DNA from: Mesodorylaimus sp. YZB2_4
Lineage: Eukaryota > Nematoda > Enoplea > Dorylaimida > Dorylaimidae
Direction of reading: 5' to 3'
Assembly: GCA_030248295.1 (NCBI GenBank)
Contig: JASANH010001488.1
Location: forward strand, 50,266-114,265
DNA length: 64,000 bases
The translations under genes were made by a program, and so were the position numbers. The notes beneath the pieces are model-generated. The model was not told where the DNA came from. It made no database searches and saw only the letters and a list, made by a program, of their open reading frames with translations. Positions 1 to 64,000 of this stretch are shown in pieces; within the stretch, counting starts at the first letter, position 1; every line of letters begins with the position of its first letter.

Positions 1-384
1 GACCATTTTACGCGCACACTGGGGCGTAACCTTGACTTTGCTCGGAGGTAAATGATGTGTCAAAGGAGGCGGCATAGCGACAAAAGTATTTTCTTGAAGT
101 GATATTCCCGTTCGACTAAGCACAATTCAGAGTGATGCTGATTGCAGCAGCTGGTCTGCTGACTTGACTCGCATTTTCTGGGTTAACGACGACTGATAGA
201 GTGCTTATAAGGCTTGGGTAGGTGGGTAAGATGCCACATAGACTCACAAGGCCCGAGCCAAGGTTGCTTCCTTGTGTGCGCTTCTTTCGACATTCTGCGG
301 CATCTGCTAAAGGAATGTTCGAGGCAATACCGTCTTTATGTGCGAAAAATTTCCATTGTCTTAGACGAAGCAGCGTCCACATTG

Positions 385-441
385 CACCTCGGCTGCTCGG
401 CTGCCGAGCTACCGAGCCAGCCGAGCTGTCAGCCGAGCTGA
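385..441. repeat. GCCGAGCT-type short tandem repeat
   Basis: Repeated GCTCGGCTGCCGAGCTACC-like words alternate in both orientations, so the tract is both tandem and partly self-complementary. It lies in a gene-poor region and has no visible coding role. Confidence 0.55.
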
Positions 442-1787
442 CGCGCATTCACATTGCATATCTCACGATCAGTTGGCTCAGCTTGCGGCATGGCGTATTT
501 CGAAAGTGCACCCCGGCCAGGGCGGGGGTAGCCCGCGACGCGTTCGCGGCTGCTTGCGACCGCAACGAAACCGTGTGCGAGGTCGCAGACCATTGAAAGT
601 GCGCGCCGCACTTTTATGTTATGGACTATGCCACGGGACTCGCGACCACGCGTCCTCCACCGATTGTTTTGCGACCGCAACGAAAGGAGGTGCGCAGTCG
701 CTGGCGTCTAGGTCGGCGCGGCGCTTCGCACCGGTACTTGCTTTGGTTGCAATCACCGTCGTTTTTTTTCGATGAATTTTTTAAGCGGAAGGGTTTAAGC
801 TTTAAGCGGAAGGGGACCAAAATTAGCAAACCGATTGGAAACAAAATATTCAAATTTACTTTACCAGGAATTCCCCGGAGAAGGCCTTTCCGATTATTTT
901 ACTCTTCTGCTTAGCGGAAACTTGGCGTCGAAAACTCTTAGGCTTACGCTCAGTTAATTTTTCGGGGCGGCGCCACCTGGTGCTGTTGCCGCTGTCTGAA
1001 GAAATTTATGCCAAGCCTAAGCCTGAGCCAATTTCGAGCCAGAAATTCAGCTAAGCCAAAAAAACTCAAAATATGTCGCAAAGACTCTTCTCGCTTAAGC
1101 CACAAGTTTGCAAGCATCTGCAAGCACCGCCTTTTTTGCTTGAAGCCTATTTTGCGTAATTCTAAAGATTGACTAAGCTTAAGGTAACCCACAGGCCTAA
1201 GATTTGGGGTGCAAGTAAAACTAGAGATAAAAACAGCCGAAACAACCAGCGTAGACTACGGTTCGAAAAATTATGGTGTCTTGCTTATCGTGAGACCGCT
1301 GCCATTCGAGGATCACATATGCACGAATAATTATGTGAAAGCGGCCATCAGACTCTTTAAAGAGATCGTTTTAACGAAAGAGATTGAAATGCCAAAGATC
1401 GCACTTTAATCCCTCCAGCTCTCTTCGCACACAAATGATGGCGACAAGCACCAGACCCAGCCCGCCCCTTTTTTCCTGACTTTGTTTCTAAAGTTGTGTT
1501 TCTAAATTTCGATCAGAACCCAGAGCTCCCCGTATCCTTAGCCGCGTGGAATGTGGGGCGGGGCGCAATGTGGACGGCCCTTTAGGAGCCCCAAAGCGTA
1601 TTTTTTGCTGCGTCAAATAATATTTTATTACCCATCATTCCTCTGATCGGTGAGTGTGTCCTTCCAGGGCGGCTGTGGAAGCGGTGGGCGTCAGCCAGTG
1701 AGGTTAATGTTTCACCAGGCTTTTAGACTACTGTGGTTGAAAACTGGGCGCTCTGATCGTGAGACCTGCGCGGTCTTGCCTACCAAC

Positions 1788-1826
1788 GGGGGACACCATC
1801 CTGGAGTTCAGGGTAGCGTGTTACAT
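1788..1826 (+). repeat. Dispersed repeat, copy 1 (second copy at 12059)
   Basis: The block GGGGGACACCATC..GGAGTT.AG..TAGCGTGTTACAT matches 12059-12098 inside the first cuticlin intron, with a few substitutions. Both copies lie near GATCGTGA words, suggesting a longer degenerate element. The family is not identified. Confidence 0.55.
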
Positions 1827-2471
1827 TCGGCATCACGGACTCTGATCGTGAGCTGAGGCCGCTTCTATCTTCGAGCCTGTGCTCGCAGTGCCCGAAGTTT
1901 TTTTTTTTACAGCGTCAAATAATTTTTTGCTATCCATCTCCAGCCAATCCATTATTCCGAACTTTTCGATGTATCAAAGTATACACTTTTCAAAGATTAG
2001 GACCAGTATGCTACAGTAAGTGCTCAGGCTTTTCTACATCCTATTTGCCGAATAATGTCAAAGCAATGACAACGCCTGAAAAGAAACTGCTCCTCCTTTG
2101 CTGCCGATAAAACTTATTAAATAACTTACCACTTTAATAACTTTTCTGACGTCATAAAACAAAATCTAAACGGAAATTAAATTACCTCAAGCCAGACTTC
2201 AATATAGGAACATACTGTACAGCATGTACCGTAGGCCTGATTTCTTTACAGATACTGAGCCTTCAATACGTTCAGTACAGTACGTACAGTACGGACAATA
2301 TGGTCAGTGAAACCTTCATTTCTGACAGCATGATATCGAAAATGAAGTTAGTTATACAAAGCCTAGACCCCTTAGTATTGTCAAGCCCTGCGTTTCAAGC
2401 TGTACTCCCCGGCAGAGTGAACATGCCTGATATAAAGTCGGTTGTATTAATCATACATACTTGGCCAGGAA

Positions 2472-3821
2472 ATGAAGTTTTCGAAAACAAGCCTTTCCTT
2501 TTCATTTTCGAACTGTGGCAAAGTATTTAAAAAGTTAAGGGCAGCTCTAAGAAATGCAGACGTAAGACAAGTAGAAATGTACTGTAACGAGTCAATTTTT
2601 GATGCCATCCGTTCCAGCTGCTATTTGACAGCCCCACTCAAAATGGGGTGGACCCGCGACGAGGGTAGGTGCGAATGGACATGCGATGATGTCAAGTACT
2701 ATTGCGATCGACAAATCTGGTACGACGAGCTGATCACGTCTGGCATGCCGATCACTCACCCTCTCCAGTATAAGCTCTACCACGTCGGGTGTGTGTGCAA
2801 CCTGCTGCTGCTCCTGACCCTTCTATCTCGCACCCTGACTGGAACCACTTTCATGTTTCTCCGCGTCATGGCTTTTGTGCAACTGTGCTTAGGTCTGCTG
2901 TACTACGCCCACCCGGGAGCGGACCCTGATTTATCACATAATTGGGTATATAATATGATTTGGCCAGTTATAATGAAAGATATGATCGTGGCGGGAAGGT
3001 TCATGCTGAATATCCTCGCTGTATTCCTCACCCTTGATCGATTTCTAGCTGTTTGCAGCCATAACTTTTATTCTAGAATAAATCCGCGCAAATATTTTTT
3101 TGCTTCAGTTGCAATTTCATTTTTTATAAGTTTGATTGAAATGGAATCAATTTTCAGGTATGAATTTTTCGTTGATTTTAGACCGAATGAGAACAATATT
3201 TCTAGATATTATGTTGTCAAGAATCCGGTAGGGAATGTCATTTATTTATATTATATAGCCTATGCTGTTATAGCTATCAAGGTTATATTATTAAGCTGTA
3301 TGTTTATCATGGGGTCTGGGATTGTGGTGAAAATATTGCAGAGGGGTCGTCAATTATCGCGGATGCTCGGGAGTGACTCTGCTGTGGTCGAGTACAGGGA
3401 GATGTTGGGTCTGAGTCGATTCCAGATGGTGGACATGTTGGTCATGGTTGTCGACGTGGTGGTCACTCTCCTCATGGACCTGCAGCTCATAGTCGAAGTG
3501 CCGGGCGATTATCGAGGCACCTACTGCTCCATGTCTCACAACCTATATTCTTTGAACATGTACCTCGCTGGATGGCTCCTCGATGTCACCAAGGACCAGT
3601 TCTTGGCTTTGGAGCACGCAGAGTTATTCTTTATTTATTTGATATGTTTCAAGAAGTTTAGGCGTGCTTTTGTGGGTGTTGTCAAGACGGGGTTTGGTCG
3701 GGTTAGGAGACTGATTACGAAATCTGGCGCTAGTGGTGCCGCAAACACTGTAGAGAGCATGGTGCATGCAAAAGGAGTATCGGCTACACCAAATGTGATT
3801 TCAGTGACAGGGCATAAGTAA
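2472..3821 (+). CDS. Rhodopsin-like 7TM receptor, single exon
   Basis: A single open frame of 449 codons encodes a seven-helix membrane protein. Hydrophobic segments lie near residues 100-122, 126-146, 168-195, 208-228, 254-288, 318-343 and 359-393. Helix 3 ends in Asp-Arg-Phe (189-191), a variant of the DRY motif of class A GPCRs. The N-terminal part is cysteine-rich and has an Asn-Glu-Ser glycosylation sequon just after Met36. The C-terminal tail after helix 7 is basic. The start could be Met1 at 2472, four bases after a CCAG acceptor-like site, or Met36 at 2577. A usable polyadenylation signal lies at 3976. Base composition is odd: about 2930-3330 is AT-rich while both ends are GC-richer. 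The ligand is unknown; a neuropeptide or chemosensory role is inference only. Lack of introns is unusual for a worm GPCR. Confidence 0.8.
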   Translation: MKFSKTSLSFSFSNCGKVFKKLRAALRNADVRQVEMYCNESIFDAIRSSCYLTAPLKMGWTRDEGRCEWTCDDVKYYCDRQIWYDELITSGMPITHPLQYKLYHVGCVCNLLLLLTLLSRTLTGTTFMFLRVMAFVQLCLGLLYYAHPGADPDLSHNWVYNMIWPVIMKDMIVAGRFMLNILAVFLTLDRFLAVCSHNFYSRINPRKYFFASVAISFFISLIEMESIFRYEFFVDFRPNENNISRYYVVKNPVGNVIYLYYIAYAVIAIKVILLSCMFIMGSGIVVKILQRGRQLSRMLGSDSAVVEYREMLGLSRFQMVDMLVMVVDVVVTLLMDLQLIVEVPGDYRGTYCSMSHNLYSLNMYLAGWLLDVTKDQFLALEHAELFFIYLICFKKFRRAFVGVVKTGFGRVRRLITKSGASGAANTVESMVHAKGVSATPNVISVTGHK

Positions 3822-3975
3822 TTTGTGGATCAAGAGGCGAGTTGTCATAAGCGGGTTTCGACATGGGCGTGTAGCTTACGTGGAGTGCTCAGGTTGAGCC
3901 TGATGTAGCGAGGTGTGGTGACATAAGTAAGTCAGTATTGTACATAGTGATGTAAGTCTTACTTTATTGCTATCA

Positions 3976-3981
3976 AATAAA
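3976..3981 (+). terminator. Polyadenylation signal of the 7TM gene
   Basis: AATAAA lies 155 bases after the receptor stop codon and before the tRNA-Gly gene on the other strand. It is the first canonical hexamer downstream. Confidence 0.5.
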
Positions 3982-4033
3982 GTAAAACAACACAAAACTG
4001 ATCATTTTATCATTATATCTGGTAGCAAAAGAT

Positions 4034-4104
4034 TGCGTCGGCCGGGAATCGAACCCGGGTCGCCCGCGTGGCAGGCGAGCATTCTACCACTGAACCACCG
4101 ACGC
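4034..4104 (-). tRNA. tRNA-Gly (anticodon GCC)
   Basis: The minus strand folds as a full cloverleaf: the 7-bp acceptor stem pairs GCGTCGG with CCGACGC, the A box reads TGGTTCAGTGG, the anticodon loop is CTGCCAC, and the B box is GGGTTCGATTCC. A TTTT tract follows the 3' end as a Pol III terminator. There is no intron. The gene lies downstream of the 7TM gene on the opposite strand. Confidence 0.95.
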
Positions 4105-4559
4105 GGTAAACTTCGTCATGCCATTCGGACTAAGAGCTTGGGGGAATTAGTGAAATATTTTGTAAATAAGCAGGATTTATACTCATCTTGGGACTGCTAA
4201 GGAGACGGATGTGGGACGGGAAAAAAATTTATTGAAAAAGCACGTGTTTTAAGCTCTAACTTGCATACTCTCTAGTAGTCTCAAGAACACAGAGCATCGC
4301 CATTACCTTTCCTGTGTTGTCAGTAATCTAGTGGGTATGTACTTGGATGATTATAAACTGGGTTCCCCTAATCTAAGCAGGACATAGCAAACTAATATTA
4401 ATGGACTCAAAACGGTCAAACTGTGCAGGTCCTAACCAAACTGCACCAGTCTATTCGGTCCCAGTAGGGCCTGCACAAATTACTTCACACCAGCTGTGCC
4501 GGTTTTTACGAGATCCGAATATGCCAGAGCCCTAGCTCACCCCGCCTCTAAATTGGTAC

Positions 4560-5000
4560 ACCGCAGCTGCAAGTAAAGTCGCATTGCATAGAACTGTTTT
4601 CGATATATTTTATTTCTTCCTTGTTTTTTGCTGTGCATGTTTTGTATGATCTTGTGACACTCTGTTTTTCTTTTCGAATTTTTGAAAAAAATTATACATT
4701 TGTCAAAAAGGTGACTTTTATGGGTAACTAAAGGGGGGTGACTTCAGGGGGTTAATTCAGGGGGGTGAGTTTAGGGGTGACTTCATTGGTCTTATGGGTG
4801 TTGTGGTTTGAGAGTGCAGGGAACACGAGAGAAGTGGGAAGCACGGGAAATGTTTGTGTGTAATTCTATATAATTCAAAAAAAATAGTCGCAAAAAAACA
4901 TTTGAAATGTAAAAATTTAAAAAAAGGACAAAAAAGTTGAAAAAAGGAATAAAAAATCGCATCATTTGTCGCGTGTACATGCGTAGCTATACCATATTTC
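4560..5000 (-). repeat. Fragment of the 23.5/61-kb repeat family (inverted)
   Basis: The AT-rich stretch with TATGATCTTGTG..CTCTGTTTTTC (about 4640-4680) recurs at 61150-61190 and, reversed, at 24590-24640. The following GTGACTT..GGGGTGA..CATTGGTC part is the reverse complement of the AGTCACCC/GTACACCC/CCAATCAGA blocks near 23750-23950 and 62080-62270. This is a third, rearranged piece of one repeat family. No coding capacity is visible. Confidence 0.6.
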
Positions 5001-5021
5001 TTGCAGGTGGCGCAGCGCAAG

Positions 5022-5076
5022 GCTTTGCGCATGTGGGTGCACACGTTTTCTCCGTGTGCACCCACATGCGCAAAGC
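5022..5076. repeat. Perfect 24-bp stem, 7-nt loop hairpin
   Basis: Bases 5022-5045 are exactly complementary to 5053-5076 with the loop TTTTCTC between them. The arms begin GCTTTGCGCATGTGGG. Such perfect pairing is either a very young inverted duplication or a constrained RNA hairpin; no flanking gene explains it. Confidence 0.85.
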
Positions 5077-5506
5077 GTGTGTGCTGCAACAAATTTTGGG
5101 TCCTAGTTTTGTCAGGGCGGGACAGGCGCCCGTCCAGGTAGTTACAGTTACCAGCAGAAGTCGTGTCGTGAACACGTATTTGAAAGCGGAATGGCAAGGC
5201 GCGATCAAATTGGCACCACGGAAAAGCAATTCGGGGGCGATGCTGCTAGCACTGGTAACGACGAGGGCGAGGGTAGGTCTCAGCAGATGAGCCGCCCAAC
5301 CGATATCCTTGGTTAGAGAGGTTGTGGTCGATCGGATAAGAGTTTGGATGTTGAAGGTTCGGGTCGATCATCCTGGCCCAGGAGAGGACAGTCTGAGGGT
5401 TCAGGGTCCCCAAGCCCTCGAACACAGCAAGTCGAACAAGTCCGGTGGGAGCTCCACATGGGGTCCTACTCCGAGGAGGTATTGCCATCGTTTCTAGTAT
5501 CTTTTT

Positions 5507-5805
5507 TCTTTGGGAATATGCACGCCCGTCGCCCATGGTGCGAACCAGACCTGGCAGCACACTCAGATCTCCGGGCCCTGATCTGAACCACTTATCGCAT
5601 AGCAGAAACAAATTGTCTGCTCCTTAGCGTGGTTAGACTGTTTACTAAACAAGATATGAACATATGCGTGCACTACGCAGATTTTGAATAAATTTGGGTT
5701 TTGTTATAAGTGGTTAGGCCGACATTGCCTGGCGATCCAAGTGTTGCTGCCAGCCTTGGATCGCCCCTGGTGCCGCGTGTACATTCCCAAAGAAAACAGA
5801 TAGTA
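5507..5805. repeat. Diverged inverted repeat pair
   Basis: The segment 5507-5600 (TTCTTTGGGAATATGCACGC ... AACCACTTAT) matches the reverse complement of 5704-5805 with many substitutions, separated by about 100 bases. Neither arm carries a convincing protein. It is probably an old foldback element. Confidence 0.5.
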
Positions 5806-6314
5806 CGCTCACGATACCGGATACACAACAAAAAGCAACGAAGAAATATAAATATATCGAAAACAGTTTGACACTTTTTTCCAGGTCCGACATTGGGTCC
5901 CAAACCCCAACCCAACCCAACCGGAACTGAAAAATCACGACCTGATCTCCTGATCGACTCGCGGTTAGAGATCAAGTCAGTTAGGTCCTAATTTTGAAAG
6001 TTTGAAAGCTTGGTCGGTCAGAATTCATAAAGAAGCCTCTTGCCTTTTGGCAGCGGTGTACTTGAGTATTCAGCTGGGTTAAAGATGGTGATTTCCTGCC
6101 CTGAAACAGGTATTTCCTGCAAATTTATTCATAGACTGGTGAGAAATTGTCTGCGAGACGCCAATTGCGCAAAAAGTTTGGGGAATTGGCGCTCATCCTT
6201 GAGCTCTAAATTATAGCATATTCATGAAAAATTTTTTCTGGCTCCCTACGACCCCGAAATCCTGCCTGCTCGAGTGAACTGACATTAGCCACTGCGGCTT
6301 TATTGGCGGGTGAA

Positions 6315-6612
6315 TACGATGATGGGAGACCAGCATCTCCTTGTCCGAGGAACGGGGCTTGTAAGATTGGTTTCCTGGTGAAACTAGCCCCTCAGTTGGG
6401 GTAATGTTATTTGAAACTTGCAACTCGAAAATGGAATGGTCGTTGAGATATGAGCAGGATAATTCTCAGGTCTCAGGTTGTTTTTGAAGGAGTCCAAAAG
6501 CCGAATTTGGAGGTGCAGTCAGAAGCTCATGCCAGTGTATTGCCTGTTAGATAAGCTGCTTCTGGTATCCATTAAGATCTTTTTGAAGGTACAGTAGATG
6601 CGAGTGGGGGCA
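6315..6612 (+). repeat. Dispersed 300-bp repeat, copy 1
   Basis: This stretch aligns along its length with 60312-60613, in the same orientation. Shared blocks include GCATCTCCTTGT.CGAGGAAC, GGGCTTGTAAGATT, ACTTGCA.CTCGAAAA, TTGAGATATGAG and AGATCTTT. The open frame on the minus strand here looks like a shadow. The family is not identified. Confidence 0.7.
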
Positions 6613-6759
6613 CGACTCGCTCAACTGCTCAGAAATAAGTTCATCGTTAAATAGCCAATGGGTTGGGTTTGACTTTTCGAAAATGGGTTTTGGTTGGGTT
6701 CGGTTTCAAAATTTTTGGGGTGGGTGTGGGTCGAACTGTGAATCCATTGTCAGACCCTG

Positions 6760-7040
6760 GTCTCACATTATCACAATGTAGAAAAATAAAAAAGTTTTAT
6801 CAACAAAACAAAAACAACAAAATATTTTCATACTTTGCCAGTCATGAGACATCATTATTTTGGAGAAAAAATTTCAAAATAACTTGTCAGTCCTTTGTAT
6901 TATTTTATGTTTGACAAAATAATGTCTATGCCCTTTGACGAATTTAGGATCATTGTAACGTAGATGGGTAAGCGTTCTTTACTTTGCCTATGCTTAACCA
7001 TTGTGCCACAAAAGGTACTCGCTGCCCACACCCCTCTGTC
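6760..7040 (+). repeat. Right-end fragment of the 23.5/61-kb repeat family
   Basis: The stretch with CCTTTGACGAATTTAGGAT, TGCCTATGCTTAACCATTGT and AAAAGGTAC matches 24850-25110 (the latter interrupted by a MITE) and the reverse complement of 60770-60930. It defines a shared terminal segment of the family and serves as an empty site for the MITE. Confidence 0.65.
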
Positions 7041-7302
7041 TCAAGCCGTGATACCATGTCTAATTAATAAAACCTATTTTGTCTACCATATTGTGGCTGA
7101 CATCAACTGACCATCACTGAAAACTTCGGAATCGAACTTATGCTGTTGGTATGAGGATGCGAACACATGAGTCTGGTACGGTATCAGACGAGAACATACA
7201 CGTAAAGGACGCCGCCAATTGACTAACGAAACACGGCTAACTGAAACACAGCACATAAAAACGGCTAACTGAAAACACCACGGCTAACAAAACAACGTCG
7301 CT

Positions 7303-7333
7303 GAATGTGTGTGTGTGTGTGTGTGTGTGTGTG
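7303..7333. repeat. (GT)n microsatellite
   Basis: An uninterrupted run of about 13 GT units follows the left arm of the 7.25-kb inverted repeat. It is a simple repeat without other features. Confidence 0.95.
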
Positions 7334-8153
7334 CGGGTGGGCGTGTGCTCAGCGTTATGATACATACCAGTTATACATTGGGTGATTCAAGCTGAAGTGC
7401 AACATTATAAAACCTGCTGAAATAGCGTATGAAATAGCGAGGCGGCGGCCTGGCCCAGTGGCGTACGCAGGATTTGGGGGTCGCGGAGTGCCAACGGAAA
7501 ATTTGCTTAAATATGCTAATTAAGTGCGTCGCGCAAAGTTCAGCTGCCGGATGTAGCTGAATGGAAAATGGAGTCCAGCTTGGTATTTCAAAATGAGCGC
7601 CGGAGAGAGGGTGGGGTCGGAGGCGAAATTTTTAAAAAATTAGCTTCTCGCAGGCACAATTTTTCCCGATTCTTTATTAGTAAATTAGCGGGAAAATAAC
7701 TTAGGTCAAGAAATCACTTTCTTTAACCCCGCCAAAAACTCAAGCCACCTTTCTTACAAAAAGCTGAAGGCTTCTGCGTGGATTCTGACCTTCCAAAATT
7801 TGCGCACAATCTTTCTGATCGTACAGAAGCAATGAGTGCCATCTATGTCAGCTTATCGTCCTCACCATATTCAAGAACAGCTGGGTCCCCACTCTGGCCA
7901 CTTCTCTGATCTGGAAGGGGACCGCTGGCCGCAATGCCACCCGCTGTGCTCGCCCCTGGGGTTTATCTCCGCCCCACCTGAGGCGAAAAATTTCAATCTT
8001 GCACTGCGATAAAACACAAAAATGTTTGAAGTGGACATGCCACCAAACGCAAGGTTTGGATTGCACGAAGTTTGTTAAGGCTACCTTTACGTTACTTTTC
8101 AGGGTCGTTGGGGGGCCCAAGCCACCCAGCACCCCCTGCGTACGCCCCTGTGC

Positions 8154-8208
8154 CGAACAAGGAGCTCGCCTTGTATTCTAGAATACAAGGCGAGCGGGCC
8201 CTTGTTCG
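8154..8208. repeat. 32-bp perfect palindrome with outer paired arms
   Basis: 8164-8195 is a perfect palindrome centred between 8179 and 8180 (half-site CTCGCCTTGTATTCT). After a short mismatch, CGAACAAGG (8154-8162) pairs with CCTTGTTCG (8200-8208). The whole would form a long, loop-free cruciform. It lies inside the 7.25-8.58-kb inverted-repeat element. Confidence 0.85.
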
Positions 8209-8326
8209 AAACTGCCCCAAGATGAATCTTTTCTTGTATGCTCTTTTCCCAGAGGTGTTGTTTTGAAGCTCTTTTTTCGCCATATGGATGGGCACTTTTG
8301 CTGTTTGATCCCCAACCTAATATACT

Positions 8327-8416
8327 GTAGGTTAGCTTAGGCTGGTTTAGGCTTAGTCTTAGTCTTAGGCTGGCATATGACTTGGGTTTAGACTGATACT
8401 AGGCTTAGGCTTAGGC
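8327..8416 (+). repeat. Interstitial degenerate TTAGGC tract
   Basis: The tract holds repeated TTAGGC and one-base variants (TTAGTC, TTAGGT), ending in AGGCTTAGGCTTAGGC. TTAGGC is the telomere unit of most nematodes. The copies are too few and too diverged for a telomere. Confidence 0.55.
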
Positions 8417-8768
8417 AAACGACAAAAGCGCCGGGGGTCCTAGGGGCGGAAACCCCCGGAAAAGAAAAAAATTAGTGAAAGAAAGCAAGAAAGAACAACT
8501 CACGGTCGTTCGTTGCTAGACGCTGCGTGTGAATGTATTCAGTTAGCCGTGGTGTTTTCTGTTAGCCGCGTTTTATGTGCGTACTTGCCCTCCTTAGAGC
8601 CGGGTCAGACGATTGATCCGTGATAAGAAATTTTTTGAAATATGCTCTATGCATTTTAGGGAGTTATCGGCTTTTACGACGTCGAAAAGGTGGCGTCAGG
8701 TGCAAAACGACAAAATACGATCGGGGAAGGGGAGGTCAAAAATTGCTGATTTGCATACGGTCCGTTAT

Positions 8769-10309
8769 GGGGCCATCCATGAAGGTCGACCGCAGCCTAG
8801 GGGCGGGGGGGGGAGGGGGTTGGCAAAAAGTGGTCAGCTGCGGTCGGGGGAGGGGGAGGGGTAGCGGCCTATGGTCGACCGCAGCAATTTTTTAGACTTC
8901 TGATGACAAAAAAACACCTTTTATCTTCACCAGTAGTGCGCGTTCAAACCTTCAAAACTTTTTGTCTTCTCTTCTCCTTGGTCGTTCATTCTCGATCATG
9001 CAATTTCGGCTTCATCAGGACTCTTATTCCCAACTGGAATGGCATCTGATCCGAAAGGGAAAAGGTGGGAGGCGATGGCTAAGCTGATTCAGGCGTTGGT
9101 CCGCCTTTCTGGCCCGCAACCCTGACTGGGAGGCGGAGGTTCTATTCCGACGGAGGACGGCAGTTTAGTAGCTTGTCGTTGGCTTTGGACACCTGGCTCC
9201 GGGCGACACCACGTTACTGTCAAATGGCGGACGCCCACCCAAGGAGTAGAGAATTGGGAAGCTGTCCTCGCACACCAGGCGAGATGGTCCCTAAGCTAAC
9301 GATAAGCCTAAGCCCCCTCTCACCCAGTATGCCCTCGTGTTGAGGTGCTCCCAGTGAAGACACAGGAACCTGCCATGAGAGCTGGTCACCTCTAAGGATA
9401 GGTCGGTATCACCTTTTTCCAGGATCGAGATCAGGGCAAGCCTGATCGGGATCGGGATGTTTTGTTTGAGGTCGAACAATTTGCACGCACGAAGGAGATA
9501 AGTCTATTTTGCAGACCAAAGCTCACTTTAGTCGTCCAGATTTTTAATCAGGTCGAGTTTCAGTCATTATAAATAAGCTGAAATTGATGAGTACCGTATT
9601 TACTCGAAATTCTCCCCGCGGGAGAAATTTTTTCAAATGGGTCCCAGACGGGGGAGAATAACAGAGGGGGGAGGATTGCGAGGAAATACGGTTTCGACAT
9701 TAGCAGTTTCGATACGCGTCCAGCAAGGTCAGCCTTGGCTAAGTAAAATCAGTGTTGCTATCATGATCGATTTGAGCCGATGTTGCTGTTGCCTCTTCAT
9801 CGCTACTGCTTCATGGCAGATATGATGGATCAGAGTGCAACATGCTTATGCATATCATAATTATTAGCAGAATCCCGATGCCTCAATGTCAGGGTCAGGA
9901 TCGGGATCCCAACCTATCCCGCACAGCCGCGCTTATCATCTCATGACTGCTTGCCAGCTAATATGATTGGTAGTCCAGTAAAGAACTGAGCCGGCGCGAC
10001 CCAACCCGCAAAACTTTTAAAAAATATGGCAAAAAGTTGTGGAAAAAGTCTGCGGAGGCTTTTACAAAATAGAAATCCGCTTCATAAATCAAAAAAGATT
10101 TGTCTTCGAAGGAGATGGCATCTTGTGGAGCTCGAGAAAGCATAAGACGAAACATTTCACAGAACTGTGTTTACAAGGGGGAGGGGGTCTGGCTGAAGTG
10201 GTCGACCATTTTTGAAAGGGGTTCGCGATAAATGGTCGGCATGCGGTCAGGGGGGAAGGAGGGGTCAAAAAATCGAGATTTTGTGTGGTCGACCTTTATG
10301 GATGGCCCC
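8769..10309. mobile_element. Putative DNA element with GGGGCCATCCAT termini
   Basis: 8769-8791 (GGGGCCATCCATGAAGG...) matches the reverse complement of 10287-10309 at 22 of 23 positions. Next to the right terminus are a G-rich block and GGGGTCAAAAAATCGAGATT; a similar block (GGAGGTCAAAAATTGC) lies just outside the left terminus at 8730-8750. That suggests two nested or head-to-head copies. Termini ending TTTATGGATGGCCCC are, from memory, common on short invertebrate DNA elements. Internal frames show no recognisable transposase. The right end lies 60 bases from tRNA-Val. Confidence 0.45.
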
Positions 10310-10369
10310 TATTGGAATTATTTTCCGCCAGACGCAACCAGTCAAAATTTTTTAGAAATCGAAAAAGCA

Positions 10370-10442
10370 TGTTTCCGGCCGGGATCGAACCGGCGACCTT
10401 GCGCGTGTGAGGCGCACGTGATAACCGCTACACCACGGAAAC
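10370..10442 (-). tRNA. tRNA-Val (anticodon CAC)
   Basis: The minus strand begins GTTTCCG, pairing with CGGAAAC at the 3' end. The A box reads GTGTAGCGGTTATC, the anticodon arm TGCGC-CTCACAC-GCGCA gives CAC, and the B box is GGTTCGATCCC. A TTTTT tract follows. It is nearly identical to the tRNA-Val at 26005 but for the anticodon and a few positions. Confidence 0.95.
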
Positions 10443-11124
10443 GTTAGAGAAGGGGAACATGTAGAACAGCTTGTGACAAGCTTAAGGTACATGCATTCTT
10501 TCATGAGGAGAAGTTCAGTGGGGTATGCAGCAACTCTAACTTGTCGCTCGAAGATGACACACATGCATGGCATGCATCTGAAAATAGTTCACTTCTGCAG
10601 AGATGCCTGGCGATGCGCCGGACAATAATTTCCAGAAGTGTGGCCAAAGTGAATGGGTTCAGTGGCGCGTGGGGCAGCAAGGAGGATCGAAATGGATAAT
10701 TAGGCGTCTCCGGGTTTCCAATAAAAGATGTCACTACTTCTTCACAGCACCACTCCTAAAAATGACCTTCACCGGATCTTATTGTAAAAGTTGGAGCAAA
10801 AGTGGAACATTCCTAGGCAAAAGTACAAATTACTCGTCCTTCCTTCATTGTGGAAATCATTCAAGTGCAAAAACGAGAACGTCGGAAGTCAGGCGTCAAA
10901 AATTTCTGGAAAAGTCGCTTTTGCTGGAATGTGAATGCTTATTGTTTGCAATATTGTCAAAAATTGTGTCTAGCACCTTGCCCCTGCTTCTTTAAAAATG
11001 CTAAGTGTGAGTGGAGAAGGAAGCGCGCAATCAGGCGTGCCATGTCTAAGCTTTGCTCGTATATAGCAAGGAAGACAAGTCGTCCCCATCGTCAGTGTCA
11101 GAGTGGAAAGTTATCGCTTTGGAG
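10443..11124. other. Upstream region of the cuticlin gene
   Basis: No independent gene is convincing here. Open frames at 10603-10995 and 10850-11416 lack family signatures. A CAG acceptor-like site at 11093-11095 lies 29 bases before the chosen cuticlin start and could be a trans-splice acceptor. Confidence 0.4.
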
Positions 11125-13326
11125 ATGGTTCATCGACGATCCTACGCTCTCATCCCGTTTCTCATGCACATTCTCGGCCAGTATCCACACGCGTGGTCGG
11201 TTCCAATCGACAACGCAGTGGAGGTGGAGCCACAGATCTCGTGCGGCCCGGGCTATATCGGGGTCACGTTTCTATTACGAAACACCTTCGAAGGGCACGT
11301 ATACGTCAAGAACCATTACAACGAGTCGCAATGTCGAAGTGATACCACGGGAAAACGTGCAGCCTCGATCACCATATCATTCAATACGTGTGGTGTTCAA
11401 AGGACGAGGTCGCTGAATCCGAAGGGCGTGTTCGTCAATACGGTCATTGTCATTACCTTCCATCCCAGGGTGAGTACGCTGGTGCCTCTGGCCGATATGC
11501 GGTCTTTGCTAATTGTCACTTTACGTTACAGCATTGCATCAGTGCCATCATAATAATGTGCAGGTCACTTTGTAGCTAGGCATGCATGCATGCATGTATA
11601 TATCAATCCATCCAGTAGCACCTAGCGATAGGATGTCCTGCTCAGGATATGCTCTCAGTGCCTAGGACTAAGATAGAAATACCTTGGTAGTGTGCTTACA
11701 CCCGACATTCCTGCACTCTCCTTGGCAAGAAGAGTCAGGATGTACGGTGTACCCTTGCGTGGAGTGTTAGTCCCAATTCCTTTGCTCACGGTCAGTCTCG
11801 GGGTGCCTTGATTACCAATCATCGTGGCTCTGAACTGAAATCAATGAAGCTGTGTTTTGCATCTCGGCTTGACAACAGTGTTGTTCGTTAATGGAGCGAT
11901 GTACCTGCACCAAGGGCTATGGATCAGGCAGCATTTATCTAAACGTGTACGGTGACACGCCAACAAGTCACCTTGATGTTCCGCTGCGCTTGACCAGAGT
12001 CGCCGGTCACCTGATCGTGACTGCAATGTTGACCCTGTCAATGGTCAGTCTCTGGCTCGGGGAGACACCATCAAGGAGTTTAAGCTAGCGTGTTACATAC
12101 CTTCCTTCTTCCAGTTCATCACAAAAGTGGACCGAGCCTACGCATTCCAATGTTTCTACATGGAGTCCGAGAAGACGGTGGCTGCCCAGTTGGACATATC
12201 CGAGCTAACCAGCGTTTTCCAAACTCAGCGTGTCCCCATGCCGGTTTGCAGATACGACGTGCTGGATGCGGCGCCACCAAACGGCCAACCGATCCGGTAT
12301 TCCATAGTTGGGCAACAAGTCTTCCACAGATGGACCTGCGATACCGATACCACCAACACGTTTTGCATGAATGTCAATTCGTGTTTCGTCTACGATGGAC
12401 ACGGCGATCAGGCACAACTTTTGGACACGGCCGGATGCGCTGTCGATCGATATCTGCTGCAGAATGTGGAATATACGACAGACCTAAGCGCAAGTAATGT
12501 CCTATTTTTACTCGCAGAACAATCACTTACTAAAACAGTCTCTATTTCAGTCAGGGAAGCGCATGTGTTCAAATTCGCTGACCGTGCTGCTGTCTATTTC
12601 CAATGCCAGATCGCTCTCACAATCAAAGAACCAGGCTCCAACTGTCCGCGCCCATCGTGTCCAGCACTGCCTATCAGTCCGAGTGGTGTTGGCACTAGTT
12701 CAGGAACAGGCGGCAGCGGAGCGAGCAAACCAGGTGGAACAAGTGCGAATGGGGGTAAAAGTGGTGAGCCGCTACCAACTACCGATCAAGCCTCCAAAAC
12801 AGACACGGGCCGACCTGCTGCGTCTACAGAAGTACCGACCACTACAACGTCCGGCCCATTCCGCACGACATCCAATGCATCATATCGAGGCCAGGATGAA
12901 GGTGAAAGTTCTGACCATCGCTCTGTGAACTTGAGGCATCGACACCGTAAGCAGCGCTCTTTGGATCATGGTCCAGGCGTGCCTTTAGGAAGTCAGGGAC
13001 CGGCGAGTAGAAGCCATGAACTGGGTGTGTGGGACGTTCGCGCTCCATCCATTGCTGTCTTCGATTTGGACGATAGCACAGCCATGGGTTTGAGGACGAA
13101 TCATACTCGCGACACGAACAGCATTGATCACGGGCTCCAAGCGACGGCGGACACTGCCAGTCCGATTCCAACAGAAACGAGCACAGATGCTCTTGAACAC
13201 CTCGACTATTGTCTCAGTGTACACGTGTTCGCACTACTGTTGGCCATGGCCATCACACCGACGTGCGCCTTGGCTCTGGTTTGTTTCCTGCGTTATATGC
13301 AAAGAGGATCACGAAAGTTGTATTAG
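11125..13326 (+). CDS. Cuticlin-like ZP-domain protein (nematode cuticle matrix)
   Basis: The exons are 11125-11469, 12115-12493 and 12551-13326, giving 499 residues. Residues 1 to about 24 form a signal peptide. A full ZP module follows, containing the cuticlin hallmarks NPKGVF, KVDRAY, QCFYMES, VPMPVCRYDVLD, HRWTCD and KFADRA...YFQCQI. A Gly/Ser/Thr-rich linker leads to a furin-type site RHRKQR (ends at residue 377), and a hydrophobic anchor precedes the short basic tail. This is the classic secreted, furin-released, cross-linked cuticle or alae component. The second intron (57 bases, GTAATG...TTTCAG) is a multiple of three without a stop. It would read through as a 19-residue insert, but family alignment (YPTDL..EAHV) argues it is spliced out. 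The start was chosen as the Met opening the signal peptide. Convergent with tub-1. Confidence 0.93.
12059..12098 (+). repeat. Dispersed repeat, copy 2 (first copy at 1788)
   Basis: The block GGGGAGACACCATC..GGAGTT.AAGCTAGCGTGTTACAT lies in the 3' part of the first cuticlin intron, ending 17 bases before the splice acceptor, and matches 1788-1826. Confidence 0.55.
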
Positions 13327-14172
13327 AATTAGCGTAGTTACATTTGTGGTTTTGAATCTCAGCACCTTCATTGCTTCAGTTTCCATATTTTCTATGATTA
13401 ATCTGCACAAATATCCGTGTATAATGTGTCTGTAGCTCCTTTAAATTCAATGCTTAAATCCATAATTTTGAAATTCCTACACGTGGGAAAAGGTCAAATC
13501 GGGCACCTCTGACCAGCACAAGTCAAGGATTCACATATTTTTACCGCCCATCACATCGAGTAACCAAACCTCACAAATTTATTCTCACACTTGGTCACTG
13601 ATTCCTGTATGTAATCTGAAACAAAAAAAGATAACGCACTCGTGCTCTTACTAGCAAAGTCATACACACAACAAGACAGCATGGCAAGAATATCACTCGA
13701 TCAGTAAGACCAGCACACTCCTCTTCGGTATCATCAAACAAATACCATCCGTTGTAATTATTCAAAGACAGGAAAATCTCACATCGGCTGGTACATTGTG
13801 CAAGTCACAGCGCAACTGTCAAGAAACAGTCTGGAATGGCGTCCTTATAAACAAGGAATCTTATGAATTTTCAGTTGGGACGGTAACTTTTTCATGTTCA
13901 ATGGCAAAAAGTCACAGAAAATGGTGAATAATAATTCATCAAAGCCGAGTCAAATGCTTATTTTACCGTTTTAAAACCATGAATGTAATTTAACTGGCAA
14001 GATTTTGTAAGGATTTGTGCAAACTCGAAATTCAGCTTCATACAAATATAAAAACTTGTGGGCGCTTTCTTGTGCAACAATTGCAAAATAGAGATGATTT
14101 CCACTCTCACAAACCTTTCCTGCACGAACCTCATTTACTTGATAGCTAACCACGGAGGCAATACTCGATCTG
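13327..14172. other. Convergent 3' intergenic region
   Basis: This gap holds the 3' ends of the cuticlin (+) and tub-1 (-). A minus-strand AATAAA at about 13577 could end tub-1 transcripts. No clear plus-strand hexamer was seen for the cuticlin. No further gene was found. Confidence 0.45.
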
Positions 14173-17100
14173 TCATTCGCAAGCCAGCTTGCCATCGAAA
14201 CTGCTCAACGCGATGCCGAACGCTTGTAGAGCGCACATGGGGTAAGTAAAGTCCAGGGTGAACGAGTCCTCGGATACACGACCGAACTGCATGACCACGT
14301 AGTCAGCTGAAAACATATTATGTCAGGCACACTGTACAACAAGTCTGACAATGAGAACTGCTGAACTGACTGAGTGCCTGAAAATGTTTGAAACCAGAAT
14401 ACACAAAACTATGGGTCTTTCTGTCCAGTGTAAAGATGCCTTTGCTGCTGACAATAATAATTGATATTTTTCTACATATTTTATGTAATGCACACAATTT
14501 GCTTCAAAATGCTGTTATTGCAGCTGATCAGACGTAATGCTGCACATCCTACACAGTACAGTAAACACTCGCGAGGGATCAAGGATGTCAAAGGGGCCAC
14601 AGGGGGATACAAGCTAGGGAAGCTTACAGAACTTTGAACAGGTCTTGTGAATATGTTCTTTTATAACAGTACCAATTATTAGGACCCCATGCTGATATAT
14701 AGGTCCTAAAAATAGGTGCTTTTGTTATTCATGGCAAGGAAAACAGGGCACATTAGTGAACAGAAAAGCAAATGGTGGGTGCATAAAATGTATCATGTGA
14801 TGTGATCTGGGTGATCATGTTGCACATAGCCGTTTCATCCACAGGGATACAAGTGGAAATTCACAGTAGACGGAACATGACTTCTGTGCACAGCTGCATG
14901 CGGGTCACGTGACGGCCAGATACACCCCCAGGGAAGGAAGCAGACGCCGGCCTCATTTGGATTCTAGTTCCTCTTTGTCCTGTCTCACTTCATTCCTGAC
15001 TTAGCTCCGCCCCTCGCTTTATGACTACAGACGCACAAACTTTAATGAGGCAGCTGCTTAATATAACTTCCTGCTTCGCTTCTTAACAAAACACCTAATT
15101 TCTCCTTGTATCTGTACTAACACTAAAAACTTACGATCGCTGTCATGAATAATTTGGAAATTTTTTACCGACGCTTGTGTCACACGACCGTGGAAATTGA
15201 GCACGTACGACTGTGTATCTGAAAAACGGTCTAGCTTTCTTACAAGACTGAAAGCCAATAAAATTACAATATGAAACCACATTGTTCATAACAACTGAAT
15301 TTTCCTGGAAACCATGAGCTGTGTGACAGCCATTATCTGCTCTTGCCATACCTTATCCTAGCAGAAGCATCCTGGGAGAAGGGTAGCGCGTTCCTATCCA
15401 GACACAATAGTCGCCACCTGCTTGTGTCCTCATCCTAGCGGAAGAATCTGGGGGGGGGGGGGGGCGGTTCCTAATCAGTCACACTTGTACTGGAATAGCG
15501 TATCTAAGTTTCAGGACCCACTGTACTCATCGGACTGGAACCTTTGCAGGGCAGTCCATATCACGAGCGTACCTTCGTTCCACACTGGTGTCTTATTGTG
15601 CATTTCAAGCAGATCATCACATCGGCGATTTTTCCAACGTTCGACAATGCTATCCCGTTCCTGCAAATAGCAAGTGCAATTTACAAAAATTAGACTTTTC
15701 CGTTATCCTTACTGAAATGGGCCTTAATTCGACTCGCTTATAATTTTTTGGATCAGCAATCAACGGCAATATGACGGTCATTTTTCGTGGTCCTTTGAAG
15801 CCGAGAACATTCGTATCCTGCAAAGAGTCTATTGCAAACTAAACTGCACAGTTCGAGACCTTTCAGAAGATTATTTCCAAATCAAGATAGCGCAGGATTG
15901 CCACTCAGATAAAATCTTCTTTTTTTAAAGCATCAATATGTTCATATCAAGCACGTCTTGTCTTGTAGTGTACATTGAATGTCAAGGTTTGCTCCCTCTT
16001 TGGATCTTTGAAAGCTGCTCGAGACTCTTGTCCATTACGCGCGCTGTTGTCCTTCGCTTCCCGTTACAGCCCGACTTAACACACCCTTTCAATCCCGCCT
16101 GATTAGCAATCACTGAAATTAGCAGCTTCATTCCAACAACAGCCCTTACATATATAATGGCGCACAATTCTTGTCGTACACCTTGGCCAATCACGGTGCT
16201 CCTCTTCGGATTATCACCATTATCGTACAGTGTAAAATGGGTACCCAGGACGTTAGACCTAATAGAAAGGAAATAAATGAAGCCCTGATTCCGTGGTTAC
16301 TCCCCCTCCACACCCAACAACTGATGGATGATAACAAAAGATCATTACGAGCGGACAAGACGCGAGATGACTAACCTTAATTTGCCACAGAACGCGTTGC
16401 CTGATCGGCTCAGATTCGTTGGGTCGATTGAGATCAAATAATTCGATGTAGCGCTCTTCTTCCTTTTTCTTCCAGCCAATAGGAAAATCTATAAAAAGGA
16501 ACTAGACAATTCGGCGACACGAATTTCCTCTTTTCGGCTAGACAGACATAAAATGTCATATCGCGATGCTTTTTTGCTTTTCATCTCATCCCGTCTACGG
16601 CTTTATCGATTTAGTTCTGGTGGTAGATATGGCTACGAATTCATGGTTGGCAACCTCCCGTTGAGGTTCAGTGGAGGAAAAATTTATTAGGCACCAATGC
16701 ATAAATCATTAGGAGCCGTCTTTGGTGGAGAAACGGGAATGAGGAAGAAGGCAGCACAAAAACCTAATAATTCGATTAGGACTAGCACAGACGCCCAGCC
16801 AAGCTTATCTTACCCTTTTCGAATCGTCCTTCTCCAAATGAAGAAAGTATGTTGGAAACATTCCCCGATCCACGCCTCTCTTGTCGCGAGTAATTCGACA
16901 CTTGAATGTGACACCGCGCGGTGCTGGTCTCAAAACGAATTCTTCCAGGTTCTCTAAGATCGTCGTCAAATCTACGTCCACACTACTTTCGCCCCCGGCC
17001 TGCACGAGAGAAGAGAGAAACAGGAGATTACGATAATATTGACGTATTTTCTATGCATTTCATTTTCGACCCTGACGACGCAAATAGAAATTAATTTGCT

Positions 17101-20100
17101 CGAAAACATAAGATGTTTTCTTGTCCTTTCTTCATAGCCGATGCTCATGTTTTGTAGCAAGTTATGAATGGCATGCTAAACTATCTGCTTTTGAACTCCC
17201 TGGCGAAAGGAAAATGAATTAACGCACACAATGCAAGTGTTCAAACAAAAAGAAATGATGCTCCTTGATTGCTGACTACAGACTCATAATGTCACCTGAG
17301 AAGGGTTTCGGACTAACGCAGAGTGCTCTATGCAGGTGCCCACAGTAGGTCTTATCGTGCCATAATGTACATCTATCGTACAGTAAGCAACCTGCGACAC
17401 GCCAGGGAATGCGCCATCACAACCAGACCAGCAGCAGTGAAACAGCAATCACATATGTAACCTGAGCCTGAGGCTTATTTGCCACCTTGGGCAATTTGAA
17501 CTAAGAAACTATTCCTTGGTAAAAGTTGGCCGAGGGTGTCGGGAAAACAGTTTTTCGTATAAAATTTCCCTACTTCATTCCCATTTCCGAGGAATCCATT
17601 GGCTTGGGCCGCCAGCGACGAAGAAGTGGTGATTGGTCGAACGACGGGCAATTTCTCATCTTCGGCGTCCGAATGTAGGATGGGTGTCAGGTTTCGTTGT
17701 TTCAATTTATTGGCTAAATCCGTATCAGTTGCGCTCGTGCTCAGAGTACTGCTACCCGGCGTGAATGATCTGTCATCGTCGTCATCGTCGCTCGAGCTAA
17801 AAAAAGAAGGATTTTCAGGAAAATTGATCCTTTATTCGTTGCCACTAGCGACAAGCGACTTGTCTCTTGTGACACGAACAAATGCCACATCGACCCCGCC
17901 CAACACAGCAAACATTTCTAACAAGCATTCCATCTCCCAGAACGGGCAAACTACCGACCAATCCAGCAACTACTTGAACAAACGGCAAAAACGAGCGAGC
18001 AACAAAAAGAGTGTAACAGAAGCGAGCCCACCAAAGCGATCCCTACGATTGCACTACCACATTAGAACAAAGCTACAAACATGCATGCTGGCGGATGCGG
18101 TGATGGTACGACGCGAAACCTTTGGTCCATGTCGGCCGGCACCGATTGCACACTGATCAGGGTTGGTGCAGGCGCCACGCTGTCCGGATCGCCATCGGTC
18201 ACCGTCAACGGATTCACGTAGCCTTGCAAATTACTCCGACGCCCGCTGGTCAACGTGGCCGCCGAACTCGGACGTCCACCCATCAATGGACGGGTCGGAT
18301 CGTCACGAGGCGGATCATTTCGTACAACCATACCCGAGGCGGCCGCCGCACGTTTTTGACGTTGACGTTCGGCCAACAAGTTTTTCTAATAAAAAATTAT
18401 AAAAGTTATGCTTACTTTTCTAGAGTATTATAAATGCGAGTACTGTCCAATGAGGCGAATCGAAAACACATTCTTCAATTAAACTTTGGTTCTCTAGAGA
18501 CTGTGGGATTAGTGCAACTGAAATTCTCCCATCACTGAAGGACGGAAACAACATAAACAAGTCAATTCGGAAGAGGAAGGATCGTGAAGAGAATCGATTG
18601 GACAAATTTTCGTAAATATTGACTCGTCGTATCTTCTCTTTCATCAAAGTACTCGCTGCACGATGAAGCTTTTCAATAAGGGCAGGGTGTTAACAAGTGG
18701 CATCGGACGAGGAATGGATGAGCAAAGGAACTAGGAGGGAGATCAATTTTCGAGCATTCATTGCGCTGAAAAAGGACGGCGTCTAAGAACCGAGCCAATA
18801 AGCACGGTAAACTGGGTGAGTGCGTGCCGTAGGTTTATCTAATATGCTTGGAGGTGGCAAACGAGGCTCGCGTGCCTCACGCCGTCGCCAAGGACACAAT
18901 CGAGCGAACGAGAGCGAACGCTTTTCTCCTCGACGCGTCATCGACCTCTCGGCTTGTGCTCCCGTTCACACCCATTTTTTAATGTCTTCACGGGTTCATC
19001 TCTCCAGCAACACTCCATCCAACGCCACATCCAACCAGCCTTTAATCAAGCATTCGACGGTCGCTATGACATCAAAGAAGAAGCGAAGAAGTGTTGCGTC
19101 TCGTCTCGAGTAGAGAACTAGTGCTCTTCGAACTGAAGCTATGTTCCCTCGAAAAAATATTGGAAGGCGCCAAATATGTACGGGCTGACAAAAACGTTGC
19201 CAAGGAACAAGGTTTCGCTGAGGAAATATAGCGTAACAACCATGTGCAACCAGCCTGCCTACGCCCGTCTTGGTAAATGTGCGATCGATAAGGCAACGAC
19301 CCCTGACCATTCCATCCCAGTACGTGATAGCCGCTTAGAATATTAAACCAGGATTGGTCTACTCAATTCCATTTTCGTATTTACCACCAAGTGATAAAGC
19401 CATTTCCGAAAAGAGTCCGATTTTCATTTATGCCACATGCTAAGAAAAAGAGCCACTTTTCACTAGCCTACTAATCGTGTTCTAAGTGCCGAATAGGCTT
19501 CTTGGAAATTATTGAAAGCATTACTAGCCCCGAACCCGTAGGCGGCAAACGCGTAAAGCCCGAGAAACTCGTCACCATTCGAAAGGAGCGAAACGACTTT
19601 TGGATGCAAGTAACGCATCTGGGTTTCAAAAAGGATGAAAACACTTCCTGAGTGCAACGAGGGCGCTAATTTAAGAGGAAAAGAGGGGAGAAAAATGACA
19701 AACACATTAAGCTATGCGAAGAAAGCAGTCGGCGAACTTTTCGATTGCCTCTTTCCTACTGTACATCCCACGCAGTCGATGTGCCGAGTGAATTTAGAAA
19801 CAGCACTGAATGAGCACGAAAGGTAATTTTCGCAGCGTGGCCGTGGATACTGGTGATGGTTCCCCCTTGTTAGGGTATCGTCGATAACGACGGTACCTGC
19901 CCATGATTTTATGTCAAAATGCTCAGTTCGTTAGCTTACTAAAGTCGCAAAGCCAAAAAAATTGCGAGTCCGGTTTATTATCCAATAAAAGTGTATCTAA
20001 GGTTGTAGAAACCAAAAAAATCAGAGGGTTCATTTATGGGGCTGGACTGGATCTACTTTTTCTTGCAGCCTTTTATGTACAGTCCGAGTTTTAGGCCGTC

Positions 20101-20158
20101 GTCGGTTTTGTTCACTTACCTGTTTCTCTAACTTCCTCAAATTATAATCGTCATCCAT
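14173..20158 (-). CDS. tub-1: Tubby family protein (TUB-1/TULP type)
   Basis: Ten minus-strand exons read 20158-20120, 18385-18120, 17796-17574, 16999-16814, 16488-16376, 16258-16150, 15817-15713, 15660-15573, 15218-15135 and 14306-14173. All junctions keep frame, giving 448 residues, close to the family length. The N-terminus ([13 protein letters not shown] then [10 protein letters not shown]) matches the region that binds IFT-A in TULP3. An acidic, Ser-rich linker follows (SSDDDDD). From about residue 180 comes the tubby beta-barrel: [22 protein letters not shown], the phosphoinositide-binding AGRKRKKS (243-250), [50 protein letters not shown] and the conserved end FDGKLACE. In worms tub-1 acts in ciliated sensory neurons and controls fat storage. 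The large second intron (1.7 kb) is repeat-poor. Confidence 0.96.
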
Positions 20159-20201
20159 TTTCAATCACCTGTTGCTTGCTTCAAAACCGAGTCACCGGGC
20201 T

Positions 20202-20204
20202 CCT
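20202..20204 (-). promoter_or_regulatory. 5' splice acceptor upstream of tub-1 start
   Basis: On the minus strand TTTTATTTTCCAG ends 44 bases before the tub-1 ATG. It has the pyrimidine-rich form of a worm acceptor. It is either the SL trans-splice site or the end of a 5' UTR intron; the sequence alone cannot tell which. Confidence 0.5.
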
Positions 20205-23200
20205 GGAAAATAAAACAAACTCATTTAAGAAAAAAACTCGAGCAACAATAGATAAAACTTTCGACTAGTGCTTCTTTGTGCTCGTGGCTAGCTAACTGCT
20301 GGCGGCTAGCTAGCTCGGCCGACGAGTTTTGAGCGGGACGCTCGAGCAAGTGAGTGGAAAAACAGAAAAATCGAAATAAAATAGTATTTGTGAGGGTCGA
20401 CGGGCAAAGAGGCACGACAGCCTTCCGCTTCGGGCCAAAGCATTCTTGTTGTTTAGGAAAAGAGAAAAATGGCAATCGAGGAGAGGAGCGAGGATAACGC
20501 CCGTTTAATTACGTCCACTATGATCGTAGAAGACTAGTAGTCCCAACTGTAATAATAAACACTCTTTTGTCCAGCCATATTATCACTAAATAAGCTCACG
20601 ATAAAACACGAAATAAAGAGTTCAACAGGCCCCGCACGATCGAGGCTGCCGAGTGACGTCAAACGACAAAATCGAGTCCACTCGGACAAAAGTTTCATCC
20701 GGCGGCTCCCTCTCTCTATGGTCATTGAAAAATGCCCAACCACGGACCACTAATGACGCCTGGTGATGGCGTTTTGGTCTGGTACAAAAAATGAGCGAGT
20801 GAGTTAGCTAGTGGAAAGGAGGTTTTAAGCGAGGCACCTGTCGCCAGTCGAAGAGGGCTAGTGCGAGTGCAAGGCGAAGGCGGGCATCATCGACCAGCAG
20901 GGTGGCCCGGTTGCCACGGCCTTGAGTGTGGATCAAGGCTAGCACTGTGAATGAGTTCGATTCTTTCCAATTCGAGTGAGCCCTGTTGCCACTGGCGACC
21001 GGGACTCGTCACACGTCAGACCATAAACGAAGCCGAGCCGTTGCTGAAAGGCTTTTCATCATTTAAGCTAAGGAGAAAGAAAGGGCCAAATGGAAACGAC
21101 AAGTTCGCAAGGCCTTTACTCGTCGGGGAGACCGAGGGTTGCACACAAACTCGACCAGGATACAGCAGATTTTTGAAATATCTTGACGTTTCTACGTGTC
21201 AAAGATTTGTTTGGCGAGCTAGTCATATTACACTTTAACGAACAAAACGAATTGGTAGCAGGTGTTCACTGAAAAACTGATTCCTTAAGAAGCGTTTTTC
21301 TGTTGTAAGGTGTTTTACACTTTTACGCGCATAAATTCTGTGTGAAAGTTGAGCTTTTCAGACGGGTGGGAATGAAGAAATGTGGAGAGCGTCTGAGCGG
21401 ATGAAGCACGTGAGGAGTACATTCTAGATAGATAATTGTGATCGCGAATGGCGACGAAATATCGAGCACACTCTCATTCCACCATTCGAAAGAAGTCATG
21501 CAGACCCCTGAAAAGGTGTACCCCCTCCATCTGCGCGCCAGATAACAAGGTTCTTCCACCTCCTGTGTCGACAGTGCCACATTGTATACTGTACTTGGCT
21601 GTTAGCAGGCTATGTGCGTGATTCGGATGCTCAAGGAATCTGTGACACCTGCCGTGGCGCAGAGAGGTACCATATGTCGCCTATAGATTCGAGGAAGCAG
21701 CGCGAGGTGAAGCACATGGTACACAGCAGGAAATGAATTCAGCAATGCCAGTAGTTACCAACCAGATGATAGAACATACAGGTTCACCAGACAGCACTCC
21801 CAATTCTGGTGCATTCTCCCCAGTCAACCGGAAATATACAGGAAATATTTGGATCAATTGGTGCCCAGGACGACATTTATGAGTTTCCATGCGCCCAGCT
21901 GCATAGCACATCGATGGGGCATTAGGTCAGGCTGACAAAGATGCATAGAAAATCTTTATCGATCCATCATTGGCATACTGTATAAAACCCATGACAGATG
22001 CCCTGCCTGCGAACGAGCGATTCGTCACCTTAAACAGGGGCTGTATCGCACGCCCCCTTCAGCATCTCGTGCAACTGAAACCAGTTCATCCCCAGGTCAA
22101 AGCTCGACCATGCGAGCAGGACTCTGAATGTACATGCCAAACACCCTTCTATAGCCACCTCAAATGGAGTGTAAATTGTGTTTCTCTCATAAACGAAGAC
22201 GCGTCGTGCCAGACGGTTCCAGCTTGGTAAATCCTCAGGGAAAAGGTGAGAATGTCTAACAGAGGGATATTATTAGATTGGCATGGCGCAAACGGGACAG
22301 GCAGTGGTGGAAACGAGGCATGTGTTTAATGAGCGCTGGCATCAGAGAAAATTAAATAAGATCTCCTGAAATCGTGAGCTACGTGTCGCGATTAAAGACA
22401 GATTGAGTGCGAGCCAATGAGAGCCTTGCTAAGGAATATAGGGATTTTCTCTCGGGTGCACAATAGTTTGTGCGAAAATTGCTTAACCAAACTATTAATA
22501 AAACGGCGCGAATTTAAATATGAGCGATAGGTAAACATGATTAGTGCGATTATGACAAAATTCAAATTCAAACAGACTTATTCGTCAAGTTAGGAATAAA
22601 TTAGTCGTGATCGCATTAGCATCACGCGGTAGTTTCATGGGCAATTAAAAAACCCTTTTGTCGCAATGCTTTCTACTTTTTATTTATAAAACAGTTACCG
22701 CCCCGTCACTTACCGCTGTCTCGGCCGTTCAGATTCGCTAGAAATCAATCAGTTTCCAATTAGACGATGGCTCAAGAATACTCGTACTGGTGCTAAGCTG
22801 ACCGACCTCTCTTCTCTTCTCCGCATCTGCAGTTGCCTAACAACGCCCTAGCTACGCGGCCGAGGCAGAAGCTGCCCATATATAGCCATGCTTGCTGTTC
22901 TAATACGCGCCAAATCAAATCGTAGCAAGCTTTGAAAGTGATGTCACCAAGAAGCCCAGATTTGTCAAAGTGGCTTTCCAACTTGACTTTCGCGTGGAGC
23001 CCAAGCCCCAGCAGCATTTATTTGGATGGCAGCCGAAAGTCAATTAAATAGCCCGTCTAAACAGCAACAGTGTTTGATCTTGCTTGACATCCTCGAGAAC
23101 ACTGTCGACCTTCTAAACACTTCAGTAGTGCAGGTGCTTTCTGACGCCGCGTCTGGTACAATTTTTTGGTTGGGAAAAATGTGAGTTTTTATAGGAGACT

Positions 23201-23285
23201 GATGCAGCGTTCTTTCACTTACAGTTGCATCCTGTGATCGTGGTCAATACCATCCTCTAAAGTGTGCGAACTTGCAACTTTGCAA
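20205..23285. other. tub-1 upstream region, no gene seen
   Basis: Open frames here are short and lack family signatures or paired splice sites. The stretch near 20270-20345 is rich in GCTAGC/CTCGAG words. tub-1 promoter elements (for example X-box-like sites for ciliary genes) were not identified by eye. Confidence 0.4.
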
Positions 23286-23289
23286 TTGA

Positions 23290-23446
23290 GAAATAACGGT
23301 ATGATTAACGATATCATATTCTTTTTTTGGACGAATATCGTTATCGTTACCGTTATTTAAAAAAATATCGTTATCGTTATCGTTTCTCAACGACGTCGAA
23401 AAGATGTCGTTACCGTAACGACATGATATCGTTATCGTTAACGCTA
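23290..23446. repeat. (TATCGT)n hexamer tract with inverted flanks
   Basis: Runs of TATCGT/TTATCG units are flanked by AACGATATCAT on the left and ATGATATCGTT on the right, so the tract can fold back. It directly precedes the 23.46-kb repeat. Confidence 0.65.
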
Positions 23447-23459
23447 AATACGCTAGTCT

Positions 23460-25115
23460 GCATAAATGTCACAACCTATTATGGATAGTGTAAAGTAGAC
23501 GAAGTAACTAATTCAACGACAAGTGTAAGTTTACGTCACGTGACTTTCATAAACCTACAAAATGGGGCGAACATTACAACATTAGTATCACAAAGCGTCC
23601 CTCTTTATCTTTTCCTTGACCGTCCCTCGTGACAACTGCAGAATTGAGCACTGACCGCTCGAGCTCTTCCGCCAGTCACCTTTCACGACAATTGCAGAAT
23701 GAACAATGAGAGCGGAGAGCGAAAACTTGCCGCGTTTATAGCCCAAGTACACCCCAAAGTACACCCAAAAGTACACCCCCCTTCCCAAGAACGGCTATCG
23801 AGTACACCCTGACCAATCAGAAGCCAGTGTGTACACCCATCGACTATCAAGCGCACCTATGAGTCACCCAAAGTCACCCACTTGAGTACACCCTGCCCAA
23901 TCAGAATCGACAATGTACACCCATGAGTCATATAGCGCCTCTAATCAGTACACCCTATTGAAAACACACGTTCATAAGTGTTGCCAGATATTTTAGTGCT
24001 CTTCTGTCGAATTTATTAAATATTAAAATTATAAATTAATAAATTACAGAAATTTTTGGTGATATTTGCTCCATCTTTACATTTTCAAGACTTTTTGGGT
24101 TTTTTTTGCGTAGTTCAATTTATTTCCAAAAATATACTACGTTCTGGATGATTTTCTTGTAGATTGTGCAACTTTTGCGAAATAATGGCCTATTTAATCA
24201 ACTTTCAGCCATTTTACTGGACAGTTTTTGCAATTTCTACACATATTTTCACAAGTTTTGCTAATTTTTCTTTGTTTTTCACCTCTCGCAAATTCACTAC
24301 TTTTAGTGTGTGTATCTGCTAATTTTCATTGATTACGCTACATTTTTGTCTAATTTTTCTACATTTTTGATCAATTTTTCCAAATTTTATTGTTCACAAT
24401 TTTTGATCAATATTCATCATAGTGCATTCTGTAGTCTGCGATCATTTCGAAGTTTTACACTTATGTACAACTACTTGCAAAAAACTGTCAGAATTAAATA
24501 AACCAGGATGTCATTAGATAGTACAAACCATGCACAAAAAATTCAAAAAAGTTTAAGCGAGTGCAAAATTTTCAAAAAAAAAATCAAAAATGAAAAACAG
24601 AATGCCACAAGATCATATAACAGTGCACAACAAAATAAAACGAGAATAAAAAATATATAGTATCCAAAACAGTTCGTCAGTCCATTAACGATATTATATT
24701 TTGTCAGAAAACGAAACACGAATAATTCCTTGAACCAAAAAAAAGAAAAATAAAATGGTATTTCACATTTTGTTGGTCACATCATTGGTTTGTAAAAATT
24801 TGCAAAAATCAACTCGCCAGTCCTTCGCCGATAAAAAATTTTCAAAAACATGTCTCTGTCCTTTGACGATTTTAGGATTACTGTACCTGGGGCCAGTTTC
24901 ACAATCGCCTAGGACATGTCCTAAATATTAGGACACCGTAAGTCCTATCTAACATAATTGCGATTTCGTCGTCCTAACTTCAGGACATGTCCCAGCTGAT
25001 TGTGAAACTGGCCCCTGCTGCAGAATTACTCTATGTTTCATACATGATAGTAAGCGCGCGTTATTTTACACTGCCTATACTTAACCATTGTACCTCAAAA
25101 GGTACCAGCTCAGGG
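23460..25115 (+). repeat. Long dispersed repeat, copy A
   Basis: 23462-23710 aligns with 61624-61880 (shared GGATAGTGTAAAGTAGA, TGTAAGTTTACGTCAC, CTTTCATAAACCTACA, GAGCTCTTCCGC). It continues with AGTCACCC, GTACACC and CCAATCAGAA blocks found again at 62080-62270. The right end (24590-25115) is the reverse complement of the left end of the 60.7-kb copy, ending in TTAACCATTGTACCTCAAAAG. The pattern fits a non-coding element with long inverted ends, rearranged between copies. No protein frame is recognisable. Confidence 0.65.
24889..25015. mobile_element. MITE, 127 bp, nested in copy A
   Basis: The termini are perfect 18-bp inverted repeats GGGGCCAGTTTCACAATC, extending with mismatches to about 45 bp, each containing the palindrome GGACATGTCC. 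The element interrupts copy A between GGATTACTGTAC and CTGCAG. The copies at 6950 and 60840 lack it, so they mark the empty site. The flanks suggest a CTG duplication. It is too short to encode anything. Confidence 0.85.
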
Positions 25116-26004
25116 GGGTACGCTATTACTACTGATCTGCATACTTTAGTTTACCAGCTTGTAAAGCAGGTCCATGATGAGCAGTTTGTGCCAAACTTTC
25201 ATCCCGATAATGAAAATGATTATCATGAAAGCAGCCTTTGAGAAATGGTGACGCCTTTGTGATTGGAAAAAAAATTACAGATTTCACAAGATGGCTGATC
25301 CGAAACTCATTTGATCCAATTCGGCCATGAGCCATGGCATCCATTCCATCATGAAGAGAGCTGGGGATGTTGCGAGGTCTGCTGTTTCTGAGAAGATCTG
25401 ATTCTGAGCACTGAGCAGATTTACGTAAGGCTTCGCTGGAAGAGCAATCGAAGCAACAGATTTCTGCATAAAATTTGTATGCAAACAATTAGTCTGATGG
25501 CTAATGGAAAGATAAAACTCGTGCTGATGCGGAGGGTTATTGACGGTACTTGAATGAAATGAGAGATTTCGCGAGAGCAATTTTTCCCTAATTTCCATCA
25601 CGATGCTAGTGTGAGAGCTGAAGGCCGAATTTATGGTAGGAATCAGACATACTGTAAGTTATTTTGTGAAGCAGCAAATTAAATGTTTTTTAAAGGATGC
25701 TCATGTATTTTGATGAGCAGAGAAGCGATCTTGAAAAACTGGAGCTGGTTTATCAAATTTGAGCAAGTCTTTTTATAAGATACAAATACAAAAGAAGCCT
25801 CGCGAAACAGATCCACGCTTGGTATTGCAGGGTAAGGGGGCACTTACCTGAGGATCTGGCGCGTAACTTAAACTTTGGAAGTGGCTTTGCAAGTCTCTAA
25901 CCCTCGAAGATGATTGATCTGGCAGTTTCGCTTTATCCTCACCGAATAAAGGACAACTGAACTGACGATTGTGTCAGGTTTTCCAACAAAGCCCCTCAAG
26001 TAGC
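25116..26004. other. No gene seen
   Basis: Short frames on both strands (for example 25129-25488 on minus) lack signatures and paired splice sites. Nothing else stands out before the tRNA gene. Confidence 0.4.
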
Positions 26005-26077
26005 GTTTCCGTGGTGTAGTGGTTATCACGTGCGCTTTACACGCGCAAGGCCGCCGGTTCGATCCCGGCCGGAAACA
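26005..26077 (+). tRNA. tRNA-Val (anticodon TAC)
   Basis: It is a full cloverleaf starting GTTTCCG and ending CGGAAAC plus discriminator A. The anticodon arm TGCGC-TTTACAC-GCGCA gives TAC; the B box is GGTTCGATCCC. TTTT at 26081 would terminate Pol III. It is closely related to the CAC isoacceptor at 10370, suggesting duplication followed by an anticodon change. Confidence 0.95.
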
Positions 26078-29000
26078 ATTGTTTTGGCCGGGATCTTGAG
26101 TTGATATTCCTTATCCAGTATCTGCGCTCCCCCCCCCCCCAAAGAAAAACCATACGCTAATGCAAGCCTAACTAGGTAAGAGTGAATATGAAATATCAAG
26201 GCAACATCTCGCACGCCAGCAAACATCTATTCTGGTAACATAGCCAGGCTAAAATCTCTGATACATGGGTCGGGGGATTAGTACTGGTTAAGAGATGTCA
26301 ACCCCTCGGGCTGATGTTTCAGCCGTAGGTATAGTCGCAAGACCTGCCTGTTCCAGTCGGAGTTTTTGTCCCGCCGACTTCAGTCGGCCACATTTCCTCC
26401 CACGCCTGCCAGGCTTGGTTTCACCGCCCCTGGCGTAGTGTCCTATATAAGTTGCTAGTATGTCCAATGTTGTCGACGATACGAGAGAGGTCTAATGGTC
26501 AAACACAGCCTACGATGCCCACCCATGGACATCTATGTACAGCATGCGCAGCAGCGCGTAAATCCTTTCAGTTTCTTCTCTGAAACTTCATCAGAAACTG
26601 TGCGCATGGGTGCCGTAAAACATAAGATGTATCAGTGGCTGCCCAAAACAGAGGCGCGTTGTGCTTCACTTTAAAAAATATCCTGAAAATTTTATTGTGA
26701 GGATTCTTTAAGTGCAGGCAGCCTAATTTGCAAAAAATGCTTGTTTGCGAAAATCTAACTGACGATGAGGTTAATTATTTTTATTTGCACCGCTTTGGAA
26801 TATTGGAGATGATTCGTTATGGACAACCTTTTTTTGTAAAGGTTTCCTAAAATAATAAAATGAATGGGAATTCAGCCCGAATCATTGCTTTAGCTAATCA
26901 TCATCGTGATCCATAAATAGTTTTAATTATTTATTTTGTGATCTTGCAGTAAACATCTCGATTTCTCCTGGAGCTTTATGCGTCATTTAGGTTACAGGAA
27001 TAATAAATGTGTAATGATAGCACAGCTCACCGCAAGATTGGACTTAATTTTTAAAATATAATATAATAATAATATGAAATATTGAAATATAATATGCCAT
27101 CCAATAGACGAAGTCGTCATCTGAAACAACTATGACAAGTTTTTGTTGTTTTTTATCGGGCCTTTTGCAGCCAAGGTTTCGATACTAGTTCTTGTGTCCC
27201 TTCTTTTGGGCAGGTATTTTCTGTTTCTTTGTGTCTCACCTCAGGAAAGAAGGAGGGCAGGAAAGAATATGACTTACACATTCAGCAATCGTACAAAAGT
27301 GGGCGGGGGTGTTCAAATTTTTAACCGCTATCTCAATTATTTAAGAAGTCGGAATTTTCATTTTCCAACGCCCTCCCCCCCCCCCCCTCATTGCAATCAA
27401 GAATTTTAACTTTTTTTGCATAGGTGCTGGAGGTCCAGAATTTTGGCCACCCCTTGTAAACGTCAAATGAATCTGAATGTCATACTCATTTTTCAGTATT
27501 CGTACATCGATTTTACTGCTTTATTGGTCAGTCAGTCTTCCTTGAGTGGAATGCGATTTATTATTTGAACTTTTCTCTTCTACACGACGCTGTGCAATGA
27601 GATGAAATTTTTGTTTCTCCTAGTCCAGGAGTGAGTTCCGGCACTTCTTGTTGTCGACCAAGTAAGCCAAGTAAAGTTTACGTCTTGTGGTTGGTTTCTG
27701 GGGCGTCCCACTAGGTCCTACTCTTATGATCCACGGCATCTTGTCGATGTGCTGCTCCATGTTCAGCCCTACACTTGCACACCTGTTGGCAAACAAGCAA
27801 TGAGTGGCTCAGCGATTTATGTCTCACCCGAACACCTAGATAAGCTCATACTTCAGTATAGACACGCCCATGTCACACGAGCGAAGATGCACGTCTGTCA
27901 GATAATGGCCCTAATGAGATGCCTCAAACAACCACGTCACAGCGGGATTAGGACGGTGCACTGGCAGTCTTCGTTGGCGTCCGTCTGGGAAAGATGACGA
28001 ATGATAAACAAGAAGACAAGATGAACAGTGGCATTTGAAGGCTATTTAAATTTTCAAAGGCAATATTTACTGCTCTTCTTGATTGGACTATCTCTATAGC
28101 AACGTCATCTGATGTCTCTATCTCCATCATACCCACGTAAAGAAGAGATCAGACTGGAGTTTCTGACTTGGAAGCAAGTCCGACGAAACTGTGAATGTCA
28201 GACTACAATGACGTCGATAACTAGAACTGAGATCTGTTGATCGCGATGATGTCCATAAAGTCTCATGGATTTCTGCTGACAGTGTGTGACCGGGATTCCG
28301 TTGTACATTGCGTTCGTCTCGTGTCTCTAATCGTGAGCCAGGGCGCACTCGAGCGGCTACTTGGCAAATGCAGGTTCTGACAGGGGTTTTGCAATGTTTG
28401 AGATGTTCTGATGGATCCTAAGCCACTTGCCCAGTGCACACTAGCTAGAGCAGCGTTTATATATAAAAATATGGGAGCTACTGGGATGTCTCCGCTCAAC
28501 TTTGCGTTTTAAAGTTGAATTTAGGCCTAGGCAGCTAACATATAAATTCATAATTTAGTTTTGCGATGCTTTTCGAAATCCCATCTTCAGAAGTCACAAA
28601 GAGCCGCGTACAGGGCGTGTATTTCTAAATAGTGGGAATTGAAGCTCCCGACGCGTCTGTGTTTTTGAGGGTCTGCGACTGCGCACACGCTGGCGTTGCG
28701 GTCCCAAACAGGTGCAGGCGCGTACCAGGCCGCACCGCCCTAGCAATGGTACACTTTAGAATTAGAGATCCTGTGCGCGGGCCTTTGTGACTCCTGAACA
28801 TGGGAAAGGGCCAATTTTGTAGCATTTTTCTGCTCTACAAGATGGGCTCTTTCTAGTGTCGATATTAGCCTGCGAGCGAATTCGAAAGATCGTGAAGTAA
28901 AACTGTAGCCAGGAATTTCGCCTGGTTTTTGCCATTTTTACCCTAACATGTGAAGACAAAGTATATAGCACACCCATATTTTCTGAAAGCAGGTACCAAT

Positions 29001-29298
29001 GGGCACGCACGGTGAAATTTTCAGGAGGGTTTCTTTTTCTATTTTGTTATTACCACCTATATGTGTAGGAAAATTTGAATTTTTGCTTTGGGCGGGAATA
29101 TCTCACGAACAGTTAGACATGAAACTTTTAAAAGAAGTATTCGACAGCTTATCATATTGCGGTCAATTTGTTTTTTTTAGATCTTTCTACGACAAAGGGT
29201 TAGGGAGATCCAGCCAATATCGCCCAAGGTGTATTTTCATAGCGAGAGCGAAAAACATTTTTGGCTTTTGCGTCACCATACACTCATTGGGTACATTT
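26078..29298. other. No supported gene
   Basis: AT-rich tracts (26700-27120), C-rich and G-rich homopolymers (about 26129, 27368) and short frames only. The frame at 27749-27997 and the minus frames around 28127-28500 have no recognisable domain. There may be unspotted small exons. Confidence 0.35.
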
Positions 29299-29455
29299 TG
29301 TCGTTGAGTCGGCAAAGTACAAAGATGTGATATATATTTGCTGAAATCACACAATCGATCGCCTTCGAGCCTATTCTGCACTTATCACGCGTGCACAGTC
29401 ATTGTGTCCTGTTCTTTACACTTCTTCGCCCTCTATTCCTCGCGTCGTCGCGACA
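29299..29455 (-). repeat. LTR of BEL/Pao element (3' LTR, minus orientation)
   Basis: 157 bases match 34524-34694. Both are bounded by TGTCG and CGACA in plus orientation and share TACAAAGATGTGATA, TTTGCTGAAATCACA and ATTCCTCGCGTCGTCGCGAC. Substitutions and an 11-base length difference show an old insertion. No clear target duplication was found. Confidence 0.8.
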
Positions 29456-29669
29456 CCTTCCGCGCCTTGGTTGAATAGATCTGAACCTCTAGCCTGTAGA
29501 GGTGCACTCCTGATCGATTGACTGTGACGCCATGTGCCCTTTCTGACTGTCGCAGAACGTACGAGTCCATCGGCCGACCTGTTGATTCCCGTGATCCGCC
29601 CCAGATCGCATTGTCCGCGTGGCTGGCCTTTGTCTTGGATGGGAACGAGTTCACCCACTTGCGGCTCAT
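29416..29669 (-). pseudogene. BEL/Pao C-terminal (DUF5641-like) fragment
   Basis: The minus frames contain GRITGINRSADGLVRSATVR, matching the small beta domain (GR[IV]...DG.VR...V[RK]) that ends BEL/Pao polyproteins. It overlaps the 3' LTR and is split over two frames. Confidence 0.7.
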
Positions 29670-29892
29670 GGTTGCTTCCTATGCGACCACATAGGATTTG
29701 GTATATGTGACGTTCCCGCAGCGCTGTGAGATACTTGTCTCGCTATATTAACCAGAATCTATTTGCCACTTCTCGCCCCTTACGCCACATTTCTTGGAGG
29801 ACCTTGACTTCATTGCCGCCATTGACACTGCTTACATGAGGACGTTGCGGCTTGATAAAGTGGGATGACGTAGATATTCGACGCCTGGTTGA

Positions 29893-30425
29893 TCATTCCC
29901 GACGTATAATAGGGGGCGATTGTAGACCCACTGTTTTCCGGTATGCTTGCTTGACCATGCGAATTAGTCGCTCGTAGATTCCCCCCCCCCCCTCCCCATA
30001 CAAGGAGCTTTCTCCACAATGAAATCCCACCGAATCCCGTTTTGCGCCGCAAATTTCTGAACTATGGCCGACTTGAAATTGCCACCATTGTCGGATAATA
30101 TCCGGTGGGGCTTTCCATACCTGGCCACGAATCGCCTGAGAACAAGGACTATTTGCTCGCCTGACATATCTACGATCACATCGAGGAAAATTGCCATGGT
30201 GGCCCTGCAGTTGGCGATGCATAGCCACTTCTTGACTATCCTTCTGTCCTTTTCCTTGACTACGACTGGTTTAAAGCAGTCGATTCCGACGTGGGACAAT
30301 GGCCTTGATGGTATCACTCGGGCGCCTGGCAAATTTGGTGATGGGGGCTCGCTTGAATTGGCCTCCATCATACCGGCGACAAATAAGGCAGCTTTGCAGG
30401 CATCGAAACACCTCAGACCGGCCAC
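29893..30425 (-). pseudogene. BEL/Pao integrase core fragment
   Basis: Overlapping minus frames carry the start of an rve integrase core: HVGIDCFKPV with a first acidic residue, then RATMAIFLDVIVDMSGEQ and SDNGGNFKSA holding the second Asp. A frame change near a run of G/C around 29985-30010 breaks it before the glutamate region. Confidence 0.85.
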
Positions 30426-31335
30426 ATTGTACCCAGTATCGCTGGCGAAATTGAGCCAGCGTCGTTGCGACCCCTGAATGCAGCATCCGTTGATGAATGT
30501 CTTCGATGATGAGTTTTGTAAACTTGGACCCTCGTGGCAGTAGTATTGGATTCTTTGCCTCCTCTGGAATCGCGGCGTTCTCTAATCGACCTTTGCACCG
30601 TATTATTCCCCTGGCGTCCAGCCACAGTGGGAGTTGACCACTGAGCCGAGCTTCGCCGCCACTTCCCAAAATACTGCTCTCCTTAACGAAATACTTCATC
30701 CGGACTGCCCTGGTCCACACTTGCTCCGCCTCTTGTACTTCCTCAGCTGTGATTTGATCGATGCGCCACCTAACCCCTCGCAGTCGTTTGCGAGCCCCAA
30801 TCTGCCGTTTGTCCAGTTTCTTATTGACCTTCGCGACAAAGCGAGTACACAAACTGGTGACCCTGATAAGCTTTTGGTAGCTCCCAAAACGATCTTCCTC
30901 GCACACTGTGCCAACCCATGGAAGGCTGTCGGCCGCTACCATTGTTGCCACCACCAGCAGTTGCACCTCGTTTTGACTGTCATCCTCTTCCTGGGTGACT
31001 TTTCCCATATCTGGCCATTGCTCTCGATCGAGTGCCAAGAAGCTTGGACCATGCCGCCATTGGTTGTTGCTGCATAAATCTTCAGCCGATCGCCCACGCG
31101 ATAGAATGTCAGCTGGGTTGCTCGAGATTGGCACATACCGGAATTGCAGCTGATCATCTTGTTCGATAGCCCTGATTCGATTCTCTTCAAAAAGTGGAAG
31201 TGGCTTGTTTGATCGTAACCGCTGCAGAACACATTGAGAGTCCGTCCAAACATTATTGCCACTGACTGATATCCTGATGCCATCGCGTACAAATTTGATT
31301 ATTCGTGCTCCAACTTGTACTGCCAGCAGCTCCAA
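30271..31335 (-). pseudogene. BEL/Pao RNase H to integrase zinc-finger segment
   Basis: This 354-codon open stretch is the longest intact piece. Near its start WTDSQCVLQRL belongs to the RNase H domain, followed by PADILSRG. Near the end comes the H2C2 finger of the integrase (IHQRMLHSG ... CLQSCLICRR). It runs out of frame just before the integrase core. Confidence 0.88.
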
Positions 31336-31406
31336 TCGTGGGATAGTTGGTTAGGGCCGTTTTCCTTTGTCCATACGCTTCGGCTTCATGCGACTTTTTG
31401 CGAAAA

Positions 31407-32599
31407 CTAGATAAATGCGGCCTTTATCCGGAAGGCACACATAGACGCACGCACCATACGCCCTTCCCGACGCATCGCAGAAAGCGTGGAGTTGAATCGA
31501 CTCGTTGCAGGTTGTTCCCACATACCTTGGGATACGAATCTCTCGGACTTTTGTTGGGTGCTCTTGAATCTGTGACCACTGATCACGTTGTTCGCTTGAC
31601 TATTGATCGTCCCATTTGAGCGCACCATCCCACAGGCCTTGAAATAACGCCCTCGCCGGCACTGTGATTGGACAAACCAGCCCGAGTGGATCAAACACTT
31701 GGTGAACTGTACTTAAGATTTGACGCTTGCTGCCAACTTGGCCCGCCTTGGGACATCAAATAGCCAGGGTATCTTTGTTCGTGTCCCAAGTGACTCCAAG
31801 TACCTTAGCTTCCTCTTGATTCGCCTGATCCTCCTCCGCAATCGCGCTCCAGAACTGAACACTTTTTGAATTCACTTCCCGCAAATACATAGATGTTTGT
31901 TAAAAAAGTCGTTTGGCCTCTTGATAGAAATTTCTAGCTTCTTCATAGGTTTCTACGCCTGTGATCACATTGTCAACGTGAAGGTTGCTTCGGATTGTCT
32001 GCGCTACTTCGCCACCCTTGATCCCGAGGTGATGATTGATCGTAGCCACACACAAGAAGGAATGGGTTCGAGATCACACCAAGCGGGACGCGGGCAAATC
32101 GATATTCTACGATATTGTCGTCCGTTGGCTCTTTCTTCAGATTCTTCAGCCAGACAAATCGCACCACGTCTCGCGAATTCGGTTGGAGGCCCACCTGCAG
32201 GAACGCCTTCTCTATGTCTGCTACCAATGCCACCTTGTGCGTGCGGAACGGTATGAGCAGCTCGGCTAGATCGTCGAGAACGACAGGACCACGGTACAGC
32301 CGTTCATTGAGGCTGCGCTCGTGCCTGCTTGCCTTGGCTGACCCATCATATACAATGCGGACCTTGGTCGTCGTCTTTTGCGGAGTGATCACTGGATGGT
32401 GTGGCAGGTAATAGACTACCCCTGTATTCTCCATGGGGGCTTCTTCGATAATGCTCTTCTTTAATTGAGTTCGCACGATTTCATCGTACGTTGCGAGTAG
32501 TGGAGGTGTGACTTTCAGGCGCTTGTAGACTGAGCGCAAGCGGGCCACACACTGACTCCGGTTGTTTGGCATCTGCTCCTTCTCATTTTTCATGGCCAT
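31407..32599 (-). pseudogene. BEL/Pao reverse transcriptase, frameshifted
   Basis: 32599-31973 covers fingers and palm: KVRIVYDGSAK and VADIEKAFLQVGL with the first catalytic Asp. The frame then changes; the VDN-type catalytic turn lies in another frame near 31985, followed by a stop at about 31905. The remainder of the thumb (31407-31694) is in a further frame. The enzyme cannot be functional. Confidence 0.88.
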
Positions 32600-32708
32600 T
32601 GATTGTAGTACCGGCCTTCCTTTAACTGCACCGTTTGTTCGAATTTTTCATGGCTTTGGAGTCATCGTCGCGCTGATATTGATATGGCTCATCCAAAATT
32701 CCTATCTT

Positions 32709-33314
32709 CTAGGGGTCCCATAGATCGCTTAACTTCACTTTATCGATATACGCCTGATCAACCTCGGGCAGTGCCATTCTGAAATTAGGTGGGGACGCCA
32801 CTATCAAAAACGTTGTCGCTGGTTGGTCGGGTTGTGCCGTCTCATTGATTTGACCTGACAATATCCAACCAAGCTTCGATTGAGTCACTACCAGACCAGC
32901 TTTGCTCTGACGTTGCTCGCCGCTGACGATTTGCCCGTACTGTATGATTCCAAGTAGGATATCAATTTTGATTAACTCATCGCTTGACGAAATTGGGTCC
33001 GCCAACTCGAAGTCTTAAATGAGGCGCTTGATTTCAGCGAAGGGTGCGACGCTGCGTCCCAGCTTGGCGATTTCGTGTGGGACCACATTCGCCTCGACCG
33101 TTATAGGCTTGCCATCCTTCCGCTTGATTTGAAGTTCGACGACGTCGACCTTGATACGCTTCGGGACTGCTGACCCGAATGTAGCCAGATTGATTACTTT
33201 CTTCTTTTGCCGATCCAAATTGAGGCGTTTTGTAAATTCTTTAGTAACATAGTTCCGCTGACTGCCTGAGTCTAGCAGAATCCGACCTCGAATGGATGCA
33301 TTATGCATGGACAT
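32709..33314 (-). pseudogene. BEL/Pao aspartic protease region
   Basis: 33314-33015 contains LLDSGSQRNYVT, the DSG-type active site of BEL/Pao proteases (DUF1758). After a stop, 33005-32709 continues with the segment DILLGIIQYGQI and KLGWILSGQ typical of the link to reverse transcriptase. Confidence 0.85.
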
Positions 33315-33487
33315 AATGCATCATTGCATCCTGTATTCCCATTAGCCTCTGTAACTCGACGCGGAGATCTTTCATGAGCCATTGGTGTGGCAGCCATTTC
33401 TCAAGCATCTTCTCCTGCATGGTCTTCAGGAGCTTGAAGATCTTCGGGAGCTTCGAGAGCTTGAAGAAGAGTGATCTTTGCTACTTC

Positions 33488-34496
33488 TTACTGCAACCCT
33501 TGATCGACATCGAACCCCAGGGCCTCCAACGATCGCAGGAATTCATCGAGCTTGAGCGCTAGCTTGACTACGTCCTTCGAGGTCGGTGACACTGGTGGGC
33601 CTCGTATCTCATCGATGTGGGCCGCTTTGATTCGCTTTTCATCTCCATATCGATCTTGCAACAACCTTAGCGCGGGAGCATACTTGTCATCCGTTTCTGC
33701 AAACCCACGAATAATTGCCAATGCATCGCTTTTCAATTGCGATCAGAGATAGCCGAATTTAGTGACTGGTGCCAGAGCCGGGCTGTCATGCACATGAACT
33801 TTGCACGCATCCCAGAACGCTTGGTAGGACTTGATGTCTTTCCCATCGAACTTGAGCCGTAATTTTGGTAAGTTGATCAAAGGAGCATATCGTCGGCTCG
33901 CTCCCGTTTCACCCATGCCATGCGCGCTTGCCTGACCCTCCGAAGCCGTCTTTGCCTGTTGAAGATGCATCTCTTCTGCACGCAGCTTCAGCGCTCACGC
34001 GCCCCATCTTCCAGGTTTCCGGCTTCCGCCTTCATCCGCATTGTCTCCGTTTCGATCCTCATCCTTTCCAAATCTTCAACACGGCTCACTCTAGCACGAT
34101 GTTCTCCCTCGGCCACCTCTTCTCGCCTGCGCCTTCCCCCTGCCGACACTGCCGCCTCAGCCTCTCGCTTCGCATGTTGGGTTTCGATAGCCTTGATTCG
34201 ACTAAGCTTCTCGCTTACCAACTCGGCGATCTCAAACGATGCCTCAACTTCCACCTGGTACGCCTCCTCCTCTTGGTCGACCACCGATTCATATTGCGCA
34301 CATAAACGTAGGTCTCGTACGATTTGTCAGTCCGAGCCTTCACCTTGACGCACTGATCGATTATCGCGTCTCGGTCGTCATCGCCTACCGCCTTCCGATA
34401 TTGAGCCACCGCGGGGACAGCCGCCAGTGTTTCCTTTAACCGGTGCCGCGACGGACCCAGCTTTTTGCGAACCGACCCCGCCGTTGCTTCCGCCAT
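33488..34496 (-). pseudogene. BEL/Pao gag, broken
   Basis: The ATG at 34496-34494 opens MAEATAG. Successive pieces lie in changing frames: 34496-34215, 34284-33988 (a Glu/Arg-rich coiled coil), 33970-33743 (LPKLRLKFDGK and FWDACKVHV, DUF1759-like) and 33736-33488. At least three frame changes or stops separate them. Confidence 0.8.
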
Positions 34497-34506
34497 TATA
34501 AAACCA

Positions 34507-34523
34507 CGTTCTGCTACCAATAT
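34507..34523 (-). other. Candidate primer-binding site
   Basis: On the minus strand, directly after the 5' LTR, ATTGGTAGCAGAACGTG starts. It could pair with a tRNA 3' end reading GTTCTGCTACCA. The spacing fits a retrotransposon primer site; the tRNA partner is not in this window. Confidence 0.5.
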
Positions 34524-34694
34524 TGTCGATGAGTCGAAAAAGTACAAAGATGTGATACATATTTGCTGAAATCACAGAATCGACCGTCTTTGAGCCTATT
34601 CACAAAATATTCTGCTCTTATCACGGGTGCACAGTCATTCTGTCCTGTTCTTTGCACATTTTTCGCCCTCTTTATTCCTCGCGTCGTCGCGACA
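34524..34694 (-). repeat. LTR of BEL/Pao element (5' LTR, minus orientation)
   Basis: 171 bases pair with 29299-29455. They include an extra segment around TTCACAAAATATTCTG absent from the other LTR. Confidence 0.8.
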
Positions 34695-36310
34695 CATGCT
34701 ACTCGTACTAAGCACAAAAAATCATGGGGCCAAAATTTTCACTTGGCAAGGTCGTGGTCGCTGCTTACGAAAACCTGGTCTTAAAAGAGTTCACTGTCAA
34801 TTTCCAGGACCATACCCTCAACTATCCGTCAATGCTGTGGACAGTTTTGAGAAAAATACAGTGTATGCCCTAGCAAAGGATCCGCTTCGACTTTGCCCGC
34901 GAAATTATCACTAATAATTATAGTATACAATTTTTCGACGTACTCTATAAAAATTTAAACTTTTCTCCCTTTCCTGTTTTCTCCCCAAAACATACTGTAG
35001 TTTTTTTTTGACACATTTTACTGAAATTGTCGCGGCTAGAGCAATCCGTTATCCTGCGCATCAAAGTCAAAAAAGGCGCGGAGTGCGTGCAATTCAATTT
35101 TCTCTGAAAATCTGATTTTTTGCGTTTCTAAGAAGGAATACGGATCTTTGAGAAATGATGCATGCCTGCCCTATCTTCTGTGCATTTCATAGTCCCCTTC
35201 TTCAGAGTTATCCCACTTTAGATGCCTGACTATCCTGTACGAATATAATTGACATATAGTTGGAAAAATCTGCGCCCCGCTATAGGCAGCTGCCAGGTGC
35301 AATCAAACTAGGAAAGTCAAGAGAAATACTTGCGCCGATATATTAAAGTAGGCTCACAAAGTATTAGATGATGCGGTCTTCATGCGTTGTTACACTGTAT
35401 TTTACCTAAACAACTTCTTATGAAGATTTTCTATTGTTTATTCCCCCACAAGTTCATTCTAGTTAATTCCAGCTGTTCTGACAGGTCACCCGTTCCGTCA
35501 TAAAACACAGGATTTGACATGGAATTCTGTTGTCGCAGGTTTTTGGAGATGGCTCCTAAACTGACGATGAGCAGCCGCGTGATTTGTCGGCTCTCATTGT
35601 CAGTGACTGATCCAGTTATGCAAATCCGCTTGTGGGCGGATCATATGCCTTGTTGTTCTTCCTTTTCTTTGATCATGTCTTTCCAATTATTATTATTCCA
35701 GACAATTATCTACAATCGTTAGGCCGTGTGACTTGGTAACCGAGTCAAATTTCGAGTTCGCGCTCTGCATTAACTTTCGTGTCGCGACTACGACACTTAC
35801 AGCATCCATCATCTCAAGTCCCCAAGATTTGGTCGGACACTTTTGCCAGGAGTTCTGTTTCTTTAGTTGGATGCGAACTTTTAAACGATGATGGCCGACT
35901 TCACCAAAAATCTTACGTCATGGCGCCTGCTTGGTCTCGTCGGTGCGCTACGATTACCCAGTCCGTATTTTTCTTACTGGTTACCCGTATTTCTCTGGAC
36001 TGGTCTTACTAGGCCTGTGGTATAGAAACGTGTAAGATCAGCCTGAGCCGTGTACAGTACTTAGTCGTCGATATTGGTATCGTGAGTTAAGTATAGTCGA
36101 TATCTCTTTTTCCCCTTCTTGGCAAGCGCAGTCCAGCCATTCCCACCGTCCTGGCAGCGAACCGACTTGGGTAAACAGCTGATGTGATGTGGTTATTGTT
36201 AGGACTGCTCAAGGTCTGCGCGATTCCCTAAACTAGCCTACGTCCTAACATAACTCTAATCATAGCTGCACAGAGCTCAAATGATGAGTCATATGTTTTC
36301 ATCGAAACAT
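34695..36310. other. No supported gene
   Basis: AT-rich sequence with short frames only (35519-35722, 35779-36012), none with a recognisable domain. A possible 3' UTR of the minus-strand frame at 36311 would lie at its right end. Confidence 0.4.
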
Positions 36311-36739
36311 TTACAGTAAAGGGTGTTTCCTCAAAATCTCCATCGTAGAACAGGCTTCGAAGCCCACAATGTCGTTGATGTCTCCATTACACTGCATGCA
36401 CTGAAACAGCCCTTGGAATCTTGCATCGTCCAGTTGCATTTTTTGGAGGCTGGTTCTTGTATGCACTGTTTGCATGTCTTCAAAACACAGTCCAAGATTT
36501 AAGTTCAGTTCGAGATCATATGTGAACAAAAGATTTTCATGTTCTATGGAAGGAATCCTTAACTGCTTATACAGCGCCCTATTATAATGTAAAACTGAAC
36601 ACGCGGGCATGTGAGCACGAAAACCAACATTATTCATATGACAGAAAACATTGCGCCCACAAGAAACAGGCGTGTCGCAACAGTTTGCAATTTTTTGTAA
36701 GGAAACCTTGGACCCGTTAGTACGCCTCTGCCTTTTCAA
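36311..36739 (-). CDS. Unassigned cysteine-containing protein, probably 3' exon
   Basis: A minus-strand open frame of up to 142 codons ends at a TAA at 36311. I do not recognise it. The codon use looks coding, and the product has about ten cysteines (NCCDTPVSCG, VFCHMNN, MPACSV, LCFEDM, CMQC). The frame has no upstream ATG, since the apparent first residue is a TTG. It is therefore either the last exon of a spliced gene, with a weak acceptor at 36728, or it begins at an internal Met. No signal peptide is visible in this piece. A secreted or disulphide-rich role is only a guess. Confidence 0.4.
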   Translation of the reverse strand: MKRQRRTNGSKVSLQKIANCCDTPVSCGRNVFCHMNNVGFRAHMPACSVLHYNRALYKQLRIPSIEHENLLFTYDLELNLNLGLCFEDMQTVHTRTSLQKMQLDDARFQGLFQCMQCNGDINDIVGFEACSTMEILRKHPLL

Positions 36740-37346
36740 GCTTTGTTAACGCTAACCTTGTGATAATAACCTGCTACTCTTGGGCGGAATAAAGATAAAA
36801 TTGTTATTGCTTGTTGCTTCTCTCAAAGTGGATGGCCCAACATGAACTATATTCAATGAAAACTGGATCGTGAAAGCAGTTCATGACGGGTTTTCAGCAT
36901 TTCGAGGAAATTCTACCCACAAAAGCAAACTATGGTGACTTCATTTTGATCTTTGCATTTCACGCACGCGTTATAATTCCACTTGCTGAATTCTCCCGCT
37001 TACGATTAAATACTTTAGAGGCCCAAAAGTATCAGCAAGTTTTTGTATTATGTTTATTGGACACTTGCCGGAAAGGAGAAACAATACCTATCGTATCTCG
37101 AATAAATGCCCTTTCTGGATACTGTAATTCCCCCTCATTAGAAGTATTGTAAGTGCTGTATAAACAATGTTCGCTGAAGGAAAAGCTACTGGTAATAAAA
37201 GAAACCATCTTTTCCTTCTTCTCTGGATTTGACAAAAACTTGCTAATAATTTAACTCAAAGCGCCCGCCAAAAGCATATTTTAAATTGTAGGAGGAGCTT
37301 GAAGTGGTGATGTGGCAGTAGGCCAAGTGAAACAACATACGATTAG
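36740..37346. other. Between two unassigned frames
   Basis: A plus frame at 36883-37152 is open but has no signature. No splice pairs could be joined with confidence to the frame at 37347. Confidence 0.3.
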
Positions 37347-37739
37347 GTGAGCTCAATCGAAAAAGTTGTTTATCTATTAGATGTTTGTGAAATATGCTCG
37401 TGTCCTGAGGCAAATAATCGAGGAAATGCGGTAGTTCATATGGGCCTCCTAACAAATTTATTACATAGTTTTAAATTCATGTACACTGTACGGCCTTGGA
37501 ATTTAGGTACAACAATTCTGGCTTTTTATTTGTATGGAACTTTCCAAAATATCTTTGATATTGTGTGTTTGTTGACTAAAACCGGTTGTGTTAACGCATC
37601 TTTAGAAATGTGTTGTTCATTTGTGAAATTTTGCAGAACTCGATATGCGTTACTCGTAAGCGATGTATTTTGTTCTTTTTTCAAATTTCTAAAGTTGTGT
37701 AGCTGTTTGGGTGCCGAATGGGTGCGAAAAAAGGCTTAA
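37347..37739 (+). CDS. Unassigned membrane-protein-like frame, probably 3' exon
   Basis: A plus-strand frame of 130 codons is preceded by an in-frame TAG whose AG could act as an acceptor; the first ATG is only at 37439. The product has hydrophobic stretches (LGTTILAFYLYGTFQNIF, IVCLLTKTG) and clustered cysteines (CEICSCPEAN, MCCSF, LCSC). It ends with a basic tail (VRKKA). I do not recognise it. A C-terminal exon of a multi-pass membrane protein is the simplest reading. No polyadenylation hexamer follows closely. Confidence 0.35.
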   Translation: MSSIEKVVYLLDVCEICSCPEANNRGNAVVHMGLLTNLLHSFKFMYTVRPWNLGTTILAFYLYGTFQNIFDIVCLLTKTGCVNASLEMCCSFVKFCRTRYALLVSDVFCSFFKFLKLCSCLGAEWVRKKA

Positions 37740-39886
37740 ATAACATCCAGGGGACATTGTTATTTCAAATGGGCATGGAGTGCGGAAATTGAAATTTCCG
37801 ACATATTTTGATATCTAGTTTCGCACAGACACCATGGTGACCTTTATATTTCCGAAATCAGTGCAACACATTGCTTTGACAGGGCGAGCCGATTATTTAC
37901 TAAATGGCCCCAAATTGATTGAATGAAAGTGAAAGTTAATTTAATGGTTTCTAATCTGGTGCGCTCCTACCCCGTCTTGAGGAAAGGTCCCGATCCAGCT
38001 TTTGTGCAGTAAATATTTCCGTCATCACATTGGGACCTTCTGTTTCTGGCCAGTGTATAGTCCAGCTGTGGTCTTTTTAAAATACTGTATCTTCGAAGAT
38101 ATTCTTTAAAAAACAAAATGGGAAAATTTTTTTTTCTGCTGTTGGAAACGGGACACATTGACCTGGTTGTCCGAAGATGAAAATGCTATTAGCACACTTG
38201 CGTTTATCGCAATGTGCCGCGTGAATTACCGTCAATGGTTTCCTTGGCAAGCGACACAATGTTTCTGCGGAATATGTGCACGCACAGTACAGTACCTAGG
38301 CATTTAAAAATGAGATATGGCGCCAGATTCCCATCCTGTGTGCGCGTGATTTTGGCGCATAGGGGTGGGCTCTATTAGTTTTACTGCGCAAGTGTTCGCG
38401 CTCCAATTACGTCATGCTCTATCGTAATCCTCCATTCACGCACTTGCGCATAAGGCGAGGCATGTACTCGAGCGCGAATCCATACCTCGTGCGACTCTAC
38501 TTTTTGACAATTTTAGTGGAACGGTAACTTTCGTTTGCCCTGTACCATTGACCTTTTTTTTGCGCCAGGAAACCTCTCCTGCTTTTGACTCCTTTGTAGT
38601 AGAGCGATCTCACCTGGACTTGAAGGTGTCGAGGGACGTGGGCGTTTGAGTCTAGTTGACACTCATTCATTAGTCGTGCTGTCGCCTTTGCTCCTGTTCC
38701 CGTGCGTTTCAGTTGCGAAACAGCATTGGACCTGTCGCCCCTGCCGTTCCGCACACAAGTCTGCTGCATTTCTAAAAAGCGCACAAGTTTGAGTTAGACA
38801 AACTGTCGAAAGCCGTGGGTGCTGTCGCGCCGTTTTCGTTGTTTCTCCTATCATTTGCGTCGCGCGTTCGAAGTTTTCTACGTCATTTGCCGCTGTTTTC
38901 CTCACCTAAATCTTAATTCCGGACAGGCATGTTTAGTTGGAAGTTCGCGACCTTGCTTATTCCTGAAGGCTGCATTAAATTCTTCGGCCTTGGGGCTCCG
39001 AGGCGAGGCTGTTTCAGGTGTTCGTTTATCGCTATTCAAGGTGACCCTGCGGGCGCTGCAGGCTGGAAGCACCCGTTCAGCCCCTAATATTACGTACGTA
39101 AGCAATTGTTCTTTTATTTCTTTCCCATGTCTTATCTTCTTCATCCATCAGACAATGCGGAGAGGACATTATTCATTACATTCCTGGCGGTACAAAGATA
39201 AAAAGGGAGGGAGGTCGTCAACGAGGAGCAAACTCTGTTTTCTGAGCCTTGCCACGGCAGGCGCAGAGCTGAGCAGGGGTGGCACGTGCATAGCCTATTA
39301 CTTATCCCTGTTCACCTGTGCAAAATGGTCTTCTCCTCATATAAGGATCTAGTGCGTGGTTTCCTCATTCTTCTGCCGATACCTGCATGGCTTCCAGTCG
39401 GGGGCGACCTGTGGGGTACTGTAGTGGATGGATCTTCTGCTATGTACAGACACTTGAGACAAGGGCAATATTGGTGGATTACTGTGTATGACTTATGATC
39501 TCGATGGCGCGTTGGCGAGTCTTCTGCTGAGGCTGTTTCGTGCTTTATCATCTCCCATCCGTACTTACCTCCGCGCTCTATTTTTAGATTCAAAACGTCA
39601 TTTGCAACCTATTTTAAAATTCGCGCATAAGTTTTCAAAGAATTTTGACTTCCATTTTGAATAAACAGAACATTTTCGATATTCTTCTCAACCAGCAAAG
39701 AACATTTGTTACTTCAATCCGTTGAGACAAATCGACGCGAGTGTTGACTTTTCGTAAATCATCGCTAGCCTTGAGACAAGGGCAACAGACCGCCTGGGAT
39801 CGAAGTTCAGTGGCAGTTTGAGATATTAGGTAAGGTCCAGATCTAATATTATTAGCCAGCAGAAACGTGACCTTCAGGCCTTTACA
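37740..39886. other. No supported gene
   Basis: A long frame at 38819-39352 (+) and its antisense shadows lack domains and splice context. The rest is low in structure. Confidence 0.35.
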
Positions 39887-39887
39887 G
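39881..39887 (+). promoter_or_regulatory. Acceptor 17 nt before the start codon
   Basis: CCTTTACAG ends at 39887, 17 bases before the ATG at 39904. The spacing is typical of worm SL trans-splice acceptors. Confidence 0.45.
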
Positions 39888-39903
39888 CTAGCATTCAATC
39901 AAA

Positions 39904-41393
39904 ATGAGAAGATTCTGCTTGGTGTTGATAACAATCGTGTGCATAAACGTGGCAAAATGTGCTTTATTATATCACCCTAAACGATCTTTGGTAAGATACT
40001 TTCGTTTTATACCATCTTGATAGTACCCAACGAATTCTTTTAAAAACGTTTAGAAGCGGTCAGTTTGTTTCATAGAAGCAACTGAAAAATCACTTTTTCT
40101 ATTTCAGTTTGTGAATGACTTTGACAATGAAAATAATCAATTCATAAATGAGAACGAATTCAAAAATGATCCGCCTACATCGACTGGCGATTTACCAGTT
40201 TGCTTCGAAACTGAACCATGTAAATTTGTGTTTGTCAAGAAAAATCCAAGAAATAATTTGCCTGTCAGAAAAACTATTCCGTCCTGGTGAGTACACAAAG
40301 ATGGTGTGTGTGAGTGGCAACTGTATGTAGAGACAATTTTTTCGGTGAGCACAATGGAAAGTCAAAATATTCGCTCCCTTGGCAAAGAAATTCAAGAATA
40401 TTAAGCCTATATTTTTTTGAATAGTTTGTGTTAGAGGAGGCATTTACACAGAAAGCGAAAATCAAGGATTTTCTAAGGTAACTTAAAACGAGATCATACC
40501 ATAAAAGTCTTTGCTTTTCGATCGAACACGATTATCTTTTTTCCATAAATATCTACTGAAAAATTCTTTGCTATTGTGATAATAAAGCAAACCACCGCGG
40601 CCTTCCTTCTAAGCTCCTTCTTTTATCTCACGTCTTTCAGGATTTTTGCACTCGCGGCTCACTCGTGAGTGCCAGCAATTCTTTATCTCTCAGTCAGATA
40701 AAAACAGATCTCGGCGTCCCCGAAGCCTTCAAGTCCTAAGTGACGCAAAATGTTAACATGCCTGTCCTGCGTGGTTTCCACTAGCTCCAGTTCTTATCGG
40801 GTATAGCATAAAAAACTGGCTGAACTCCGCGGGAAATATAAAGGGCATTTTCTGCCTGATCTATAAACAGCTGTTTGGCAGAATCCTTGGACGACCAGGA
40901 AGTAAAAATAAAAACTTGTTTTTACCACTCAAGTATTTTGTAGTTCTATTTTATATGAAAGCGTTATCAGAGATCAAAGTTCGGAAGTGCTTTTCCAATA
41001 TGACCTGTCTGGTCGCCTTATCGAATCAAGATACCATGTACTGCACAGGTGCTCAAAATGCGTTGATTGTAGACGGGTAGCTGTCTTTCAAACACGTGTC
41101 AACTGCTTGGTTAGCGCAAGTTGGCATACAAGTATGTCACAGCCGTCTCATATGTAACCTTTCCCAGGTGTCAATGCAACTTGTCGCGATCTGAAGAATG
41201 CATTCAAGTCGTCTATGACCGAAAAAGGAAAATGGAAATTTTTCGATGCGAAACTTTGGAACAACAAAAACGAAGGCAGCAGCAGGCGTTGCGCAGCGAT
41301 CGCAGAAGACGGCATCATCACGGTCTCACTGAGAGGCAATTAAGATGGATCGAAGGATCGCAAATGTCCAGACAAAGCCTGATGGATAATTGA
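39904..41393 (+). CDS. Small secreted six-cysteine protein
   Basis: Three exons, 39904-39990, 40108-40286 and 41168-41393, join in frame (GTAAGA, TTTCAG, GTGAGT, CCCAG) to give 163 residues. Residues 1-20 are a signal peptide (MRRFCLVLITIVCINVAKCA). The mature part starts acidic and Asn-rich, then carries six cysteines at 61, 67, 90, 92, 100 and 116. Their pattern is C-x5-C-x22-C-x-C-x7-C-x15-C with a Trp before the CxC (SWCQC). The C-terminal third is charged and Gln/Arg-rich with a polybasic stretch (DRRRRHHH) that could be processed. AATAAA lies at 41522. I do not recognise the family; a growth-factor-like, neuropeptide-like or effector role is possible. Intron 2 (881 bases) may hide nothing, since phase is kept without it. 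Confidence 0.75.
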
Positions 41394-42409
41394 AAATCTT
41401 GTACCTCGCTATGTAATTTTGTTCTCGCTGGTTGTGCGGTCGCTATTGTATGCTTTGACTTGGATCTTTTAGGTTTTGCTGGCTGATAACAGTCAAGTGT
41501 GCAGTGCACCTGTGCGATCACAATAAACCCGGTTGCTACGTACTTACTCTGCCGCCAAGCATGTCAACTCAAATGTCATTATGGACTCGACAAAAAAAAT
41601 CTTCGTTGGGGTTTGATCAGCCAAACGCCGACAGAAATACTTTTTCCGCGTCTGCCGCTTTCGGAAACTTCTTTGCCTGCTCTTGTTTCACTTTTTAAAT
41701 ACTTTCTGTTGTATTTCATGGAAAATTCTTCGTAAAAAACTAAAAAGCTGAATCTCAAACCAGCGCAGTTTCCTTGGCGGGTGGCACGCAGAAATCAGAA
41801 TAATCAGTGTATTCGAAGAAATGCATGCACTCGTGGAGTGAAGGATTCTCCGCTATGATCGAATCTCGAAAGACAGAAGTACAGTAAGTATAAACAATGC
41901 GGATTCACGTGTCCGAAACGCCCATGCGGGGGGGGGGGGAATGTTTACTCAAAATTCCAGTTTCTGATTATTAATCTTTGCCACATTCTTCAACTTTGTA
42001 CCACCCTCTGGCACGTGTTTTCATGCTCCAGTGTTCGAAAAAGGGTGATTTATATTTGAGAACATCCGGCCGCCGAAAAAACCGCCATCATTTTGATAAG
42101 TTAAGGTCGTTGACGTCGTTCGGTTGGTTGGACTTATTTACGATTGATTGACGAGCATGATCTCTGGCCAGCAGCATGAATTCCTGGCCACCTGCTGATT
42201 TCTAAATAAACATGCTGAGGGGTGCAGGCACACGGGCAGCTTTGATGAACTGCAATAACCGCACAAAAATGTGAATGCGGGGTGCAAAGGGTGCAACACT
42301 GCCTCCGGGCAGGAAATGCATCTTACATAAATCACATGCGCGTAAATTTTGTTAAATAATTTGCCCAACATGGCCGAAATCCCATCAAGTTTTTGATCGC
42401 TTTAGCAGA
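41394..42409. other. No supported gene
   Basis: Includes the AATAAA at 41522 of the preceding gene and a poly-G tract at about 41928-41939. The frames are short. Confidence 0.4.
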
Positions 42410-42898
42410 TCAGACATTCATCTCCGAAACGCACTGAGCAAACGAATGGCCTAATTGTGAGTTGGTTTCATCGGCACCAATATTCCATAGCCGTATTGCC
42501 GCTGAAAGGTGTGCTGGCCACACGATACGCACCTCCAGCCAGGTAGAAACCCGCCTGGTTGATGTCTCTTGCTGCTGGACAGCCTGAGCTGATTGGAAGC
42601 CATTCGCTCCCTCGGGTTCCTTCCCAATGAAAGCCACATACTGTAGCCTGTTTTCCCACACGCACAACCGCTTCCCATCGTTTTTAGATTTCTGCATAAC
42701 TTTTTCGTAAAGTTCTGAGATGCTAATGCGAAATGTGGCTTCAGAGTAGCTTCCGCGTGGTTTTACAAGGATGCTCGTGAAGGGCGTGAAATTCAGCTGG
42801 TCTACGAGGACTGGTGTGGATCCATTGTGGATAGTCGTGACAAAGCCTTGGTCGTGGCCTAGAGCGGTAGGCGTCTGCCACTCACTGTGGGTGCGCAT
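42410..42898 (-). CDS. Uncertain open frame, overlaps SINE head
   Basis: A 162-codon minus-strand frame without a recognised domain. Codon use is plausible (RISISELYEKVMQKS, ENRLQYVAFIG), but its first residues come from the tRNA-like repeat at 42851-42932. The true start, if any, is therefore unknown, and it may be a chance frame. Confidence 0.2.
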   Translation of the reverse strand: MRTHSEWQTPTALGHDQGFVTTIHNGSTPVLVDQLNFTPFTSILVKPRGSYSEATFRISISELYEKVMQKSKNDGKRLCVWENRLQYVAFIGKEPEGANGFQSAQAVQQQETSTRRVSTWLEVRIVWPAHLSAAIRLWNIGADETNSQLGHSFAQCVSEMNV

Positions 42899-42932
42899 TA
42901 GCAGTTAAGGGTTCGACTCCCGCCCTGGTACA
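42851..42932 (+). repeat. tRNA-derived SINE head or tRNA pseudogene
   Basis: An A box (TGGCCTAGAGCGG, from 42855) and a B box (GGTTCGACTCC, 42910-42920) sit at tRNA-like spacing. The acceptor stem does not pair, so it is not a functional tRNA. The sequence continues into unrelated body sequence without a terminator, as in a SINE. The antisense frame ends in PGRESNP, the usual shadow of a B box. Confidence 0.6.
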
Positions 42933-43273
42933 AAATGATTTTCAAATATGTGTTCCTTAGCTCTCGAATGCGCTGTGTGGTGCTCGGCTACGAATAAAGT
43001 ATGACACGACATGAGGGAATATGGGAGCGATAAGAAATTTCGAAAAAAGCCGCTATCCGTTCGAGACAGGGATAATTGCGGATACCGGCCCTGAACCTGT
43101 TGTGTCCCCGTATGGTGGATGCGCATAAACCCTTGAACGGCCTGAACACCCTGTCGGCACTTCGCCACTGTTGTGGGTTCGTGTGCCCTGCTAACAAATG
43201 ACAGTCGTCTGTCTGGCGTAGCCAGTAAGGAAGGGAAGGCCCAGGAAAGTAGGAGGTATCTTTCAGCCTCTGA

Positions 43274-44160
43274 TTCCATACAAACAAGGACGTACATATG
43301 CCTGTGCCTCCCTGGCCATTTCTCAGTGGTCAGCATCTGATCATCGCCTCGATCGCCGAAGGCAACGAACCAGTTATATTTCCCTGCGCCATTGAAATTG
43401 GCAAGGCTGGTCAATGGCCAGTGGGTGCCAATGGATCATCTCAGGCCAATGCTCGTTGTCTATACCCAGGCGTAGCGGTCGAATATGTCTTGAGGGTAGC
43501 AAATGTGCTGAATTTCACATTCGAATTACTGACGCCCGAAGATGGCTCCTACGGCAAGCGATTGGAAAATGGGAGATGGGAGGTTGGTTGGCATGTTAGC
43601 TGAAGGTCGGGCTGACCTAAGTTCTATCCCCTGTTTATGACCGATGAGCGGACAGAAGTGATTGATTGTGGCCCTACTGTCTATGATAGACCACTTTTGG
43701 CTTTTTGTATAATTATCCCCCCCCCCCCTGCAGGTGGCCATGCTCCCAGCATTCTACCCATTCAGCCTACTGGCTCAGCATGGTACCTCCGAATCGCACA
43801 AGGTCCAAATTTGGCGTCGTGGCTGACATTGTTTTTGCTGTGTTCGAAATGGACTCTTCGCGATTGCATGGACGATTCTCCTTGATCATTGTCATTGTCA
43901 TATTCTAGCTTACAACTTAGCCAATGCTTATCGATCCATTTTGATCGTACCGGCAATCAGTGAAACAGATCGATTACCTCTGTCGAGCGTGGTCGATGCA
44001 GAAAGGTTGTTACGAAATGGGCAACTTCGATTGGTTGTACCAAATGAGAATGAAGCCAAACTTCATAGCCTTTTGGAGGGCTTGCCTTCTTTGAGCTCTG
44101 ACTACGAGTCATGGGCGGTACTCTTATCAAATCACACCACTTTTCGAGCAGAACATGCAT
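43274..44160 (+). pseudogene. Ionotropic glutamate receptor-like gene remnant
   Basis: 43274-43582 encodes a piece resembling the first half of an iGluR or IR ligand-binding domain: VEYVLRVANVLNFTFELL, then PEDGSYGKRLENGRWE. The next expected part (the Gly-Met...Asp-rich region and first channel helix) is missing. 43735-43906 encodes FGVVADIVFAVFEMDSSR and a hydrophobic helix, then hits a stop. The continuation (YNLANAYRSI...) lies two bases out of frame and runs to a TGA at 44161, after which GMALESVIFSMLN continues in that frame. The missing exon, frameshift and stop indicate a pseudogene, though an unusual exon structure or assembly error remains possible. Confidence 0.5.
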
Positions 44161-44361
44161 GAGGAATGGCATTAGAATCAGTCATTTTCTCGATGTTGAA
44201 TCAACAGAAATAACAGCGCAAGTCTGGCGGACCTGGGTCAGGCTAATCTGGCCGGAATAGTGTCTAAATTAGTTCGATCGAGCACTTGCCTCAAATAAGC
44301 GCCATGCATCTGTCAGATGGTCAGAGATGCGAAATAGAGCAATATTTTCATACATTGTCGA

Positions 44362-44504
44362 TCAATATGCATCATCACTAGCTCCTCCGGATCCCGTCGT
44401 GTCTTGCTCATTTTTCGTACCGCGTGTGCGCAGCAGCATCACAGCTTCTTCGGGGATACTGCTGGATCTCAGACATTGATTGTTTGGGTTATAAGGATTG
44501 TGAG
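44362..44504 (-). CDS. Terminal exon of an unknown minus-strand gene
   Basis: The strong acceptor TTTTTTTAG at 44505 opens 46 codons ending in TGA at 44362. The tail is hydrophilic (NPYNPNNQCLRSSS, EEAVMLLRTRG, TGSGGASDDAY), typical of a C-terminal cytoplasmic tail. It enters with two bases of a split codon, so an upstream exon must end in phase 1. I could not find that exon between 44505 and 45935. No function can be assigned. Confidence 0.4.
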
Positions 44505-45935
44505 CTAAAAAACTTCGGGAATTCAGATATCGATCATTAGGTCCAAAAAGATTAACTACATGATTCAGCCAACAGTCTTATCTCGATGCAAAAACAGACT
44601 GACATGAGTTTTAAAAGTAAGACATAGCGCACCGAAGAGTCGATGTCGAAATAATAAAAAGATGATGATACTCAGATTCAGCTCATGCGTTTTAGTGGGG
44701 AGCCAAAATTTTGGGCCTGCAGCATTTATGTGAAAAAGTCGAGCTTATTGCCTGCAAAGGGGGGGGGGGGCAATTGGGAATTGCGAATTTCGACTTCTTC
44801 AACAATAATTGAGATAGCGGCCCTGAATTTAGGCTGCCCCCTATAATACGTGGGTACTAAATGTGAGTCGTGCTCTTTTTTCAAAGTTTTGACATGGATT
44901 CTACTGCAGAGTGCACTTCGTCTTTAAAGGTACACTACAGTATTATTCATTGTGGACCAATTGATTTCAGGTTTTGATGACTTCCGTGGTCATAGGTGAC
45001 ACACAGCCGCGAATCTAACTAAGTCAGTCATTACTGATTCAGAGCCCAGGATGGAGATGGAATATTTTTCCCATACACTGTACCAATTCATGAGGATCAC
45101 TACGACTGTTGGCATGATCCCTCCTTTTGTGCAGCATAAACTTGGTCACTCAGTACAGCGTGTGTATCACAAATATCATACATGATAGTATGAGTGCTAG
45201 TAAGCTGGATCTTCCGTTAGATTCAGGGTCGGCCGAGAATGAGGGGAAGTTCGTTGTACGCCTCGTACAGTATCTACTTGTAGCTAATCCATATGCACTA
45301 TCAGTGCGACGCAACAGGTTTGTTCATTGAAAACAGCTCCATAAATGGACAAGACAAAACACATTTTCAAGTCTGGCGCCGGGTTACAAGGACAACATTT
45401 GGATTTTTCCTGTTTTTTCAGCGGCATCTGCTTAGTTCATCCTACGCAGTTTTATAAACAACCCAGATCTGCTCCTATTCTGACGTCTTTGAAGCGCGGC
45501 TTAGGGCAAGCTTTGATTTAAAAAGTAGCGACCTAAGCAACAGAGATTTCATACCAGCTCGAACTGGGTTTGGGTAGTAAAAATTTATCAGCAAAGGGCC
45601 CTGCTCACAACATTATTTTCGTGGCCACAAAAGACGAAAACTGATAACGTTTTACGACTAGTGATGTAACAGCGTTGGAAATATCCGTGCTTGCCCAAGA
45701 CCATTGTAACCACTCGCACTACGATAGCACTATTTTAATAAAAAGAAAAATTATATCCCGTGAAAATCATTGCCATTAAATAACCTCTCCGATACACTAA
45801 AAAGTATGCTATGGCACTAACATTGATGCGTCATTTTGACTAACCCCTTATTTCGAACCCGTACTCACATTCATAAGGCAAGCCTAAAACTAATCTACTT
45901 TATTAGTTAACTATATCACCGCTCTTTCGCCAGTT
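44505..45935. other. Intergenic or intronic, one weak frame
   Basis: Contains a poly-G tract (44760-44770). A plus-strand frame beginning ATG at 45189 has plausible coding text (SASKLDLPLDSG, KFVVRLVQYLLVANPY) and possible donor AG|GTTTGT at 45318. It is too short to assign. Confidence 0.3.
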
Positions 45936-46277
45936 TTAAGGCGCCAAGCAGGCCAAAACTTGATAGTGGCCAAAAATATCGTTATGATCGGTTTTCTTCA
46001 CGAAGCCACCGAATGGTGGTCTGATGGCGGGTGTTTGGAAATTGAATCGAAAACCAATGGATTTTTGAGCCAGAGCAAAATTTTCCGATAGTGTAGATGA
46101 AAAGCGACCAGTCGCATTTTCTGGGCTGGTGGCGATCACATTCGATACTTGTTTCGATGCTTCCGCGTTTGAATTGTTTCTCGAAACGCCAGCCGCACTT
46201 GCTTGCATGTGGTCACCAGCGCGACGTCGGCAAGCCATGACTGCCGATACGCTCATGGGCGAAAATGAGCTCGCCAT
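45936..46277 (-). CDS. Hypothetical protein, 113 residues
   Basis: A minus-strand frame starts at ATG 46277 in a good context (TCCTACAATGG) and stops at 45936. The product is Ser/Ala/Asn-rich with no membrane helix or signal peptide. It ends with a Phe/Pro-rich part (GFRFNFQTPAIRPPFGGF). Codon use looks coding. A donor-like TTC|GTGAAG inside the last third could join it to the exon at 44504, but phase and spacing were not proven. I do not recognise it. Confidence 0.4.
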   Translation of the reverse strand: MASSFSPMSVSAVMACRRRAGDHMQASAAGVSRNNSNAEASKQVSNVIATSPENATGRFSSTLSENFALAQKSIGFRFNFQTPAIRPPFGGFVKKTDHNDIFGHYQVLACLAP

Positions 46278-49200
46278 TGTAGGAAAGATTCTTTGCAAAC
46301 TCGATTTGCAAAGGGTAATCCGCGCTACGAAATAGTGAAGCGCTGGAAAAAACCGCAGGAATTTCGAAAACAATCGCCTTCCTGATAAGTCTTTGTGAGT
46401 CTGTGGAAAAAATTAAACAAGAAAATAAAAAATTTAGGAGTAAAAATAAAACGTTCGAAATGGATAAAAACGATAACCTCGCGAAAAAGTCAGTAAGAAG
46501 TCCACTGTCGCGAAGGTCGTGTGCCCTGATGGCGTCTTATTCACCGTTCGCAGTCGATAGTCGATACAATAATTCACAAGCTGCGTGACAAATCAATTTT
46601 TGTGACGCCCAAAATGGTGAATTACAAGCGGCTAATATCGACGAACATTGAGAAAAATCAGCAATTTGAAAATAATAATATGACATTGTTGGTGAATAAG
46701 GCATGACCATATTCCATTTCATATAAAACGAGGCGACAAATTGACAAAACCAACAAAAAACCAAAGAGTCCAGTTGATTAAAGCAAGAGCCTGGCGACTT
46801 GAATGTTAGAATTTTTGAAATCTTTACTCGCACGAGTAATAGCAGTCCACTTGTTAGTTATCGACTGCTGTTCGGGTCGGTCGGAAACGATCTGGTTTTT
46901 CGCAAGTTTATGCGTACCTCGCTGCCACACTAACAATATTAGTCGGCAAAGGGAATGTAGGACGAAAACAAAAACGACGACTCGGCTGGGGAGTCTGTCT
47001 TGTCTGGCTTAAGAAGTTAGAACCAGCTGTCGCAAACGGCTTCAAAAATCGACACTAACGCAACCACGCAAGCAATCTCGTGTTTGTTGGGTGGCTGCGC
47101 CGCCGCTGTCGCCGTTCAGGTCAAAGTTCCTGCTGACGGAGCAGTGTAGAAAGAGCGAGACTAGATTTCGAACTTTCTCCTTTTTAGGCGTTCGCGCACG
47201 TGTAAGAGGTGTGCGCACAGAAAAAGGTTCATTCTGGGTGCTGAAGATGGTATGCGAGATATGACGAGCCAGCACGCCTAGATGGCTGGGGGCAGCCGCT
47301 GCACCAACTGGGCTCATGTGATAAGACTGCGGCGAGGACACGTTTAACCACGTAAAAGTCGACGATGGGAGCGACAGGTGGGCAGCAGGTTGGTTCAGCC
47401 GCAGTTGGCTCCTTGGCTGACATGGATTCCACGCGCATTTACGGAGGCACGTGAAAACTAGCGCGTCATTCACCACGAATGGCGCAATTTTTCGATGTTA
47501 CGTGCGGCGAGCCTGAAAACGTGGAAAAAGAAATAGAATGTTTGTATCAAGAAGTCACTTAATTAAGTAAAATGATGGTGGCTTTCGCCATGATGCCCAC
47601 AGGTTTCAGATTACTGCGAATCCCGCTTGTTGCCCTTTGCTAACGTCCCCAGGTTGGACCCCTTTGAAATTGTATAGCCTCTCACTTACATCCATCGTGG
47701 GTGAATGAGTGATGGGAAATATTATGCGTCATAAGAGATATAAGTATGCCCACGTACTATACTTTAAAATCTGTGTCTCATGAAGATGTGAGACAAGTTT
47801 ATGTAAGGGTCGACCTCGGGAGGCAATCTTAAAATTTTCTGACCATCGCGTGATTATCTCTAAAAACGTTTTTCTCGAAATGGCTGGGCGATACCAACCA
47901 GAACTCACTGACCTTTCAGTCTTATCCGATCAGAGATACACATCAGCGTGCTCGCAAATAAATGGCGAGTGGAACTTACGCTTATGTTTTGCAAGTTTAC
48001 CTCGACCAAGCGCTTCCTGGCAAATGTGTGCAAATAGGTATATGAAAGCACCCAATGCGCGTTTGGGTCACACGAAAAGCCGCTCCCGCTCCTTGGTTCT
48101 AAATTCCGCAAAGGAGCGGGTTTTAGTTATAGAGCCGTTTGCTTGGAGGTCTGCTAAAAACTGAACTGTTTCCAGCTGGCTGATGAATAACCGAATGAAT
48201 TTAAAGTTTACAAGAATTCGTTGATTGAGTATTTATTGAACTAAAGTTGATATTTATTGTCCGAATCTTTAAAAAAACTGACGATTAGAGTGTGGATAAT
48301 CTGCCACCGTTCATATTCTAAATAGCTATCTGGACACGCAAAAACTGCAGCACGGATTCTGCGGGCGTTAGCTGCTGCATTTATTGCGACAATACCGTGC
48401 TGCACTAGGGGTCAAGCACTATATCAAAAATTCAGTAAATTAGCCGCCAATATGTGATTGTGTGCGCGTACGATGAGACCATGAAAGAAGTTTCGGGAAT
48501 TGATAATACCAGCGACAAGGCCCAACTCTGTTTTTTTTTTAAATTTCCAGTCTGGTAGCTCATAGTGTCCTTGCTGTATGTAGGGCGGGTTAAGCTTAAC
48601 TCCGACTCGTGTATTTTGGAGCTCAACTATTTAGGTACCTACTTTGTCAGGCTTGCATGGTGCTAACTTGTTATTACAGGTAACAGAATAGAAATAGTGC
48701 TCTCATGCGGGACTGCAGTTCCAACTTGCACTGCAACCAATGTCTTCTCTTACTCGGCTCGGCTTCTCTTCGCAGCTCGGCATGGCCGTGCTTATGGGGC
48801 AACGAGTTTTGGATGGCTTCAAAGACCGATAAACGCGTTGGAGCCTTATAAAACATAGCTCGCGCAAAGAAAAATTGTTTCAAACTAGGGCAGTCACTAT
48901 TTTCTGAACCTGGCGCAGGAGGAGGCTGATTTCAACACATAACTATTACGGAGTGGTGTTTAATCATTAATAAGATTTTTATCTCTTACCAAATGCTCGT
49001 ACTTGAGAGCTACATAGTATTCGGATACCGTTAAGATGACCATGAGCGTGGATTATGATGGATAGGTACAACAACTGTCATGTCATACTTTATCCATAGC
49101 CAAGCACCGCACCAACTTCAAAAATTTTAATGACAATGCTAAGACTGTCGCACAGTGCACCCGCCCGGTCTGGTAGAGATGATTTATCTGGGGAACTATT

Positions 49201-52200
49201 TATAGGAAAAGGGTTCATTGTTGAAGTGGGTTGGAAGTCCTTTGGAGAACTGGGACGGCACGGGGCCCGACCCACAAAATTTAAAAAAAAAACGGAGCAC
49301 CAGTATAGTCTTTTCGATCTTTCTGTGACCGCCGCCAGTGTGGCGCCAGGCAGTCGGCTGCTTACACGAACCGGTAGAATCATCTTTTATCTTTATGCTA
49401 GCACCGCGAAACTACGCATGTAATTTTCCAGCCGCCTGGCAGCTACTGGAGTGGAACTGGTCCTGTGATTCGCCAAAGCAGTGTTTCAGGGAGTAATCTA
49501 AAGTATGAGACCGCGTACGCTCTCGCCCAATGCGCATATTTCACATTTTTACTTTCATGTGATTTTATGTAATCAGGCACACTGCCCTGATTACAGGAAC
49601 TACTCCTTCCGTCTTTCCCAATTATCCAACGTGCAATATTCCTGTTTTAAATTAAGCGATCGAAGCACTTGCTTCAATCTTGAGGGTCACACATATTCGC
49701 GCAGGCAAATTAGATCAAAGCATATCCATGGAGTTGAGAAATCAGTGATATTGGTGTAAGCTAATACTGTATGGCCTGAATTTTCAGTCAACCGTTCCGT
49801 AATACTCGAATCAAAAGCTCCATAATCCTTTGTTTTTGATGTTTGCTCGATTGGGAGTGGTCGATCAAGTAATAAGCGAAAAAGCCCATCTCTTGGAAGG
49901 GCTAGGTTTGAGGCCAGTTGTCACGGAATTTTCTTTTCTGGACTGGCACGACTAGTGTTTTGATCATGGCGCTGCCTATATCGGGGGCTTGCACCTGGCA
50001 GACCAAAGGACAAAGTCGGGTTTTTGGGGGCCCAGCCTCGTTTGTCATGGCACCCACTCTGGTTGCTGGTTTTGTAGTTTGCATTCATATGTCTGAATCA
50101 AAATTAGCAAGCGTGGCTAAATCTTTATTTCAGTTAGTGCCTGTACATTGTCTTCACCAATGCTCGGATCCCCAGTAAGTCCATGTATATGGAGTTATCA
50201 CCAAAAGTGCAGTCTCAGAGCAGCGGCAAAACAACCATTGCACGCCGATCACTGCACAGATTGGTGTCTGGTGGCATGTACATATGGTCAGCATTCAGCT
50301 GGGCCAGCTCTTTTAAAGGAAGGTCGATAAGAAGTCCAGGCACTAGCGGGCCTTTGCCGTGGCATTGCTTCTCCACCCTCAGTTTTACACTTTTGAATTC
50401 TCTTTGGAACATAATTGATTCATATCTGAAGGATCTCACTCATTGCCAGCTCGACAAACATTGTAGACTGCTATCCTATGTATATTCGACGATTCTTTAT
50501 GCAGCAGACGTGGTACGGCATTTGAAATCTTACGCGGTCCTAGCATAAAGATGCGCAGGATCCATGGCCTCGATGGTTCTTGACTTTTGATTCTGGTGGT
50601 TCGTGTATGCAGCCGACAGCCTGGCCCCACGGCCTGATTGGCTGGCGGCGGCCACAGATTCAAAAGACTATACGCATACCTACTTGATCAGGCCGGTGAC
50701 CTCAATTTAAACTAAGGTGACGCGTCAGACTGCGGTCTGCGTTTTTGGATCACTGATATGTGCCTAGGGTGCGAGCTCGGCGTTTGACAGTTCGCATAGG
50801 CTTATTACGAATTGGCAATGTAAGCCGCACCTACGTGGATTTGTCTATTCTGCATACCTGTACGGTTCAGTGCTTCTCATTCGAACTTGTGGTTTGTTCG
50901 GGAAAATCGATCAGAGCTTGGTGCCTTTTAACTAAGCCATCATACTGTACATAACAATCACCGTTGACGCTTTTCTTGTCTCTGTCGCAGGTGCTCACGC
51001 ACCGGATTATTGGTCCAGTTGGTGATGCATAGAGGAGTTGGATGGATGAGTAAATGAGTGCACGTCAAAAACCAGTATTTTAATCCGTAATTCTACTAAT
51101 CGCTAGGCACACCCACTTTTATGCGCTGTTGCCAAAGTGGCTTACAATAAAAACATAGTTGCCGGTGCTAGCTCTGATGTATAGTCGTAAACCAGCCGAT
51201 GTATAGCCATGAACTCTCTATTTGGGACTGCCTCATATTTGAAACAGGCGGGGCTTAGGTTCAATAAATCTGCAACGAGCCCTACTAGCCGCTGCATAAT
51301 GCAGGGATGAGAGCCAACAGCGATTAGAAATTGTAAATATCTGAGGGAATATGCAAATAACTGTAACTGATTCAATGTAAAAAAAATTCCACACGATCGG
51401 TAGATGGAAAACGAGGTTTTTTTATAGACCTACAGTTAGCGACAGGTCTGCTCCTACTGTCTCACACGAGTTGTAATGGACGGGACACCGTATCGAATAA
51501 GCCACTTTCATTTTCCAAGACTTTATTAGAGTGCATCTACTGTGTCTCTATTCCATGTGCACAATTAGGTCAGGGCAATCGCATCACCTTTTGCAGCCTA
51601 GCGATGTGCAAATGACTTTCAGCACTATATGGACATTCATGATGATTTCGAGCTATTAGCAGTAACTTTTCTAGAATCGGCCAACTACTGTACTGTATGT
51701 GCAGTGAGTATTTGAGAATTGTATGCCAAAAATGCGCAAGTACAGTACACGAAACATGGTAGGGCTCAACTTTGTACAATACATTGATCAAAAGCTATCA
51801 TTTTGCTAATCCGTAATGAGCAGGCCAACGATGGAACTGGTTGCCTAACCATCAGTATCGATGACAAGGGATTAAAGTACACCTGTCTCCTGTCCCCTTT
51901 CTATGCCTCGCACTCCCAAACGTGACAGGCCAAATCACCAGACCACGTACAGTAACATGCGTCAATACGCGCTGTAGGAAAAATTTTAATCGTGTAGGTA
52001 CTACAAAGCGCGGCACAAGAGCTTTTTATGCAACAGGGGCCAGAGTAATATAATAATTGGACTGAAGGACCATCAGAACACCAGTTTCTTGTGGAAACCG
52101 GACTCCATTATTCACGGAGTGACGCAATGATAGCAAATGCGAATTGTCGAGCAGCATCAGTTTCATTAGCACCCATTCAGCGAAAGCACGTTTGCGATAA

Positions 52201-52264
52201 CCCGCTCTTCAAATTTCTGCCCTATTCGAAAACTGTCGACTGCGAGTACTGGTGAAGCGAGACC
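46278..52264. other. Long gene-poor stretch
   Basis: No gene is supported. The minus frame at 47042-47476 is Ser/Pro-rich without signature and lacks an ATG. Frames at 47850-48164, 49130-49423, 49918-50178 and 50183-50548 have no domains. TACTGTA/TACAGTA words are frequent (about 49768, 50943, 51687, 51737, 51950). Confidence 0.35.
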
Positions 52265-54584
52265 ATGTTCAGTTCTAAAGTAGTGGTTATAACAGGTAAG
52301 AAATGTCTCTGGTGCTGTATATTTCGTGAAAGGGGCATGTTTATGGCCCCTTAGACCGCTGGGCATTGGATACCCGACCCGAGAGTCTATGATCCAGATG
52401 TGGTGTAATCATGAACTTTCCTGGGGGTAAAAACATCCCATAATTCTTCCTGAAACGCATCGTACAATACTTCATCAAAAAAGCCAGCTTAATATCGTGC
52501 TTGTGTTCCTAGCTTGCTGACTCAAGAAGTTCTGAGATCACAGACAGGCCAAAGTTTTTTACACGCCGATTCGACTTTGTCATTGAGGAGTATCTCCCCA
52601 ACCGATTGGCTCGTTCTTTTGTTTAGTTATTTATTCGAACAGAAAACGCACAGAATCCGAAATTATGTTACAATCACAAAACCTTGAGCCGTGGTTGGAG
52701 AGTTAAGCTCCAGGAGTACTTTTTCAACATAACCTTCACATGAAATGACTGCCTTTATCCATGTAATTCTGTAAAGTTGATTCGACTATATATTTTAAAA
52801 GTTAGAGTCTGGCACCAAAAATGGTTAATATAGAGAGTGAACCCTTACAGTAATCTCTCGTGCGTTTCTTGCTATTTATGGGCTGTTCTGCTGATCGCAG
52901 CTCAAACGCATCCAACAGAAAAGTAAAACTTCTCTCTGTAAAGTGGATGACAACAGTTGCACAGCTAATGGCTCGATATCATTCTAAGTCATCACTTTCG
53001 TAGACATTTTGTACCACTGCATGAGGAAAACTAAGCCTCGACGATTTATTCAATGTAGTAGTACTGCTACGACCTTTTCCTTGCGCATGGTGTACCCGCA
53101 TCCTACTTACGTATCGGTTCTTGTCTTGTTGAGGTGTTTCAGCAATGGGCCGTAAAGGTCCACTGTTGTTAGTCGTCCGTTTCTGTAAGGACCGCACCCA
53201 TAGAACGGAGGGGGTATCAAAATGGCTGCCAACATGGAGGGACAACGCTTCATTTGGCACGTCATTTCTAAGCATACTTTCTAATTTCTTCTCGCTGGAG
53301 AGAGGAACACTTTTTAACCCGATTTGTCGAGTACCTGTGCGAAGTTGGGCACGGGTTACAAAACGACATTTTGCGCTGAGGAAATTATAAAAAAGAACAA
53401 CACCTGCCATTGTGCTGTTGCAGGCGCCAGTGTGGGCATCGGAGCTGGCACGGCCATCCAGTTCGCCAAGGAGGGTGCATTTGGAATAGTCATCCACGGG
53501 CGCAATGAAAGCGGGCTGCAGGACGTAAAAAGACAGTGCGAAGAAGCTGGAAACGGAAAGGTCAAGGTGAGCTTCGTCGTAGTCAGTGGTACAGAATGTA
53601 AATTCTTTTGCTCCTCATTTTATTTGGCTTTGACTCTTTCTGTCAAATATTTTTTAAGAGAAACTCTTCTTCAGGCAGCCGGATACAGGGCCCATCTCGC
53701 CTTTTTAGGTCCACATATGTGTCGGTGATATCACCAAGGCGGAGAGCCGTGAGAAAATCATTAATGAGACCATCAAGGAGTTTGGTCGTATTGATATTTT
53801 GGTAAGCACTTTTAGGGCTATTATTTTTTTATCTATTTAGTTCCTTACAGTTCAACAATGCTGGCATCATTAGCCGCACACCAGCCAGTGAGTGTCCCAT
53901 GGCCGACTATGACAGCATATTCGATGTCAACCTTCGATCAGTTGTGGCCTTGACCAACCTGGCTGTTCCTTATTTGATCAAAACCCAAGGCAACGTGGTC
54001 AACAACTCCTCGGTTCTGGGTTCCATCGCTAACCCGCTCTTCGTCGCCTATTGCATGACCAAGGCTGCCTTGGATCACTACACCAGATGCTTGGCTGTGG
54101 ACCTGGGACCAAAGGGGGTCCGAGTCAATTGCATCAAGTACTGCATGGGGATTTTTCTGGTCTTTCTTCACTCGCTAATTTTTATGCGATTTTTAGGCCC
54201 GGCCTGATTGATGACACAATAATATTTAGCCGTTTAGGCTGGTTCAAATCGGAAGATGAGAGAAAGGTAACTGTTTAAAGCAGAATCTGTATTGAATGAT
54301 CCATTTTATTTAAATTTTACCAGTAGGTGGCCCTTACGATTTTTGTAATTTTAACTCATGCATTCCTATCTTGATCTCGATTTATAAGACATCGTTTTCT
54401 TCTCGATTTTTAGCATTTTTACGACGACTTTGTCAAGTCATACCCACTCGGACCCCGCAGAGGTACACTCGAAGAAGTGGCGAATTTGGTCTTGTTCCTG
54501 GCTTCGGACAAAGCCAGCTTTCTCACCGGAGTATGCGTCCCGGTCGACGGCGGTCACTCCAAGGTGGCCTCCAGCATCGCTTGA
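52265..54584 (+). CDS. Short-chain dehydrogenase/reductase (classical SDR)
   Basis: Six exons join in frame: 52265-52295, 53424-53566, 53709-53801, 53851-54137, 54197-54266 and 54414-54584, giving 264 residues. Exon 1 is only 31 bases and supplies the first beta strand ([10 protein letters not shown]). The junction completes the cofactor motif TGASVGIG (10-17). FNNAG (90-94), Ser143 and YxxxK (Tyr156, Lys160) complete the catalytic set, and VPVDGGHS near the C-terminus is the usual final strand. It is an NAD(P)-dependent oxidoreductase of the worm DHS or 3-oxoacyl-reductase-like group; the substrate cannot be told. Intron 1 (1.1 kb) contains spurious antisense frames. The other introns are 49-147 bases. 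All GT-AG. Confidence 0.93.
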
Positions 54585-57240
54585 AAGCGTTTTATCCAAC
54601 CAATATCAGACTGACAAGATATGAGACACACACTTGCACCTGTAGTTGACTAGCTATGTGGTTTTCAACATACCCAAATAACAGAGTTTTAGTGTAGTAT
54701 GGGTATTTTAGCTTTTTTAAAATATTTTTTTTGCAGATTGCCGGATTATACTTTCTGCGGTATCGCCTTTCAAAAACAGTTATTATCTGTACACGTCATG
54801 ATAGTTTGATCAGTTGAAAATGCGTGTTCCGTTCCTATCAGAGTCAATTTACTGATCATAGGCTACGCTCGCTTCCCTGGGGAGTAAAGTTGCTTTTAGT
54901 TTGTTGCTTTTAGTGGGCTCGGATCACGATCTGACAAAAACAAATACTGTAAGTACTGCAGGCAGTCCGCACGGATTGCTTTACAGATGCAGGTCGCTTG
55001 GGTCGAAATGCTGGGCTAGAACATTGTTAGCCGCGCGTATAACATTTTTACCAAGACACGTACCGTACGTAGTACAAGCGTGTCTGGATGAATCACGGGC
55101 AATTGTTCGCCGGGCAAGTGTTCGCCAGGGCAACTGTTCGCTGGGCGATTGTTCGCTGAGTAACTTTGTAAGGATCCTATTTTATGCAAAGATAAGGCAG
55201 CACCCTAAAACTAAAAATTGTCGACAGAAAACCCTGATCCTTTCACTAAAAACACAAATCATGTCGGCAATACATTTAGAAAAACTAGTACCATCATCCC
55301 GGGTGACTGTCGGACTTTTTGGGGCAAGCTCATGATTTCCTAATCCCATTGCTGATTGGCTGATAGTCGTTCCGTGGCTTTAACGTAGAATAGCGATAAT
55401 TCCAGTCAGCCATTCGGCCAGTGATTTTGCTATAATCAATGGCTGACCACGGCCGCCAAAATTGCTGATCTAGTGATCCTCTTTCTCTTCGATGCGCAAC
55501 AACGCCGAGCCCAGCCACTTCTTCTCTACATTTCTCTGATTTGCCTGACCCGATGTTTAAAAAACCAAAGACGTCAGTGAAATTTAGCGAATATTTTGTA
55601 TCTTGGCCTGATGAGTGACCTCAGTGACCTTAGAAGTGACCTAAGAAGTCGCTTAAGAAGAAGTAAAATGCCTGGAATAGTACCCTTCTGTCGCAGTGAA
55701 AAAGACTAGAGGATGCGATAGAAGGTGCTCCACTATGCTTTGACTAGCCCAAATTACAGCTCTAATTGCGGTAAGGGGCTAGTACCCATAAAATGAACGA
55801 TAGCAGTCTTGTAAAAGGCAGTGTACTGCATATACGATAAAGGTCACGAAATAACTTGCTCCCATTGACCAAAAATGCCCTGGCCTGGCGAACAATTGCC
55901 CGGATACCGTCTGGATCATGAGTACACGTGGTTTTCCTCGCACCGTGGGCAGGGGCAAACCATAACTTTTCTGTGGGCAATCGCATAAAAAAGGATTTTG
56001 GTTATCGCAAAAATATGAGTTGTGGCGCTCGGTTTTGTTGCCAAGTCAGAGATAAGATATCGGATACGAAAGAGGCGATAGAGAAGAAAATTTTGTTTTT
56101 CCTGAAAATATTTGAAAAATCCTAGTCTCGTATAGAAACAGACTATTTGCAGCTAACTGTGATTTTAGTTCATTCTGTGAGCGGGTACCGGGTTACTGTC
56201 GATGCCGCTTAGCTCTGGTCGGGAAGGAAATGTGACAAGATCGGGACTGTGACTTAAACCAAAATACACTCCAAAATCGCCAGAACTCAGTTTATTGCGT
56301 TTTTTCGCTTTATCACACCATTTTCGTGTATTCTAAACCATTTGAAAGACGCAACAGTTTTTAAACAGTTTTTGTAATAAAAAAAGGCTAAATTATGCGA
56401 GTCAGTCAAATTAAAGCATGCCCTAAAATGTAGGCGTTTTGTTATAAAAATCCTTGTTTTTGACGAGTTTGCGCTTGTTTAAAGACTGCCAGTAGTGCAA
56501 ATGTGACATCTTTTCTGATCCTGCTGATCCCACTTGGCACAGAAATTTGTGAGAGAAGAGAGAAGAGGACTGGGCCAAATTTAGCGTGATAATAAGCGAA
56601 CTTGAAATGCACGCAAAGTATAGAGGACAATTTGGGACTTAGAATATCTGTGATGATCCAGTGGAGTGACGTTATCCAGTGTGACTATAAGTGGACTCGA
56701 CTGTTTACCAGGGGCGCGGGTTTAAGTCCAGATAGAGGTCAGGATTTTCGACCCGGTTTTGTTCCTCGGTTGTAATCTGACGATGAGCCGTTTCACATTT
56801 AAAATCGTCAATTTACTGCGCGTATTACTTTTTAAAATACGGTCGAGGACACATAAGATGAGAAATGGGGCTGACCATGCGTGCGCTAGGCACTCATTCT
56901 TCGTCGTTGATATGGCTGTGCAGGGCCTTGGCCCAAACTAGCTTGTAACAAAAACGGAAAAAAGCTTTTATAATTTTAAAAAGAGACAAAAGACTTACTG
57001 ACCAGCCAATGCATACAAATGCTGGCAATGGCGCAAAATGGCTGGTTACTTTTGCGGCCGCTGGGTCACTTCCCCGGGCCCTGCATGCCGTTAACCATAC
57101 CCGCGGTGTTGGGGGATGGGCACTGGCATGTCTGCGCAGAGTATAGGTGATAAGATCGCGAGTGAATAAAATGGTTGGTTTGCATAGTGCTTTGCTTGGA
57201 ATGGGTTGCGCTCAGGAGGCCGCGCCTGTAAGAGTAGCAA
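54585..57240. other. Intergenic with tandem and inverted repeats
   Basis: No gene is supported. A 15-bp tandem array at 55096-55156 is matched by an inverted unit at 55888-55903. The remaining frames (54901-55335, 55928-56125, 56759-56941) lack signatures. Confidence 0.4.
55096..55156 (+). repeat. Four-unit tandem repeat, about 15 bp
   Basis: Units read CGGGCAATTGTTCGC, CGGGCAAGTGTTCGC, CAGGGCAACTGTTCGC and TGGGCGATTGTTCGC. One inverted copy lies at 55888-55903. Together they could be the ends of a non-autonomous element of about 0.8 kb. Confidence 0.7.
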
Positions 57241-57311
57241 GAGTAGCTGTCATTTGAGAAATCCGCCAGTCATGTTTTGCAAAGAGACTACGCTTCCTGC
57301 ATAATTCCGAA

Positions 57312-57515
57312 GTGAGAATACGGCTGCCCTCCTGGGAATTCTACCCAAGCACAGACAGTCAAAGACCTCAAACGATCTCAAACGTTTGCTGCTCAATGTA
57401 TACAAAACGACTGCCACTCACGATCAGATTACCTCACATTCTTCAAAATTTGAACTGGCCTTCTCTCGAGCGCCGCCTTCAGCAACTGGATTCTGATTTG
57501 AACGGGATAATCTAG
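57312..57515 (+). pseudogene. Possible LINE reverse-transcriptase C-terminal remnant
   Basis: A short plus frame contains LPHILQNLNWPSLERRLQQL, which resembles the thumb-end motif (LNWP.LE.RR) of Jockey/CR1-type LINE reverse transcriptases. Nothing upstream is recognisable and the frame ends after 67 codons. This rests on one motif. Confidence 0.3.
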
Positions 57516-58449
57516 ACAAATTCTCGATTTTCTTTTACACCACCAGCTTTCTGCGCTGTGCTTGAATGTCTAGAGGTAGCCATCGCCTTGTCAAGCGAGC
57601 CTTGGACCACTAGTGAACGGTTGCCTCCAGCTTGTTCCGGGTCTGCCTCTTATCGCGTGACAAAGTTGGGAGGATTCACCAGTTTCTTTCAGCACTCCCA
57701 TGATCCGGATGTGCAGAGGGGTAGTTCCTGCACCGCACATCCGGATCATGGGAGTGCGCTGCTCTGATGTAAGAGTAACAAGGAAGAAGCCAAAGACGAA
57801 GACGCAAGAGACACACCTCGTTGCGTACAATACTTGCAAACTAGCTAAGTCTGAATAAAAATGGAAATAATATCGGTGCCGGCTGTCAGCATATTAAAAC
57901 GCTCAGAATGACATGTCTCGAGAAGTGATATTCGACATCCCTGATTCGACATTCTTATATCTTCTGGATACTGTCTGATGAGCTCCTACATAGTCCAAAA
58001 TTTAGTGATTTCCTCTGACTGAAGATGCACGGGATCGAAGGTGCTCCTCTCTTTCCTAACATTCTTTATTTACGTAATGCATGGCCATTGGACGTTTCAG
58101 TACATATTTTGTTAGCTAATCTATGATGTGAGAAGCTGTTCGTCATCTCGGCATGACTTGGCAGAAAAGCAAGTCTTTCAACTAAACGGGTCCACAACGA
58201 CGATCTCGACTCTGTCACTTATCACGCATATGGACAAAACTACCTTCCCTGTGCGCCTCACAGCGACATCCTGCATACCTATTTAACACTGCCCACATCG
58301 AAGCATAAGGATACGTGAAATCATTAGTACCTAGGGAAGACCAGCAGACTAGCTGGCTTAGACTCCTATGCGTGCTATATTTATCGAATAAGCCAGTCTT
58401 GAAGTTCGAAGTCCTGACAATTTAGTGGTATCAGTTCTGGTGGGCAGCC
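57516..58449. other. Upstream region of second 7TM gene
   Basis: Contains the hairpin at 57692-57757. No other gene, and no obvious promoter element, was seen before the receptor start. Confidence 0.4.
57692..57757. repeat. Perfect 23-bp inverted repeat, 20-nt loop
   Basis: 57692-57714 (GCACTCCCATGATCCGGATG...) is exactly complementary to 57735-57757. The loop is 57715-57734. The size is close to a small-RNA hairpin, but perfect pairing also fits a young inverted duplication. Confidence 0.85.
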
Positions 58450-59466
58450 ATGCAAAGCAACAACCAAAGCATTGGACAGGACCCGGACATTGTGTCCCCC
58501 GAAATACCTTCATTGTATACCATATCCATCGCGGTGCTGTTACTGCTGGCATCTGTCGGCGGCACCGTCTGCAGTGTGCTCTCTTTCGTCATCTTTCACA
58601 AAATACAGGTGTTTCGTGATTTGCCGACGCAACCGCTTTTGCAGGCTTTATTTGTAACCCAGTTTATCAAAAATGTGTTTTCTGATCTCGTGCAGGTCAT
58701 TTATATGCTTTTGGCCAAATATGTAGGGGAAGCGATTTTTGTACTTTGTAAGCTTAGCTGCTTTATTTTGTCTTTTACACTTGTCACACTGTACTGGATT
58801 CATTTTTCCATGTCGGCCATGTATTTGATGAGTAGACGAGGTTATAATTTTTATTTTTCTAACAAGAATGCAATCGTTGTGTGCTTGACGTGCTCGGCTG
58901 TTGTCAATGGGTTCTTGGCTGCAACTCTAGGTTTTGTGTTCACTTATGGAGAAGAGGAGTCAAACTGGCTGTTTCGTGTGAATTTCTGGAATGTTTGGTT
59001 GGCGACAAATAATTCTGTTTTTGTAGAAGTAGGTTCTATTTGTGCACCCGTTATTGTTATCCTTTTTATTAAACTAAGCTTATTAGTAAGTCCGGGCAAT
59101 TTTCCTCTCTTGAACGCCCAAGCTAGTATATTTCGCTCCTTTGAGTTGAGCTTTATAATAACCTTGGCCACTCATTTACCTTTCCTCGTTTTTTTAATCA
59201 TTGGAAGCCAGAGTGAAGTCCCTGCTTTGTTGTTTCCTGTGGCTGTTCTAGTGGCAAGTTGTATTGGTATTCTGAATACTGTGTCAATAGTGATTTATAA
59301 CCCATCGTTTCGTGATGTGTTCCTCTTTATTTTTCGAGTGGCTTCTTGGAGCGAAATGGAATCGGCGCTTCAGAATCGACAAAGCAGAAGATATTATATC
59401 GGGGCCAGGTATTCGCGACGGCAACAACGGGAAGAAGCAGCGTTAGTTGAATTTGCTAAACAGTGA
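58450..59466 (+). CDS. 7TM chemoreceptor-like GPCR, single exon
   Basis: A 338-residue single-exon frame starts at ATG 58450. Seven hydrophobic segments lie near residues 22-48, 61-90, 93-127, 140-165, 188-212, 228-252 and 255-286. The N-terminus has sequons (NNQS region). Helix 3 carries a cysteine (Cys100) and ends without a DRY motif (LMSRRG). Helix 7 ends with an Asn-Pro-Ser-Phe-Arg-Asp turn, as in rhodopsin-like receptors. The tail is rich in Arg and Gln (RRQQREE). This resembles the divergent chemosensory or peptide receptor families of worms. I cannot assign a subfamily. Lack of introns matches the other receptor at 2472. Confidence 0.82.
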   Translation: MQSNNQSIGQDPDIVSPEIPSLYTISIAVLLLLASVGGTVCSVLSFVIFHKIQVFRDLPTQPLLQALFVTQFIKNVFSDLVQVIYMLLAKYVGEAIFVLCKLSCFILSFTLVTLYWIHFSMSAMYLMSRRGYNFYFSNKNAIVVCLTCSAVVNGFLAATLGFVFTYGEEESNWLFRVNFWNVWLATNNSVFVEVGSICAPVIVILFIKLSLLVSPGNFPLLNAQASIFRSFELSFIITLATHLPFLVFLIIGSQSEVPALLFPVAVLVASCIGILNTVSIVIYNPSFRDVFLFIFRVASWSEMESALQNRQSRRYYIGARYSRRQQREEAALVEFAKQ

Positions 59467-60311
59467 TTGTGGTCTTTAGCAGTTGACAAAATGAAAATTT
59501 AGCTCCGCGTTGTAGCGAAGTAAGTGGCTTTCTAGAATTTTTCCGCCGCCTATCCGCAAGACTGATCGTGAATCGTGTACCTGGTTTTGAAGATTGAATT
59601 AATTTCTATGTGTAATGGGCGGAATAGCCCTACATTGCAGAAGATACCGCGGGGAGCGGATGGACTCAAAAACCCCCTAGGCAGGTCACCTAGTCGTAGG
59701 TGCCTGAGACATCAAGCCGAAGGGTTTCAGCCTCGCCTGGAGGAGCGTATCGAGCGGCCAACGAGGGCAAGTGATACGCTGTATGTGGCGGCCAGTCAAG
59801 GCAACCACATACTGCTCCGTGTATAAGGCGGCCAGTCAAGGCAACCAGATACACTACCTTCTCCACAGGCCAAACACACCTACTACATCTGCTATCGATC
59901 ATTTTTTGACAACAAAGACATCACGTGCAAGAGGTCGTAACTGTAATCCTCAACACGAGTGTAACCAAGCCGGGAGGAGGATATGAGTTCTCGTCATATC
60001 TGAATGAATGAACAGCTTCGAATTACGTTGGGGCCAGAGTTCACCAAGTTACAAGTTCACAAGTGACTCGTGCTCCACCAAAATAAGCCATCGACATTCC
60101 TGAATGTTACAGATGGACTTATTTAATTAGAACAAGAACTGTAAGCCATCTTGGTTCATGAACTCACACCTCAGAAAACGCATAGACTTGTAACTTGTGA
60201 GCTATTTTCTACAAGTCAGAAGGAGGATCGTGAATCTTTCAGGGCCCATTTTTCATTGGTTTAGCTATTTGTTTAATGAAACTTCTGCCTTCTCGTCCTT
60301 TTTCAGGTGAC
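59467..60311. other. Downstream region with a 40-bp tandem duplication
   Basis: No gene is supported. GGCGGCCAGTCAAGGCAACC occurs at 59787 and 59827 (40-base period). Around 59980-60015, ATCTGAATGAATGAA may be the tail of a degenerate LINE. Confidence 0.4.
59781..59853 (+). repeat. 40-bp tandem duplication
   Basis: Two units share GGCGGCCAGTCAAGGCAACC exactly, with flanking GTAT and ATAC words. Each unit is also partly self-complementary at its ends. Confidence 0.75.
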
Positions 60312-60613
60312 TATGATGACGGAAAACCTGCATCTCCTTGTTCGAGGAACAGGGCTTGTAAGATTTCAGTGGCTTGGTGAAAATTCTCCCTCAGCTGGGC
60401 TCATATTATTTTAAACTTGCAGCTCGAAAAGAGAATCGTGGTTGAGATATGAGTTGGATACTCCTCAGGGTGACGACCTATTTTTGAAGGGGGCCAAAAA
60501 GCGAGTTCGAAAAATGCGGTCAGATTGTATTTCGCCAGTTTTAATCCCTTTCAGATAAATTGCTTCTCGTATCTCTGCAGATCTTTCTAATGGTAGGCGA
60601 AGATGCGAGTGTC
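60312..60613 (+). repeat. Dispersed 300-bp repeat, copy 2
   Basis: It aligns with 6315-6612 in the same orientation. See that entry for shared blocks. It lies just before the long repeat copy B, as copy 1 lies just before the 6.76-kb fragment of the same family, so the two repeats may be one larger unit. Confidence 0.7.
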
Positions 60614-60719
60614 AAAATGTGGTAACTTAAGTCCTAGGGAGGCCAGAGAAGACTCTCCCCTCCTCAAAACTTCTCTCTCAGGAGACGACAGCAATCCACT
60701 GAGCCTGGAGCTAATTCTG

Positions 60720-62700
60720 ATTTAAAAGTAGTAGAGGGGGACACTGACCGAGTCACTTTTGAGGTACAATGGTTTAGCATAAGCAGTGTGAAGTAGCGCG
60801 CGAAGCGCATTACCGTCATGTGTCGAACTACCTGCAGTAGGCCTGGAGCAGTTACAGTAATCCTAAAATTGTCACAGGACAGAGACAGGCTTTTTGAATT
60901 TTTTCAATCGGCAAAGGACTGACAAGTTTATTTTTATAAATCTTTCCACTAACTAATAGTGTCCATGACTGGCGAAGTTTAAAAATATTTTTTTAGTTTT
61001 GATGTACATAAAACTTTGATTATTTTTTTTACATAGTAATAAATGTGAAAGGACTGATATATGTGATGGAATGATACATAGTAACAATAGGAATAAATGC
61101 GGACTGTTTTTTGATATATTAAATTTCTAGGTTACATTTTGTTTTGCATTGTTATATGATCTTGTGGCCCTCTGTTTTCGTTTTTCTTTTTAAATTGTGC
61201 ATTCGCAAAAAATTTTTTAATTTTTTTCTGCATGTTTCGCAATGTTTGTACGATCTAATGACATCCAGGTTTATTCACTTCTGACATTGTGTTAAAAAAA
61301 TAGTTGTGCATAAAGTGGAAAGTTTTGACATGATCATAGACTACAGAGTGAAACCTGGTGAATCCAGGAAGATACAGGGACAGAGAGTTTAAAGCTACCG
61401 TAACCAACACAAAGACTAGTTGCCGTCAAATCATGTCAGTGAGCCACAGTAAGCTATTCGGGGTACGCTGGTGTGTAATCAAGAGCTCGTGCACTGTAGT
61501 CAGTGTAAAGTTACAGTAATGCAGCCAGTGTTTGTAGCTGATTCCTTGGGGTGTATAACAGTATGCTAGTCCTGCAGTGGATCGCTGATAGATAGCAGTC
61601 TACCTACTGTTGTTTGCATGAGTGTTACAATCTAATATGGATAGTGTAAAGTAGATGAAGTAACAAATTCAATGACAAGTGTAAGTTTACGTCACAGGAC
61701 TTTCATAAACCTACAGAATGTCACACAATAACATGCGCTAATACAATAGCATCGGAAGAAACAGAATCATGCTTTATCTTCTCCTTGACCACCGCTCATA
61801 CCCACTACAGCATTGAGCACTGACTGACCACTGGAGCTCTTCCGCTAGCCACCTTTCACGACGACCGCAAAATGGACACTGGGTGTAAAGTTACAGTAAC
61901 AAACTCAAAGACTATGTAGTTGCTGCCAATTAATGTGAACTGCAGTGAGCTATTCAATGTACACTAGTGTGTAATCAGTTTAAATATCGACGGAGGGTGC
62001 ACTGTATTTAGTTTAAAGTTACAGTAATCCACAGAGCCTGGTGCTAATTCTGATTCATGTAAGCTATAATAGGGCGCACCAATGAGTCACCCTAAAGTCA
62101 CGCATTTGAGTACACCTCAGCCAATCAGAAGCGTATTAATGTACCAACATCGGCTATCAGACGCACCTATGAGTCACACCTTAAGTCACCCATTTTAGTG
62201 CACCTCAGCCAATCAGAATCGAGTATGTGTACCAACATCGGCTATCAAGCACACCTATGAGTCATCACACTACATTGCACACCTGTGAGATCACACTACA
62301 TTTTTGTCTGATTTTTTCAAATTTTCCTCTATCAATCAATCTTCGAAAATTTTCATCTTTTTTTTCGGGCATATTTGTTCAATGTAACGGATATTTTTAA
62401 ATTTTTAAGAAGATTTTGTTTTTTTAAGATCAGTTTTCACTTTTTTTTCGTATGTATTTTGTTTGTTTCGAGCTGAATTCACAGATATTTTTAAAATTCC
62501 ATTCAGTTTAGCGTGTATTTTCAGATTTTATGGATGTTACAGCGAAGTTTTTTGCATCTTTTTAGTTCATTACGCATAAAAAATGCATATTTTTGAGGTT
62601 TTTCACTAATTTTTACGATATTTTCAAAAAGTTGTGCGCTTATTGGGCATATTCTATGAGTTTTATTACTCTCACACCAAATTTTCTCCTGTTCTTCACA
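60720..62700 (+). repeat. Long dispersed repeat, copy B
   Basis: The left end (GAGGTACAATGGTTTAGCAT at 60760) is the reverse complement of the right end of copy A. 61624-61880 matches 23462-23710, and 62080-62270 repeats the AGTCACCC/CCAATCAGAA blocks. An internal direct duplication of about 150 bases occurs at 61383-61530 and 61888-62045 (offset 505). AT-rich, with no coding frame. Confidence 0.65.
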
Positions 62701-62899
62701 TTATTACTATAAATAACACACTTCGCGGGTAGCCCGACAATTACATAGCACTCGAATGAATACGTGCAGGTAATAATCGTCCAAGGTGGGGAAAATATTT
62801 GACATCACCGCCAACTTTTCGTCCGGGTTTGGATGCAAGTTCAGGAACAGGTAGCTGGTTTTTTGACTTTCGTGGCCTTGTTGTACGCATCCAATAAGT

Positions 62900-63226
62900 A
62901 CTTGGGTCTGTGGGGCCAAAGCTGCCGAGACATTTGTTCAACCACGGCCGCATAACACGCTGTTTCTGGAAAAACTTGTTGATGTCCCTTTCACAAAATT
63001 TGGGCCGGTATTGATCGATAAAGTGATCAGGGAGGGATCGAAAGTAATTCGTATTGATTTAGTGGCCACTGCAATAGCTCCATTCGTCTGGTTAGATGTG
63101 ACTGGCGTAGTGGGATATTTTAGCGACAATTCCTCCCTCCGAAAGTTCTTTTTATTAGTATTACGTTTTTGGCTGTGTACAAGCATGCACTTGCGCAGAG
63201 ACAAGCGGCCAGATGATTTATACTGA
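62900..63226 (+). pseudogene. Orphan C-terminal exon of beta-mannosidase (GH2)
   Basis: The plus frame reads AAETFVQPRPHNTLFLEKL, then VDVPFTKFGP, then TAIAPFVWLDVTGVVGYFSDN. The last matches the C-terminal immunoglobulin-like domain of lysosomal beta-mannosidase (APFVWLDV..G.FSDNGF). The frame ends in DDLY-stop, resembling the usual TDIY end. The 5' boundary is uncertain; AG sites at 62898 and 62921 are weak acceptors. No catalytic or other mannosidase exon was found upstream, where only repeats and a GPCR gene lie. The segment after FSDN is diverged. It is either a decayed fragment or the last exon of a gene with very long introns. Listed as pseudogene with reservation. Confidence 0.55.
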
Positions 63227-64000
63227 CATGGGTTAGGTTTTGCAAAAGTCTTCATGGTTTTTACTTTTACTGTATGCCACGTATGTTAATGTGTGTAAGC
63301 CGGTGCTAAAAAGTATTCAAATGAAAATTGTTGAATACTGTACTGGTTTATTTATCGCTATATCTATAATAAGCTTATATAATTAAGCTTTATCGCCGAT
63401 ATTCAAATATTACAAGTGTCAAGTTGCGGCAATAAATACATGGACTTTGACAGGATCAAGGATCAGCTGGACAGAGCCATTTTTGCAGTGCCGTTATGCC
63501 ATGACCGGCACAAATAAGAATGTGCATGAAGGAATATGCAACGCACAGGCGAGGCAGAAATTTTGCTTGGCATTTTAATCGAATCTCCGCAACTACAGTC
63601 ACAGCAGCGGAGGTAGCTGCCTTAGCTGATATGGGCTGATTGTCTTTCTCTGAAACAGAACTGAAAGTAGAAGGCACCTGCACCGAACCCCTGCGAACCT
63701 AACCGTTACCCGCATCGCTAATGTAAAATGCAGACTTTTTAATCTTACTGTTAAAAACACTGCAAGTGCATACAGTACCTCGATGTGACGCGTCATATAA
63801 TCTTGCGATATCACATGTACAGTAGTCACTTTTTACACTCAGTTGATCCAGAAAAGCTGCATCGCAGGCTTATCGGATGCATGGCCTCGAACTATAAACT
63901 AACTAGACAGGACTAACTAAACTAACTAAAAACTAACTAGACTGGTACAGTCGACCCAGAATCGGCAAAGTGGAAAAATGTGACTTTCCCAGTTGACCCA
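63227..64000. other. Right edge, no supported gene
   Basis: A minus frame at 63456-63683 (SAKAATSAAVTVVAEIRLKC) has TTTCAG-type acceptors upstream and could be an exon, but it is unassigned. An AACTAACT-type simple repeat occupies about 63892-63945. Confidence 0.35.
63892..63945 (+). repeat. AACTAACT-type simple repeat
   Basis: Repeated AACTAACT and CTAACTAAA words with small interruptions at the right edge of the window. Confidence 0.7.

Follow-up and report, generated by a model that had tools for sequence, protein, structure and literature searches.

Many secreted nematode proteins have no assigned domain. Nematodes secrete many small cysteine-rich protease inhibitors, and many secreted cysteine-rich proteins are used in their extracellular matrices. 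Small secreted domain-less proteins have been described in C. elegans (PMC3534327, in the accessible part of that paper), and the CS-alpha-beta peptides and the diapausins are known as six-cysteine antimicrobials of nematodes and arthropods. In the accessible part of PMC10506718, the diapausin genes were reported at about 9 per nematode genome, and five antimicrobial peptide groups taken together had a mean number of genes per genome of 98 in free-living, 26 in animal-parasitic and 29 in plant-parasitic nematodes. The locus described here lies in a window, which is the whole stretch of 64,000 nucleotides that was analysed, and on the grounds of its sequence it is a real nematode gene and one of at least three genes of a probably secreted six-cysteine family in the same genome.

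The window gene was found to lie on the plus strand and to contain three exons. Exon 1 (39904..39990) encodes 29 residues, which include the signal-like N-terminus and a Lys-Arg pair (K26-R27), and ends in phase 0, followed by intron 1 (39991..40107; 117 bases, GT-AG, phase 0). Exon 2 (40108..40286) contains an acidic/Asn-rich linker, the first and second core cysteines and the block leading to the Trp codon (TG-G), followed by intron 2 (40287..41167; 881 bases, GT-AG), which lies in phase 2 inside the Trp codon of the WCxC motif. Exon 3 (41168..41393) contains the CxC, the fifth cysteine, a YD stretch, the sixth cysteine and a polybasic tail, followed by the stop codon TGA. In-frame splicing of the three exons gave a coding sequence of 492 bases including the stop and a protein of 163 residues; the three exons and the 163 residues were exactly as claimed in the preliminary description. 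The stop-to-stop frame of the ATG opens at 39892 and has no earlier Met. A possible poly-A signal AATAAA was found on the plus strand at 41522..41527, 129 bases past the stop, and is weak alone because the window contains 102 AATAAA. This number, counted on both strands, exceeds the 62.5 expected and was reached by 0 of 100 shuffles.

The TTTACAG directly 5′ of the ATG was considered as a site of SL1 trans-splicing and this was found to be unsupported, as no SL1 spliced leader was present in the whole genome within two mismatches, despite the abundance of cuticle collagens. The nematode cuticle-collagen N-terminus family was matched 133 times in the genome (145 Mb, 1067 contigs) and not once in the 14 control genomes, by which the genome was taken for that of a nematode. 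The absence of SL1 is perhaps explained by a different leader in the lineage, or by a gap in the assembly or its masking.

Several other features were found in the window. The plus strand contained a piece of a cuticlin-type ZP gene at 11977-13323 (CUT_C, E 7e-52) and a gene for a short-chain dehydrogenase, split into two or more pieces, at 53318-54204 (adh_short in two ORFs), and a BEL/Pao-type retroelement fragment was present on the minus strand at 30274-31350 (Integrase_H2C2 1.5e-9, Peptidase_A17 1.1e-4). The tRNAs, each found by ARAGORN and Rfam, were tRNA Gly at 4034-4104 on the minus strand and two tRNA Val, at 10370-10442 on the minus and 26005-26077 on the plus strand. Two long ORFs on the plus strand, at 2451-3818 and 58426-59463, had by eye a multi-membrane-spanning look; one of them gave a sub-threshold 7tm_1 match (E 0.0097) and the other no Pfam match at E 0.01.

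The window protein was found to contain nine cysteines, of which those at positions 5, 13 and 19 lie within the hydrophobic N-terminal part and those at 61, 67, 90, 92, 100 and 116 form the core. The core spacing is C-x5-C-x22-C-x-C-x7-C-x15-C, so that the spacing and the WCxC core given in the preliminary description were matched exactly at residues 61-116. Its clear signal peptide was borne out as a signal-like N-terminus, with a 12-residue hydropathy maximum of 2.88 at residue 5, which is typical of a signal peptide; the call rests on hydropathy, and the extent of about residues 1-19 was set by eye. Inspection of the 163 residues by eye showed a single six-cysteine module and no internal repeats. 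An Asn-Leu-Ser sequon (residue 93) was found within the core of the window copy only, whereas the protein of the sister gene C26 contained one in its tail and that of the sister gene C16 none. Basic pairs were frequent in all three proteins.

The two sister genes are dispersed in the genome, on contigs C26 and C16. The sister gene G000:C26 is complete and lies on the minus strand, with three exons (462290-462198, 462107-461920 and 461819-461597) encoding 167 residues. The sister gene G000:C16 is likewise complete and lies on the plus strand, with three exons (204172-204279, 204527-204693 and 205429-205546) encoding 130 residues. In the protein search of the whole genome, exon 2 of the window gene matched C26 with E 4.4e-12 and 68% identity over query residues 53-90, and exon 3 matched the C26 locus weakly, with E 0.10, and 0.095 in the reciprocal genome search. 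In the genome searches the C26 protein as query reached C16 at E 0.025, and C16 as query reached C26 at E 0.0021 with its core and at 0.013 with its full length. The window and C16 genes did not match each other in these searches and C16 was joined via C26. By E-value the links of C16 are weak, and its membership is suggested by the exon order, the cysteines, the KR and both intron phases taken together. The order common to C16 is a hydrophobic exon 1 with KR, an exon 2 with C-x5-C and IPSW, and an exon 3 with CxC-x5-C-x15-C.

Both predicted introns were found in all three genes, the one in phase 0 at one or two residues past the KR and the other in phase 2 in the Trp codon. Exon 1 of the sister genes is of the same kind as in the window gene and ends 2 residues after the KR in C26 and 1 residue after it in C16. 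Intron 1 has the matching place and phase 0 with lengths of 117 bases in the window gene, 90 in C26 and 247 in C16, and intron 2 has the same Trp codon and phase 2 with lengths of 881, 100 and 735 bases, respectively. Intron 1 of the window gene aligned to that of C26 with a score of 7.0 (shuffled maximum 3.5, above 50 of 50 shuffles), a likeness for which the splice ends and the composition in common may account.

The cysteine spacing was found to be 5-22-1-7-15 in the window gene, 5-22-1-5-15 in C26 and 5-21-1-5-15 in C16, and the pattern C-x5-C-x(21,22)-C-x-C-x(5,7)-C-x15-C with IPSW before the third cysteine, having been defined from the three intact genes, is present in 3 of 3. The conservation of the spacing that was looked for at the outset has thus been found among three genes within one genome. 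The alignment of the three proteins contained 27 invariant columns, including the six cysteines, EPC, IPSWCxC, YD and the KR after the hydrophobic N-terminus. The sister genes differ from the window gene by the presence of x5 instead of x7 between the fourth and fifth cysteines, by another linker and by another tail.

The core of the window protein was found to have 37 of 65 residues identical to that of C26, with pN 0.25 and a saturated pS of 0.99, and the differences by codon position were 19, 19 and 40 over the 65 codons (P 1.5e-5). Between the window and C16 cores 24 of 63 residues were identical (pN 0.43, pS 0.99; third-position P 0.0098), and between the C26 and C16 cores 29 of 63 (pN 0.39, pS 0.73), with a third-position P of 0.067 that is not significant alone. 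In the comparison of the window protein with C26, the alignment score of the core (z 24.4) was reached by 0 of 500 shuffles and that of the N-terminus up to the KR (z 3.3) by 2 of 500, followed by the linker (z -1.6) with 489 of 500 and the tail (z -0.8) with 392 of 500 shuffles as high. The codon pattern indicates that the window and C26 core is under purifying selection, and as the linker and the tail are no better than shuffles, the selection acts on the module and leaves linker and tail free. The polybasic tail, which the preliminary description had listed after the cysteines, is present at the C-terminus of the window copy and missing from both sister genes, and the C16 protein stops 13 residues past its last cysteine. 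With the shuffle result for the tail, it was therefore kept as a trait of one copy and rejected as a functional feature.

A relic exon 2 of the same family was found at C16:201047-201199, some 3 kb upstream of the intact C16 gene; it has lost both its second cysteine and its Trp, which indicates that members of this family do decay. No other intact member was found in the genome searches with all three proteins, which gave the three loci, the relic and two weak single-stretch matches. Of the latter, the match at C4 (E 0.109) somewhat resembles the start of the six-cysteine module and was rejected because it contains C-x2-C instead of C-x5-C and spans, by eye, an exon-intron edge of a seemingly different gene. 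The match at C606 (E 0.761) was rejected because the matched stretch contained no cysteine block, a loose exon-3-like pattern being present elsewhere in the locus. Loose exon-2 or exon-3 cysteine spacings arise by chance in the scanned loci, so spacing alone is no proof of relationship. The genome search ranks the best candidates only and exon by exon, and the copy number of three is therefore a lower bound.

No Pfam family was found over the cut-off for the window, C26 and C16 proteins, nor when the cores of the window and C26 proteins were scanned by themselves. The single sub-threshold match covered window residues 23-53, outside the core, and its 13.1 bits (E 0.11) fell short of the cut-off of 27. 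Among the PDB sequences the best E was 0.33 with phmmer and 0.94 with a two-sequence profile, and a three-sequence profile gave no match up to E 10. The view that the protein belongs to no known family has accordingly held against Pfam and the PDB sequences. The prokaryote contigs and the viral contigs contained 17 pattern matches each, none of which was upheld by tblastn. The short peptide strings of the core were found in none of the papers searched, and the broader literature searches returned no recognisable description of a secreted six-cysteine IPSWCxC family. None of the spacings that we take to be those of EGF, Kunitz, ShKT, TIL, Kazal and WAP modules fits the six-cysteine module. The defensin-type CS-alpha-beta peptides presumably have a C-x3-C ... 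C-x-C core, which the three genes do not fit, as C-x3-C is absent among the six core cysteines in all of them. The novelty of the family is claimed against Pfam, the PDB sequences and the searched papers, and public nematode proteomes may well contain it among their unnamed hypothetical proteins.

The best reading, to which we give a probability of about 0.5, is that of a family with few copies whose products are secreted, rich in disulfides and perhaps processed by a convertase, and serve as ligands or binding proteins. The signal peptide, at about residues 1-19, would be taken off in the ER, and the six cysteines would pair as three disulfides, making residues 58-121 a compact module some 60 residues long. 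The conserved Lys-Arg just past the signal peptide may be a site at which a proprotein convertase cuts; a cut so near to the signal peptide would release a very short propeptide, and basic pairs are frequent in these proteins in any case, both of which count against processing. The mature protein would then consist of the module, a flexible linker and a copy-specific tail, and would be released outside the cell and bind an extracellular partner; it would most likely be a ligand in signalling, or a modulator of such a ligand. A ligand is one among several roles possible for such a protein, and the sequence does not decide among the ligand, antimicrobial and host-interaction roles that had been proposed for it. 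The few copies and the constrained core speak rather for a ligand or binding protein, as a ligand would be expected to show them more than immune or effector expansions. The fuller proposal, that extracellular ligands rich in disulfides form a nematode family not described before, with a six-cysteine fold of its own, a receptor yet to be found and few diverged copies in each genome kept by strong selection on the module, is tentative.

That the gene is an annotation illusion, in which three open stretches merely happen to splice together, or else a pseudogene, is scarcely credible. The decayed relic exon 2 would fit such a reading, whereas the window copy contains no stop or frame break, its third-position excess against C26 is that of a constrained core, and the whole structure is repeated at two other loci, which together with the exon 2 match to C26 leads to the rejection of a chance gene model. 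It is doubtful that the protein is a secreted antimicrobial or host-interaction protein, acting as a cationic peptide that is stabilised by disulfides and secreted onto microbes or into a host. The signal-like N-terminus, the richness in cysteine, the many basic residues and the strongly polybasic tail of the window copy are consistent with this role, but the two sister genes do not have that tail and the core does not contain the C-x3-C that we take to mark the defensin-type peptides. The few genes and constrained core are also unlike the larger and variable antimicrobial sets of nematodes, an argument that is weak because the lifestyle of the species is not established and single antimicrobial groups can be small.

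A secreted protease inhibitor with a basic P1 residue in the loop between the second and third cysteines (PVRKTIPSW) is unlikely. The module is small and cysteine-rich and the PVRKTIPSW is identical in the window and C26 copies, but the loop of C16 differs (HGRMYSFVLIPSW) though the scaffold is retained, which argues against a canonical inhibitor, and neither the assumed Kunitz, TIL, Kazal and WAP patterns nor a Pfam match over the cut-off speaks for one. A structural or matrix component of the cuticle, the eggshell or the pharynx, cross-linked via its cysteines, is improbable; such use of secreted cysteine-rich proteins is common in nematodes as noted above, but the protein contains one six-cysteine module with no internal repeats by eye.

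If the members are indeed ligands, the family would represent a new extracellular signal, and if they are not, it would still be a module missing from Pfam. The defined cysteine framework, the three diverged copies and the common introns are enough for a profile, an orthologue search and a gene-removal test in model nematodes. Compared with the described systems, the family is like the CS-alpha-beta and diapausin antimicrobials of nematodes and arthropods in being small, probably secreted and with six or more cysteines, as far as these are covered in the accessible part of PMC10506718; the spacing that we take for CS-alpha-beta peptides differs, and in Pfam nothing was found over the cut-off. 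With the small secreted domain-less proteins of C. elegans, as given in the accessible part of PMC3534327, it shares the signal-like N-terminus, the small size and the absence of a Pfam domain. The precursors of neuropeptides and peptide hormones are marked by a signal peptide, convertase sites and a released active peptide, and in all three genes a KR was found behind the N-terminus.
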